DNA of 48,091 bases from Candidatus Rokuibacteriota bacterium (lineage in GTDB: Bacteria; Methylomirabilota; Methylomirabilia; Rokubacteriales; CSP1-6). The position numbers were made by a program, and so were the translations under genes. The stretch lies in contig QHRU01000136.1 in NCBI GenBank assembly GCA_003220225.1, positions 1 to 48,091 on the forward strand. The letters are read 5' to 3'. How positions within the stretch are numbered: the stretch's first letter is position 1; each line of letters opens with the position of its first letter. Under the pieces are notes generated by a model, which ran no database searches, was not told the DNA's origin, and was given only the letters and a program-made list of their open reading frames with translations. Below, piece after piece: positions 1 to 48,091 of this stretch.

Positions 1-73
1 CTCATCGAAGCCGAGATTCCGGGGTGACTGGGGGAGTGCTCAACCTCATCGCGACCGCTTGCAGGGACGACGC

Positions 74-580
74 ATGACCCGGAAGCCCTCGTCGGTTCAT
101 GCTGTCCGCTTTCCCGCCGCTTATGGCGCGCCGGGCGGACCGGACAGTCTTCTTCCATGGAGTTACGTCGAGGAACGTGTCCGGGTCGCGTCGAATTACT
201 GGGTCACGACGGTCGGGCCGAAGGCGCGGCCGCATGCGCGGCCCGTCGACGGCGTGTGGATCGACGGCGCTCTTTGCTTCGGTGGTTCGCCGGAGACGCG
301 GCGGGTGCGCAACCTAATGGCAAACCCGTCGATCTCCGTCCATCTCTCGAGCGAAGCCGAGGCGATCATCCTGGAAGGCACTGCCGAGTACGTCACGAAT
401 CCGTCACATCCCCTCGCTGCGCGGTCCATGGCCGCGTCGAAGGAAAAGTACCCGCAGTACGTTTCGGGAAACGACGTCTCATTCCAGCCGTTCTGGGCTC
501 TGCGCCCGACCACGGCCTTCGCCTGGACGCTCCAGGGCTTTCCACGGGGCGCTACGCGCTGGCGCTTCGAGAAGAGCTGA
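74..580 (+). CDS. Pyridoxamine 5'-phosphate oxidase-fold flavin protein
   Basis: A 168-residue protein of the PPOX/split-barrel family, whose members bind FMN or F420 and catalyse redox reactions or act as flavin-binding proteins. The barrel pattern is visible: a run of alternating strands around 'NYWVTTVGPKARPHARPVDGVW', then 'LCFGGSPETRRVRNL', 'NPSISVHL' and 'AIILEGTAEYV', and a late 'FAWTLQGFPRGATRWRF', typical of the family's C-terminal strand. ATG at 74 is preferred over an upstream in-frame TTG at 59. It stands alone on this strand, about 400 bases before the CheB-CheR gene. The exact substrate and cofactor cannot be told from sequence. Confidence 0.8.
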   Translation: MTRKPSSVHAVRFPAAYGAPGGPDSLLPWSYVEERVRVASNYWVTTVGPKARPHARPVDGVWIDGALCFGGSPETRRVRNLMANPSISVHLSSEAEAIILEGTAEYVTNPSHPLAARSMAASKEKYPQYVSGNDVSFQPFWALRPTTAFAWTLQGFPRGATRWRFEKS

Positions 581-699
581 GATCGCCGCTGTGTGATCGC
601 CTCCAACCTGCGTTGAGTGCGACGCCTCACCGGGCGGCGGCGCCGGGGTTCGGTGGTGGTCCACTCCGGCCGGAGGCGCGCGCCCATCCTTGATCGCAG

Positions 700-930
700 A
701 TCTTATCCACATGTTCACAGTTATCCACAGACGCCAGAACTGCACAGCGTGGCGCGGTCTCGCAGTTACGGTCGCCCAAAAGTGACGGTCTGGCCGTCCG
801 CCGCGGGCATAGGCGCCCAAATTCCTCATTCGGGCGGGGCGCGGATAGCCTCGAGGAGCGCGCACATGCATTTTGATGGGGGGCAACCCACACCTTGACA
901 TTTCCCGATCGCGCGGTCATTACTTCGGCG
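700..930 (+). promoter_or_regulatory. Conserved control region, copy 1 (DnaA-type boxes, inverted repeat, promoter)
   Basis: This block is collinear with 25749-25970. Shared landmarks are paired TTATCCACA boxes (703-711 and 721-729, both perfect here), a 15-base inverted repeat GACGGTCTGGCCGTC at 784-798, and a TTGACA hexamer at 895-900. Box-to-repeat distance is 81 bases here and 79 in copy 2; repeat-to-TTGACA is 111 and 109. The intervening sequence is diverged but alignable. It lies directly upstream of the CheB-CheR-PAS gene. TTATCCACA is the DnaA-box consensus; whether DnaA binds is inference. Confidence 0.75.
895..923 (+). promoter_or_regulatory. Sigma70-like promoter for cheB-cheR
   Basis: A perfect TTGACA -35 box (895-900) is followed after 17 bases by CATTAC (918-923), a weak -10. 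The arrangement recurs at 25940 in the second copy of the control region, which supports function. The start codon at 981 lies about 50 bases past the expected transcription start. Confidence 0.6.
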
Positions 931-980
931 GACGCTGCTGGTGTCATGGGATTAGCGGGCGACGTGGCCGGAGAGTAGGC

Positions 981-3900
981 ATGGCGAGGAAAAAATCGCC
1001 TCGTGCGCCCCGCGCGGCGGCCCGTGACCGAGGTTCGCCAGCGGCGACACCATCCCCGATCAACAAGGCAGCTGGCGAGCCAGGCAAGGCTTTGCCTGGT
1101 GACGCGCGCGCCGCCACTACCCCGCCGTCGAGGGACACCTTTCCGGTTGTCGGCATTGGAGCCTCTGCCGGCGGGTTGGAAGCATTCTCTGAGTTGCTGT
1201 CGCATCTGGCGGTCGAGGCGACGATGGCCTTCGTGCTGATCCAGCACCTCGACCCGAAGCATCCGAGCATCTTGAGGGAGATCCTGTCCAGAACGACCCG
1301 GATGCCGGTCGTCGAGGTGACGCACAGCACGCGCGTCGAGCCCGGCCATGTGTACGTCATGCCGTCGAACGCGCGCATGACCATCGCCGGCCGGGTCCTG
1401 AACCTGGCACCGCGGTCCGAAGATCGGGGACCGCACATGCCGATCGATCACTTCCTGCGCTCGCTCGCCGAAGACTTGGGGAGCCGGGCGATCGGCGTGA
1501 TTCTGTCGGGAACCGCGTCAGATGGCGCACTTGGGCTGAAGGCGATCAAGGCTGAGGGCGGCATCACGTTCGCGGAGGCCCCACAATCGGCAAAGTTCGA
1601 CAGCATGCCGCGGAGCGCTGTGGCCTCGGGCGCGGTCGATTTTGTCCTTCCGCCGAAAGCCATCGCGCAGGAGCTGACGAGGATCGGTCGCCATCCCTAC
1701 CTCGTCCAGACCGAGGCCGTGGCGTCCCCCGAGCCTCTGGCCAGCGGCCCCGCGCCCCTCGACCAGATCCTCCGGATGCTGCGCGAGAAGAGCGGCATCG
1801 ATTTCGCGCTGTATCGGCAGACGACGATCAGGCGCCGCATCGGTCGGCGCATGATGATTCACGGCTTGGACACGCTCGAGAGCTACGTCCACTACCTCGA
1901 GGGGCACCCCTCCCAGGTGCACGCGCTGTACAACGACCTGCTCGTGAACGTGACCAGATTCTTCAGGGATCCGGAAGCGTTCCAGCTCCTGCAGCGGCGC
2001 GTCTTTCCGAGCATTCTCAAGCAGCTGCCGGCGGACGCACCGATCCGCGTCTGGGCGCCGGGGTGTGCGACGGGAGAGGAAGCCTACTCACTGGCCATGG
2101 TGCTGCTCGAGTCCATTGACGACGCGGCCGGCCCCGTCCCGATCCAGCTGTTCGGAACCGATGTCAGTGAAACCGCGATCGTGAAGGCGCGCGCCGGGAT
2201 CTACCCGGAAAATATCGAGCTCGACGTCACGGCGGCGCGGCTGCGGCGCTTCTTCGTGAAGCTCGATGGCCAGCATCAAGTCCGCAAGGCGGTGCGCGAG
2301 CTCTGCGTCTTCTCGAGGCACAATCTGGCCACCGATCCGCCCTTCTCGAAGATGGACCTCATCGTGTGCCGCAACGTGCTCATCTACCTGGAGCCGGAGT
2401 TGCAGAAGCGCGTGTTGTCGATCTTCCATTATGCCCTCAAGGACCCCGGCTTCTTGATGCTGGGGGTGGCGGAGACCGTCGGATCCATGTCGGATTTCTT
2501 CTCCCTAGTCGACAAAAAGCACAGGGTCTACGCGAAGAGACCGACCTCGAGAAGATTCGACCTGGGCGTGACCGGTTTCGATCAACGCCTCGAGAAGATC
2601 GGAATCGGCAGGATTGCGAGGCGTGCGGGCGAGGCCGGCGGCGGTCCGTCGGACCTCTTGCAGGAGGTCGACCGGATCCTGCTCAGCAGATACGTTCCCG
2701 CCGGCGTCCTCATCAATGAGGCCTCAGAGATCCTTCAATTCCGTGGCCACACGAGCCCATATCTCGAGCCCGCCCCCGGGCAGGCAAGCCTCAACCTCTT
2801 GAAGATGGCTCGGGAAGGCCTGCTGATGGAGCTACGCGTGGCGATCGACAAGGCGCGGAAGCAGAACGCGCCGGTCAGACGGGAGAAGGTCAGCATCAAG
2901 CAGGACGGCGCGTTGACCCAGGTGACGCTCGAAGTCATCCCGGTGAGCGGACCCGCCCGGGAGCGCAATTACCTCGTGCTCTTTGAGCGTGTTCTCCCAC
3001 CGGAGGAGCCGCGCGCACCGGGGAGCACGGCTCCCGGCGCGACCCTTCGCTCGAGGCGGACAGCCACGGAGCGGCAGACCGAGAACCTCCGCCGGGAGCT
3101 CACCGCGACCAAGGAGTTTTTGCAGTCCATCATCCAGGAGCGGGAAGCGGCCAACGAGGAGCTGCAAGCGGCCAACGAGGAGCTCCAATCGAGCAACGAA
3201 GAATTGCAGAGCACGAATGAGGAGCTCGAGACCGCGAAGGAGGAACTCCAGTCGGTCAACGAAGAGCTCACGACCGTGAACGAGGAGCTGCAGCACCGAA
3301 ATGTCGAGCAGTCCCAGCTCAACAACGATCTGAACAACCTGTTCGCCGGCGTCAATATTCCGATCATCATGCTCGGCAGCGACGGGCGGATCCGGCGGTT
3401 TACCCGTATGGCGGGAGAGGTGTTCAGCCTCATCCCAGCCGACCTCGGACGTCCGATCGGGGACATCAGATTGCTTCCGGATCTAGCCGACCTGGAGCAG
3501 GTGTGCAAGCACGTGGTCGATACGACGACCGTCGCCGAGCGCGAGGTCAGAGACCGCGACGGCCGTTGGTATTCTCTGCAGGTTCGGCCGTACACGACGG
3601 CGGACAACCAGATCGACGGCACGGTGATCACGTTCGACGATATCAACGCGCTCAAATCGAGAGTCGACCAGGCCACCTCCACACGCGACGACGCCCATAC
3701 GATCGTGGACAGCGTGCCGGTGCCGCTCATGGTGCTCGACACAGAGCTGCGCGTCGCGTGGGCCAGCCGCTCGTTCTATGAGACCTTCCAGGTCACGCCC
3801 GAGGAGACCACCGAGCACTTCATCTACGAACTGGGAAACGGCCAGTGGAACATCCCGGCGTTGCGGAAGGCGCTCGCGGAGGTGTTCGAGAAAAACGTCG

Positions 3901-4073
3901 GGTTTCAGCAGTTCGAGGTAGAGCACGACTGGGGCCGCGTCGGGGCCAAGACCATGCTGCTGAACGCGCGCCCGATGCCCAGGGAGGACAAGGCGAGGCG
4001 CATGATCCTCCTCGCCATCGACGACATCACCGCGCGGCGACAGGCAGAGCGGGGACCACGGACCCCAGGGTGA
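981..4073 (+). CDS. CheB-CheR-PAS fusion protein (chemotaxis-type methylesterase/methyltransferase)
   Basis: A 1030-residue cytoplasmic signalling protein. Residues about 54-235 are a CheB-type methylesterase with the catalytic triad visible: Ser62 in GASAGG, His89 in QHLDP and Asp181 in SGTASDGALG. Residues about 262-525 are a CheR-type methyltransferase with the SAM motif WAPGCATGEEAYS near 358-370 and the 'NVLIYL' motif. A heptad-like coiled coil rich in NEELQ follows at about 722-775, then two PAS domains (about 787-887 and 907-1020). No receiver domain precedes CheB and no histidine-kinase domain follows PAS, although many relatives carry HisKA or HWE kinases. ATG at 981 has GGAGAG six bases upstream, so an upstream in-frame start at 873 is not favoured. 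No chemoreceptor or cheA gene is nearby. Confidence 0.93.
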   Translation: MARKKSPRAPRAAARDRGSPAATPSPINKAAGEPGKALPGDARAATTPPSRDTFPVVGIGASAGGLEAFSELLSHLAVEATMAFVLIQHLDPKHPSILREILSRTTRMPVVEVTHSTRVEPGHVYVMPSNARMTIAGRVLNLAPRSEDRGPHMPIDHFLRSLAEDLGSRAIGVILSGTASDGALGLKAIKAEGGITFAEAPQSAKFDSMPRSAVASGAVDFVLPPKAIAQELTRIGRHPYLVQTEAVASPEPLASGPAPLDQILRMLREKSGIDFALYRQTTIRRRIGRRMMIHGLDTLESYVHYLEGHPSQVHALYNDLLVNVTRFFRDPEAFQLLQRRVFPSILKQLPADAPIRVWAPGCATGEEAYSLAMVLLESIDDAAGPVPIQLFGTDVSETAIVKARAGIYPENIELDVTAARLRRFFVKLDGQHQVRKAVRELCVFSRHNLATDPPFSKMDLIVCRNVLIYLEPELQKRVLSIFHYALKDPGFLMLGVAETVGSMSDFFSLVDKKHRVYAKRPTSRRFDLGVTGFDQRLEKIGIGRIARRAGEAGGGPSDLLQEVDRILLSRYVPAGVLINEASEILQFRGHTSPYLEPAPGQASLNLLKMAREGLLMELRVAIDKARKQNAPVRREKVSIKQDGALTQVTLEVIPVSGPARERNYLVLFERVLPPEEPRAPGSTAPGATLRSRRTATERQTENLRRELTATKEFLQSIIQEREAANEELQAANEELQSSNEELQSTNEELETAKEELQSVNEELTTVNEELQHRNVEQSQLNNDLNNLFAGVNIPIIMLGSDGRIRRFTRMAGEVFSLIPADLGRPIGDIRLLPDLADLEQVCKHVVDTTTVAEREVRDRDGRWYSLQVRPYTTADNQIDGTVITFDDINALKSRVDQATSTRDDAHTIVDSVPVPLMVLDTELRVAWASRSFYETFQVTPEETTEHFIYELGNGQWNIPALRKALAEVFEKNVGFQQFEVEHDWGRVGAKTMLLNARPMPREDKARRMILLAIDDITARRQAERGPRTPG

Positions 4074-4163
4074 GCTTCGGCATGAGCAGCGCGGCCGAAC
4101 GCTTGACCGAGATCCTTCTCCTGATTTTCTTCCCGACGATCCTCTGGCCCCTCGCGAGTTCCT

Positions 4164-4943
4164 TTAGGAGAGGGCGAGGACGCGCCGGCTCGCGACAAGC
4201 ACGGCGCTGTTGACGACCATGGTGCTGCCCGACGCCAGCGTGTACGTGGCCACGATACCGAGCCGGTCCAGCGCGGCGCCCACGACAAGGAAGAAGACGG
4301 CGAACGCGAAGGAGCCGACGATCCCGCCCAAGAGGATCCGAATGCTCACCTCCGCCCCTTCGGTCCGGTGAGCGAACGCAGCCAGGACGAGTAAGAAGAC
4401 GGGCACGGGCGAGAGGAGCCCGCTTAGCGCTGGTCCGAGCCAGCTGGCCGCGCCGGTTAGCAGCAGCACCACGGCCGTCCCCACGGCCATGCGAAGCGGG
4501 AGGTCCCATCCCCGCGGTGAGAGGCCGCGGCCGGGGAGGGCCGTGGCGGGCATCGCGATCGCCGACAGCGCGAGAACGACGCACACGAGCGCGAAGGCCA
4601 GCGGCAGCGATGGAGGCACCCGGCGCAACGCGGCCCCACAGATGAGGAATGCGAGGAGACCCGTCCCCGTGCTCACGGGCCACGAAGCGGCGTGCGCGAT
4701 ACGCGCGTAAGTGAGGCAGCAGATCGCCATTGCCGCGAGTCCGAAGAGCGTCCCGACGGCGGCGTCAGCGGCGAAAGCAGGTCCCTGCTCGAGCGCCAGG
4801 AACACCGACACAGGCCCCGAGGTCAGCGGGAAACCTGCAAGCCACCCGGCCACGCCGGGCCCCCAGCGGCGCGCAACGAGGGTCGCGATGGCGATGAGGG
4901 CGGGGGTGATGACAAGCTTCACGAGCAGGATCTCGGCGTGCAC
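4164..4943 (-). CDS. Integral membrane protein, unknown function
   Basis: A 259-residue, strongly hydrophobic protein with about eight predicted membrane segments. A conserved-looking N-terminal stretch after the first helix contains 'WGPGVAGWLAGFPLTSGP' followed by 'FLALEQG', which suggests two repeated halves like small multidrug or permease folds, but I do not recognise the family with certainty. It converges with the CheB-CheR gene (about 90 bases between stop codons) and is monocistronic. It is probably in the inner membrane; no substrate can be assigned. Confidence 0.75.
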   Translation of the reverse strand: MHAEILLVKLVITPALIAIATLVARRWGPGVAGWLAGFPLTSGPVSVFLALEQGPAFAADAAVGTLFGLAAMAICCLTYARIAHAASWPVSTGTGLLAFLICGAALRRVPPSLPLAFALVCVVLALSAIAMPATALPGRGLSPRGWDLPLRMAVGTAVVLLLTGAASWLGPALSGLLSPVPVFLLVLAAFAHRTEGAEVSIRILLGGIVGSFAFAVFFLVVGAALDRLGIVATYTLASGSTMVVNSAVLVASRRVLALS

Positions 4944-5081
4944 CGCGTGGCGACGCTAGCACGCACCGTCGACATACGTCAAATCATGATCTCGCCGGTT
5001 CATCACCCGACGCGCAATCACGAAAGCCCCGATGTGGTCGTTCAGGTCAAGGCCCAGTAACGAGGTCTCGGACGGCGCCGT

Positions 5082-6101
5082 CTACTTGACGATCAGTCCA
5101 GTCGGCGCCGCAGGAGGGGCGGTGTCTGGAGAACCCGATGGGAGACACCCGATGTAACTCTTCGCAACGACGACATGGTCGAACTTCATGTCTTGCTTGA
5201 ACCCCGGGGGATCGTCGGGGGAGTAATTCTGAAGCCAGATCCAGTTGAGGTTGAGACTCGAATCGCTCCGCCATCGGAATCCCTCAAAGGGGCTGCCGCT
5301 CGGGTCCTGGGTGAAAATCCCGCCCGACCACCGGCCGTTCGGAAACCCGTGGCCAAGGTGGCTGACTTTGACTCCGTCAAGCCAGATCGCATGCTCGCCG
5401 TTCGAGGCGCTGATCGGATTATTGAGCCTGACCATATGCTCCACGCACGTCCATTGACCGGCTTTCGCCTGCACAGCCGGATCATCGAGGAGGAAATTCC
5501 CCCAGTACCTTCCGTCTCTCGAGACACGCATGTCCATCCAATAGTCGTAGTGATCGAGGCGGTATGTAACGTTGTTTTGCTCAGCCGCCGCGCTGAACCG
5601 GTCATGACCGACGGGCTTGACCCCCGCCTGGGGATTCGGCCAGGAGAGCGGCGGGTTGTAACCTCCGACCCAGATCCCGGTGTGGTGGTACCTGCCGCTC
5701 GCGGGGTACTTGATGTAGTAGCGGACATAGAGCCTGTCGTCGACGCCGGGGCTCAGCCGCTTGTAGAGATGGCCGCCGTCATTGACTCCGCCACCCGCCC
5801 ACGGGATGTTGAGCGAGTGCCTGCCGGAGCTGCCGGCTGGAACATCGGAACTGAACGACATGACTGAACCATTGAGGATGTCCGTCCACCTGTTGAAGAG
5901 CTCGGTCAGCGTGGCCTCCTCGAACTTTTCGACAAAGATCACGTCGGGGTGATTCTCGATGCCCACGTCTCCCGGGTAGAGCGCAGCGATTCCGTCCGCG
6001 GAGGCATCGGGAGCGACGTGAAGAACGCAGACGGTGAGGACCAGCCCGAGGGTCCGAAGGAGAACGACGCGCCTGATGGCGGACGCGGGCGTGCAGCGCA
6101 T
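5082..6101 (-). CDS. Secreted lectin/glucanase-fold-like protein under riboswitch control
   Basis: A 339-residue exported protein. An N-terminal hydrophobic segment ends near 'PDASADG', consistent with a Sec signal peptide. The rest is rich in aromatic residues and short beta strands ('RYYIKYPASGRYHHTGIWVGGY', 'HAIWLDGVKVSHLG', 'LNWIWLQNY'), a pattern seen in concanavalin-like jelly-roll carbohydrate-binding or polysaccharide-lyase proteins; the family name is inference. The C terminus stops at 'DTAPPAAPTGLIVK', which looks like the first strand of a fibronectin type III repeat, so the ancestor may have been longer. ATG at 6101 has AAGGGG upstream and is preferred to an in-frame start at 6131. 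The GEMM riboswitch at 6171-6259 lies in its leader. Confidence 0.8.
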   Translation of the reverse strand: MRCTPASAIRRVVLLRTLGLVLTVCVLHVAPDASADGIAALYPGDVGIENHPDVIFVEKFEEATLTELFNRWTDILNGSVMSFSSDVPAGSSGRHSLNIPWAGGGVNDGGHLYKRLSPGVDDRLYVRYYIKYPASGRYHHTGIWVGGYNPPLSWPNPQAGVKPVGHDRFSAAAEQNNVTYRLDHYDYWMDMRVSRDGRYWGNFLLDDPAVQAKAGQWTCVEHMVRLNNPISASNGEHAIWLDGVKVSHLGHGFPNGRWSGGIFTQDPSGSPFEGFRWRSDSSLNLNWIWLQNYSPDDPPGFKQDMKFDHVVVAKSYIGCLPSGSPDTAPPAAPTGLIVK

Positions 6102-6146
6102 GGTGATCCCCTTCTTCCGGATGACCACCATAGTTCCCGAGGAGCC

Positions 6147-6163
6147 CGCGCTCCGGGAGCGCG
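6147..6163 (-). promoter_or_regulatory. Hairpin between riboswitch and start codon
   Basis: Arms CGCGCTC and GAGCGCG with a three-base loop form a strong stem just 3' of the riboswitch and about 45 bases before the ATG at 6101. No T-run follows on the transcribed strand, so it is not a classic intrinsic terminator. It could be the expression platform; this is inference. Confidence 0.5.
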
Positions 6164-6170
6164 TCCGCTG

Positions 6171-6259
6171 CCTTCCTTCGGTAGCCCGGCTGTCAGGTGC
6201 ATCACCTGACCCGCGGCTTTGCGTCCCCGCCTCGCGGCAGGTTTGCCCTTTCGGGAAGG
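6171..6259 (-). ncRNA. GEMM-I riboswitch (cyclic di-GMP-I or cGAMP class)
   Basis: The minus strand carries the GEMM-I hallmarks in order: GGGCAAACC, a CCTGCC-GCGA-GGCGGG hairpin with a GNRA loop, GGGACGCAAAGCC, a second long hairpin (GTCAGGT ... ACCTGAC), and GGGCTACCGAAGG. CCTTCC at 6254-6259 pairs with GGAAGG at 6171-6176 to close the outer stem. This matches the Vibrio Vc2 type consensus (GGCAAACC ... GGGACGCAAAGCC). It lies about 70 bases upstream of the secreted protein gene at 6101 and in the same direction. Ligand choice between c-di-GMP and 3',3'-cGAMP depends on a single binding-pocket position that I cannot place safely. Confidence 0.92.
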
Positions 6260-6631
6260 GGTCTCCGCGTCAAGGAGCGTGCAGCCGATATGCCAATGCG
6301 GAGCTCGCTCCAGGCCTATCGGGAGGCGCGCGAAATCCCAGCGGTTGCCGTCAGATGGGTGCGGAGTCAGCTCCCGGACGCTCTGTGGAAAAGTCAGGAG
6401 ACCGCGGCGGTGGTGCGGCTCTGTGGACAGCGTGACACTGTGAACGCGAGGGCCGCTGCTTCGAGCAGCGACGCGGCGGCCTGAGGTATCTGAGACCACT
6501 CAGAGTCAATGACGAGGCTCACGTACTATGCCCGCTGGCCCTCTCGGTGGACATCGGCCTTCCCGCACCAGGGCTCCCCGTCCTTTCGGGAGGCGCGGAC
6601 GGAAATGCCCCGCTACGAACCCAACAAAAAT

Positions 6632-6768
6632 AAGTTGGTGGCCCCAACGGGATTGGAACGTCTGTTTCAGCCTTGAGAGGGCCAGCCCATGGGTAGTGGT
6701 TTCACCAACTTCCACGCCGGGTGCCACGACCCGGTGCCACTCGAGGCCCCGATCTGCTCCGAGGATGC
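6632..6768 (-). repeat. tRNA-Glu-like dispersed repeat, copy A
   Basis: Member of the dispersed family described under findings. On the plus strand AAGTTGGTG (6632-6640) and CACCAACTT (6703-6711) are inverted. Between them on the minus strand is a T-arm/acceptor 3' half ending GGGGCCACCA. This copy is more diverged: the T-loop reads GATTGGAAC instead of GATTCGAAC. The outer part has the hairpin CCGGGTGCCACGACCCGG and ends GAGGATGC. It lies immediately downstream of the TRAP operon. Confidence 0.85.
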
Positions 6769-6794
6769 CGCCGCTCATTCATGATCTCGCCGGC

Positions 6795-8111
6795 CTAGTG
6801 TCCCAGCCGCATATAGCGCGGCAGGAAGAGCGCCAAGTCCGGGACCAGGAAGAGCAGCACCACCAGCAGGATCATGAGGAGCACGTAGGGCGTGGTGCCG
6901 AGCGTCACATCGCGCGCCGTCGTCCCCGGCATCAGCCCCTGGATAACGAAGAGGTTCAGACCCACTGGCGGCGTGATCAGTCCGATCTCGAGCCACACGA
7001 CCATAATGATGCCGAACCAGATCGGGTCGAAGCCGAGCTTGGTCACCAGGGGAAACAGGATGGGCAGGATGATGATCATCACCGACAGCTCTTCCAGCGC
7101 GTAGGCGATGACCAGGAGGACGAAGAAGATCAGCGCGAAGAAGGCCCACGCGGGCAGCTTGAGACCGACTACCGCCTCGAACAGCGCCGAGGGGGCGCCG
7201 AGCAGGGCGAACACGTGGGAGAACATGGAGGCGAAGATGATGATGAGCATCACCATCGAGGTCGTCCGCACCGTGGCGTGGAAGGCATCCCGCAGCGCGC
7301 GCCAAGTGAGGTTCCCCGTGAGCGCGGCGAGGAGGAGACTCACCAGCGAGCCCAGCGCCGCGGCCTCGGTGGGTGTCACGATGCCCGCGTACATGGAGCC
7401 CAACACGACTACGATCAGCACCGCCACCGGCGCCACCTCGTAGAGCGAGCGGAGCTTATCGAGAAACGAGCCATGGTCCGCCGCGGACCGCGGCGCCGTC
7501 TCGGGCCAGATCAGGGCGTAGGCGATCACGAAGCCGGCGAAGAGCAGCGCCAGCACCGCACCCGGGATCATCCCCGCCATGTAGAGATGCCCGATAGAAG
7601 TCTCGGTCATGACGCCGTAGATGATCATGGGGATCGAGGGCGGGATGAGGATGCCCAGGGTGCCGCCGGCGGCCAGCGAGCCGAAGATGAAGGGGCGATA
7701 GTAGCTGCGCCGCTCCATCTCGGGGATCGCGATCATGCCGATGGTGGCGGCGGTGGCCACGCTCGAGCCCGAGATCGCCGCGAAGATCGCGCAGGAGAAG
7801 ATGCTGGCCACGGCCAGGCCGCCGGGTAGGAAGGAAACCCAGCGCGCCACTGCGGTGTAGAGGCCCTTGCCAATGCCCGAGTGGAGCAGGATCCCGCTCA
7901 TGAACACGAACAGCGGGACGGCGACGAAGGAAAAACTGGTCGCGTTGGACCAGGCGATGGAGCCAACCACGCCCAGGCCAACCGTGAACCCCTTGAGCCA
8001 GAGCAGGCCCAGGACGCCGACGAGGCCCAGGGAGAGGGAGACCTCGAACCCCATGGCGAACAGCACGAACAGCAGCGCGATGAGGAGCGTGCCGAACGCG
8101 GACTCGCTCAC
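6795..8111 (-). CDS. dctM: TRAP transporter large permease, DctM type
   Basis: A 438-residue inner-membrane protein with about twelve membrane segments, the ion-coupled transport subunit of a tripartite ATP-independent periplasmic transporter. Family features visible are the N-terminal 'GFEVSLSLGLVGVLGLLWL' helix, 'FVAVPLFVFMSGILLHSG', 'ISGSSVATAATIGMIAIPEM' and 'GTLGILIPPSIPMIIYG', all close to the TRAP large-subunit consensus. Its GTG start at 8111 overlaps the stop of the small subunit (GTGA), indicating translational coupling. It is the last gene of dctP-dctQ-dctM, and repeat copy A follows directly. The substrate is probably an organic acid, but nothing in the gene or its neighbours names it. 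Confidence 0.94.
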   Translation of the reverse strand: MSESAFGTLLIALLFVLFAMGFEVSLSLGLVGVLGLLWLKGFTVGLGVVGSIAWSNATSFSFVAVPLFVFMSGILLHSGIGKGLYTAVARWVSFLPGGLAVASIFSCAIFAAISGSSVATAATIGMIAIPEMERRSYYRPFIFGSLAAGGTLGILIPPSIPMIIYGVMTETSIGHLYMAGMIPGAVLALLFAGFVIAYALIWPETAPRSAADHGSFLDKLRSLYEVAPVAVLIVVVLGSMYAGIVTPTEAAALGSLVSLLLAALTGNLTWRALRDAFHATVRTTSMVMLIIIFASMFSHVFALLGAPSALFEAVVGLKLPAWAFFALIFFVLLVIAYALEELSVMIIILPILFPLVTKLGFDPIWFGIIMVVWLEIGLITPPVGLNLFVIQGLMPGTTARDVTLGTTPYVLLMILLVVLLFLVPDLALFLPRYMRLGH

Positions 8112-8620
8112 TCGCGCCCTTCGGTCAGCGTCACCTCGTCACAGTCGCCCGGGGGACCCAGGACCGCGCGCACCTGGCGCCCCAGCGCCACCAGCATGGT
8201 CAGTGCCATGAGCCCGAGGCCTGCGGGGATGAGGAGCATCGGCACCCAGAGCGGATAGAGCATGACGGCCGAGACGCGCCCGTAGCGGAAGGCGGTCAGG
8301 GCCGATTCCCCCGTGACCCACATGACCACGCCGAGCAGGACCACGCCCACCAGGAGCGTCACGGCCCTGAGCCACGCCCGCGTCGGCCCGGCCAAGTGCG
8401 CTGTCACGAGGTCGATACGGACGTGGGCGCCGGAGGTGAACGTCCAGGCGAGCCCCCCAAAGATGATGAGCACCTCGAGGAAGCTCGCCAGCTCGTCCAC
8501 GAAGAGCTGCGGCTGATTGAAGAAGTAGCGCATGAGGACGTCGAGGGAGATCAGGAGCACGATAACGAGCGTGGCTAGGCCCGCCAGCAGGCCCGCCACC
8601 CGCGCCGCCCGCGCGATCAC
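8108..8620 (-). CDS. dctQ: TRAP transporter small permease, DctQ type
   Basis: A 170-residue protein with four membrane segments, the small membrane subunit that pairs with DctM. The pattern 'SLDVLMRYFFNQPQLFVDELASFLEV' followed by 'FTSGAHVRIDLV' is the standard DctQ signature (R-F then E near the second helix, then HVRID). The GTG start at 8620 overlaps the dctP stop as GTGA, and its own stop overlaps the dctM start the same way, so longer in-frame extensions upstream are unlikely. The middle gene of the operon. Confidence 0.92.
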   Translation of the reverse strand: MIARAARVAGLLAGLATLVIVLLISLDVLMRYFFNQPQLFVDELASFLEVLIIFGGLAWTFTSGAHVRIDLVTAHLAGPTRAWLRAVTLLVGVVLLGVVMWVTGESALTAFRYGRVSAVMLYPLWVPMLLIPAGLGLMALTMLVALGRQVRAVLGPPGDCDEVTLTEGRE

Positions 8621-9639
8621 CGACCCAGGGCCTTCAGCGCCAGCTCGAACCCGCGCCTGCCGTCGGCGCCCGTGCGCGAGAGCCACGTGTCCCAGGCGCC
8701 CCGCGCCAGCTTGCGGGCCTTCTCGATCTCCTCCTTGGGAGGATCGACGATGGTCATGCCGAGCTCGGGCAGGCGCTTGCGCGCCCGCTCGTCCGCCGCG
8801 ATCGCGTCGGCCCACTCCTTGTTCTCGAGATCGACAGCCTTCATCGAATCGAGCACGATCTGCTGGAGGTCGGTGGGCAGCGCGTCCCACGCCTTCTGGT
8901 TGACCACTAGCCATTCCATCGCGGCGCCAGCGAGGAACCAGTAGTCGAGGTACTTGGCCACCTCGTAGAACTTCATGGGCTCGGCATTGGTGGCGGAGGT
9001 CATGGCGCCGTCCACCGTCTTCTTCTCCAGCGCGGAATAAACCTCGCCGAAGGCCATGTTCACCGGCGCCGCGCCGAGGATGCGGGCGACGTTGGCGGAG
9101 TCGGTGCCGTACACACGCACCTTCTTGCCCTTCCAGTCGGCCACCGTGCCGATGGGGACGGTGGAGAAGATCTGCTGAGAGGGCCAGGCATGAATGGACA
9201 GGAGCCTGAGCCCCTTCTTTGCGAACATCTCCGCGTAGAACGGGCGGAGCTGCAGGGCCGCCTTGCGGTGCTCTTCCACGCTCCCGGTCATGAAGGGCAG
9301 CTCGAGCGGGCCAATCTCCAGGAGCACGTCGGTCAGGTACGATGCCAGAACGGTGCCGATCTCAGAGCGCCCGTCCAGGAGGGCGGGGAGCAGCTCGAAC
9401 GAGGGGTAGAGCGAGGAGGCGGGGTGGATGCGGATCTCCATCCGCCCGGCGGACTTCTCCTTCACCTTGGCCGCGAAGGCGGTGTAGTTAACCGTGTGGA
9501 AGTACGTCGGCGCTGCCACGGTGGGCAGGTTCCACACCACGGTCTTCTGCTGGGCGCGGGCCGGGGCCTGCCCGGCGAGCAGGCCCGCCGCCAGGGCCAA
9601 CGCCGCCGCGCCCGCCACGATCCACCGATACCGCTGCAT
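8617..9639 (-). CDS. dctP: TRAP transporter periplasmic binding protein, DctP type
   Basis: A 340-residue exported solute-binding protein. A clear signal peptide occupies residues 1-29 with a likely cut after 'APARA'. Family landmarks include 'EIRIHPASSLYPSFELLPALLDGRSEIG', 'LELPFMTGS', 'GKKVRVYGTDSANVARILGAAPVNMAFGEVYSALEKKTVDGAMT', with the conserved Arg that clamps a substrate carboxylate expected in 'KVRVYG'. GAGGAGG lies upstream of the ATG at 9639. First gene of the TRAP operon, overlapping dctQ by four bases. No catabolic gene is linked, so the ligand is unknown. Confidence 0.93.
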   Translation of the reverse strand: MQRYRWIVAGAAALALAAGLLAGQAPARAQQKTVVWNLPTVAAPTYFHTVNYTAFAAKVKEKSAGRMEIRIHPASSLYPSFELLPALLDGRSEIGTVLASYLTDVLLEIGPLELPFMTGSVEEHRKAALQLRPFYAEMFAKKGLRLLSIHAWPSQQIFSTVPIGTVADWKGKKVRVYGTDSANVARILGAAPVNMAFGEVYSALEKKTVDGAMTSATNAEPMKFYEVAKYLDYWFLAGAAMEWLVVNQKAWDALPTDLQQIVLDSMKAVDLENKEWADAIAADERARKRLPELGMTIVDPPKEEIEKARKLARGAWDTWLSRTGADGRRGFELALKALGR

Positions 9640-9749
9640 AAGCTCCTCCTCTCTCAGATGGGCTGCACCAAGCTCTCGACGACCGCGCCCACTATCGGTC
9701 CTGATCCAGACACAATCCCGGCTCGATGATAACTCTCCGACTCTTCCCC

Positions 9750-9887
9750 TTGCGCCTCGCCCCGCAGGAGCCGCAGCACCAGCTCCGTCTTCCGCGATGC
9801 GCTCCAGCGCTCCGGCAGCTCGTTCTGCTCCGCCGCCGGCGGATCACTACCAGGAGGAGTCGTTGCCTTCCGCCGCTTGTCCCGCAT
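9750..9887 (-). pseudogene. Transposase orfA remnant (N-terminal HTH part)
   Basis: About 46 codons from an ATG with a good AAGGAGG ribosome site. 'LPERWSASRKTELVLRLLRGE' resembles the start of IS3/IS481-type helix-turn-helix orfA proteins, which continue with a second helix region. Here the match stops at 'RGEAQ' and the frame runs into unrelated sequence ending at 9654. No orfB, no complete inverted repeats and no catalytic DDE domain are present. It abuts the duplicated LLM fragment, which may mark how that duplication arrived. Confidence 0.6.
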
Positions 9888-9952
9888 GCCCGGCCTCCTT
9901 AGCTGCCGTCATCGTAGTCGAGACGGTATCCAAAGAAACCGGGTCCGATTTA

Positions 9953-10318
9953 ATCTGATCGACCAGGGCAGCTCGCTCGCCGGCGAGCACCCGTCCGCCG
10001 TGGGTCGAAGCCGGCACACTCTGGCCAGGCCGAAGGACGCGCACGTCATTACGAAGCGTGACGGTCGGGGGCTCGGTGCGGCCGCGGACCTTGGAGAGGC
10101 GTGTCAGCTCGGCTCGGCCTGCCCGCAGCTCCTCTGGTGAGCGATTGATCGGGTGCCAAGCGGCCCCGAACTGGACGGTGCGGCGGAGCGCGGCCCTGCT
10201 GTGCCCCCCGACCCAGATCGGTGGGTACGGCTTCTGCAGCGGTTTGGGCTCGAAGACGAGTCCGCTGAACTGCGTGTACTTACCAGTAAACGACGGCTCC
10301 CGACTGGTCCAAAGCTCA
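9953..10318 (-). pseudogene. Duplicated internal fragment of an LLM-class oxidoreductase gene
   Basis: These 366 bases match 20648-21013 with three differences by my reading, so it is a very recent copy of the central to C-terminal part of the LLM oxidoreductase gene at 20.5 kb. It codes from 'LWTSREPSFTGKYTQ' to 'ERAALVDQI', without the N-terminal barrel strands or the natural C terminus. The reading frame remains open through the fragment but enters unrelated sequence on both sides, so no functional enzyme is expected. It lies next to the orfA remnant. Confidence 0.93.
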
Positions 10319-10601
10319 AGAAGAACGCTAGAGGTGACTTCTTCCGTTGCACTCGCTGTGGCGGCAAGCACTACTACTCCCCCGACAAAGGGGCGCTCCA
10401 GTGTTTCGGGGCTTCGAAGCCGGGCCACCGTTCTACCGATTGAAGAGAAAGTTGGCTCTCGCCAAATAGGAGGCGAAAGAGAACAGGCCGAGCGATAACC
10501 TGCCCGGCCCGTCACAAGCGGCGGCTGCTCGCGAAGTGTAGTGAAACAAGCGAACGATTAGCTCGCGGGTCGACCCCTCGGCGATGGAGATTTCTTGAGT
10601 G

Positions 10602-10811
10602 CTACAATGCCTTCGCCGCTTTCATCACGTCTCTCTTCGCCCTCAGCGCCAGACGCTCTGCTTTGTAGGACGATCCAGAATTATTCATCGTGTGAATCGC
10701 CGTGCGGCTCACCTTGACGGCGTGGCGGATCGCGTGGTCCATCCGCTTCTTCCACCGGGATACGTGCTTCCCAGCACCCGCCTTCGCGAATTTGACCATC
10801 AGTCCGTTCAT
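10602..10811 (-). CDS. Small basic protein, unknown
   Basis: A 69-residue Lys/Arg-rich protein ('KHVSRWKKRMDHAIRHAVKVSRTAIH'; 'ERLALRAKRDVMKAAKAL'). AGGAGGG lies seven bases before the ATG, a strong ribosome site that argues for a real gene. No cysteine motif or membrane segment is visible; helical, possibly nucleic-acid binding. It lies isolated in a decayed stretch. Function unknown. Confidence 0.5.
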   Translation of the reverse strand: MNGLMVKFAKAGAGKHVSRWKKRMDHAIRHAVKVSRTAIHTMNNSGSSYKAERLALRAKRDVMKAAKAL

Positions 10812-10917
10812 CGTTGTGCCCTCCTAACTTCAGCCTCTCACGGCAGGGACGGATCCCGGAAACAATTCGAGACGTAGGTGTCGTCGCCCTGCCAGGCGGA
10901 ACGTCCCCCGCGAAGCC

Positions 10918-11355
10918 TTACGATTTCCCACCCTTGATGAGTCTGCCGATGAGTCCGAGAATGACTCCCCCGACCACGACCGAGACCGCGAAGCCGATCA
11001 GGGCGAGCGGCTCGATCCAGTCGGCCGCGCGTCTGGCTGTCAAGAGTCCGCTCGGCGTCTGGAAACGCGCCAACGCCTCGGGTGCGAGCCGGCGCGATTC
11101 CCAGAGGACGTGCGCCGTGGCGAGCGTGCCGTGCCCGCACAGGGTAAGCTCCGTCACCGCCGTGAACCAGCGCAGATCGAACTCCGCACCTCGCGGCGCA
11201 ACGAATGCTGTTGCCGGAAGGTTCATTTCGCCGGCGACAGCTCGCATTCAGTCCGGCTCCCGAGACGCGTCGAGGAGATAGACCGCGGCCTGGTTGCCCG
11301 TGAAGGGTCGGTCGGTAAAGACGTCGACCTGAAAGACCGCGATCCCGTCGTTCAT
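10918..11355 (-). pseudogene. PhzF-family isomerase, broken by a stop and truncated
   Basis: The frame opens at ATG 11355 with the PhzF start 'VFQVDVFTDRPFTGNQAAVYLL', meets TGA at 11248-11250, and continues in the same frame with 'MRAVAGEMNLPATAFVAP', 'FDLRWFTAVTELTLCGHGTLATAHVLWE' and 'TPSGLLTARRAADWIE'. PhzF proteins have Trp where TGA stands (W-M-x-x-V-A-x-E-M-N), so the defect is a TGG to TGA change. After 'WIE' the homology ends and a hydrophobic tail 'LALIGFAVSVVVGGVILGLIGRL' follows, apparently from another gene. PhzF enzymes are two-domain epimerase/isomerases of about 280 residues; less than half is left. Confidence 0.82.
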
Positions 11356-11602
11356 AGGGCTAACGTGGCATCGCCGGAGAACAATAGACGCAGGATCGCG
11401 AGCGAGTCAACATTGCGATGTTTGGAGTCGGCTTCGTCGAGACGGCCGGCTCGAGGAGACGCAGGCCGCGATCTCCCAGCTCAACGGGCGCGAGCGCGAC
11501 GACCCACGGATCACGGTCGACGACCAAAACGGCGGTCGACGGCTCCCGTCGCCTATCGGACAGACATGGAAAGCTGTCGCGCAAAGAGCAATCGAATCCC
11601 AA

Positions 11603-11730
11603 TTTGGTGGCCCCAGCGGGATTCGAACCCGCGTCTCGGTCTTGAGAGGGCGAGCCCACGGATAGTGATTTCACCGACTTCGACGCCGGGTGCCACGGCC
11701 CGGTGCTACTCGAAACCGCGGCCTACGCCC
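11603..11730 (-). repeat. tRNA-Glu-like dispersed repeat, copy B
   Basis: Contains the complete minus-strand 3' tRNA half: CCTCTCAAG anticodon-loop remnant, GCGGG-TTCGAAT-CCCGC T-arm, TGGGGCC acceptor strand and ACCA. The inverted end is altered (CACCGACTT). The outer hairpin CCGGGTGCCACGGCCCGG is intact. It lies in a gene-free gap between the phzF remnant and the GIY-YIG gene. Confidence 0.88.
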
Positions 11731-11893
11731 TACAACGAGTGCGCCGACGGCGAGGACGCGGGCGACGCGCTTCATTTTGGTGCGTTCCGCGTGGTGCGTT
11801 CCGCGCTCGCATCATTCGGATCACCTCATCCGCCCGCAGCAGTAGCGACGGTGGGATCGTCAACCCGGGCCAGGGGTGCACGCGTCGGATCAG

Positions 11894-12172
11894 TCACACC
11901 CCCCCGAGCCTCCGCTTCCTCGCTCTGGACATCTTCTTCACTTCGATTTCGCGGCGACTCGCTGACGACCGGTCTCGGTATGGTTCGGCGTAGACTAATC
12001 TAACCGGAAGGCGGCCACGGGTGTATCTTGAGGCGCAACCGCGATTATGCATCGAGAGCCGCCGATCAATCGAGTTCGTGATGCCGGTGTAGAAGGTCCC
12101 GTCAGCGCACTCGAGTACGTAGCAGAACCAACGGTCCTTCCCTCGCACGAGGTCACCCTTTGGAGCCTTCAC
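11894..12172 (-). CDS. GIY-YIG domain protein (UPF0213/YhbQ-like)
   Basis: A 92-residue single-domain GIY-YIG protein. The motif appears as 'CYVLECADGTFYTGIT' with the conserved 'R' in 'SIDRRLSMHNRG' and 'ASRYTRGRLPVRLVYAE', then Glu in 'RREIEVKKMSRARKRRL'. GIY-YIG domains are Mg-dependent nucleases; single-domain bacterial members of this size are of uncertain role, with DNA repair suggested for some. It follows the small conserved gene at 12169-12345 and overlaps its stop by four bases (12169-12172), so the two may be co-transcribed. Confidence 0.88.
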   Translation of the reverse strand: MKAPKGDLVRGKDRWFCYVLECADGTFYTGITNSIDRRLSMHNRGCASRYTRGRLPVRLVYAEPYRDRSSASRREIEVKKMSRARKRRLGGV

Positions 12173-12345
12173 TTCTTGCGGTAGATGTTCAACCCGACTT
12201 TTTCCTCCCGATCGGGGACCGAGACACTCCCTTCGGTCGAAGCAATGATGATGGTCTTGCCCGAAGAGGACGGCACAAATTCCTTCGACAAATCCACCTT
12301 GATCGTAAGGATGTTCCCGTCGACGGTCATCTGTACGTTCTTCAT
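12169..12345 (-). CDS. Small conserved protein of unknown function
   Basis: A 58-residue soluble protein with alternating strands: 'MTVDGNILTIKVDLSKEF', 'SSGKTIIIASTEGSVSVP' and 'KVGLNIYRKK'. Short proteins with the 'GKTIIIA(S/T)TEG' phrase are, to my recollection, widespread hypotheticals in soil bacteria. ATG at 12345 is chosen because it follows GGGAG with eight bases spacing; an in-frame start at 12390 lies across the hairpin. Its leader carries the perfect 25-base hairpin at 12356-12380, which includes that ribosome site. It overlaps the downstream GIY-YIG gene. Confidence 0.75.
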   Translation of the reverse strand: MKNVQMTVDGNILTIKVDLSKEFVPSSSGKTIIIASTEGSVSVPDREEKVGLNIYRKK

Positions 12346-12355
12346 AAGAAGATCT

Positions 12356-12380
12356 CCCGCGGGAGAATATCTCCCGCGGG
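12356..12380 (-). promoter_or_regulatory. Perfect 11-bp hairpin overlapping a ribosome site
   Basis: On the minus strand CCCGCGGGAGA and TCTCCCGCGGG flank a three-base loop TAT, giving a perfect 11-bp stem whose 3' edge meets the GGGAG ribosome site of the gene starting at 12345. Each arm also lies in a near-palindrome TCTCCCGCGGGAGA (12353-12366). It could act as an RNA element that hides the ribosome site or as a dyad operator. Confidence 0.6.
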
Positions 12381-12390
12381 CGCCGGTCAA

Positions 12391-13456
12391 GTTTCTGTGG
12401 GAGCAGCTCAGCTCGCCGACGTGTTCACGTGGATCACGCCAAGGACAACAAGGTGATGGTGCCGTCCTGGTTTTCGATGATCCGCTGATATCGGGGGGCG
12501 ATCCACGCTCCCTTCGGAGACCGAACGTACCACTGCGCTGTCCCGTCGGTGCCGAGTCACCCGGCCGTAATCGCCTGGTGCGAACGTCGCCCTATCCGGA
12601 CGGGACTCGTCATTGTTGCGTCGGCTCAGCCTCGCACTCATCGCGTGACGGCTTCACACGGCGCACGCCAAAGCCGCACACTTAGCGCAGAACTTCTGGT
12701 CGGCCAGCTTCTCGTGCTGGCACCGGGGACACTTCACGCCCAAGCCTCCAGGCAGCCGGACCGGGAAAGGTCGGAAGTGCGCCGAGATTAGCCCGCCCGA
12801 GGAGAGAGGTCAACCACCTTGACAACCTCTAGGTGGGCGCAGATGATCTCGTCACCGCCTTGACCGTCGGCCCCGCGCGGAGCCTGAATGGCCCTGGATC
12901 AGCTTTCGGGCCTCTTTTCCCCCAGGGTTCGCCTATGCGGTCGGCCGCTCTGCCTCCTCAGCCCCATCCTTCTGCTTTTGCTCCTTCAAACCACATGCGC
13001 GGAGGCCACCGGGATTCCCGCGTTCAACTTGACTGCGGTGTGGCCCGATGCCGAGGACGACGACGGCGAAAATGTAGCCCGGTCTGACGGGGCCGCTCCG
13101 ATTGCAGGAGGTCGCGCCGATCCCGTGCTGGTCGGGTCGCGCGAGGTAGCGTCGTGATTCAGCATGAGATCGTGCTTGTTCCCAAAGGTGTCTAGCCTCG
13201 CGCCCAGGAGTCTCCGCGGCCCGCCCGGCAGAGAGTGGCGAGTAGTGACGAACCCTACGATCTCACTTGCCTCAATCTCGCCTCGATTTGCGGGAGGCTC
13301 CTGTCTTCCGCACAAGCAGAGATCTCAGCCTGGATCCACGAGGGCCGCCGGCTCTCCTCAGGCGCCCTCTAAACGGCTTCACCAAGAGGTGACGGCGTGT
13401 CTCCGTGAAGGTCCGCTAGGCTGCCCAATGCTCCTATCGTCACGAAGGAGGGCCGT
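12391..13456. other. Gene-poor stretch
   Basis: Apart from the zinc-ribbon fragment at 12654-12737, I see no convincing gene, RNA or repeat here. Short frames on both strands lack ribosome sites or recognisable motifs. A hydrophobic run ('CLLSPILLLLLLQTTC') in a plus-strand frame starting at 12888 was considered and not accepted. Confidence 0.5.
12654..12737 (-). pseudogene. Zinc-ribbon fragment (cyclase/AAA-regulator N-terminus type)
   Basis: A 27-codon frame from GTG at 12737 reads CPRC ... CAKC, i.e. the phrase 'KCPRCQHEKLADQKFCAKC', which resembles the N-terminal double-CxxC ribbon of large adenylate-cyclase/AAA regulators of soil bacteria. GGAGG lies seven bases upstream. It ends at once after the ribbon, so it is either the cut-off start of such a gene or a tiny ribbon protein; I favour a remnant. 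Confidence 0.5.
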
Positions 13457-15004
13457 ATGAAGCTGTGGCGCATTACTCTTGTTCTAGCTATCGCAATATC
13501 GGCCGCCGATCTCGTTAGCGCTGCTCCCGACGGCAAGATCGTTATTGCCCAAGGGACCGATCCAAGCACTCTCGATATGACGAACCACCAAGAGACACCG
13601 GCGGCGAACGTCGGCGCTCAAATCTTCGAGACGCTCGTCGAGCGAAATGAAACCCTCCAGCCTGTCCCAGGCTTGGCCGCGGAGCTGCCGAGAGCCATCT
13701 CTCCGACCCTATGGGAGATCAGGCTTCGGAAGGGCATCAAGTTCCACAACGGAGAGGACTTCAAGGCGGAGTCGGTAAAGTTCAGCATCGAGCGCCTCAT
13801 TAATCCCGCAAACAAGCTCCGCGGCGCGCCGCGTCCAAACGTGCTGGACCGAGTGGAAATTCTGGACTCCTACACCGTTCGGGTCCATACAACGCAGCCG
13901 GTGCCGACATTCGTCAAATCCCTAACCCTGGGTGGGTATTCGATGTACCCGCCGAGAGCCTATGCGGACAAGGACACGGCCTATATCTCAAGGAATCCGA
14001 TTGGCACCGGCCCGTACAAGTTCGTCCGATGGTCCAAGGACGAGGAGATTGTGCTCGAGGCGAACGATAATTATTGGCGAGGCGCTCCGAGGATCAAAGA
14101 CGTCGTCTTCCGACCGATTCCCGACGATTCCGTCCGGATCGCGGCGCTCCAGAAGGGCGAGATTCACCTCGGTGTGAATATCCCGCCTCACCTCGCGGGA
14201 GTCATCGCGAGTCATCCGAGACTCTTCCTCTCTACCGCTCCCAGCATACGGACGATTCAGTTGATGTTCTATACGCACCAGTTCGACGCCGAACATCGCC
14301 TTGTTGGTGTTTACGCTGGCCCAACAGCAGACAAGCGGGTGCGTCAGGCGATCGTCGCAGCGATCGACGCGGACGAGCTCATCACGAGGGTGCTCGACGG
14401 CAAGGCGAAGCGGGTCGCCACCTTGCTCACCAGCCTGCACTTCGGCTTCGACCCTTCCCTCGTCCCGTCGAAGCATGACCTGTCGCGTGCCAAGCGCCTG
14501 ATCGCCGAAGCCGGCTTCCCGAATGGCATCGAGATCACGCTCAACAGCCCCCAGGGCCGTTATGTTCGCGACAAGGAAGTAGCGGAAGCCGTAGCTGGCC
14601 AGCTTGCAAAGGCCGGCATCAAGACATCGGTTCGAACCTACGACTTCGTGACGTTCGTAAACAACCTCACATATCTCCACAAGGCCGGACCGGTGTTCCT
14701 CCTCGGATGGGGATACCCGACTGCGGACGCTGATGGTATCTATCGTCCTCTTTTCCGTTCGGGAAGCCTGTTTGCGAACTACTACAACCCCGAGTTTGAT
14801 CGGCTGGTAGACGAAGCACGTATCACCATGGACGAGGGGAAGCGTCTCGACCTCTACCATCGCCTCAACAAAATATGGCTAGAAGACGCGGTCGCGGCCC
14901 CCCTCTATCAGCAGATAGATCTGTATGGCCTAAATAAACGGCTAGTCTGGCAAGCGCGGAGCGACGAGCTTATCCGCGCCTACGATATGGCGTTGAAGCC
15001 GTGA
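13457..15004 (+). CDS. Peptide/nickel-type ABC transporter substrate-binding protein
   Basis: A 515-residue exported binding protein of SBP family 5 (DppA/OppA-like). Signal peptide at residues 1-22 ('VLAIAISAADLVSAA'). Landmarks are 'GTDPSTLDMTNHQETPAANVGAQIFETLVERN', 'WEIRLRKGIKFHNGEDFKAESVKFSIERL', 'NPIGTGPYKFVRWSKDEEIVLEANDNYWRG', and 'LNKIWLEDAVAAPLYQQ' near the C terminus. GGAGGGCCGT precedes the ATG. Length is normal for the family. It is an orphan: no dppB/C/D/F permease or ATPase genes are adjacent and the next plus-strand frame is a broken secreted protein. Ligand unknown. Confidence 0.93.
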   Translation: MKLWRITLVLAIAISAADLVSAAPDGKIVIAQGTDPSTLDMTNHQETPAANVGAQIFETLVERNETLQPVPGLAAELPRAISPTLWEIRLRKGIKFHNGEDFKAESVKFSIERLINPANKLRGAPRPNVLDRVEILDSYTVRVHTTQPVPTFVKSLTLGGYSMYPPRAYADKDTAYISRNPIGTGPYKFVRWSKDEEIVLEANDNYWRGAPRIKDVVFRPIPDDSVRIAALQKGEIHLGVNIPPHLAGVIASHPRLFLSTAPSIRTIQLMFYTHQFDAEHRLVGVYAGPTADKRVRQAIVAAIDADELITRVLDGKAKRVATLLTSLHFGFDPSLVPSKHDLSRAKRLIAEAGFPNGIEITLNSPQGRYVRDKEVAEAVAGQLAKAGIKTSVRTYDFVTFVNNLTYLHKAGPVFLLGWGYPTADADGIYRPLFRSGSLFANYYNPEFDRLVDEARITMDEGKRLDLYHRLNKIWLEDAVAAPLYQQIDLYGLNKRLVWQARSDELIRAYDMALKP

Positions 15005-15204
15005 GTAAAAGTCGGGCCGAGGTGTCCGACACTACAGCGATCCAGGAGCGCTCAAGATGTTAAGCGGCCCGTGAAGTACGAGGTCGCCTCCCCGCCGTCG
15101 GTTGAATCCCTACCGCGCTCGGCAAACAGACATCGAGCAATCAGTCTGGTCGAATCCCGAACGCAGGCCGAGGATCATCGGCATCAAAAGGGGAAGGGGA
15201 AAGC

Positions 15205-15381
15205 ATGATAAGGACTACTCGCCGTGGGTTCGCCACCGTGTTTGCACTATCACTGGTCGGAGGGCTGGTCCTGCTCGCTCCGGCTCAGAGCTTGGCTCAA
15301 GAGAAGCATAAGCTCGCCTGGTCGGCAAGGCCTGAGAACACGAAGTTCACCTGGCCTCGGCGCCCGTGCTCTCTTAGCTGA
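15205..15381 (+). pseudogene. Signal peptide of a broken secreted-protein gene
   Basis: A 58-codon frame with AAGGGGAAAGC before the ATG encodes a good Sec signal ('TVFALSLVGGLVLLAPAQSLAQ') and then only about 20 residues of mature protein before losing sense near 'ENTKFTW'. It looks like the 5' end of a gene interrupted roughly 100 bases before repeat copy C. The identity of the lost protein is unknown. Confidence 0.5.
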
Positions 15382-15476
15382 GGGTGCACATAGTCGACGA
15401 CGATCATGTAAGGAATTGGGAGGGTCCGTGCCACGGCGATTCGTACATCGTAGGTCTCTATCTCCGACTGTCGGTC

Positions 15477-15615
15477 AAGTTGGTGGCCCCAGCGGGATTC
15501 GAACCCGCGTCTCGGTCTTGAGAGGGCGAGCCCATGGGTAGTGATTTCACCAACTTCAGCGCCGGGTGCCACGAGTCGGTGCCACTCGAGACGCAATTTG
15601 CTCCGAGGATGCCGC
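15477..15615 (-). repeat. tRNA-Glu-like dispersed repeat, copy C
   Basis: One of the best copies. AAGTTGGTG (15478-15486) and CACCAACTT (15549-15557) form a perfect 9-bp inverted repeat around the minus-strand tRNA 3' half with CTCTCAAG, TTCGAAT T-loop, GGGGCC and ACCA. The outer hairpin is degenerate here (CCGGGTGCCACGAGTCGG). It ends in GAGGATGCCGCCCTC next to a tiny basic gene. Confidence 0.9.
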
Positions 15616-15618
15616 CCT

Positions 15619-15717
15619 CTAACGAAGACACCCGGCGGCGCGAAGGCGACGCTTCTTCTGCTTCTTCTTGAAGGCGGCGCGTTTCCGCGCGGTCTTCCTG
15701 CGTTTCTTCTCGCGCAT
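15619..15717 (-). CDS. Tiny highly basic peptide
   Basis: A 32-residue frame of which 18 residues are Lys or Arg ('REKKRRKTARKRAAFKKKQK'). AGGGAG lies eight bases before the ATG. It resembles ribosomal-protein-like or nucleic-acid-binding tails, but may be a fragment. It ends at the border of repeat copy C. No function can be assigned. Confidence 0.4.
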   Translation of the reverse strand: MREKKRRKTARKRAAFKKKQKKRRLRAAGCLR

Positions 15718-15757
15718 GGAGCAATCTCCCTGAGGACAACTGCCAGGAAGGGCAGAG

Positions 15758-16066
15758 TTACTTTGTCGTCAGTGCGCTATTCGTCTGCGACGCACCAGCG
15801 ATGTGCCAGCCAGCAGGTGCGCTTACAACCATCTGGCCAAACGGAAACGTAGGTATCACCACTTGATCGGGCTCCAACGCTATACGGGGAGGCTCTGCGA
15901 GGAACGCAACAATTTCGTTGGTCGTCTTCTCCGAGACTCGGTTGAGTCGCTGAATACTTGGAGAGAAGGCCGTGCGTACGTCCGAGGGCGTTGGGAAGAA
16001 GTACGCCCACACCATGATCAGTACCGCCACGAAGCCCCAATCAATCTTCTCGCCCCGAAGTTTCAT
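15758..16066 (-). CDS. Small single-span membrane protein, unknown
   Basis: A 102-residue protein starting at 'MKLRGEKIDWG' with one N-terminal membrane anchor ('GFVAVLIMVWAYFFP') and a soluble tail with 'VVIPTFPFGQMVVSAPAGWHIAG'. An upstream in-frame start at 16087 is possible. No family recognised. It lies among remnants, but composition and the anchor-plus-beta layout suggest a real gene. Confidence 0.5.
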   Translation of the reverse strand: MKLRGEKIDWGFVAVLIMVWAYFFPTPSDVRTAFSPSIQRLNRVSEKTTNEIVAFLAEPPRIALEPDQVVIPTFPFGQMVVSAPAGWHIAGASQTNSALTTK

Positions 16067-16170
16067 CGCCCCGATACTAACACGCAACGACTCACATTAG
16101 CGTTTGGATCTATGCCGTCGTTGTCTTCGGGGAATCGAATTCCGGTCGAGGACGCAACGACTCGTGTCCC

Positions 16171-16331
16171 GCTCATCATCGACCGGAGCAAGAGCCAAAC
16201 GGGAGCCGCTGACTTCAACAGCTACATCACCAGGCAGCTTCAAGGGACTGGGCCCGCGCGTGCCGCTCGACGTGTATCATCACCGGTCAATGGAGAACTT
16301 GGGTTTGCAGGCGACAGACCTCTTCGCCTGA
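16171..16331 (+). pseudogene. DUF3800 protein remnant
   Basis: The C-terminal signature of DUF3800 proteins is split over two frames: 'LIIDRSKSQTGAADFNSYITRQLQ' and then, after a frameshift near 16245, 'VPLDVYHHRSMENLGLQATDLFA'. A TGA at 16329-16331 stands where the family normally has Trp (DLFAWG). The N-terminal half, including the first acidic motif of this RNase H-like family, is absent. DUF3800 genes are frequent passengers of genomic islands. Confidence 0.7.
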
Positions 16332-16342
16332 GGAACCTTTGG

Positions 16343-16402
16343 TCTGCTCCCCAATCTTTTGCTCACTGCGAGGAGCTTAGGGTAACTTCTGCCCGGTACT
16401 CG
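16343..16402. repeat. Second dispersed repeat, copy 1
   Basis: About 60 bases starting TGCTCCCCAATCTTTTGCTC and ending GCCCGGTACTCGG recur in diverged form at 45910-45969. I estimate about 80% identity by eye. Both copies sit at the end of a gene remnant (DUF3800 here, RidA-like there), so this may be the end of a lost mobile element. Confidence 0.6.
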
Positions 16403-16616
16403 GCCGGGCTGCGCATGCCGAGCGACCTTGCAACCAATGGCCTGAGACCCCGTCGATCCTGAGTGGCTTTTCGGCTCCCCCGCCTCGGGCCGTGAGCCTA
16501 GCCCTCCTGTCGGAGAGGCGACTATGACGACGAAGGAAAGAGCGAACGAACGGTGTAGCCGTTCCATGCGGGTTCGGTGGCATCGCCGCTCGGCGTACTC
16601 TTCTGACGGAGAACAA

Positions 16617-16751
16617 TTTGGTGGCCCCAGCGGGATTCGAACCCGCGTCTCGGTCTTGAGAGGGCGAGCCCATGGGTAGTGGTTTCACCAACTTCCACGC
16701 CGGGTGCCACGACCCGGTGCCACTCGAGACCGCGATCTGTCCCGAGGATGC
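16617..16751 (-). repeat. tRNA-Glu-like dispersed repeat, copy D
   Basis: Full-length copy. Minus-strand tRNA half identical in the T-arm and acceptor to copies B, C and F; short inverted ends TTGGTG/CACCAA; intact outer hairpin CCGGGTGCCACGACCCGG; tail ending CGAGGATGCG. It lies between the DUF3800 and MFS remnants. Confidence 0.9.
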
Positions 16752-16847
16752 GCGGCTGGCGCCATCGGCTACGGGAGTTGGCCGGGATCGAGTAACCCTC
16801 GAACTCACCGGGTGCGGAGACCTGTCATGGGTAGCTTTTCCGGGGCC

Positions 16848-17486
16848 TCAAGAGTCACGAGAGGATCGGCCATGTGATGTGCAGCTCTTTCGACCCTTAG
16901 GAGAAGACACGTAGGACAGCGAAGCGCGCAACACACCAAGTCGGCTGATTGCTCCACTCGTCTCTTGAGCCTTTCGGGGGGCGGCCACCCATGCGGCCAC
17001 GGCAGATCCGGCTACGGCGATGGCGGCGGCGGCAAATGCGAGCCGGTAGTTTCCTGTGACGTCAAAGAGCCACCCGCCGAGAAAGGCGCCGATTGCGCCG
17101 CCAAGGCCGCCGCCAGCCTGGACCACTCCCAGGATCGCGCCCAGATGTGGCCCTGAGAAGGTATCGGCCGGAATCGCCGAGAGCTGCGCGATGCGCATGC
17201 CGAAGCCGAAACCGGACGCCGTATAGAGCAGGAGGAGCGGCCAGTCATCAGGGCTTCTCAGCAAGGTGAGACAGCCGATCCCGACGATCGCGACAATGGA
17301 GCCGAGCGCGAAGACCGATCCGCGGCCAAACTGGTCCGAGAGCCAGCCGCCCAGGAGATTCCCCGCCATCATGCAGCCGGCGCCGAAGGCGAAGAGCCAC
17401 ACGACTGTGGCCTGCCCAAAGCCGCGATCCACCGCGTGGGCGACTTGGTGAGTCGCCATGATCTGGTACCCAATCACGCGCGCCAT
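16848..17486 (-). pseudogene. MFS transporter, C-terminal half only
   Basis: The frame covers what should be membrane segments 7-12 of a major facilitator transporter: 'QIMATHQVAHAVDRGFGQATVVWLFAFGAGCMMAGNLLGGWLSDQFGRG' (with the GxLSDxxGR loop motif), 'FGMRIAQLSAIPADTFSGPHLGAILGVVQAGGGLGGAIGAFLGGWLFDVTG'. The first six segments are missing: upstream of about 17486 the frame has no membrane segments or MFS motifs. The C-terminal tail after 'APRKA' also looks unrelated. It was probably an OFA/monocarboxylate-like MFS porter before truncation. Confidence 0.8.
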
Positions 17487-17883
17487 CGAGCCAAGCGCAC
17501 GATCTCGCGCGACATCCGAAAATTCGCGGTGTTCGCACGAGTCCTCCAGGGTTCGCCGGGCGAAAAGGAGCGAGGCATGACGAAACGTATTTTGGTCTTC
17601 GCGGGACTCGCTGCGTCGCTGCTCCGTCCCTTCCCCTAGCAAGTCGCTAGATCTGCGAGAGAAAATTCGGTGGCCTCAGGCTGTTGCGCTAGGTTGCGCG
17701 TTGTCACGGGTTGTAGCGTCGCGTGAATTACATTCTCAGTGACACCCCCCCGCCACTGCCTGCTTACTCATTCCCTGCTCCGCCGCCGCGTCTACTCGCA
17801 CGATTCACGCGTATCGTGGGCGGGTCCCTGGAGACCGTGAGACTCGATCACGCCCCGAGATCAAGACCCCCCTTGCGCCCGGT
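17487..17883. other. Gap without recognised feature
   Basis: No gene, RNA or repeat recognised. The proline-rich plus-strand frame starting at 17723 has no ribosome site or homology I can see. Confidence 0.4.
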
Positions 17884-18843
17884 TCAGCGGAGCGCCTGGG
17901 AGAGCGAGCCGGCGATGAGAGAGATGGCGCGTCCTGCAGTGTCGAGGAGTCGGCCCATCGGCACGAACCCGTGGATCATCCCGCCATAACAGACAGAGTC
18001 CACGCGCACGCCCGCGTCCCGTAATCTCTCGGCGTAGGCCTCACCCTCGTCGCGCAGCGGATCGAACCCCGCAGTAACGATCAGGGCCGCCGGCAACCCG
18101 GCGAGCGACTGCGCACGGATCGGTGACGCACGCCAATCGGCAGCCTCGGCTTCGGCGGTTAGATAGTGCGCTATAAACCAGCGCATCCCCTCGCGCGTAA
18201 GAAGATACCCCTCGGCGAAGTCACGATACGACCGTGTCTCGCCCACCAGGTCCGTGACCGGGTAGATCAGCACTTGCACGGCGATCGCCGGCGCGCCCTT
18301 GTCACGGGCCAGCAGCGCGACGACTGCCGCCAGATTCCCACCGGCACTGTCCCCTCCCACCGCTAAGCGGCTCGCGTCTACGGCCAACTCACCAGCGTGG
18401 GCGACGACCCAGCGAGTCGCCGCCCAGGCGTCGTCGACCGCGGCCGGAAATTTGTGCTCAGGGGCGAGACGGTAGTCGACGGACACGACGCTCACGCCTG
18501 ACCCCGCCGTGAGCTGTCGGCACAGCACGTCGTGCGTCTCGAGGTCGCCGATCACCCAGCCACCGCCGTGGAAGAAGACCAGCACTGCGAGTGGCGTCGA
18601 GGCCGGGACGCCTGCCGGCCGGTAGACGCGAAGTGGGATCGGGCCGAGCGGCCCGTCCGCCGTGAGATCCCTGACCATGCCGATCTGGGGCGGCGTCGGG
18701 GTCGAGGCCGGACGCGTCTCGCGGAACAGCTGGCGCGCGTCCTTCGGCGAGAGCTGATGGTAGGCCGGGCGCCCCGAACTGATGACGAGGTCGATCACGG
18801 CTCTCGCCTGCGGATCGAGAGCCGTCGTGCTCGGGGCCTTCAC
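17884..18843 (-). CDS. Alpha/beta hydrolase, hormone-sensitive-lipase (HSL/family IV) type
   Basis: A 319-residue carboxylesterase-like enzyme. The oxyanion motif HGGG is at residues 92-95, the nucleophile Ser166 in GDSAGG, and the acid and base Asp261 ('FDPLRDEG') and His291 ('MIHGF') complete the triad; 'DYRLAPEHKFPAAVDD' is the usual family phrase. The GTG start at 18843 overlaps the amidohydrolase stop by four bases (GTGA), fixing the start and indicating coupling. With the upstream amidohydrolase it probably forms a small catabolic unit cleaving an ester and then a C-N or C-C bond; the substrate is unknown. Confidence 0.93.
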   Translation of the reverse strand: MKAPSTTALDPQARAVIDLVISSGRPAYHQLSPKDARQLFRETRPASTPTPPQIGMVRDLTADGPLGPIPLRVYRPAGVPASTPLAVLVFFHGGGWVIGDLETHDVLCRQLTAGSGVSVVSVDYRLAPEHKFPAAVDDAWAATRWVVAHAGELAVDASRLAVGGDSAGGNLAAVVALLARDKGAPAIAVQVLIYPVTDLVGETRSYRDFAEGYLLTREGMRWFIAHYLTAEAEAADWRASPIRAQSLAGLPAALIVTAGFDPLRDEGEAYAERLRDAGVRVDSVCYGGMIHGFVPMGRLLDTAGRAISLIAGSLSQALR

Positions 18844-20306
18844 GGCCGAACGGGCGCCCGGGCAAGCACGTCCGCGGCCACCCTCTCGATCACCGTGCCG
18901 TTGAAGAAATCGGGGTTCACCTCGCCCCAAAAGCGTACCGCATTGGCGAACATGAAGTCCTGGCAGTCATCGTCAGTGATCAGCCCGCGCTCAACCAGCT
19001 CATAGGCCTCGGGGACGACCTTGGCCATGTCCGGGACGTCGAAATGTCCGATGTCCGAGCTGAAGATCGCGTTGAGCCGGGCGCCCAGCGGGTTCGCCCG
19101 GCGGTGGAAGGCCCAGGCGTTGATGGGATCATCGGCCTCACAGCCGAAGTAGAAACGCGGGACGAAGAGGTCGCGGATGTCTTCCTTGCGCTCGATCTTG
19201 CAACGGAAGTAGTCGTCAAGATCCTCGATGCCACCGGTCAGCCTTGAGTTCGAGTCGCCTTCCAGCCCCTCGCCGCGGCGCACCGCCTCCACCACCGCCT
19301 CCCCACCGTATTTCTGCGCGAACTGGAGCAGTGCCGCGTGGTTGAGCTTGTTCGGGTTGGTGCGCTCGATCGCCTGCCGGTTGCGCTTCTCCCAGTGCCC
19401 GACGAGATCCGCGTAGAGCATGCAGCCCCAACCGACGCCGCCCTCGAGGAACGCGAAGTTCAGGTCCGGGAAGCGGCGTGTCACGCCGCCGAAGAAGAGC
19501 GCCTTGCAGACCGCGTGGCCTGCGGAGGCGAAGTGGCCGATGTGGTTGTAGCAGAAGTTCGACGGCGAGTTGCGAAGCAGCATCGAGCGAGCGCCGTTGT
19601 GGAAGCTCGGCGCGATGCGGAGCTCGCGGCACTTGGCCCAGACGGGATCGTAATCGGAGTCGCTGTCGATGCCGATCACGTCGCACCACTCGACGAACTT
19701 CGAGGCGGCGGGATGCTCCTCGGCGAGGGCCGGGACGGGGCGGCGCATGAGGCCGCCGACCATCATGACCTTGTAGCCGAGCTGCCGCGCCGCGAACTCC
19801 AGCTCCTCGATGGCCTCCTCCGGCGTGTACATCGGGATGATCGCCGCCGGGATGATGCGGTCCTCGAGTCCGCGGAACTGATCGGCCGTGAACACGTTGT
19901 AGGCGCGACAGATCGCGCGGCGCAACCGCGTGTCCGGCATGCGGTGATACCCGAGGCCGGCCGTGGGGTAGACAACACAAAAGTCGATCCCGAGGTCGTC
20001 CAGGCGCTCGTACAGCAGGCGCGGCAACATCGCCGTCGCCCGGTCGAGGACGTTCTCGCTGGGCGACCCCCAGAAGGCCTCCTGGCCTACCCGGCGCCGC
20101 CGCCGCTCGGCCAGGGACATCCGGAGCGAGCTGGGGATGCGGTCGCTAGCGATCGCCAGGGCCTCGGCCGCGGCGTCCCCACCGATGCGCCGGAACTCCT
20201 CGCGCATGAGGGGCGCATATTCGAGCCAGTGGCCGTCGGCGTCGATAATCGGGTGGTTCAGGCGGGAGCGAAGCTTTCGGGCGGCGGTCGGGCCGTCGGG
20301 GAGCAT
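18840..20306 (-). CDS. Amidohydrolase family 2 protein (PF04909 type)
   Basis: A 488-residue TIM-barrel metal-dependent hydrolase or decarboxylase of the amidohydrolase-2 type. The first metal motif is atypical, 'IDADGHW' at about residues 21-27, where many relatives have DxHxH; 'FLEGGVGWGCM' and 'FSSDIGHFDVPD' are the late barrel motifs. Members often act on aromatic or enol carboxylates (ACMSD-like) or on cyclic amides. GGAGGT lies before the ATG. It is translationally coupled to the esterase downstream; the LLM oxidoreductase lies upstream, separated by repeat copy E. Confidence 0.88.
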   Translation of the reverse strand: MLPDGPTAARKLRSRLNHPIIDADGHWLEYAPLMREEFRRIGGDAAAEALAIASDRIPSSLRMSLAERRRRRVGQEAFWGSPSENVLDRATAMLPRLLYERLDDLGIDFCVVYPTAGLGYHRMPDTRLRRAICRAYNVFTADQFRGLEDRIIPAAIIPMYTPEEAIEELEFAARQLGYKVMMVGGLMRRPVPALAEEHPAASKFVEWCDVIGIDSDSDYDPVWAKCRELRIAPSFHNGARSMLLRNSPSNFCYNHIGHFASAGHAVCKALFFGGVTRRFPDLNFAFLEGGVGWGCMLYADLVGHWEKRNRQAIERTNPNKLNHAALLQFAQKYGGEAVVEAVRRGEGLEGDSNSRLTGGIEDLDDYFRCKIERKEDIRDLFVPRFYFGCEADDPINAWAFHRRANPLGARLNAIFSSDIGHFDVPDMAKVVPEAYELVERGLITDDDCQDFMFANAVRFWGEVNPDFFNGTVIERVAADVLARAPVRP

Positions 20307-20437
20307 AGTGACCTCCAGGCACGCTCAGTCAGGGCTGATGATACCCGACTTCCCAGATCGAGCCACTTCTGGATCATCGGCTGGCCGCGCATTACTTCCT
20401 GCGATGGAAGACCTTCGCCGAAGACATCGACGAAATG

Positions 20438-20518
20438 AGTTGGTGGCCCCAGCGGGATTCGAAACCCGGGTGCCACGGCCCGGTGCCACGCGAGACCGCG
20501 ATCTCTCCCGAGAATGCC
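20438..20518 (-). repeat. tRNA-Glu-like dispersed repeat, copy E (internally deleted)
   Basis: Same ends as the other copies (AGTTGGTGGCCCCAGCGGGATTCGAA ... tail CCCGAGAATGC), but the middle, including the anticodon-loop remnant and the CACCAACTT end, is missing. The deletion joins the two GAACCCG/CGCCGGG-like short repeats. It separates the LLM gene from the amidohydrolase gene. Confidence 0.85.
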
Positions 20519-20526
20519 CCAGCCGC

Positions 20527-21426
20527 TCAGGGAAGCCTCGGGCGCACCTGCTCGGCGAAGGTGGTCATCTGCTCCACGAGCTCGTGGCCATCGGCGGCGA
20601 GGAATTCGAGAACCAGGTGTCCAACGCCACAGTCCGCCAGCTCGACGATCTGATCGACCAGGGCAGCTCGCTCGCCCGCGAGCACCCGTCCACCGTGGGT
20701 CGAAGCCGGCACACTCTGGCCAGGCCGAAGGACGCGCACGTCATTACGAAGCGTGACGGTCGGGGGCTCGGTGCGGCCGCGGACCTTGGAGAGGCGTGTC
20801 AGCTCGGCTCGGCCTGCCCGCAGCTCCTCTGGTGAGCGATTGATCGGGTGCCAGGCGGCCCCGAACTGGACGGTGCGGCGGAGCGCGGCCCTGCTGTGCC
20901 CCCCGACCCAGATCGGTGGGTACGGCTTCTGCAGCGGTTTGGGCTCGAAGACGAGTCCGCTGAACTGCGTGTACTTACCAGTAAACGACGGCTCCCGACT
21001 GGTCCAAAGCTCACGCATCGTCTCCAGATATTCATCGGTCATGGCGCCGCGCTCCGCAAAGGGCACGCCGAGCGCGACGCTCTCGGCGGCCACCCAACCC
21101 GCGCCGATCCCTAGAATGCAGCGGCCGCCACTCAGCGCGTCGAGCGACGAGACCATCTTGGCCGTAACGACCGGATTCCGGTACGGGACGATGAGGACTG
21201 TCGTCCCGAGTCGGACTCGGCTGGTCGCCCCGGCGACGACAGCGAGCGTCACGAGCGGGTCGAACACCGTCTCGCCGAAATTGACGACGTTGGCGTGCGG
21301 CACGACGACATGATCACTAACCCAAATGGAGTCATAGCCCAGATGCTCGGCGCGAATGGCTGTGCTGCGGATGATCTCTGGAGTCGCCAGGTGTCGGCAG
21401 TTGGGAATCCACACACCTACGTTCAT
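20527..21426 (-). CDS. LLM-class (luciferase-like) F420- or FMN-dependent oxidoreductase
   Basis: A 299-residue TIM-barrel flavin/F420 enzyme. The N-terminal 'MNVGVWIPNCRHLATPE', 'AEHLGYDSIWVSDHVVVP', 'RVRLGTTVLIVPYRNPVVTAKMVSSLDALSGGRCILGIGAGW' and 'EYLETMRELWTSREPSFTGKY' are the standard order of motifs, with 'PIWVGGHSRAALRRTVQFGAAWHP' later. AGGAGG five bases before ATG 21426 fixes the start over an in-frame start at 21483. Its central and C-terminal part is duplicated at 9953-10318. Probably works with the hydrolases downstream on an unknown compound. Confidence 0.93.
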   Translation of the reverse strand: MNVGVWIPNCRHLATPEIIRSTAIRAEHLGYDSIWVSDHVVVPHANVVNFGETVFDPLVTLAVVAGATSRVRLGTTVLIVPYRNPVVTAKMVSSLDALSGGRCILGIGAGWVAAESVALGVPFAERGAMTDEYLETMRELWTSREPSFTGKYTQFSGLVFEPKPLQKPYPPIWVGGHSRAALRRTVQFGAAWHPINRSPEELRAGRAELTRLSKVRGRTEPPTVTLRNDVRVLRPGQSVPASTHGGRVLAGERAALVDQIVELADCGVGHLVLEFLAADGHELVEQMTTFAEQVRPRLP

Positions 21427-22126
21427 CGGAGCCTCCTGACTCAGACTGGTGGCCTCGTGGTCACGACCCCGTCGTTGTACCATGCGGATCGTGCCGATCC
21501 GAGAGCTAGCAAATGACGGAGTTGCGGTGGCTGGCGCGTCTCAGCGGAGGTCACAGTGACTGTTTCGAGGATCGGCCCGTTCAGAGGGTCAACGTCGTCC
21601 TGTCTCGAGGAGTGCTTGCCCTTGAAGCGGAGCTAGCCTGCGTCAGGCGGTCCTGGTCGAAAACTCTCGCTCAACGTAGGACGCCCTGGAGAACCTCGCC
21701 TTGCGCCACCCTCTCGCTCGTCCCATCTCGAGGCTCCATCTCCTTCGGTGGCGCGCTTGAGGACGCCAACTGCCCCGTCTAGGACCTGTTCCGGACAGGT
21801 GACAGCACATGACACGGTCTCTAGCGCCGGGCGAACGACCCGGCAGGCACCTCCCGACTCCGCGCTCAGTTCAATCACAGTTTCGACGGTCGCCTCGAGC
21901 TCGGCCTGAAAAGAGGGGCGGGATCGTCGCTCCGCCGCAGAAGGGCTAGTCTGTCAGCCTATTTGTGCGCGGGGTTACCTGACGACCTTAAGCTGTGAGA
22001 CCGTCACGGTCATGTCCGGTACCCTTCTGATGTCGCAGGAAACGCATTCTGCAGAAGCCAATGTCGTGTGTTGACGCATCGCTCTTGCTCCCATTTCTGC
22101 TTGCATCAGGTGTCGCCGCTCTGGCT
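21427..22126. other. Gap without recognised feature
   Basis: About 700 bases with no gene I can support on either strand; several short frames lack ribosome sites and family motifs. It probably represents decayed sequence, as the flanking stretch at 22.1-23.4 kb does. Confidence 0.4.
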
Positions 22127-22360
22127 TCATGCGGACTCAGCTTGGCCACCCTGCGTGGAGTACGCGATGTGAATTTCGCGAGCCCGCATGACGGCGAAGC
22201 TGGCGCAGTCCGTGAAGCTCAGGCGGGCGTCATCCAGGCGCTCGTACACGTTGAGGGCCGCCTCCTCCATGGCCTCGTCCGTGCGGACGACGTGGACGAC
22301 GCGGCTGGCCAGGAGCAGCCGCACGAGGCCCGCTCCGGGCGTACGCGATCGCCGACCGGC
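22127..22360 (-). pseudogene. PIN-domain (VapC-type toxin) C-terminal remnant
   Basis: The phrase 'NVYERLDDARLSFTDCASFAVMRAR' is the conserved second half of PIN-domain RNases (the D in FTDCASFA is a catalytic acid). The N-terminal 'DASAL' acid motif and first half are missing and the end runs into unrelated residues. No antitoxin gene is adjacent. A dead toxin fragment. Confidence 0.65.
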
Positions 22361-22673
22361 CAGCTCATCCAGGTGGCGGCCCACAACCCGAAGTTCTTCC
22401 CCCACGATGACCGACGATCCTGACTTCATCACCCAGGACATCGACGCCGGCAGGCTGCTGGGCACGGGTTGGTTCTTGCTCGACGTTCAAGCCCAGAAGC
22501 TGAGCACCGAGCCGAGCTGGTTGAAGGTGGGCAACTCCTTGCCGTATATGTGGACCGGCGTGTCGGGACCTGATCACGCCGGTTCAGTCTAGCGCCGCCG
22601 AAGCCACTGATAGTTTTGGCGATCCGATTCCGGTACCGGAGTTGCTCTGGAGTCCTGTCCGGGAGGGCTCCGA

Positions 22674-22910
22674 TTGGTCGTCTGGGTCTTCACGCTCTAC
22701 CTCGCGGTCGCCACGGCAGGTTCTAACGGCCACGCGCGCCGCTTCGAGCACGACGGCCAGTTGGTCTACCCTACCCGTGAGGTCTGCCAGGCTGCGCGCG
22801 CAGCGATTCGCCGCCTGGACCCGTCGACCGACCATTACTTCCTCGAGGACTGCACAGCCGAGAGGCGCGACCGTCCTGATCTGGTGAGCCGTCAGGGACT
22901 CGAACCCTGA
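22674..22910 (+). CDS. Possible small exported protein, start uncertain
   Basis: A 78-codon frame from TTG reads 'VVWVFTLYLAVATAGSNGHARRFEHDGQLVYPTREVCQAARAAIRRL' and then 'DHYFLEDCTAE', with a hydrophobic start and two cysteines suited to a secreted disulfide protein. The last ten codons run into the tRNA-like element at 22880 on the other strand, so the natural end may have been replaced. No family recognised. Confidence 0.4.
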   Translation: MVVWVFTLYLAVATAGSNGHARRFEHDGQLVYPTREVCQAARAAIRRLDPSTDHYFLEDCTAERRDRPDLVSRQGLEP

Positions 22911-22960
22911 ATCCCCTGCGACAGACGCTGATGTCACCTCAACTGTCGGCTTTCGAGGCC
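22880..22960 (-). repeat. Second type of tRNA 3' half (degenerate)
   Basis: The minus strand has a T-arm CAGGG-TTCGAGT-CCCTG followed by ACGGCTC, A and CCA, a normal tRNA 3' end. The matching 5' acceptor strand GAGCCGT and a regular D-arm are not found at the expected distance, and the anticodon arm does not pair. It differs in sequence from the Glu-like family. Confidence 0.6.
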
Positions 22961-23081
22961 AGACCCTACCGCCTGCCGCATCCAGCAGTCGACAGGGGAG
23001 ATCTTAAAGCTCGAGGCAAACCTTCAGACTGCGCGTTTGAATAAAGTGCGCGTTTCTTACGTGCCATGCTCATGGAAGACC

Positions 23082-23195
23082 AATTTGGGTGGCCCCAGCG
23101 GGATTCGAACCCGCGTCTCGGTCTTGAGAGGGCGAGCCCATGGGCAGTGATTTCACCAACTTCGACGCCGGGTGCCACGGCCCGGCGCCACTCCG
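23082..23195 (-). repeat. tRNA-Glu-like dispersed repeat, copy F
   Basis: Minus-strand tRNA half intact (CTCTCAAG, TTCGAAT T-loop, GGGGCC, ACC). An extra G interrupts the left end (TTTGGGTGG). The outer hairpin CCGGGTGCCACGGCCCGG is intact but the tail after CACTCC is replaced by other sequence. It lies just before the MalG-type remnant. Confidence 0.87.
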
Positions 23196-23267
23196 CGGGC
23201 TCTTCCGCGGCCGGACGCGCAAGCGCAGTCGGACGATCAACCAGAGCCAGGGACGAGAGAGCACAGG

Positions 23268-23410
23268 ATTTTTGAGCCCGGCGGTGACGAACCTCTCCAG
23301 CACCTAACGCTGCGCGACAACGTGGGCCGGCAGCGCCGGCACGATGGCCATGGTGGCGGCGGCCATCAGCGGACCCCAGCTCGTCCCGCCCTCGAGGCTG
23401 ACGAACTCCT
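23268..23410 (-). pseudogene. MalG-type ABC permease C-terminal remnant
   Basis: The minus strand encodes 'EFVSLEGGTSWGPLMAAATMAIVPAL', then 'AQR', a TAG at 23304-23306, and 'VLERFVTAGLKN' in the same frame. This is the C-terminal end of sugar ABC permeases, where 'QRY-hydrophobic-GxTAGxxK' is usual, so TAG replaces Tyr. The rest of the permease and its partners are absent. Confidence 0.7.
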
Positions 23411-23605
23411 TCAAGTAGCTCCAGACACCACCAGCAACCACCACTAACAAGCCTCTTGACAGGCCAGTTATCCGCGCTGTACGAGGGGGCGGCGGGCGGC
23501 AAGCGCGCCACCCGCAACGCGTGAGGGGAGCGCCAACGTCCGAGAAGTGGGCCTCGGGTTGCCCGTGCGCTCCCATGGGAATGACTCGACGGGAGGAGGC
23601 GACCA

Positions 23606-25204
23606 ATGTGCAAACTGTGTGACGAGCGAATTCCGCAGAGTCATTCCGCTTCGCGGCGCGATTTCTTGAAGGGCACAGCCGCGACGGCCGCCTTCGCTGC
23701 TAGTCCCAATCTCTTTTCTGCACACCCGGCCGCCGCGGACGGAGGCGACCCGCCCGAGGACAGTGGCCGGCCTGGACGGCGCTACATCATCCGTGGCGGC
23801 TCCGTGCTGTCGATGGACCCGAAGGTGGGCGACTTCGCGCAGGCCGACGTCCTGGTGCAGGGCAAGAAGATCCTCGCCGTCGGACCGAACCTGCACGCAG
23901 GCGACGCCGACGTGATCGACGCCCGCGGCCGCATCGTCATGCCGGGGTTCATCGATACACACCACCACCAGTTCGAGACCGCGCTGCGCAGCTTTCTCAC
24001 CAACGGCATCCTGATCAACGACGGCTCGGGCACGCCGAGCGCGAATCCTACGTATTTCGAGTTCATCCTGCTTACGTTCGCGCCCGTGTACCGGCCGGAG
24101 GACGTTTACATCAGCGAGCTGTTCGGCGGGCTGGCGCAGCTCGATGACGGCGTCACGACGGTGCACGACGTCTCGCAGATCCACCACTCACCCCAGCACT
24201 CGGACGCCGCCATCCAGGCACTGTTCGATACCGGGCGCCGCGCCGCCTTCGGCTATTTCGAGAGCGCGGGTGCCGCCATTATCGGCAGCAATCCCGGCAA
24301 CCAATATCCGAACGACGCGGTCCGTATCAAGAAACAGTGGTTCTCCTCGACCGACCAGCTCGTCACCATGATCATGGGTGGCGAGGTCTACCTTCCGGCC
24401 TACGAGAAGGCTTGGAAGATCGGGCGCCAGCTCGGGCTCCAGGTTGCGGCACATATCCTCTCTCCGTTCAGCATTCGCCCCACCCTGGACTTGCTCGCCC
24501 AAGGCAAGGGTGGCGACACCGGTACACTCGGGCTCGGACCCGACAACCTGTTCATCCACATGACCGGCATGTCCGACCTGGGTTGGCAGGCGGTCAAGGA
24601 CCATGGCGTGCAGGTGTCGGTCGCCTTCCCGATCGAGATGAACATGCGCCACGGCATTCCGCCGATCATCAAGATGCAAAGCCTCGGCATGGAGCCGTCC
24701 CTGAGCTCGGACGTCGAGGTCACCATGACACCCGACTTCTTCACTCAGATGCGCTCCGCGATGACCATGCAGCGCATGATTGTGAACCAGATGATACTGG
24801 GCCAAGGAACCTTCACACCGCCCACCCAGTGGCCGACGCCGGCCCCCGGCACGCCGCCGCTTCTCTACGTGCGCGACGTGCTGCGGTTCGCCACCATCAA
24901 CGGTGCCAAGCATTTGAGACTGGACGGCAAGACCGGCTCGCTCATGCCGGGCAAAGAGGCCGACATCATCGTCCTCGACGCCACCGCGATGAACGTGGCG
25001 CCGCTCAACAACGTGCCTGGCGCGGTCGTCGCGCTGATGGATCGCACCAACGTCGAGACCGTGATCGTGGCCGGCAAGGTGCGGAAGTGGAAGGGAAGGC
25101 TGCTCGACGTCGATCTGCCGCACCTGCGCCAGCAGCTCGAGGCCTCGCGCGACTTTATCTTCGCCAAATCGGGCGTCCCGCAGAACCTGTTCCTCGGCAC
25201 CTGA
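23606..25204 (+). CDS. Tat-exported amidohydrolase (TRZ/ATZ/cytosine-deaminase-like)
   Basis: A 532-residue metal-dependent hydrolase. The Tat motif 'SRRDFLKG' (residues 16-23) and a following hydrophobic Ala-rich run indicate folded export. Residues 59-111 form the beta-sandwich start ('YIIRGGSVLSMD'), followed by the barrel with the metal motif 'GFIDTHHHQ' (about 115-122). 'GVTTVHDVSQIHHSPQHSD', 'VAAHILSP' and 'LSSDVEVTM' provide later metal/catalytic positions, and 'GSLMPGKEADIIVLD' is the C-terminal sandwich signature. GGGAGGAGG precedes the ATG. A hairpin follows at 25227. Likely hydrolyses or deaminates a ring C-N bond in the periplasm; the substrate is unknown. Confidence 0.92.
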   Translation: MCKLCDERIPQSHSASRRDFLKGTAATAAFAASPNLFSAHPAAADGGDPPEDSGRPGRRYIIRGGSVLSMDPKVGDFAQADVLVQGKKILAVGPNLHAGDADVIDARGRIVMPGFIDTHHHQFETALRSFLTNGILINDGSGTPSANPTYFEFILLTFAPVYRPEDVYISELFGGLAQLDDGVTTVHDVSQIHHSPQHSDAAIQALFDTGRRAAFGYFESAGAAIIGSNPGNQYPNDAVRIKKQWFSSTDQLVTMIMGGEVYLPAYEKAWKIGRQLGLQVAAHILSPFSIRPTLDLLAQGKGGDTGTLGLGPDNLFIHMTGMSDLGWQAVKDHGVQVSVAFPIEMNMRHGIPPIIKMQSLGMEPSLSSDVEVTMTPDFFTQMRSAMTMQRMIVNQMILGQGTFTPPTQWPTPAPGTPPLLYVRDVLRFATINGAKHLRLDGKTGSLMPGKEADIIVLDATAMNVAPLNNVPGAVVALMDRTNVETVIVAGKVRKWKGRLLDVDLPHLRQQLEASRDFIFAKSGVPQNLFLGT

Positions 25205-25226
25205 GGCGCGTCAGCATCAGCAGGAG

Positions 25227-25250
25227 ACGGGGCGGCTCCGGCCGCCCCGT
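25227..25250 (+). terminator. Strong GC hairpin after the Tat amidohydrolase
   Basis: Ten-bp perfect stem ACGGGGCGGC/GCCGCCCCGT with a TCCG tetraloop, 22 bases after the stop codon. No T-run follows, so it may be a pausing or mRNA 3'-end stabilising hairpin or a Rho-assisted terminator. Confidence 0.55.
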
Positions 25251-25381
25251 GTGCCCGCTCGCGTGGCTCCGTAGTGTTCGAAAACTCATCCCATGCTCAG
25301 GGCAGCGCGGTTGGACGGCCGCACCGTCGGTGAAGGCGCCTTCATCGATGGCCTTGGAAAAGTAGTCGAGAGACAACATCA

Positions 25382-25714
25382 ATGAAGGCATTCATCCTCG
25401 ATCGTTACGGAAGCGCCGACCGTGTGCGGGCTGGCGACATGCCAGACCCGGAGCTGCGGGAGGATGACGTCTTGGTCCAGATTCACGCCGCTGGTGTAAA
25501 CCTTCTGGATTCCAAAATCAGAAACGGCGAGTTCAAGCTCATTCTGCGGTATCGCCTGCCGCTCATTTTGGGCCATGACGTGGCCGGGGTCGTGATCCGG
25601 GTCGGATCTCGAGTGCGTCGATTCAAGCCCGGCGACAAAGTCTATGCGCGGCCGGCTGACGGGCGAATCGGTGCATTCGCGGAATTCAGTGCGATCAAAG
25701 AAGATGACGTGACC
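25382..25714 (+). pseudogene. Zinc-type alcohol dehydrogenase/quinone oxidoreductase, truncated
   Basis: About 110 residues of the GroES-like N-terminal domain of an MDR oxidoreductase: 'MKAFILDRYGSADRVRAGDMPDPELREDDVLVQIHAAGVNLLDSKIRNG', 'PLILGHDVAGVVIRVGSRVRRFKPGDKVYARP' and 'GAFAEFSAIKEDDV'. Family members are about 310-340 residues, so the whole NAD(P)H-binding domain is missing. Homology stops near 25710, some 40 bases before the first box of the second conserved control region; residues beyond are chance coding. The lost 3' part is not in the window. Confidence 0.88.
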
Positions 25715-25748
25715 GGACACTCACCGCAGGAGGCGCCATCCCCCCCAC

Positions 25749-25975
25749 ATCTTATCCACATTTCCACAGTTATCCCCAGGGGGGAAATTGCACGGTGTGA
25801 CGCGGCCCCGCGGTTGCCGTTGCCAAAAGCGACGGTCTAGCCGTCTGGCGCGAGCATCGACGTAAGAATTCTCCCATTCGTCCGGGTCGCGGCGCGCCTT
25901 GAGGGCGTGCATATGCAGTTGATGCGGGCGAACGAAGCATTGACATCCCCGATGGAGCGGGTCCTAAACTGAACT
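25749..25975 (+). promoter_or_regulatory. Conserved control region, copy 2
   Basis: Collinear with 700-930. It has TTATCCACA (25752-25760), a second box with one change (TTATCCCCA, 25770-25778), the inverted repeat GACGGTCTAGCCGTC (25831-25845) and TTGACA (25940-25945). It stands upstream of the small protein, winged-helix and KaiC-like genes and immediately follows the cut-off dehydrogenase gene. Confidence 0.75.
25940..25970 (+). promoter_or_regulatory. Sigma70-like promoter, copy 2
   Basis: TTGACA (25940-25945) followed by a 17-19 base spacer and CCTAAA/TAAACT (25963-25970). Matches the position of the promoter in copy 1 (895-923). It would drive the 26058 gene and probably the KaiC cluster. 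Confidence 0.6.
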
Positions 25976-26057
25976 TCGCGATCGAGGCGCTCTCGTAAAA
26001 ACATTTACCGATCTTCCGTCAGGGGGTGAACCCCTCTCGCGTGAAGAGCGGAGCCCC

Positions 26058-26297
26058 ATGGAAGCGGATCGGAAGCCACTGGCAAAAGTCGAAGGGCGCC
26101 GTCGTATGCAGCCCAGCGGGCTCACCATTGCGTGGCGGGGCACGCCGAGCCTGGATGACTGGGTGGCCTACGTCGTCAGGACGAAGTCGAAGAAGTTCAT
26201 CCTCGCCGATCACGTGTCGGAGCGGAAGGTGAAGACCCTTCTGTCGCGGTTGCAGACGATGTCGAAGAAGGAAGTCGAGAAGCTTGCGAAGGGCTAG
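26058..26297 (+). CDS. Small conserved-looking protein of unknown function
   Basis: A 79-residue basic protein: 'MQPSGLTIAWRGTPSLDDWVAYVVRTKSKKFILADHVSERKVKTLLSRLQTMSKKEVEKLAKG' forms the core (quoted pieces: 'GLTIAWRGTPSLDDW', 'KKFILADHVSERKVK'). Either ATG 26058 (GGAG upstream) or the internal ATG 26106 may be used. It is the first gene after control region copy 2. A charged helical C terminus suggests a nucleic-acid or protein binder; function unknown. Confidence 0.6.
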   Translation: MEADRKPLAKVEGRRRMQPSGLTIAWRGTPSLDDWVAYVVRTKSKKFILADHVSERKVKTLLSRLQTMSKKEVEKLAKG

Positions 26298-26533
26298 CGC
26301 ACAGATTTCGAGCGGCGCCGCCCATACGGTAGTCCCAAGCAGTCGTAGGAGCGCCTCGTGATCATGAGTTCCAGGCTCGTCGACGTCGCGAGCGGGGTTC
26401 TCGCAAGGAACCAGGCTGCTGAAGCGCTCTTCGAGATCGCACCCATTAGCTCGACCGGCCCTGCGCGACCGGTCAGGATTTTCGCGCCTCTTTGCCCTCC
26501 CTTGGGAGGACGAGCATCCTCGGGGCCTCTCGC

Positions 26534-26965
26534 ATGATGCCAACGCGCATGACGCCAAGGCGAATCGGCGATCTCCTTGATCGAATCGGGTGCCTGAAGC
26601 ACCCGTGCGATCTCGATCTCCTGCTGTTCTTCGATCGGCATCCGCGGGCCTTCCTCATCCGCGAACGCTTGGCCGAGTATGTCGGGTATGACCTCACGCA
26701 GGTGGAACACTCGCTCGAAACCTTGATCACCGCCGGGCTCCTGCGACGGTCCCAGGACTCGACCCATCCCGCGCAGCTCTACGTTCTCACGCGGGGCAGC
26801 ACGCTCGGCGGGTGGCTCGCGTCGCTCCTACGAATCGCCGCAACACGAGAAGGCCGGCTAACGGTCATCCATGTACTCAAGCAGCGGCAATCGTCAAGGC
26901 GCTCGGGTGGCGGCGAGCCTGAACCCGTCGCGACCGCTCGAGCGCTGGAGGGGCCTCATGCCTGA
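26534..26965 (+). CDS. Winged-helix protein coupled to KaiC-like ATPase
   Basis: A 143-residue protein. Residues about 10-75 read as a winged helix-turn-helix: 'IGCLKHPCDLDLLLFFDRHPRAFLIRERLAEYVGYDLTQVEHSLETLITAGLLRRSQ' (quoted in part: 'RERLAEYVGYDLTQVEHS', 'LETLITAGLLRRSQ'), then 'AQLYVLT' as the wing. The C-terminal part is Arg/Ser rich. Its stop overlaps the KaiC-like start by eight bases, so the two are translationally coupled; this layout suggests a DNA-binding output partner of the ATPase, which is inference. The start is uncertain: ATG 26534 or 26492. Confidence 0.72.
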   Translation: MMPTRMTPRRIGDLLDRIGCLKHPCDLDLLLFFDRHPRAFLIRERLAEYVGYDLTQVEHSLETLITAGLLRRSQDSTHPAQLYVLTRGSTLGGWLASLLRIAATREGRLTVIHVLKQRQSSRRSGGGEPEPVATARALEGPHA

Positions 26966-28472
26966 ACCAGACCTGCTGAAGACAGGGATCAAGGGGCTCG
27001 ACGAAGTTCTCTTCGGCGGCGTTCCGCGGGGGAACATCATCCTGGTCGCGGGGACGGCAGGGACGGGGAAGACGACGCTCGGCGTCGAGTTCGTGTATCG
27101 CGGGGCCCGCGAGTTCAACGAGCCGGGAGTGATCGTCCTATTCGAAGTAGCCCCGGATAAGCTCATTCGCGATGCGGCGTTCTTCGGCTGGGACCTGCGT
27201 GAGCTCGAGCGAGACGGGCGACTGAAACTGGTGTTCACTACGCGGCAGCTCTTCCAGCAGGAGCTGCGGCGAGCTGACAGCCCGCTCGTTGCGGAGGCAG
27301 CAGAGATTGGCGCGCGGAGGATCTTCGTCGACGGCCTCGTCCGGCTCTCCGAGCCCGATGGCGGGGACCCTCGCGAGGCGTTTCATTTCCTCGCCGAAGG
27401 GTTGCACCGCGAGAACCTCACGGCGATGCTCGCGCTGGAGTCGACGTTTTCCGACACCGCGGCCGCCCGAGCGCCCGAGGAGTTCGTCGCCGACACGATC
27501 CTCCGGCTCAGCATCGAACCGGTCCAGCGCGCCGTCCTGCGGTCACTCGAGGTCGTGAAGTCGCGCGGCCACGAGTACGCCCTGGGACGTCACTCGTTCC
27601 GGATCGTCAACGGTCTGGGGCTCGAGGTCTATCGTCGCGTTCAGGCGCCCCGTGGCGTGCTCCGCGAAGGCGGCGCCGCGTTCGACCCAGCCTCGCGGGT
27701 TGCGACGGGCATCCCCGGCCTCGACGAGGTGGTAAACGGGGGGTATTTCGTCGCGAGCACGACGCTCGTCGTCGGGATCTCGGGCGCGGGCAAGAGCGTC
27801 ATGGCCCTGCAGTTCATCGCCGAAGGGGCCCGGCGCGGTGAGCGCGCCCTCATGATTACTCTGGACGAGCCGCCGGCCCAGGTTCTTCGCAACGCGCATA
27901 GCATCGGGATTGATCTCCAGTCGGCCATCGATAAGGGCCTGGTGCATCTGTGGTACGAGCCGCCGCAGGAGATCGAGATCGACCGGCATTTCGCCCAGAT
28001 GGAGACGCTCGTCGAGCACTTCAAGCCCGAACGCGCGGTGATCGACAGCCTGTCGACCTACGGGTCGAGCCTGGGCGCCGCCGAGCGGAGCTTTCGCGAC
28101 TTCTTCCATGCCATCGTCGCGCTGATGAAGGAGCACCAGGTCACTGCGGTCTACAACCACGAGAACCCCGAAATGCTCGGCATGTCGTCGATGATGGGGG
28201 AATTCAAGGTCAGCTCCCTGGTCGACAACATCATTCTGATGAACTGGATCGAGCTGGGCGATACCTTCCGGCACGCGCTCACGGTCGCCAAGATGCGGGC
28301 GATGCCGACGAGCCGAACGACCCACGAGTGCGAGATTGTCAACGGCCAGGGCATGCAGGTGCGCTCGCGGCCGGTCAAGGCACTCCCCATGGTTCCCTTT
28401 GCGGCCTACCTTGGCCTTATCTCGCGCGCGCCCGAGCGCCGCACACCGCAGGCGGTGCCTGAGGTCCCCTAA
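26958..28472 (+). CDS. KaiC-like two-domain RecA-fold ATPase
   Basis: A 504-residue tandem RecA-type ATPase of the KaiC/RadA superfamily. Domain 1 has 'GIKGLDEVLFGGVPRGNIILVAG' and Walker A GTAGTGKT at residues 32-39; domain 2 repeats the plan with 'GIPGLDEVVNGGYF' and Walker A GISGAGKS at 273-280, then 'ERAVIDSLSTYGSS' as Walker B. KaiC of cyanobacteria is a circadian kinase-ATPase; homologues elsewhere are signalling ATPases often linked to histidine kinases or chemotaxis-like proteins. GGAGGGG precedes the ATG. It shares its upstream control region with the CheB-CheR-PAS gene. KaiA and KaiB are absent. Confidence 0.93.
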   Translation: MPEPDLLKTGIKGLDEVLFGGVPRGNIILVAGTAGTGKTTLGVEFVYRGAREFNEPGVIVLFEVAPDKLIRDAAFFGWDLRELERDGRLKLVFTTRQLFQQELRRADSPLVAEAAEIGARRIFVDGLVRLSEPDGGDPREAFHFLAEGLHRENLTAMLALESTFSDTAAARAPEEFVADTILRLSIEPVQRAVLRSLEVVKSRGHEYALGRHSFRIVNGLGLEVYRRVQAPRGVLREGGAAFDPASRVATGIPGLDEVVNGGYFVASTTLVVGISGAGKSVMALQFIAEGARRGERALMITLDEPPAQVLRNAHSIGIDLQSAIDKGLVHLWYEPPQEIEIDRHFAQMETLVEHFKPERAVIDSLSTYGSSLGAAERSFRDFFHAIVALMKEHQVTAVYNHENPEMLGMSSMMGEFKVSSLVDNIILMNWIELGDTFRHALTVAKMRAMPTSRTTHECEIVNGQGMQVRSRPVKALPMVPFAAYLGLISRAPERRTPQAVPEVP

Positions 28473-28509
28473 CGGGGCTTCGCCGTCGGTCGGAGGGTCA
28501 CGATATCGC

Positions 28510-28533
28510 CTCGCCCCTCCGGCTGCGGGCGAG
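28510..28533 (+). terminator. Hairpin downstream of the KaiC-like gene
   Basis: Seven-bp stem CTCGCCC/GGGCGAG with a ten-base loop, about 38 bases after the stop. No T-run follows; weak support as a terminator. Confidence 0.4.
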
Positions 28534-28621
28534 AGGGGAACTCCAGAGACGTTCTTGATTCGGTGCGGTGGCGGTGCCGGAGCACACTTTCTGCATCCTC
28601 CCTCTTCGGGAGGTACCCGAC

Positions 28622-28813
28622 ATGGGGAACAGCGAGAAGAAGGGTGAGGGGCCGGTCGAGCCCGACGGCCCAGGCTTCTATGTGAACCAGCGCGGCGGGG
28701 TCGTAACAAGTCCTGTCGCTTGCTCCTGGGAGGTGGACGCAGGACCGCGTCGGTCAGAGCTTACCTGTCATCATCTTCGCCAGCGACACCACCTCGATAC
28801 CAGCGGTGGCTAA
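28622..28813 (+). CDS. Small hydrophilic protein, possibly disrupted at its end
   Basis: A 63-codon frame starting 'MGNSEKKGEGPVEPDGPGFY' with GGGAGG upstream. After 'NQRGGVVTSP' the sequence loses character and overlaps the end of pxpA on the other strand by about 60 bases, so only the first 35 residues may be genuine. No function assigned. Confidence 0.35.
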   Translation: MGNSEKKGEGPVEPDGPGFYVNQRGGVVTSPVACSWEVDAGPRRSELTCHHLRQRHHLDTSGG

Positions 28814-29524
28814 GCGCTCTCGCACGGCGCGCGCCACGTCGAGAGCATTCGGCGCGTCACCGTGAATGCAGATGGTAGGCACGTCGATGATCAGCGTCGA
28901 GTCGTCGACCGCCTTCAGCCGACGATCCCGGACGATGCTGACCGCGCGAGTAGCCACATCCGCGGGGTCCCACGCTCGCTTGGTTCGCTCAATTACCGGG
29001 AAGCCGTTAGGCTGGTAGGCGAGGTCCACATAGCCCTCGGGCACCGCGTGCACGCCCGTGCTGACCGCAGCTGCGGCGACGGCGGGGCCGCCGAGAATGA
29101 CCACTAGGCTTGGGTCGACTGCCTTCACCGCCGCCAGCAGCGACGTCGCGTAATCGTCGTTGCCCCCGCACATAGCGTATAGCGCTCCGTGAGGCTTGAC
29201 ATGACCGATCGAGACGCCGGCCGCCCGGGCAAAGCCGAGCAGCGCACCTGTCTGGTAGATCACATAGTCTCGGAGGTCTGCGGAGGAGATCACCATGGGT
29301 CTGCGCCCGAACCCAAGGATGTCGGGAAGCGCCACGTGGGCACCAACCTCTACCCCCGCACGAGCCGCGGTCTCCATCGTCCGCCACATGACGTGCGGGT
29401 CGCCGGCGTGAAAGCCGCAGGCGACGTTGATGGTCGGAACGTATTGCATCAGCTCCGTGTCGTTACCTAGCTGCCAACGCCCGTAGCTCTCACCCATATC
29501 AGAGTTCAGGTTGATGCGATTCAC
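28754..29524 (-). CDS. pxpA: 5-oxoprolinase subunit A (LamB/YcsF family)
   Basis: A 256-residue protein of the LamB/YcsF family, the subunit that with PxpB and PxpC hydrolyses 5-oxoproline (pyroglutamate) to glutamate at the cost of ATP. Conserved motifs are 'NSDMGESYG', 'NVACGFHAGDP', 'VGAHVALPDILGFGRR', 'HVKPHGALYAMC' and 'ICIHGDAPNA'. Length is normal (E. coli PxpA has about 244 residues). It is the last gene of the transporter-pxpBCA operon, 27 bases after pxpC. Gene order B-C-A matches E. coli. Confidence 0.93.
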   Translation of the reverse strand: MNRINLNSDMGESYGRWQLGNDTELMQYVPTINVACGFHAGDPHVMWRTMETAARAGVEVGAHVALPDILGFGRRPMVISSADLRDYVIYQTGALLGFARAAGVSIGHVKPHGALYAMCGGNDDYATSLLAAVKAVDPSLVVILGGPAVAAAAVSTGVHAVPEGYVDLAYQPNGFPVIERTKRAWDPADVATRAVSIVRDRRLKAVDDSTLIIDVPTICIHGDAPNALDVARAVRERLATAGIEVVSLAKMMTGKL

Positions 29525-29551
29525 GGCAATCCCTCCGGCGTGCTCATCGAT

Positions 29552-30565
29552 TCACGAGCGAACAAGGCTGGCTTCGGAGATCGAGTCCTCCAGCTTCCGG
29601 AGTGCTTCAACCGCCTCGTTGGTGGAGACTGCCTCGAAGTTGGCAATCTCGCCCGGCCGCATTTGGCCCACCTGGCCGAGGTCAGCGCTGATGACGGTGG
29701 CGATCTTCGCGTAGCCGCCCAGGCTCGGACCATCGACGTGGAGGACGATAGGCTCGAGCCCACTCGGCACCTGGATGCCTCCGACGGGAATCGTATCATC
29801 AACGATGTTTGACGGGTCGGCGCCCGCTTGCTCGACGAGATATGCAGGGCGCGGCTTGAACTCAAGCTTGGGCCCGACGAATCGGCAACCCATACGGTCT
29901 GACGTCGGCGAGAGCCGCCAGTCGTAGGTGAGGAAGGTGCCGATGCTCTCCTCCAGGAACAGGTCGTCTTGCGGGCCTAGCACCACACGCACCCGCCACC
30001 GTCCGTCGAAGCGCGGCACGAGGGAGTCGCGCAACCGCCTTCCCTCGAGATGCCCGAGGGCGCGCCTCGGCGCCAGCGTCGTGATCACGTCGCCTTTCTT
30101 GATGGCGCGGCCGTCGATGCCGCCGACGAAGGCGCGCACGTTGGTGGCGCGGCTGCCCGCGAATACCGGAACGTCGATGCCTCCTGCCATGGCGACGTAG
30201 GCGCGGGCCCCAGCGCGCGGGCGCCTGAAGGCTACGGTGTTGCCGGGTCGAACGCGGACCGTTTGCCACATCGGCAGTGGCGAGTCGTCGAGCATCGCCG
30301 TCAGATCGGCCCCAGTGATGGCGATCACCGTCTCAGCAAGCACCCGTAGCTTCAGGCCGGAGAGGAGCACCTCAAGCCCTGCACTGCCAGGTCTTCGGCC
30401 CACCAGATAACGCTCGCCGGGATCGTTCCCGACGAGCAGGTTGCCCACGCCCAAGGCGAACCGATCTGCCGCGCCGGATGGGGGCATCCCCGTAGCGAGA
30501 TATCCAGGGCGGCCAACATCCTGAATCGTCGACTGGGGACCGCCGTCGAGCACCTCGAACACCAT
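29552..30565 (-). CDS. pxpC: 5-oxoprolinase subunit C (KipA-type carboxyltransferase-fold protein)
   Basis: A 337-residue protein of the CT_A_B fold, often annotated as biotin-dependent carboxyltransferase or allophanate-hydrolase subunit 2. Motifs include 'DGGPQSTIQDVGRPGYLATGMPPSGAADRFA', 'ITGADL', 'GARAYVAMAGGIDVPVFAGSRAT' and 'MGCRFVGP' late in the chain. ATG 30565 is chosen because family homology begins at once there, although the frame is open to 30760. It starts 40 bases after pxpB ends. Subunit of the ATP-dependent 5-oxoprolinase; no biotin is involved. Confidence 0.92.
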   Translation of the reverse strand: MVFEVLDGGPQSTIQDVGRPGYLATGMPPSGAADRFALGVGNLLVGNDPGERYLVGRRPGSAGLEVLLSGLKLRVLAETVIAITGADLTAMLDDSPLPMWQTVRVRPGNTVAFRRPRAGARAYVAMAGGIDVPVFAGSRATNVRAFVGGIDGRAIKKGDVITTLAPRRALGHLEGRRLRDSLVPRFDGRWRVRVVLGPQDDLFLEESIGTFLTYDWRLSPTSDRMGCRFVGPKLEFKPRPAYLVEQAGADPSNIVDDTIPVGGIQVPSGLEPIVLHVDGPSLGGYAKIATVISADLGQVGQMRPGEIANFEAVSTNEAVEALRKLEDSISEASLVRS

Positions 30566-30605
30566 GCCCTCTTCCTCGTTCGCGGCAGCTGCTCGCGGAC
30601 CGGCC

Positions 30606-31469
30606 TCACACCGATCCGGGCGCTTGTTGGACCCGGCGGCGGTTGTGGACGGCGAGTTTGTCCAAGTAGTCCTGGAGCCGGTAGCTGCCCTCTCGGATCT
30701 GATACTCATAAGCGCCCGCCTCGTACTGCCGCCGAATCTGCCAGTAGGTGGCCTCGTCAATGGGCACGTAGGTGTGGCGATCGCTCACCCGAGGCAGCAC
30801 TGGACCGTCCCGAAAGACCCGGTTCTGCTGCTTGGGATCATAGAGCTCGATGGGTGTCCGGCCGAGCAGCTGATAGCCTCCCGGACTCCGCACAGGATAG
30901 AAGGAGGTCAGCTTGCCCGCCTGACAGAGTATCCGCTCCGGTGTCCACTTCCGAGGCCGAGGATACTTCGGGGCCGACACACTGAAGGCCGGATCCAGAG
31001 GAAGGGCTTGATAGCAGGCGGGCTGGAACCCGACAGCGCTTACCCACCACTCGGTGGCGGCATGGGCCCGAATGACGTCCCCGACCGACGTATGGTTGAT
31101 CTCTGCCATGTACTCGAGGTTGTTGGGAGCGCCATGGGCTTTCGCGCACTCCTGGGACCACGAATCGTTGTACCAGATCGGGATCGTAATGTGCCGGGAG
31201 GGCAGTTCTTTGATCTCGCCCATCCTCTGTTCGATCTCTTTGAGCTGACCGACCAGCCGCTCGTGCGTAGTGACAAATGGGTCATACACGATGCCCAGAG
31301 AGCGATTCGTCGGAATCGTCTCGGTGACCCCGGGAATAGATGTCGCCCGGAGGGCGGTGTCGAATGCGATGACCCGAAAGTTGAGCAGGAGATTGAGCTC
31401 GTCGCCGAACTCGACCGTCAAGTACAGGTCACCGAGAGGACGATAGACCGCTTCACGATAAAACGTCAC
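30606..31469 (-). CDS. pxpB: 5-oxoprolinase subunit B-like (KipI/CT_C_D domain)
   Basis: A 287-residue protein of the CT_C_D/allophanate-hydrolase-subunit-1 fold. 'GDLYLTVEFGDELNLLLNFRV', 'ITIPIWYNDSWSQE' and 'FYPVRSPGGYQLLGRTPIELYD' are the recognisable pieces. It is about 70 residues longer than E. coli PxpB, and the usual 'GFxPGFxYL' loop reads 'VGFQPACYQALPL', so it is a diverged variant and may act on a related lactam or a different cyclic amide. Its start overlaps the permease stop (ATGA at 31466-31469), tying it to the ABC importer. Confidence 0.85.
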   Translation of the reverse strand: MTFYREAVYRPLGDLYLTVEFGDELNLLLNFRVIAFDTALRATSIPGVTETIPTNRSLGIVYDPFVTTHERLVGQLKEIEQRMGEIKELPSRHITIPIWYNDSWSQECAKAHGAPNNLEYMAEINHTSVGDVIRAHAATEWWVSAVGFQPACYQALPLDPAFSVSAPKYPRPRKWTPERILCQAGKLTSFYPVRSPGGYQLLGRTPIELYDPKQQNRVFRDGPVLPRVSDRHTYVPIDEATYWQIRRQYEAGAYEYQIREGSYRLQDYLDKLAVHNRRRVQQAPGSV

Positions 31470-32368
31470 CGGCTTCCTCTCGGGTTCGAGCTTCCTTCGA
31501 CGAGACGCCGACTCTTCCGGAGTGAGTACGTCAGCAACGCCAGGTACGCACCCACCACGGCGAAGGACAAGAGCGTGGTCAACGTGCCCAGCGCGTAGAG
31601 CGTGGGCGTGATTCGCGTGGTGACCGATGCCATGACCATGAGCGGGAGAGTCTGGTCGGTACCGGTAATAAGGAGGCTACGTTGGAATTCGTCGAGCGAC
31701 AGCGTAAATGCAAACAGCAGTGACGTCAGGATAGCCGGTTGCATCAGGGGCAGCGTAACGTGACGAAATGTCTTCCACCGCGTTGCGCCGAGGATCAGGG
31801 CTGCATCCTCCAGCGATGTGTCGAATCGGTTAAAAAACATCAGGAATATGATCAGCGAGAACGGCAGCGTCCACATGACGTGGACGGGAAGGCCGGTGGT
31901 GAGCCAGTGGAGGGGAAGATCCATTCGTCGAAACCACAGGGACAGACCTAAGCTCACCGTGATGCCCGGAACGATGATCCCCAGCAGCCACAGGTAGAAC
32001 ACAAGGCCGGAGCCCTTGAACCCCCTCCGGAAAGCCTGGGCCGCCATCAGCGCCAGTGCCGTGGAGATGAGCATGGTGATTACGGCCAGCACCACGGATC
32101 GCTGCAGAGAAGCCAGATAGTCGCCGAGGAACTCTCCTACGTCGCTGTAGGGCGTGAGCTTCCCAGGATTGAACAGCTTCCAGTACCAGATCGTGCTCAC
32201 GCCGCGTAGCGGGAAGGTATGCCCACCGCGCGGCCCCTGAAACGACAGGATGGTCATGACGACGAACGGGAAGTATAGAACGGCCAAGATGAATCCGAGG
32301 TATGCGAGGTAGAGAGGTCGAATAAGTGGACGCGCCACGCTGGCTATAACCGGCGCTCTTGCAGTCAT
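31466..32368 (-). CDS. ABC transporter permease (PotC type)
   Basis: A 300-residue inner-membrane protein with six membrane segments. The cytoplasmic coupling motif appears as 'EDAALILGATRWKTFRHVTLPLMQPAI' (EAA loop). Family relatives are PotC/PhnV/AfuB-like permeases. ATG 32368 overlaps the stop of the other permease (ATGA at 32365-32368), and its own stop overlaps pxpB, so it is inside a tightly coupled operon. It forms the channel with the PotB-type gene upstream. Confidence 0.92.
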   Translation of the reverse strand: MTARAPVIASVARPLIRPLYLAYLGFILAVLYFPFVVMTILSFQGPRGGHTFPLRGVSTIWYWKLFNPGKLTPYSDVGEFLGDYLASLQRSVVLAVITMLISTALALMAAQAFRRGFKGSGLVFYLWLLGIIVPGITVSLGLSLWFRRMDLPLHWLTTGLPVHVMWTLPFSLIIFLMFFNRFDTSLEDAALILGATRWKTFRHVTLPLMQPAILTSLLFAFTLSLDEFQRSLLITGTDQTLPLMVMASVTTRITPTLYALGTLTTLLSFAVVGAYLALLTYSLRKSRRLVEGSSNPRGSR

Positions 32369-33330
32369 ACCTTGCGGAGATCGAACAAGCGAAGCATGGC
32401 GGACACCGTTACGAGCGTCAGAACAGTCAGAGTTACCGCGATAGCCGATGCCGACGCCCACTGAAAGATGTCGATCTGCCGCAGGATGAGTCCAGCCAGC
32501 ATCGGGTTTTGCGCCCCGCCGATAACGCGCTCGGTAAAAAACTCGCCCAGGCCAAGCACCATGACAAACAGCGAGCCGGCCATCAGCCCGGGCCTGGTGA
32601 GCGGGAGGACGACGTGGAAAAATGTCCGCAACGGCGTGGCCCCCAGCATTGCCGCGGCCGACATGACATCTTCGTCGATCTTGGTCATGCTGTGGTAGAG
32701 GGGTCCGATCATGAAAACGATGTAGAGGGACCACAGACCCCACATCATCGAGTACGGCGTGTAGAGAAGAATCTCGAGCGGCTCGCCTATCACACCCAGG
32801 GCAAGGAGGACGCGGTTGACCACGCCTTCCCGGCCGAACATCGGCAGCCAAGTGATCGTACGCGTCAGGTAACTTGTCCAGAACGGCACGACACACAACA
32901 AGAGCACCGCGGTCTTCCAACGATCATCCCTCACTACGCGCCAGATCGCATACGCCGCCGGGTATGCTAGGACGATGACCCCGGCAAGGGCGATGATCAC
33001 GACCTCGTACGTCCAGAACGTGATCCGCCAGAACGTCCGGCCGCCCAGTAGTGCCGCGTAGTTCTCTACGTTGTAGTCTGGCACCAGTCCGGCGAAGCCG
33101 GAACGCCAGAAACTGAATAGCACAATACTCGCTAGCGGAATGCCGACGAACAGCATCATCCAGATAGTGCCGGGCAACACGAGCAGCAAGCTTGCGACGC
33201 CGGGGTGGCGCTCGAGGAACGCCACCCCGCGTCGCACCACCAGCGTCGTTGACACTTCCAGGGCTGGCGCCTTGGCAGGCGGCGTGTGGGTCTGCCGCAT
33301 GGGCGCGCGTGGTTTACTCCGGTCTAGCAT
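32365..33330 (-). CDS. ABC transporter permease (PotB type)
   Basis: A 321-residue inner-membrane permease. The N-terminal region is Pro/Ala-rich and cytoplasmic, then six membrane segments; 'WTSYLTRTITWLPMFGREGVVN' is a phrase typical of PotB-like proteins, and 'EDVMSAAAMLGATPLRTFFHVVLPLTRPGL' is the EAA coupling loop. The start shares a base with the binding-protein stop (TAATG at 33328-33332 read on the minus strand), indicating coupling. Confidence 0.92.
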   Translation of the reverse strand: MLDRSKPRAPMRQTHTPPAKAPALEVSTTLVVRRGVAFLERHPGVASLLLVLPGTIWMMLFVGIPLASIVLFSFWRSGFAGLVPDYNVENYAALLGGRTFWRITFWTYEVVIIALAGVIVLAYPAAYAIWRVVRDDRWKTAVLLLCVVPFWTSYLTRTITWLPMFGREGVVNRVLLALGVIGEPLEILLYTPYSMMWGLWSLYIVFMIGPLYHSMTKIDEDVMSAAAMLGATPLRTFFHVVLPLTRPGLMAGSLFVMVLGLGEFFTERVIGGAQNPMLAGLILRQIDIFQWASASAIAVTLTVLTLVTVSAMLRLFDLRKV

Positions 33331-34643
33331 TACGCCGAGAGGAAGTCATTCCATCGCTTCGCATAGTAGTCTGCGTCGTCGGGCCACACCATCCAGTGCA
33401 TGACATTGCTCCACCGCTTGCGGAAGGAGCCGGTGTCTCGCCCGCGGATCGGCCACCCCTTTTTAGGCTCCTCGTTCTCACCTCCGAGGTACCACCACTC
33501 GTAGTCGTTGAAGCGCCCCTGTGGATCGGTCCGCTTGCTAGCCTTCAGGTACGTTTCGCAAGTAGTAGTGGGAGAGTAGTATCCCTGGGGCGCCACCTGT
33601 GCGCCCCACCAACCCTCGAGGCAGAAATTCACATAGTCGATAGCCGCCTGGAGGTTTGGGGTATCCTTCGCTACAGCGACCCCGTGGAACCAGGCCGTGA
33701 AGCCTTCCTTGGGGAAGGCGTACTTGCAGACTACTCCCTGCTTCTTTACATCCTCCACCACCGGGTTCCAGGAGTCGGCCAGCCAGATCTCGCCGGAGGC
33801 GAGCATGTTGACGCATTGCCCGTAGTCTTCCCAGATAGCCCGGAACTGCCCCTCACGCTTCCTTTTGATCAGGAAGTCGATGACGGTGTCCAGTTCCTTG
33901 CGCGTCATGTTGTCGCTTCGCTTAATTTGGGCTAGGTTGTTCTTCTTCATGTAACCAGCGCACCAACCCGGGGTCAGGAGGCTGTCGTTCAGGATGCCGA
34001 CCTTCCCCTTGTACTTCGGATCGACGAGGGACCCCCAGCTTGTGACATCCTCCTTGAGGAGATCGTAGCGATACCCAATCGAGTCACAATTGAAGAACTG
34101 CGGCACGAGCTTGAACTCCTGTTGGGTCTTGGGGTTGACCCAAATCTCCACCAAAGGCCAGCCCGACACTTCATCATGCCCAAGCGCCTTCGGGTTCGTG
34201 AACAGATCGCGGGCAGACTTCCACGGTACGACCTTGTCAACGGGGATGGGCTGGAGGAGCTTGGCGCTCCAAAGCGCCGCGTTTCGATTGGCATTAGTTT
34301 CGTTGGTGTCGTAGTTGCGGTAGCCTCCCGCCAGCCACTCGGTGATCATTGGCGTGAGGCCGGTGACCTTCCCCGTCGCTTTGTGGCCCGTTCGTCGCTC
34401 GAACTCCCGGAGGAATCGGTCCTGCACCGAAACGCCAAGCCCGATCGTACGCAGTTGCAACTTGGTAGGCGGGACCGTCTCGCCCGCCGGCAAGGACTCC
34501 CACGGATACTGCCGCTTGGTTTGCGCGCCAGCCTCGCCCACGATCGTCAGTCCCCCTAGCCCGCTCACGCCCAACGCCGCGCCCAGCTGTAGTCCGGTGT
34601 GCACGAACTCCCGCCGGCTGACCTGCGTCTCCTCATCTGACAT
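33330..34643 (-). CDS. ABC substrate-binding protein (spermidine/putrescine-type), Tat-like signal
   Basis: A 437-residue exported binding protein. Residues 9-13 'SRREF' followed by a hydrophobic Gly/Ala run is a Tat-type signal. The mature part has periplasmic binding protein features ('LAQIKRSDNMTRKELDTVIDFLIKRKREGQF', 'LASGEIWLADSWNPVVEDVKKQGV', 'AFPKEGFTAWFHGVAVAKDTPNLQAAIDYVNFCLEGWWG'). It is longer than PotD (about 350). It belongs to the importer whose downstream genes are pxpBCA, so a 5-oxoproline-like or other cyclic amide ligand is a fair guess. Confidence 0.9.
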   Translation of the reverse strand: MSDEETQVSRREFVHTGLQLGAALGVSGLGGLTIVGEAGAQTKRQYPWESLPAGETVPPTKLQLRTIGLGVSVQDRFLREFERRTGHKATGKVTGLTPMITEWLAGGYRNYDTNETNANRNAALWSAKLLQPIPVDKVVPWKSARDLFTNPKALGHDEVSGWPLVEIWVNPKTQQEFKLVPQFFNCDSIGYRYDLLKEDVTSWGSLVDPKYKGKVGILNDSLLTPGWCAGYMKKNNLAQIKRSDNMTRKELDTVIDFLIKRKREGQFRAIWEDYGQCVNMLASGEIWLADSWNPVVEDVKKQGVVCKYAFPKEGFTAWFHGVAVAKDTPNLQAAIDYVNFCLEGWWGAQVAPQGYYSPTTTCETYLKASKRTDPQGRFNDYEWWYLGGENEEPKKGWPIRGRDTGSFRKRWSNVMHWMVWPDDADYYAKRWNDFLSA

Positions 34644-34677
34644 CGCGTTCCTCCTCTGGCATGTGGTGGGCTGTTAG

Positions 34678-35766
34678 CTACGGCGTCGGCAACAGGTGCG
34701 CGTCGGCCGGCGTCCAGGTGACAGTCAGCGTAGCGCCATGGCGCGGAGCGGCTCGCCCGAGGCTCAGGCTCTCGTGCTGCTCGACCTTGAGTTCCTGGTC
34801 CGACCCGAGGTCCAGGACCATCAGCATGACGCTGCCCGCGTACTCGAGACCCTTGATCACTCCGGACACCACGTTCTCGGTTCGCGGACCACCGGCATCG
34901 ACCGGCCGCATCGAATCTGCGCGGACGACGAAGATGAGCCTTTGCCGTTCGGCGGGGACTCGGCCACGGGCTTCTATAGCAAAGACGCCATGGCGGGTTT
35001 GGACGCGGACGATGCCATTCCGCGACTCGGCGACTTCTCCCTCGAAGATGTTGTTGCGGCCAACGAACTCTGCGACGAAGCGCGTCCTGGGCTCTTTGTA
35101 GATCTCCGTGGGAGTCGCGACCTGTTCGAATCTCCCTGCGTTCATGACCGCGATACGATCCGCCATCACCAAGGCCTCACCCTGGTTGTGGGACACGTGG
35201 ATGAACGTGATCCCCATCTGACGTTGCAAAGACTTGAGTTCGCTCTGCATCTCGATCCGAAGCTTGGCGTCCAACGAACCGAGCGGCTCGTCGAGGAGGA
35301 TGAGGGAGGGTTCCACGACCAGTGCCCGCGCCAGCGCCACGCGTTGCTTCTGGCCGCCGGACAATTGCTCGATTCGGCGTCGAGCTAGGTTCTCCATGCC
35401 GATGGCTCGGAGCGCGCGCATCGCCTTCTCTTCCCTGTGCTGGGCCGATTCACCGCGCATGCGCAGGCCGAATTCGACGTTGGCCATCACGTCGAGATGC
35501 GGGAACAGGGCGAAAGACTGGAAGACCAAGCCGATATTCCGCTCGTAGGGGGGCACCCCTTCCATCCGCTCTCCCCGGATCCAGATCTGTCCAGCGTCTG
35601 GCTGATCGAGCCCGGCGATCAGGCGCATCATCGTGGTCTTGCCGCACCCGCTGGGGCCGATCACCGAGACGAATTCCCCTCGAGAAACCTCGAGACCCAA
35701 CCCATCGACCGCCGTCACCTTCCCGAACCGTTTGGTGACCCCCTCGAGTCGCACGTCGGATTCCAT
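34678..35766 (-). CDS. ABC transporter ATPase (PotA type)
   Basis: A 362-residue ATPase. Walker A GPSGCGKTT at residues 37-45, Q-loop in 'VFQSFALFPH', signature LSGGQKQR at 135-142, Walker B 'LILLDE' at 155-160, H-loop 'HVSHNQGEA', and a C-terminal TOBE-like domain. The start is ATG 35766 or the in-frame 35772. It lies between the regulator gene and the binding protein gene and powers the importer. Gaps of 34 and 145 bases flank it. Confidence 0.94.
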   Translation of the reverse strand: MESDVRLEGVTKRFGKVTAVDGLGLEVSRGEFVSVIGPSGCGKTTMMRLIAGLDQPDAGQIWIRGERMEGVPPYERNIGLVFQSFALFPHLDVMANVEFGLRMRGESAQHREEKAMRALRAIGMENLARRRIEQLSGGQKQRVALARALVVEPSLILLDEPLGSLDAKLRIEMQSELKSLQRQMGITFIHVSHNQGEALVMADRIAVMNAGRFEQVATPTEIYKEPRTRFVAEFVGRNNIFEGEVAESRNGIVRVQTRHGVFAIEARGRVPAERQRLIFVVRADSMRPVDAGGPRTENVVSGVIKGLEYAGSVMLMVLDLGSDQELKVEQHESLSLGRAAPRHGATLTVTWTPADAHLLPTP

Positions 35767-35917
35767 CACCACCGCTGCCTCGATTCGACGTTCGGGGAGC
35801 CGATGCCGCGTTCGCTCACCTCGATCGGCTCACGCCTCGGGAGGGACTTGCTCATCCCCGGCCTCGATTGCCCGCGGCGGTTGTCTCATAGCCCTGATCA
35901 CCTTCGTCCCCTAGTGG

Positions 35918-36793
35918 TCAGAACGTTGGCGGCGTGTTGATCCAGATCAGCACCGCAACATCTGGACCGGGATTTATCCAGGAGTGAAACGACGTGCTCT
36001 TGAAGTACATGCTATCTTCCCGCCCCAGTCGATAGTGCTCGCGGCCGTCAAGCGTGATCTCGAACTGGCCGGAGAGGACGTGAATGAACTCCTCACCTTC
36101 GTGTGCATACTGCCCCTGACTCGCCGCGCCCGGATTCAACGTATATCGGTGACAATCCATCACGCATCGCCCTTCAGCGAGCTGCTCGATCCTGATCCCA
36201 TCGCCGAGCATGGCTAGCGCACGGTACTTGCCGGCCCGGATCACCTTCCCGCCCACTTGGTTGCGCGGCGCGGTGAGCTCCGAGATCGTCGTTCGGTACG
36301 ACCGCGCTAGCTTCTGCAAGCTCGCTACCGAAGGGCGTTCCGCGCCTTGCTCAATAGCGCTGATGAACGAACGCGCCAGACCTGTCCTCCGACTGCTCTC
36401 TCGTAGCGTGAAGCCTCGGCGCTTGCGCAGCGCCTGAAGGCGGCGCCCCAGCTCGCGGTTCGGCCGGGACGGCTGGCGCTCGTCTCGTCTGTCTCCGTCT
36501 GCGGAAAGTGTTGCCGCGATGGCAGCAAGATTCAGCCCCTGGACTGCGCGGAGCCGCCAGATGTGCCGGATCCGACTCAGATCCTCCTCGGCGTAGCGGC
36601 GGTGACCTCGCGCTGTACGCTCAGGGTCCAGGAGCCCACGCCGCTCCCACCACCGGATGGCCGACGGAGCTACGCCTGCGGCACGGGCTGCCTGCTGAAT
36701 ATTCAGGTGTCGGACCAAGCCTAAAGTTGTCCTGTAACTTGGACCCTCATACCATCGCGGCGGAACTCGTGTCAATGGGCCGATCGCCCTCAA
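35918..36793 (-). CDS. MerR-HTH / XRE-HTH / cupin three-domain regulator
   Basis: A 291-residue transcription regulator with two different DNA-binding domains. Residues about 30-97 are MerR-type ('HLNIQQAARAAGVAPSAIRWWERRGLL', 'RGHRRYAEEDLSRI'), 114-175 are an XRE-type HTH ('LGRRLQALRKRRGFTLRESSRRTGLARSFISAIEQGAERPSVASLQKLA'), and 212-286 a cupin ('YAHEGEEFIHVLSGQFEITLDG', 'FHSWINPG') that probably binds the effector. GTG 36715, directly before 'RHLNIQQA', is an alternative start. It is the first gene before the importer-pxpBCA operon on the same strand, so it probably controls that operon in response to its substrate. XRE-cupin regulators such as PuuR are known for polyamine genes; the extra MerR domain is unusual. 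Confidence 0.9.
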   Translation of the reverse strand: MRAIGPLTRVPPRWYEGPSYRTTLGLVRHLNIQQAARAAGVAPSAIRWWERRGLLDPERTARGHRRYAEEDLSRIRHIWRLRAVQGLNLAAIAATLSADGDRRDERQPSRPNRELGRRLQALRKRRGFTLRESSRRTGLARSFISAIEQGAERPSVASLQKLARSYRTTISELTAPRNQVGGKVIRAGKYRALAMLGDGIRIEQLAEGRCVMDCHRYTLNPGAASQGQYAHEGEEFIHVLSGQFEITLDGREHYRLGREDSMYFKSTSFHSWINPGPDVAVLIWINTPPTF

Positions 36794-36864
36794 AAGAATC
36801 GTTACTGAAAAGGAGGTCGATGCCTCAAAACCGGTGTTACCGAACGCACCGGAAAGGAGGCGCC

Positions 36865-36960
36865 GTGACCGAACGAGCGCGTCGGGAGTACGCCGCGGCT
36901 CTGCGCGAGCGGTATCAGGCCGCCGACAAGCGCGGGAGGGGCCAGATCCTCGAAGCGGAT
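36865..36960 (+). pseudogene. Transposase/integrase N-terminal remnant
   Basis: From GTG 36865 (AAAGGAGG upstream) the frame reads 'TERARREYAAALRERYQAADKRGRGQIL', like the start of a family of IS481/integrase-core transposases that continue 'DEYCxxTGCHRKAAIRRL'. Homology stops after about 30 codons. The leader has the inverted repeat CCGGTG (36831) / CACCGG. No other part of the element is visible. Confidence 0.6.
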
Positions 36961-36996
36961 CGCGGACATCGGGCCTCGGTAAGCAGGGCCGCGGCG

Positions 36997-37668
36997 CTAT
37001 CTGGCGCGAATGAACTTGACGTCGTCGAGCCCAGGCCCGACTCGCAGCACGCCCGAGACGACCTGATCCCGGAGCGCGTTCTCGGCGCTCACCATCAGCT
37101 TGACCTCGTATTCACCGGGCTCGTACCAGAAACGCACCCCCGTGCCCTCGCGGACCGCCGCTTGCAGCTGCCACTCGGGCCGCGCGGAGCGCCGATCGAG
37201 CAGCAGGACGAAGTCCCGGCCGAGGAAGCTCTTGCAGTCGGCGCCCTCCCCGTCCCGGCCGAACCAGCGCAGGGCGCTGGGGACGAACCCCGGGCACGTC
37301 TGTCCGTTCTGGCTGAGGTTGGTCACCTTCACCGTGCAACTCCGGGCGTAGGACATGGCGTGCACCGTCACCAACTTGAAGAACGCGTCATGCGTGTGCA
37401 CGAGGCGACGCGTCATGGGGTCGGGCTCCATGATCTCGATGATGCGGTTATTGCTCTCGTTGTCCGAGGCATCAACGCGAAGGAACGCTTTGGTGTTGAG
37501 CTGCGCTTCGAGGTTGGCGATCGTCGCATACGACGCGGCGCTGAAGATGAAGAAGCCTAGCGCGGCCACCAGAGGCCACGAGACGTCCGGGAGGATGCCC
37601 CAGAAGTCCAGGAGCAGACTCCCGAGGGTGATCACCGCTGAACCAAGCCAAGCGATCGCAAGTCGCAC
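36997..37668 (-). CDS. Membrane-anchored protein of unknown function
   Basis: A 223-residue protein with two N-terminal membrane segments ('LAIAWLGSAVITLGSLLLDFWG' and 'WPLVAALGFFIFSAASYATIA'), then a soluble domain of about 160 residues rich in beta strands ('SCTVKVTNLSQNGQTCPGF', 'VRFWYEPGEYEVKLMVSAEN'), resembling an Ig-like fold in layout. No family recognised. It stands alone between the transposase remnant and the cassette at 37.8 kb. Confidence 0.65.
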   Translation of the reverse strand: MRLAIAWLGSAVITLGSLLLDFWGILPDVSWPLVAALGFFIFSAASYATIANLEAQLNTKAFLRVDASDNESNNRIIEIMEPDPMTRRLVHTHDAFFKLVTVHAMSYARSCTVKVTNLSQNGQTCPGFVPSALRWFGRDGEGADCKSFLGRDFVLLLDRRSARPEWQLQAAVREGTGVRFWYEPGEYEVKLMVSAENALRDQVVSGVLRVGPGLDDVKFIRAR

Positions 37669-37744
37669 GGTCCCAAAGCTCCCCTTCGGGTCGCGCGTCG
37701 AGTCCGGCCGGTGCTAACGACGCTCGTGAGCGAGAGTCACCATC

Positions 37745-37843
37745 ATGTCACAGTTCCAGGACGGCGTGTCGTACGAAGGCCAAGGGCCCCTGCGGCTGGC
37801 ATGGGGGGCGGTTCCCCTCAAAAGGGGTCAGTCATCCGAATGA
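37745..37843 (+). pseudogene. Gene start cut off at the cassette boundary
   Basis: An ATG frame reads 'MSQFQDGVSYEGQGPLRLAWG' and then runs, at 37814, into the CCCCTCAAAAGGGG repeat and the tail end of the kinase-like gene on the opposite strand. The opening looks like a protein N-terminus with a conserved 'YEGxxPLRL' phrase, but I cannot name the family. It suggests that the cassette disrupted a resident gene. Confidence 0.4.
37814..37827. terminator. Short hairpin at the kinase 3' end
   Basis: CCCCT-CAAA-AGGGG, ending one base before the kinase-like stop codon. A weak stem that could terminate transcription from the cassette or mark its edge. Confidence 0.3.
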
Positions 37844-38871
37844 TCACGATAACCGGTCTTTTTCATCCAGCTCGGCATGGCACCCGCCGCCCTGGCGCCT
37901 TGCACAGCCGCTGGTTTGGGCGCGGGCGGCGACGCCGGAATCGAGGTAGGGAACTTGAAGCTCGCCAGATTTTTGAGAACGCTATCGAGATTGCTGACCT
38001 TCATCGGATGCTGCTGCACCATGGCCGCCACGGCAGTGGCGAGTTGATCGATTTGCCTCGATCCGATACGACGTAATTGTTGCCAAATCGCCGATCGACC
38101 CAACTGGTGGAAATCTTCGCGCACGAAGATCAGATTGTCGCCGGTATGAAAACGTTCCCATAGGGTGGCATCCCTCTCCAGCGCTGCCAGCGATAGATAA
38201 ATGACGAGAGCTGAAAAACGATCAATCTCTTGGCCGTAGTCTTGCTCGCTACGTTCGGGATGTTGGTAGGCACGGTGGCCGAGTTCCGTGGCCTTGCGGC
38301 CCCTTAAGGCCGGCACCCACATGCCGTCGTAGTCCACCAACTGGATCGATCCGCCGCGCACCAGGATATTACCGTGCTGTAAATCGCCGTGCGCCACCTG
38401 AGCGGCTTCGAGGTGGCGAACAAGTGTGACCCATTTTGCTCGCAATGCCTCCAGTGAGGCCGGATTGCGTAGATGCTTCTCAATATGACTGTGCAGAAGG
38501 TCGCCATCCGCCCATTGCATTTTGACGATAGGGAACCAGCTGGAGCGAATTTGAATGCCCTGCTTGAGAAACTGAAAATCAACATCATAGGGCAGGCGGA
38601 CCTTGCGAAGATGTTTGGAGATCGCCTCATAACGTTCGGCATGATCGCTGATCGGGCGCAGGAAGCAGCGAATCGCCCAGGTCTTCTTGAATGATAAAAA
38701 CCCGCCCGGTTCCTTGGCTTTGTAGACCACGGCGTTGCCGCCGGTGGCCGGTTTGGGCATGCCGAACCGATCGAGCTCGAGGGCGACCACTTTTAATCCT
38801 GGGTCAGCAAAAGCCCTTGGCGGGTGCTGAACCGCCTCATGGTATTCGGTCAGGTCTGGCCATGCCCCCAT
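37828..38871 (-). CDS. Protein-kinase-like protein of a TerY-P-type triad
   Basis: A 347-residue kinase-fold protein. The glycine loop is 'GGNAVVYKA' (residues 44-52); the position of the usual catalytic Lys is in 'WAIRCFL', where Arg68 stands; the catalytic loop is 'HGDLQHGNIL' (161-170), with Asp163 and Asn168, and the metal motif is DYDG (180-183), a DFG variant. An Ala/Pro linker then leads to a short charged tail without Cys pairs. Families of this triad described by the Aravind group carry a zinc ribbon, which I do not see here. GGAGAG precedes the ATG. It starts two bases after the phosphatase gene. Lower GC than surrounding genes. Confidence 0.85.
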   Translation of the reverse strand: MGAWPDLTEYHEAVQHPPRAFADPGLKVVALELDRFGMPKPATGGNAVVYKAKEPGGFLSFKKTWAIRCFLRPISDHAERYEAISKHLRKVRLPYDVDFQFLKQGIQIRSSWFPIVKMQWADGDLLHSHIEKHLRNPASLEALRAKWVTLVRHLEAAQVAHGDLQHGNILVRGGSIQLVDYDGMWVPALRGRKATELGHRAYQHPERSEQDYGQEIDRFSALVIYLSLAALERDATLWERFHTGDNLIFVREDFHQLGRSAIWQQLRRIGSRQIDQLATAVAAMVQQHPMKVSNLDSVLKNLASFKFPTSIPASPPAPKPAAVQGARAAGAMPSWMKKTGYRDHSDD

Positions 38872-38873
38872 CG

Positions 38874-39659
38874 CTAGCTCTCCTTCGCTTCAACCGGTAC
38901 ATCGTGATGAATAACACGGACTAGGGTAAAGTCGTCGTTGCGCAATCCATTTTTGCGGCCGTAGGCGACCATTGCGGCAAAGCTCTCTGGCGTACTCAGC
39001 TTCCGGTAAAGCCACTTCCATAATGGTCGCCCCTCTTCATGCTGTTTCAGCAGCCAGGCGGCCACCGCATCGGTGGCGAGCAGAAGCATGTCTCCATCGC
39101 GTAGGCTGCCCTTGCTGATTTGTATCCGTTCGTTCAGTGATTCGCCGTTCGACCTGGAGCCGATCAGATAAGGGCTCATCGTGAATTGCGAAGATTTCTG
39201 TAAGGGAAACATTTCGACCACTCGCATTTCTTTGCCGACGTTATCGACCTGCATAAGACAACAGTCACCAACGGCCAGCGCCGTCCAATGGTTCTTGTGA
39301 GCGTCAATCTGGACACCGAGAAAAGCCGCAAAGGCACCCTGCTCGGCCTTTTCGCTAGCGAACCAGGGGAGAGGTCGGCCCGCTAATCTTCGCCGCCAGA
39401 GGCGGCGCGCCGGCTTCAACCGCGCAAAAAACTCGGCCCCGGTGACCTCACTTCGCACATAGCTTTCGGCCAAAAGCACTGCCCACAACTTGGCAAAACT
39501 GCTTTCGGTGGCGCCGTCCGCCACCGCCACGCGGATGCCGACTGGGGTGCGAGTTTGCCGATGCGCCCAGGCATCCTCGTACTCCTCAAGACTATTGCCC
39601 GACTTTGGGCAGGAGAAGACCTTTATGTCACACTCGTTGGCCGCCTTGGCGTGCTTCAC
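38874..39659 (-). CDS. PP2C-type protein phosphatase of a TerY-P-type triad
   Basis: A 261-residue serine/threonine phosphatase. PP2C-like motifs are 'YEDAW' (27-31), 'VAVADGATES' (about 44-53), 'WTALAVGDCCLMQV' and 'LRDGDMLLLATDAVAAWLL' with the metal Asp in 'ATDA'; 'NDDFTLVRV' closes the domain. The start is GTG 39657-39659 with a poorly placed ribosome site, so coupling to the VWA gene 26 bases upstream is likely. It probably reverses phosphorylation by the adjacent kinase; targets unknown. Confidence 0.85.
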   Translation of the reverse strand: MKHAKAANECDIKVFSCPKSGNSLEEYEDAWAHRQTRTPVGIRVAVADGATESSFAKLWAVLLAESYVRSEVTGAEFFARLKPARRLWRRRLAGRPLPWFASEKAEQGAFAAFLGVQIDAHKNHWTALAVGDCCLMQVDNVGKEMRVVEMFPLQKSSQFTMSPYLIGSRSNGESLNERIQISKGSLRDGDMLLLATDAVAAWLLKQHEEGRPLWKWLYRKLSTPESFAAMVAYGRKNGLRNDDFTLVRVIHHDVPVEAKES

Positions 39660-39685
39660 CGCAGGAGGTGCCTCTGCAGTGGCAC

Positions 39686-40534
39686 TCAGCGCAGATGCAC
39701 ATTAGCCGGCCGCGTGCCGATATCGAGAAAATGGATTACGTGCAACGGTTGCGCGTTAAAGATGAATCCTCGCGAGTTTTCCGCGGCCGGCATACCCAGC
39801 TCTTTCGCGCGTGCCACCATGAACGGTGTGAGCGTCGATGAGGCTTCAAAGAGCTGTTTGGCATGTTGATCCGGGAGTTTGTTGGCGTTGGTCGGTAATT
39901 CGACCGATGGTCCGGCCGTCGACGAAAGATGGATGTTCAAGAGCAACACCGAACCGTCATCGGAACCGACCGCCGTTAATTTACGCGCCTCGGCAACGAG
40001 ATCTCCATCCGTCGCCTCGCCGTCGGTGATGTTAATGATGATCGGCGGAAATCCCTTCGGATGCTCCTGACACCAAGTCTCGACGATCCGCGTTGCCTCC
40101 TTGAGCGCGGCGCACATCGGAGTGCCCCCTTTCCAATAGGGGTCGAACCAGACTGGAAATTTCACAGTTTGGTCCATCACTCCGCCGGCGCCATCATCCG
40201 ATTTCTTTATTCGCTCTTCGATGCGCAACGGTTTACTGGCCAATTCACCGATTGGTACCAAAGAGCGCCCGCTCAGTTCACCGCCGAGCGCTGGTTGACA
40301 GCTCTCTTCGCTGTAGCCCAGCACACCGACATGAAAGTAGTCGTAAATAGAGTCCGATTTGGCGCAACGGATGCACAGATTATGAATAAGCTTGTTGAGT
40401 ATCGTCGCCAGCTCCTCAGCCTTCCTTCTGCCATCCTCTCCGCCGCCAAAAGGGTCTTCCATCGACTCTGACTGGTCGATCAAAAACAAGAAACAACCCG
40501 GGTTCTTACGACTGATTTCGGCCTGGTATGCCAT
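39686..40534 (-). CDS. VWA-domain (TerY-like) protein
   Basis: A 282-residue von Willebrand factor A protein. The metal-ion-dependent adhesion site is complete: DQSES at residues 20-24, Thr138 in 'GGTPMC' and Asp171 in 'ITDGEATDGD'. It resembles TerY-like cytoplasmic VWA proteins, which in TerY-P triads occur with a PP2C phosphatase and a kinase. GGAGGG lies five bases before the ATG, and this is the first gene of the cassette. The late 'NSRGFIFNAQPLHVIHFLDIG' is not part of the core. No TerD/TerZ or TerC genes are in the window, so a tellurite role is not implied. Confidence 0.88.
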   Translation of the reverse strand: MAYQAEISRKNPGCFLFLIDQSESMEDPFGGGEDGRRKAEELATILNKLIHNLCIRCAKSDSIYDYFHVGVLGYSEESCQPALGGELSGRSLVPIGELASKPLRIEERIKKSDDGAGGVMDQTVKFPVWFDPYWKGGTPMCAALKEATRIVETWCQEHPKGFPPIIINITDGEATDGDLVAEARKLTAVGSDDGSVLLLNIHLSSTAGPSVELPTNANKLPDQHAKQLFEASSTLTPFMVARAKELGMPAAENSRGFIFNAQPLHVIHFLDIGTRPANVHLR

Positions 40535-40571
40535 GGTTTCCCTCCACTTTTCGCATCATGACTCGGCTTCG

Positions 40572-41045
40572 CTACCGGGCCTTGACCCGGAGTCCCGCGC
40601 GCCTGTTCCTTGCGGTGCGAACCAGACGGCAAGGCAGCAGCAACCGTGCCAGAGGCCGGTGTCTTGTAAGCTCGCTTGCTGGCGGACGTTCGGCGGTCAG
40701 CCCAATCGGATCCCGTGTCGGGAAGGGTTCGGGCGATGTCAGCGAGACATCCGGGGCGCGACCCGAGAGCACGAACGCGGAGAACGCCCGCTCGATGTCA
40801 GCGGGCTCCAGGACCTCCTGCGTTTGGATCTTCAGCCCCATTCCCTGTGCCGCCATCCGCGTCCGGTCCGCGTCAAAGGGCTTGCTCACGTTCGCCGGGT
40901 TGAACAAGAGGCCCACACGGGACACCCCGGGCACTGCCTCCCGCGGCAGGGCGACCCGCTTCGGGCTCAGCTCTGTCGTCACGCACGTTACGCCGGTGAC
41001 GTTGCCCCCCGGCCGCGCGAGACTTGAGACGAAGGTGCTGGATTG
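40572..41045 (-). pseudogene. ABC substrate-binding protein (PF04392 type) remnant
   Basis: Two recognisable stretches in one frame: 'SLARPGGNVTGVTCVTTELSPKRVALPREAVPGVSRVGLLFNPANVSK' (quoted in parts) and 'LEPADIERAFSAFVLSGRAPDV'. These belong to the middle of tryptophan/urea-type ABC binding proteins (TrpX-like, about 325 residues). The N-terminal signal peptide and the end are absent. The upstream edge at about 41045 coincides with the start of an amidohydrolase tail on the other strand. Confidence 0.72.
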
Positions 41046-41150
41046 GCCCCGGGCTACCGGGCGGACATCGTCTTCCTCGACCTGGCCAGCATCGGCTACG
41101 CTCCACTCAACGACGTGCTACTGCAGCTCGCCGTGACCCTCGACCGATTC
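41043..41150 (+). pseudogene. Amidohydrolase C-terminal remnant
   Basis: The frame 'APGYRADIVFLDLASIGYAPLNDVLLQL' is the conserved end of metal-dependent amidohydrolases ('PGxxADIVxLD' followed by 'PLND'), but the whole barrel is missing. It joins head-on with the binding-protein remnant. Confidence 0.65.
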
Positions 41151-41249
41151 GTGGTTGCGTTTCCCGTCGGTTTCCCATATACGTGGCGACGACTCGCCTC
41201 CGAGAGCGACGGGCGCGCCCCGTGAGACGCGCGCAGAGAGAGGGAACCG

Positions 41250-42530
41250 ATGAAACGGTCTGGGACGTGGGGGCTTCTCAACTGGGCCCTGATCGGGGCC
41301 ACGGTCGGCGCGCTCGTGCTCGCGAGCGGTGGCGTATTCGTCGCCCGGGGCGCCGACCCGATCAAGATCGGCTTCGGCATGGCGCTGACCGGCGGACTCT
41401 CCGCCAACGGCAAGCCGGCGCTGCTGGCCGTGCAGATCTGGAAGGACGACGTGAACAAGCGGGGCGGCTTGCTCGGCCGACCGGTGGAGCTCGTCTACTA
41501 CGACGACCAAACCAACCCGGCCACCGTGCCCGGCATCTACACGAAGCTCCTCGATGTGGACAAGGTCGATCTCATCATCTCCGGCTACGGCACCAACCTC
41601 ATCGCTCCGCTCATGCCCATCGCGATGGAGCGCAAGCTCACCATCCTGGGGATGTTCGGGCTCGCCAACAACGAGAAGTACCGATACCCGAACTTCTTCC
41701 AGATCCAGCCGGCAGGGCCCGATCCACAGACCAGCACGGCCATCGGCTTCTTCGAGCTGGCGGCGACACAAACCCCACGACCGCAGACCGTCGCGATCGT
41801 CGGCGCCGACGCCGAGTACCCGCAGAACGCGCTGGTCGGCGCGCGCGAGCTGATCAAGAAGTTCGGCTTCAAGACCGTCTACGATAAGACCTATCCGCCG
41901 AGCACCGTCGACTACACGCCCATCGTCCGGGCCATCAAGGCCACCAACGCCGACATCGTGTTCGTGGCGTCGTACCCACCGGACTCGGTCGGCATGCTGC
42001 GCGCGGCCCACGAGGTCGGTCTGCAGCCCAAGATCTTCGGCGGCGGCATGGTCGGCCTGCAGTTCACCAGCGTCATGACGAGCATGGGGTCGATGCTGAA
42101 CGGCGTCGTGAACTACGACTTCTGGGCGCCGGAGCCGACGATGCTGGCGTTCCCAGGCATCAAGGAGTTCTTGAACGAGTACCAGGCGCGGGCGGCGAAG
42201 GCGGGCGTCGATCCGCTCGGGTATTACCTCCCGCCCTACTCGTACGCCCTGGTCCAGGTGCTCGGCCAGGCGGTCGACGCCACGAAGAGCCTCGACCAGC
42301 AGAAGCTGGCCGACTACATCCGCGCCACGGAGTTCAACACGATCGTCGGCCGGGTGAAGTTCGGGAAGAACGGCGAGTGGGCCAAGGGGCGCACCCTCAT
42401 GGTCCAGTACCAGAAGGTCCACGGCACGGGCATCGAGCAGTTCCGCGGGCCGGGCAAGAAGGTGGTGCTCTACCCCGAGGAGCTCAAATCCGGCGCCATC
42501 ATCTACCCGTACTCCGCGGCGAAGAACTAG
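41250..42530 (+). CDS. livK: Branched-chain amino acid-type ABC substrate-binding protein
   Basis: A 426-residue exported binding protein of the LivK/PBP1 family. Signal at residues 1-33 ('LIGATVGALVLASGGVFVARGA'). Landmarks: 'IKIGFGMALTGGLSANGKPALLAVQIWKDDVNKRGGLLGRPVELVYYDDQTNP', 'LVGARELIKKFGFKTVYDKTYPPSTVDYTPIVRAIKATNADIVFVASYP'. GAGGG precedes the ATG. First gene of livKHMGF. In soil bacteria such systems import many amides and aromatic compounds besides amino acids; the ligand is not identifiable. Confidence 0.92.
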   Translation: MKRSGTWGLLNWALIGATVGALVLASGGVFVARGADPIKIGFGMALTGGLSANGKPALLAVQIWKDDVNKRGGLLGRPVELVYYDDQTNPATVPGIYTKLLDVDKVDLIISGYGTNLIAPLMPIAMERKLTILGMFGLANNEKYRYPNFFQIQPAGPDPQTSTAIGFFELAATQTPRPQTVAIVGADAEYPQNALVGARELIKKFGFKTVYDKTYPPSTVDYTPIVRAIKATNADIVFVASYPPDSVGMLRAAHEVGLQPKIFGGGMVGLQFTSVMTSMGSMLNGVVNYDFWAPEPTMLAFPGIKEFLNEYQARAAKAGVDPLGYYLPPYSYALVQVLGQAVDATKSLDQQKLADYIRATEFNTIVGRVKFGKNGEWAKGRTLMVQYQKVHGTGIEQFRGPGKKVVLYPEELKSGAIIYPYSAAKN

Positions 42531-42570
42531 CGGGCGCTCCCTGTTCTCCTGGGATCTGCTCGCCAACGCG

Positions 42571-43413
42571 GTGGTCGCCGGACTGCTGCTCGGCGGCTTC
42601 TACGCCGCCGTCAGCCTGGGCGTCTCGCTCATCTTCGGCCTGCTCGACATCGCCAACATCGCCCAGCCCGCCTTCGTCATCCTCGGCTCGTACGCGGCCT
42701 ACGTGATGAACAGCTCCTTCGGTCTCGATCCGATCCTCACCGGGCTCCTCTTCACGCCGGTGTTCTACTTCCTCGGCGCCGTCGTCTATCGCCTCTACTA
42801 TGGGAGCTTCGAGCGCCGAGGCGATGAGTCGCTCCGGGGGCTCGTCTTCTTCTTCGGCGTCCTCTTCATCATCGAAGTGAGTCTGAGCCTCAAGTACGGC
42901 GTCGACTATCGCCTCGTGGACGCGGCCTACATCGGCAAGTCGATCGACCTCGGCGGCGTCGGGATCGCGTTCCGCCTGCTGGTGCCGTGCCTCGTGGGGC
43001 TCGCCATGACGCTGGCATTGCACCTCTTCCTGTCGAGAACGTTCTACGGGCGCGCTGTCATGGCGGTGTCCCAGGATCGCCTGGCGCTGCGGTTGATGGG
43101 CGCCGATCCCGTCCAGATCAAGACCATCGCCTTCGGCGTAGGCATCGCGGCCGCGAGCCTCGCCGGCGCGCTCCTCATCACGATCGCGCCGGTGGTGCCG
43201 TCAACCGACCGCGACTACATCGGCCGCATGTTCGCGATCACGGTCCTGGGCGGCATGGGCAGCGTCGCGGGGACGCTCGTGGCCGCCGTCATCCTCGGCG
43301 TGGCCGAGAGCCTGATGGCGACGTTCTTCGGCCCCTCCTGGTCGCTCGCCGTGTCGTTCGGCATTCTCCTGGTCGTGCTCGCGGTGCGGCCGGCCGGGCT
43401 CTTCGGCAGATGA
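42571..43413 (+). CDS. livH: Branched-chain-type ABC permease LivH
   Basis: A 280-residue membrane permease starting at GTG 42571 in this reading. The preceding codons (S-W-D-L-L-A-N-A) look like the normal LivH N-terminus but contain no ATG/GTG/TTG, so the true start may be non-standard. 'SLGVSLIFGLLDIANIAQPAFVILGSYAAYV' and 'GADPVQIKTIAFGVGIAAASLAGALL' are family motifs, and 'AITVLGGMGSVAGTLVAAVILGVAE' the EAA-like coupling end. Its stop overlaps livM (ATGA). Confidence 0.9.
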   Translation: MVAGLLLGGFYAAVSLGVSLIFGLLDIANIAQPAFVILGSYAAYVMNSSFGLDPILTGLLFTPVFYFLGAVVYRLYYGSFERRGDESLRGLVFFFGVLFIIEVSLSLKYGVDYRLVDAAYIGKSIDLGGVGIAFRLLVPCLVGLAMTLALHLFLSRTFYGRAVMAVSQDRLALRLMGADPVQIKTIAFGVGIAAASLAGALLITIAPVVPSTDRDYIGRMFAITVLGGMGSVAGTLVAAVILGVAESLMATFFGPSWSLAVSFGILLVVLAVRPAGLFGR

Positions 43414-44348
43414 TGGCGCGGCCCGCCCGCGCGCTCCTCGTCGGTCTGGCCGTCGTCGGGGCCGGGATCGTCGTCGCCGCGCTCCGCGTGAACCAGTACG
43501 TCTACTTCGCGGGGTACGTTGTGCTCCAGTATGTCGTCATCGCCACCGCGTGGAACATCCTCGGCGGCTACGCCGGCTACGTCAACTTCGGCACGCCGGC
43601 CTTTTTCGCGCTCGGGGCCTACACCGCCGTCTTCCTCATCCAGTCGACGCGAGCGCCGCTCCCGGTGCTGATCCTCGCGGGCGGGCTCGTCTCCGCCCTG
43701 CTCGGGCTCGGCATCGGCTACCTCACGCTGCGCCTCCGAGGCGTCTTCTTCTCCATCGCGACGCTGGCACTGTCCATCGTGCTGCAGACGATGATAATCA
43801 ACTGGGAGTACGTCGGCGGATCCCGGGGCCTGAGCGTCATCCGCCCGAGCGGTCCTCCGTTCGGCAGCTACGTCACGTTCCTCTTCACGGTGATGGTCCT
43901 GCTCTCCGTCGTTGCGGTGACGGTGGCGCGGTTCATCGAGCGGTCCTGGATCGGTCGCGGGCTCGCCGCGCTGCGGGACAACGAGGAGGCGGCCGAGTGC
44001 ATGGGCGTGCCCACCCTGCGCCTCAAGCTCTTCGCGACCACCGTGAGCGGGTTCTTGCTCGGCGTCGCCGGCGCGCCGTTTCCCTACTACGTGACCTTCG
44101 TCGAGCCGAACTCGGCATTCAATCTCGACTACGCCGTGAACGCGCTCGCGATGCCGATGATCGGCGGGACGACGAGCTGGGTCGGGCCGGTGATCGGGGC
44201 CGTACTGCTAGGGACGGCGCAGCAGCTGGCAACGGTGACGATCTCTTCTGAGATGAATCTGTTCATCGTCGGCGTGGTGCTCGTCGCCTTCGTCGTGCTG
44301 GCACCCGAGGGCATCCTCGGGCTGGTGCGGCGCCTGCGAGGCCGCTGA
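43410..44348 (+). CDS. livM: Branched-chain-type ABC permease LivM
   Basis: A 312-residue permease with about nine membrane segments. 'LQYVVIATAWNILGGYAGYVNFGTPAFFALGAY' and 'LRGVFFSIATLALSIVLQTMI' are standard, then 'RSWIGRGLAALRDNEEAAECMGVPTLRLKLFATTVSGFLLGVAGA' and 'PMIGGTTSWVGPVIGAVLLGTAQQ'. ATG 43410 overlaps the livH stop by four bases. Confidence 0.93.
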   Translation: MMARPARALLVGLAVVGAGIVVAALRVNQYVYFAGYVVLQYVVIATAWNILGGYAGYVNFGTPAFFALGAYTAVFLIQSTRAPLPVLILAGGLVSALLGLGIGYLTLRLRGVFFSIATLALSIVLQTMIINWEYVGGSRGLSVIRPSGPPFGSYVTFLFTVMVLLSVVAVTVARFIERSWIGRGLAALRDNEEAAECMGVPTLRLKLFATTVSGFLLGVAGAPFPYYVTFVEPNSAFNLDYAVNALAMPMIGGTTSWVGPVIGAVLLGTAQQLATVTISSEMNLFIVGVVLVAFVVLAPEGILGLVRRLRGR

Positions 44349-44356
44349 GGCGGGCC

Positions 44357-45082
44357 ATGGCGGGGACCCTGCTCGAGGTGGACGGGCTCACCAAGCGCTT
44401 CGGCGGCTTCACCGCGCTCCATCGGGTGAGCCTGTCCGTGAGGGCAGGCGAGCGGTTCGGCCTCATCGGACCGAACGGATCCGGCAAGACGACGCTCATC
44501 AATTGCGTGTCCGGCGCGCTCGCCGCGGACGGCGGCCGGATCCTCTTCGAGGGTCGTGACATCACCACGCTGGCGGCCCACCGGAGGACCCGGCTCGGCA
44601 TCGTGCGAAGCTTCCAGATCCCGAAGCCGTTCACCAGCATGACGGTCCGCGAAAATCTGGGCATCCCGCTGGAGTACGCGGCGCACGCGCGATCCCAGGC
44701 CGGCGACGCCGACGCCGAGGCCGCGGAGATCCTCCGGACCATCGGCCTCGAGGCGAAGGCGCATCTGCGGCCGGCCGAGCTCACACAGATCGAGATGCGG
44801 AAGCTCGAGCTAGCGCGCGCGATGGCGGCCCGGCCGACGCTGCTCATCTCCGACGAGGCGATGGCCGGGCTCTCGAGCGTCGAGGTGGACGATATCCTGG
44901 CACTGCTCTTCCGCCTGAACGAACAGGGCATCACGATCGTCATGATCGAGCACATCATGCGGGCCGTGATGCGCTTCTCCGAGCGCGTCGTCGTGCTCGA
45001 CGCCGGCGAGCGCATCGCCGAGGGGACGCCGGCCGAGATCGTGAGGAACCCGGCCGTCGAGAAGGCCTACCTTGGTGAGTAG
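44357..45082 (+). CDS. livG: Branched-chain-type ABC ATPase LivG
   Basis: A 241-residue ATPase. Walker A GPNGSGKTT is at about residues 38-46. The signature region reads 'LTQIEMRKLELARAM' instead of the usual LSGG/LSYG, a known LivG-like drift but more extreme here. Walker B is 'LLISDEAMAGL', with the catalytic Glu. The H-loop is in 'IVMIEHIMRAVM'. Eight bases separate it from livM; its stop overlaps livF. Confidence 0.92.
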   Translation: MAGTLLEVDGLTKRFGGFTALHRVSLSVRAGERFGLIGPNGSGKTTLINCVSGALAADGGRILFEGRDITTLAAHRRTRLGIVRSFQIPKPFTSMTVRENLGIPLEYAAHARSQAGDADAEAAEILRTIGLEAKAHLRPAELTQIEMRKLELARAMAARPTLLISDEAMAGLSSVEVDDILALLFRLNEQGITIVMIEHIMRAVMRFSERVVVLDAGERIAEGTPAEIVRNPAVEKAYLGE

Positions 45083-45803
45083 AATCGTGGTCCGTGACGT
45101 GGACGCCGGCTACGGGGCCGTCCGTGTGCTGCACGGCGTGTCCATCGAAATCCGCCAGGGCGAGACCGTCGCCCTGCTGGGCACGAACGGCAACGGCAAG
45201 AGCACGCTGATCAAGTGCATCATGGGCATCGTGCGACCGGCGGCCGGCGAGATCTTCCTCGACTCCGACGGCACGCGGATCGACCTCACGACGAAATCCA
45301 CGGAAGAGATCGTGGGCCTCGGCATCGCCCTGGTGCCGGAGGGGCGCCGGCTCTTTCCCAAGCTGACCGTCGAGGAGAACCTGCTCCTCGGCGCCTACCG
45401 AACGGCCGCGCGCGGCGACATCGAGCGCAACCTCGCCTTCGGCTTCGAGGCCTTCCCGGTGCTCCGTGAGCGCCGACGGCAGCTCGCGGGCAACATGAGC
45501 GGGGGCGAGCAGCAGATGCTGGCCGTGGCCCGCGCGCTGATGTCCTCGCCCCGCATCCTCCTCGTCGACGAGCCCTCGGTAGGGCTGGCGCCCATCCTCG
45601 TGAGCCGGGTGATCGCGAAGATCAAGGAATTGAAGGACCGCCACGACCTGACGGTGCTGATGGCCGAGCAGAACTTCAATCAGGCAACCAAGATCGCCGA
45701 CCGGGGCTACATCATCGTCCACGGCAGGATCGAGTTCGAAGGCCAGAGCACGCAGCAGCTGCGGGACCACGAGCTGGTGAAGAAGTACTACCTGGGCGTC
45801 TAG
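45075..45803 (+). CDS. livF: Branched-chain-type ABC ATPase LivF
   Basis: A 242-residue ATPase. 'VRDVDAGYGAVRVLHGVSIEIRQGETVALLGTNGNGKSTLIKCIMG' contains Walker A GTNGNGKST; the signature is 'NMSGGEQQMLAVARALMSSP', Walker B 'ILLVDEPSVGLAP', and 'VLMAEQNFNQA' is the H-loop region, where Gln/Asn follow Glu as in other LivF. The GTG start at 45075 (a TTG lies one codon earlier) overlaps livG by eight bases. Last gene of the operon. Confidence 0.93.
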   Translation: MSRIVVRDVDAGYGAVRVLHGVSIEIRQGETVALLGTNGNGKSTLIKCIMGIVRPAAGEIFLDSDGTRIDLTTKSTEEIVGLGIALVPEGRRLFPKLTVEENLLLGAYRTAARGDIERNLAFGFEAFPVLRERRRQLAGNMSGGEQQMLAVARALMSSPRILLVDEPSVGLAPILVSRVIAKIKELKDRHDLTVLMAEQNFNQATKIADRGYIIVHGRIEFEGQSTQQLRDHELVKKYYLGV

Positions 45804-45823
45804 CGGCGACGCCCGGCCGCCCT

Positions 45824-45903
45824 CAGGCCATCGCCGTCGCCTCGATCCCGATGCGCGCTCCCCCGAAGAGCCCCGCGGCCTGAAACGTCGTCCTGAGTCG
45901 AGG
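45824..45903 (-). pseudogene. Possible RidA-family C-terminal remnant
   Basis: The minus-strand frame 'LRTTFQAAGLFGGARIGIEATAMA' then TGA resembles the last strand of RidA/YjgF proteins ('FxxAGLFxGARIEIEVTA'). Only about 24 codons remain, ending 20 bases after livF. Short, so moderate support only. Confidence 0.45.
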
Positions 45904-45909
45904 CTGGAG

Positions 45910-45969
45910 TGCTCCCCAAAGTTCTGCTCACAGCTAGGAGCTTAGAGTAGTTTCCGCCCGGTACTCGTG
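45910..45969. repeat. Second dispersed repeat, copy 2
   Basis: Begins TGCTCCCCAAAGTTCTGCTC and ends GCCCGGTACTCG; diverged from 16343-16402. Lies directly beside the RidA-like remnant. Confidence 0.6.
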
Positions 45970-46109
45970 AGCCCCACGGACCCGACGCTCCGGGCCGCGG
46001 CGGAGGCGGTCGGCGGCAGCGAGGCAAGAGGCAAATCCGAAACTCATAGACGCCGGCCTTAAGGAAGGCGTGAACGCGCGAAAGTTTCAGAAGTTTCGGA
46101 GACGTTGTG

Positions 46110-46165
46110 CATGGTGGCCCCAACGGGATTCGAACCCGTGTTTGAGTCGCGCCGCGCTTTCGCCA
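46110..46165 (-). repeat. tRNA-Glu-like 3' end, solitary (copy G)
   Basis: ACGGG-TTCGAAT-CCCGT T-arm, then TGGGGCC, A and CCA on the minus strand. The acceptor strand equals that of the dispersed family but the anticodon region differs (ACTCAAACACGG), and the outer hairpin and inverted ends are absent. A separate or more decayed member. Confidence 0.65.
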
Positions 46166-46335
46166 AAATTCTCGGCGTCTTGGGCGATGTTGAGACCACG
46201 CGAAACCCGTTTGTCCTCAAACATTCGGACGGCTCGGTTGCGATTCCGGGCAGTTAATCAACCGGGATGAAATAGCGGTTTGAGTCCCGACCGCTGCCCC
46301 GAGTTCGCTTTGTTCGTTTTCAGGAGTGCGATTCG

Positions 46336-46737
46336 TCACGCGCCGCCGCCTCCCCCGTTCCCGTTCCTCACCCACTTCGCCTGTGTCGCCGAGCACTGGG
46401 CAGACACCCGCGCGGACGATCGGGCGCCGCGCCCGATAGCTGAGGCCAACGACGCCACGGCCTCCGCCAACGAACGGACGAGCACGTAAGCCGTACACCC
46501 CGCGCCCCAGACCGCCTCCACGATTCGAACGACGGCGCCGAAGGCCAGGAGCGCGATCGCCGCCCAGACGAGCCAGCCAACGAGACGTATCGTGTGCGGT
46601 CGACCGGCCACCAGCGGGCCCCACACGAAGATCACCCCAGCAATCACGAGGACCTTGATCCCGAGCTTGCCCAGCAGCCATCCGCGACTTTCGACGTAGA
46701 CGAGACGGGCCCGAGCGGGAATGACGATTCGGCTCAT
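46336..46737 (-). CDS. Small two-span membrane protein, unknown
   Basis: A 133-residue protein with two membrane segments ('LGIKVLVIAGVIFVWGPLVAG' and 'LVGWLVWAAIALLAFGAVVRIVEAVWGAG') and a Gly-rich C-terminal tail. AAGGAGG lies before the ATG at 46737, a strong ribosome site. The start overlaps the stop of a 62-residue frame upstream (ATGA), so a two-gene operon is likely. No family recognised. Confidence 0.6.
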   Translation of the reverse strand: MSRIVIPARARLVYVESRGWLLGKLGIKVLVIAGVIFVWGPLVAGRPHTIRLVGWLVWAAIALLAFGAVVRIVEAVWGAGCTAYVLVRSLAEAVASLASAIGRGARSSARVSAQCSATQAKWVRNGNGGGGGA

Positions 46738-46922
46738 GCCCGGTTACCTCCTTCCTCGAAATGCCTCATCCAGCCCTCCGCCGCGGACTCTAGCCCGCGG
46801 GATCGGAGCCAGGCGGCAGGCCACGGGTGCCAGTGCGCGGCCATCTGCTCGCTGACTTGGGACGACTGCTTCCCTGCCCGTCCTTCACAAGGGGCACCGT
46901 CGATAGCTCCTTCACCAGACAT
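46734..46922 (-). CDS. Small soluble protein, start uncertain
   Basis: A 62-codon frame ending 'LESAAEGWMRHFEEGGNRA', coupled by ATGA to the membrane protein. The ATG at 46922 has no ribosome site: the perfect palindrome TCGAATAATTATTCGA sits just upstream instead. The mRNA may be leaderless, or a start further in (Met near 'MAAHWHPWPAAW') may be used. Confidence 0.45.
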   Translation of the reverse strand: MSGEGAIDGAPCEGRAGKQSSQVSEQMAAHWHPWPAAWLRSRGLESAAEGWMRHFEEGGNRA

Positions 46923-46924
46923 AC

Positions 46925-46940
46925 TCGAATAATTATTCGA
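46925..46940. promoter_or_regulatory. 16-base perfect palindrome
   Basis: TCGAATAATTATTCGA, AT-rich in a GC-rich setting, two bases upstream of the ATG at 46922. A likely operator or a -10 region for a leaderless transcript. Confidence 0.55.
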
Positions 46941-47204
46941 TTAGGGCCTGACTCCACCCCGGGGTGGGTCCTCGAATTCCAGTCTCCGGAGTGTCGTGTA
47001 GTCTGTCGTGGCGTTGTGCTGACCTCTCGTGCCCTCCCTCCACCGCCCCGTCGATCTCGCGCCTGGAACCGTTTACGCGCCTATGGCTCTCTCTCAAGAA
47101 CGGTCAGCCGCCCCCGCGCGTGTTGGCGTCGCGCCTGGCCAGCCAAGATCTGAATGGCCTTGCATGCTGGAAAGCGCCGCTTACCAGCCATAGTTGCCAA
47201 GACA

Positions 47205-47286
47205 CCGCGGGCGGCCGGCGGGGTCAAGGGTCGCCGGAGGCGACGAGCGCAGCGAACTTGCCCTTGACGCTGCCACCCGCCCGCGG
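47205..47286. repeat. Large nested inverted repeat
   Basis: Outer arms CCGCGGGCGG (47205-47214) and CCGCCCGCGG (47277-47286), inner arms GTCAAGGG (47223-47230) and CCCTTGAC (47261-47268), and an innermost TCGCC-GGA-GGCGA hairpin (47231-47243). No gene covers it convincingly. It may be a structured RNA, a REP-like element or an element end. Confidence 0.65.
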
Positions 47287-47397
47287 AAAGTGGGCAGACC
47301 TGAAGCGTAACCATTCAGAGGCGGACAAAGGTTTCGCGGGTAGGAACTCGGCGAGAGCACGGGACCCGGTCGGAGCAACCGAACGACATAGCGCCAG

Positions 47398-48091
47398 TCA
47401 ACTGGGCGCTTTGAAGCCCTGGAGTCGACTCGAGAACACGCGGAAGAGCCTGTAGAGCTCGAGCCGGCGCGTGTCGTTATAAGCAACTCGCTTCTCCTCG
47501 GCGAGGATCTGTTGGATGGGCCAGGCGTATTCGTCGTCGATCGAGGCGAGCACGGCGCGGACCGGGGCGAGCGATCCACGGCGAGCCAGGGCCGCGACTT
47601 CTTGACCGAGCAGGTACGCCCCCGCCTCATCGTACGAGACAGGAGTTCCGTCCACTTCCAGCTCACCGATCTCGTAACGACGAGGATCCGGTTCGCTGCC
47701 GTAGAGTTCGAAGCAATGGACGATGTCGATGAGGTCGCGAACCCGCTCGGCCCTCCGGTCGTTGTAGGAGACGAACTTCAGCAGTATGCAGGCCGCTACT
47801 GAAGCCATCGGAACGACAAGATCCCCAACCTGCTCCCGACGTGCGGATTCGAAGGCCTCCTCGAAGCCGCGAGTGCTCATTACTCGATCCTGCCCTGGCC
47901 ATTCCAGGGCGTCGCCGGGTGCGAGAGTTCTGCTGTAGGGGATCAAATCGAGCTCAGCCGGGCCATACTCGAGTCGGTGAGGCACGCGCGCTTGCCGGAA
48001 GCCCGCGCCGAGTAAGCGCCGCTTCAGGTCCTCGTATTCTTCCCAACTCGTCGCGCGCACAACCACGTCAACATCGCGTGTCGTGCGACCC
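47398..48091 (-). CDS. AbiEii-like nucleotidyltransferase, partial at window edge
   Basis: The C-terminal 231 codons of a protein that runs off the right edge. The edge sequence reads 'GRTTRDVDVVVRATSWEEY', the usual (R/T)T-(K/R)-D-(I/V)-D motif of nucleotidyltransferases, followed by 'LDLIPYS' and 'VPMASVAACILLKFVSYNDRRAERVRDLIDIVHCFE' (with the K and D motifs of AbiEii-type proteins). AbiEii is the toxin of type IV toxin-antitoxin/abortive infection systems, but many relatives have no antitoxin. The partner, if any, would lie to the right, outside this window. Confidence 0.8.
   Translation of the reverse strand, partial: GRTTRDVDVVVRATSWEEYEDLKRRLLGAGFRQARVPHRLEYGPAELDLIPYSRTLAPGDALEWPGQDRVMSTRGFEEAFESARREQVGDLVVPMASVAACILLKFVSYNDRRAERVRDLIDIVHCFELYGSEPDPRRYEIGELEVDGTPVSYDEAGAYLLGQEVAALARRGSLAPVRAVLASIDDEYAWPIQQILAEEKRVAYNDTRRLELYRLFRVFSSRLQGFKAPS

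Follow-up and report, generated by a model that had tools for sequence, protein, structure and literature searches.

A c-di-GMP riboswitch lies on the minus strand between a sigma-54-type promoter and the gene for a predicted exported protein, and we consider it probable, at about 0.8, that it belongs to a sigma-54-dependent transcript and acts on its translation; this figure does not include the direction of switching. The window, the whole 48,091-nucleotide stretch of DNA that was analyzed, is an entire contig of a 6.0 Mb genome of Candidatus Rokuibacteriota (order Rokubacteriales). The same stacking of promoter and riboswitch was found at most RF03167 loci compared, almost all of them from this order. 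Coordinates of the features are listed in Table 1.

Table 1. Features of the riboswitch locus and its surroundings (window positions)
Feature	Position	Strand	Basis
Gene for a 339-aa predicted exported protein, polysaccharide-lyase-14-like (sub-threshold)	5082..6101	-	ORF; PF21294 E 0.0018
Shine-Dalgarno-like AAGGGG for ATG 6101, weak match	6108..6113	-	Direct sequence reading
Shine-Dalgarno-sequestering hairpin: AAGGGG and part of AUG paired with AUGGUGGUCAUCC	6099..6132	-	MFE fold
Upstream hairpin of the expression platform	6135..6158	-	MFE fold
c-di-GMP-I-GGC aptamer with G20, A47 and C92	6176..6256	-	RF03167 match; contact numbering per PMC3764141
5' leader GCGGAGACCCCU	6257..6268	-	Start inferred from the -12 element
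Sigma-54-type promoter TGGCATATCGGCTGCA (GG-N10-GC)	6280..6295	-	Consensus scan, 15 of 15.5
Promoter block common to the window and the C91 paralog, 79% identity	6272..6351	-	blastn, window vs L024
Att-like repeat ending in a 3' tRNA-Glu fragment; lies 5' of the promoter, outside the switch itself	6629..6768	-	

The Rfam cmscan of the whole window gave a single match, to RF03167 (c-di-GMP-I-GGC), with 69.5 bits (E 1.6e-14) against a gathering cut-off of 59 bits and covering model positions 1-80 of 80. An earlier note on this DNA had read a complete GEMM-I core from the letters and proposed a scan with the general c-di-GMP-I model RF01051, which scores 72.5 bits on the same site; neither covariance score is poor. 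Both conserved tracts, GGGCAAACC and GGGACGCAAAGCC, are present, P2 is capped by the GNRA loop GCGA, P3 is present, and the fold closes P1 by pairing CCUUCCCG with CCGAAGGAAGG, as the note had described. The assignment to the GEMM-I type was retained, and the subclass was corrected to GGC (RF03167). J1/2 is one base shorter than in the model, a length variant also seen in several relatives. The aptamer ends 74 nt upstream of the ATG at 6101, in agreement with the spacing of about 70 bases given earlier. Judged from these features, the riboswitch is genuine and of an already known class.

The ligand had been left open between c-di-GMP and cGAMP. The contact bases for c-di-GMP, which follow the published Vc2 numbering (PMC3764141), are G20, A47 and C92, and all three were found in the window aptamer. 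The genome contains seven RF03167 matches above the cut-off and one degraded match, each on a different contig, and all seven full-length aptamers have G20 and C92. It also encodes six GGDEF proteins, four of which were read and carry intact, ordinary GGDEF/GGEEF motifs. Because the three contact bases are present and GGDEF proteins are encoded in the genome, the predicted ligand is c-di-GMP and not cGAMP. An alternative is the sensing of another cyclic dinucleotide such as cGAMP, which GEMM-I binds once G20 is mutated to A (PMC7288161). A20 occurs in four loci of the order, but the window has G20 instead of the A of the cGAMP type, as do its sister aptamers, so we regard this alternative as very improbable. 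Among the 102 loci of the comparison set, defined by a score of at least 45 bits, position 20 is G in 97 and A in 4. The four A20 aptamers, L107 (G046:C56), L110 (G070:C100), L113 (G047:C89) and L114 (G052:C134), share the same regulon architecture and are candidates for an altered ligand.

The downstream gene is a 339-codon ORF starting at ATG 6101, and the hydrophobic N-terminus of its product bears out the earlier description as an exported protein; an alternative in-frame ATG at 6131 could be the true start codon. A lectin-like jelly-roll fold, proposed in the same note, was not established. The sole family signal is polysaccharide lyase 14 (PF21294), which at 18.4 bits is below the curated cut-off of 27, and the AlphaFold models that were to reveal the fold were poor (pLDDT 28 with three homologs and 36 with seven), probably from lack of homologs. 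Foldseek found no match at E<=0.001, PDB sequence and profile searches with the protein found none, and NCBIfam and PHROGs contained no match for it. Homologs are rare, occurring in 2 of 60 order genomes, in four genome-collection matches and on one phage contig. All seven homologs match PF21294 weakly, and one matches Cip1-like (PF21340). The target is probably a secreted protein that binds or cleaves polysaccharide. Of the suggested link between a second messenger and a surface carbohydrate protein, the riboswitch upstream of an exported-protein gene stands, and the carbohydrate side consists of the sub-threshold PL14 signal.

In the homolog of Rokuibacteriota AR26 (genome G052, a family-level relative; contig GenBank QHSR01000025.1), the same domain makes up the core of a larger protein, 943 aa long, that has Ig-like/fn3 modules. 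Its gene lies 58 nt behind an RF03167 riboswitch, and the next gene has lyase-like domains. By sequence comparison, the combination of riboswitch and target domain is therefore one that recurs in a second genus.

The window's genome also contains a paralog of the gene on contig C91 (L024), 82% identical to the window gene. Similarity between the two loci breaks at 6272 and restarts within the coding sequence at codon 12 (6067). The interval between the shared promoter block and codon 12 is 28 nt in the paralog compared with 204 in the window, so the aptamer and the platform are missing from the paralog, which has kept the sigma-54 element. Since the AR26 homolog has a riboswitch, loss in the paralog would be more likely than gain. 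The two genes form a natural plus/minus pair with matched promoters, a ready control in the same genome.

The absence of the aptamer from the paralog raises the question of whether the window's copy is itself a relic that is decaying on a mobile cassette and has lost regulation. Decayed aptamers do occur: one on contig C121 of the same genome (L022, G000:C121:12839-12888) scores 32 bits and has lost P3, and one at L134:500-690 has the core GGGACGCAAAGCC deleted; both have kept the sigma-54 promoter and the platform. The gene is also patchy (2/60 genomes). However, the window aptamer has all its contact bases and both stems intact and scores above the cut-off, and the reading frame is unbroken, which makes decay at this locus very unlikely.

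A repeat of about 140 nt occurs in five copies in the contig, read on the minus strand: the one in Table 1 and those at 11598-11737, 15474-15613, 16612-16751 and 23080-23219, with further fragments at 20441 and 46112. In these elements, the arm-like repeats GTGGCACCGGG/GTGGCACCCGG precede the tRNA-Glu fragment. The presence of five att-like copies on a single contig points to serial integration, which would make this region an accretion island. The intact tRNA-Glu is on contig C94, and the C91 paralog has the same tRNA-Glu fragment beside a tyrosine-integrase remnant. The phage homolog (L182:1666-2637, IMGVR_UViG_3300050507_000056) has a signal-peptide-like start and is located between portal and head-scaffold genes. 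Elements with tRNA-Glu as their attachment site are the probable vehicle of the gene. Elsewhere in the contig, positions 9953-10252 and 20648-20947 are a 300-nt duplication with 99% identity, the first copy overlapping a partial luciferase-like ORF and the second a full one.

Sigma-54 promoters have GG at -24 and GC at -12, spaced by 10. The window site TGGCATATCGGCTGCA has both elements at this spacing, is near the consensus and lies immediately 5' of the predicted transcript start; it is one of only two sites in the window scoring at least 15. RpoN is encoded in the genome (PF04963, E 1.1e-61). For 97 RF03167 aptamers from 60 order genomes and class relatives, the preceding 85 nt were scanned in the same way. 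Almost all of these loci are from Rokubacteriales, and their sequences are related to one another, although de-replication removed only 4 of 94 promoters. Sites scoring at least 12 were present upstream of 88 of the 97 aptamers (91%), compared with 13% in dinucleotide shuffles, 21% on the reverse strand and 13.5% in stretches 300 nt further upstream. At a score of at least 14, the value was 77%, compared with 0.3% in shuffles and none on the reverse strand or further upstream. All seven full aptamers of the window's genome have the promoter, as does the decayed aptamer on C121. The site is mostly 36-47 nt upstream of the aptamer, so that transcripts should begin only about 10-20 nt before it, as estimated from the position of the -12 element. 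In addition, a GATTTCC element, mostly 41-45 nt before the T of the -24 element, accompanies 22 of 94 promoters compared with 1 of 94 control stretches, and the window has kept GATTTC at about this position.

The possibility that sigma-54 sites are merely common in these genomes was considered and rejected: a score of 14 is reached in about 0.5% of 85-nt stretches of the window's genome, and in the ANGP1 phylum, where RF03167 was found in 43 of 43 genomes searched, a score of at least 12 was reached at only 7 of 32 loci and of at least 13 at 5 of 32. As few ANGP1 loci have a site, the coupling to sigma-54, as read from these upstream regions, is a property of the lineage and not of the aptamer. 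In the same phylum, L155, L163, L175 and L177 carry RF03167 aptamers in tandem or closely spaced in series.

The short leader between promoter and aptamer has two halves. One extends P1, and the other, GGAGACC, has its complement in the anti-Shine-Dalgarno strand GGUC-A-UCC; in the window it faces GGUCAUCC, with a bulged A in the pairing. The window leader is predicted to form a duplex of -15.6 kcal/mol with its own anti-Shine-Dalgarno strand, compared with a mean of -12.9 with those of all loci. Over the loci, the approximately 18 nt before the aptamer have a mean predicted duplex energy of -12.8 kcal/mol with their own anti-Shine-Dalgarno strand, compared with -10.6 when strands were exchanged and -7.7 for shuffled leaders (permutation 0/5000, z -7.6; z -6.8 after de-replication). 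The window platform is stable relative to dinucleotide shuffles (z -2.9; 0 of 200 shuffles as stable). In 58 of 83 loci, folding places the Shine-Dalgarno sequence in a hairpin ending at the start codon, with a pairing probability P>0.7. In the papers searched, we found no description of either the sigma-54/riboswitch coupling or the complementarity of leader and anti-Shine-Dalgarno strand; within this scope, the stacking of the riboswitch on sigma-54 promoters across the order and its two-faced leader appear to be unreported, and the riboswitch-free control in the same genome adds to what is new.

Simple equilibrium folding with P1 forced or forbidden left the Shine-Dalgarno sequence mostly closed in either state, and only the relative cost of opening it is informative. 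In 31 of 70 loci, formation of P1 made opening cheaper by more than 1 kcal/mol, and in 2 it made opening dearer. The effect depends on the leader sequence: when the distal leader was scrambled, the mean effect of P1 on opening changed from -1.33 to -0.62 (p 2e-4). These folding results are consistent with a switch acting on translation, which is part of the overall figure given above, and with c-di-GMP turning expression ON, a direction that we favor with moderate confidence. At the window locus, opening costs 8.5 kcal/mol both with and without P1, and since this difference is zero, the ON assignment rests on the family.

With the opposite sign, P1 would capture the CCCCUU of the leader and the anti-Shine-Dalgarno strand would be out of reach, so that c-di-GMP would mean OFF. 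At many loci, the ACCCC with which the leader lengthens P1 is at the same time part of its complement to the anti-Shine-Dalgarno strand, which makes the two pairings partly exclusive, and the 3' strand of P1 has an alternative partner (GGGGUG/CACCCC) in many platforms. Set against this are the opening costs, 31 loci to 2, and the positive regulation of gbpA by Vc1 (PMC4744006), the nearest analogue to have been tested. We consider OFF a serious contender that is nevertheless the less probable sign.

With c-di-GMP as an ON signal, the proposed mechanism has two gates in series on an mRNA whose extreme 5' end would be the riboswitch. A sigma-54 activator would open the promoter as the first gate, and the new RNA would fold with its Shine-Dalgarno sequence and AUG held in a hairpin. 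Binding of c-di-GMP would be the second gate, closing P1 with the CCUU strand of the leader. This closure would place the leader GGAGACC beside the anti-Shine-Dalgarno strand, and their pairing would free the ribosome site. As the riboswitches are almost always right behind a sigma-54 promoter, surface-protein production in this order appears to require two independent signals.

The 99 genes downstream of RF03167 include those for fn3, bacterial Ig, response regulator, glycosyltransferase, concanavalin-like and pilin proteins, with fn3 proteins at many order loci. Type IV pilin-like genes are right behind the promoter and riboswitch at L072, which has an N_methyl domain, and at L093. At L042 and L105, the riboswitch controls a response regulator that has PilZ and GAF domains, so that a c-di-GMP-sensing RNA is placed over a protein that probably senses c-di-GMP as well. 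A SECIS_4 match (RF01990, 42.3 bits vs 38) at L124:4379-4416 (G052:C286), in a Rokubacteria genome, is probably chance or an unusual element.

Four loci (L027, L094, L104 and L052) carry riboswitch-controlled sigma-54 activators composed of response regulator, Sigma54_activat and Fis HTH domains. All four are among the 9 of 97 loci at which the sigma-54 promoter is absent (hypergeometric 3.6e-5), although two of them are 98% identical, leaving effectively three. An activator on a non-sigma-54 promoter with the same kind of riboswitch as its targets suggests a feed-forward circuit as a hypothesis for the order. The window's genome has no close ortholog of the riboswitch-controlled activator of other genera (best match 49% identical), so the hypothesis is confined to the order level. 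Tentatively, and with somewhat less than even confidence, we propose a dedicated Rokubacteriales surface regulon: almost all c-di-GMP riboswitches would start a sigma-54 transcript, some sigma-54 activator genes would have such a riboswitch behind a non-sigma-54 promoter, c-di-GMP would gate activators and targets in a feed-forward manner, and a leader acting both as a strand of P1 and as an anti-anti-Shine-Dalgarno would do the switching.

Most work on c-di-GMP riboswitches treats them as stand-alone switches. In the present case, a whole order appears to join the riboswitch to sigma-54, with an activator signal for transcription and a second messenger for translation, and the regulon predicts which uncharacterized surface, pilin and glycosyltransferase genes of this little-studied soil lineage are responsive to c-di-GMP.

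Compared with known systems, the window aptamer has the same core and contact bases as RF03167 (clan CL00126, together with RF01051, c-di-GMP-I / GEMM-I) and matches it at full length, but differs in the shorter J1/2, in the sigma-54 promoter directly upstream and in the leader complementary to the anti-Shine-Dalgarno strand. The target protein and all its homologs have weak local similarity to PF21294 and the Cip1-like core (PF21340); in the window protein, this similarity is below the curated cut-off and extends over about 37 aligned residues, so that no catalytic claim is possible. Multiplied fn3 surface-protein genes with GEMM riboswitches in Geobacter bemidjiensis resemble many of the order loci, although this organism is from a different phylum and the part of the report consulted states no sigma-54 link (PMC2996986). 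The Vc1 riboswitch of gbpA in Vibrio cholerae likewise belongs to c-di-GMP-I and precedes the gene for a secreted protein that binds carbohydrate, a function that is putative for the window protein; it regulates positively in response to c-di-GMP, whereas its protein is unrelated, its leader is 225 nt long and no sigma factor is named (PMC4744006).
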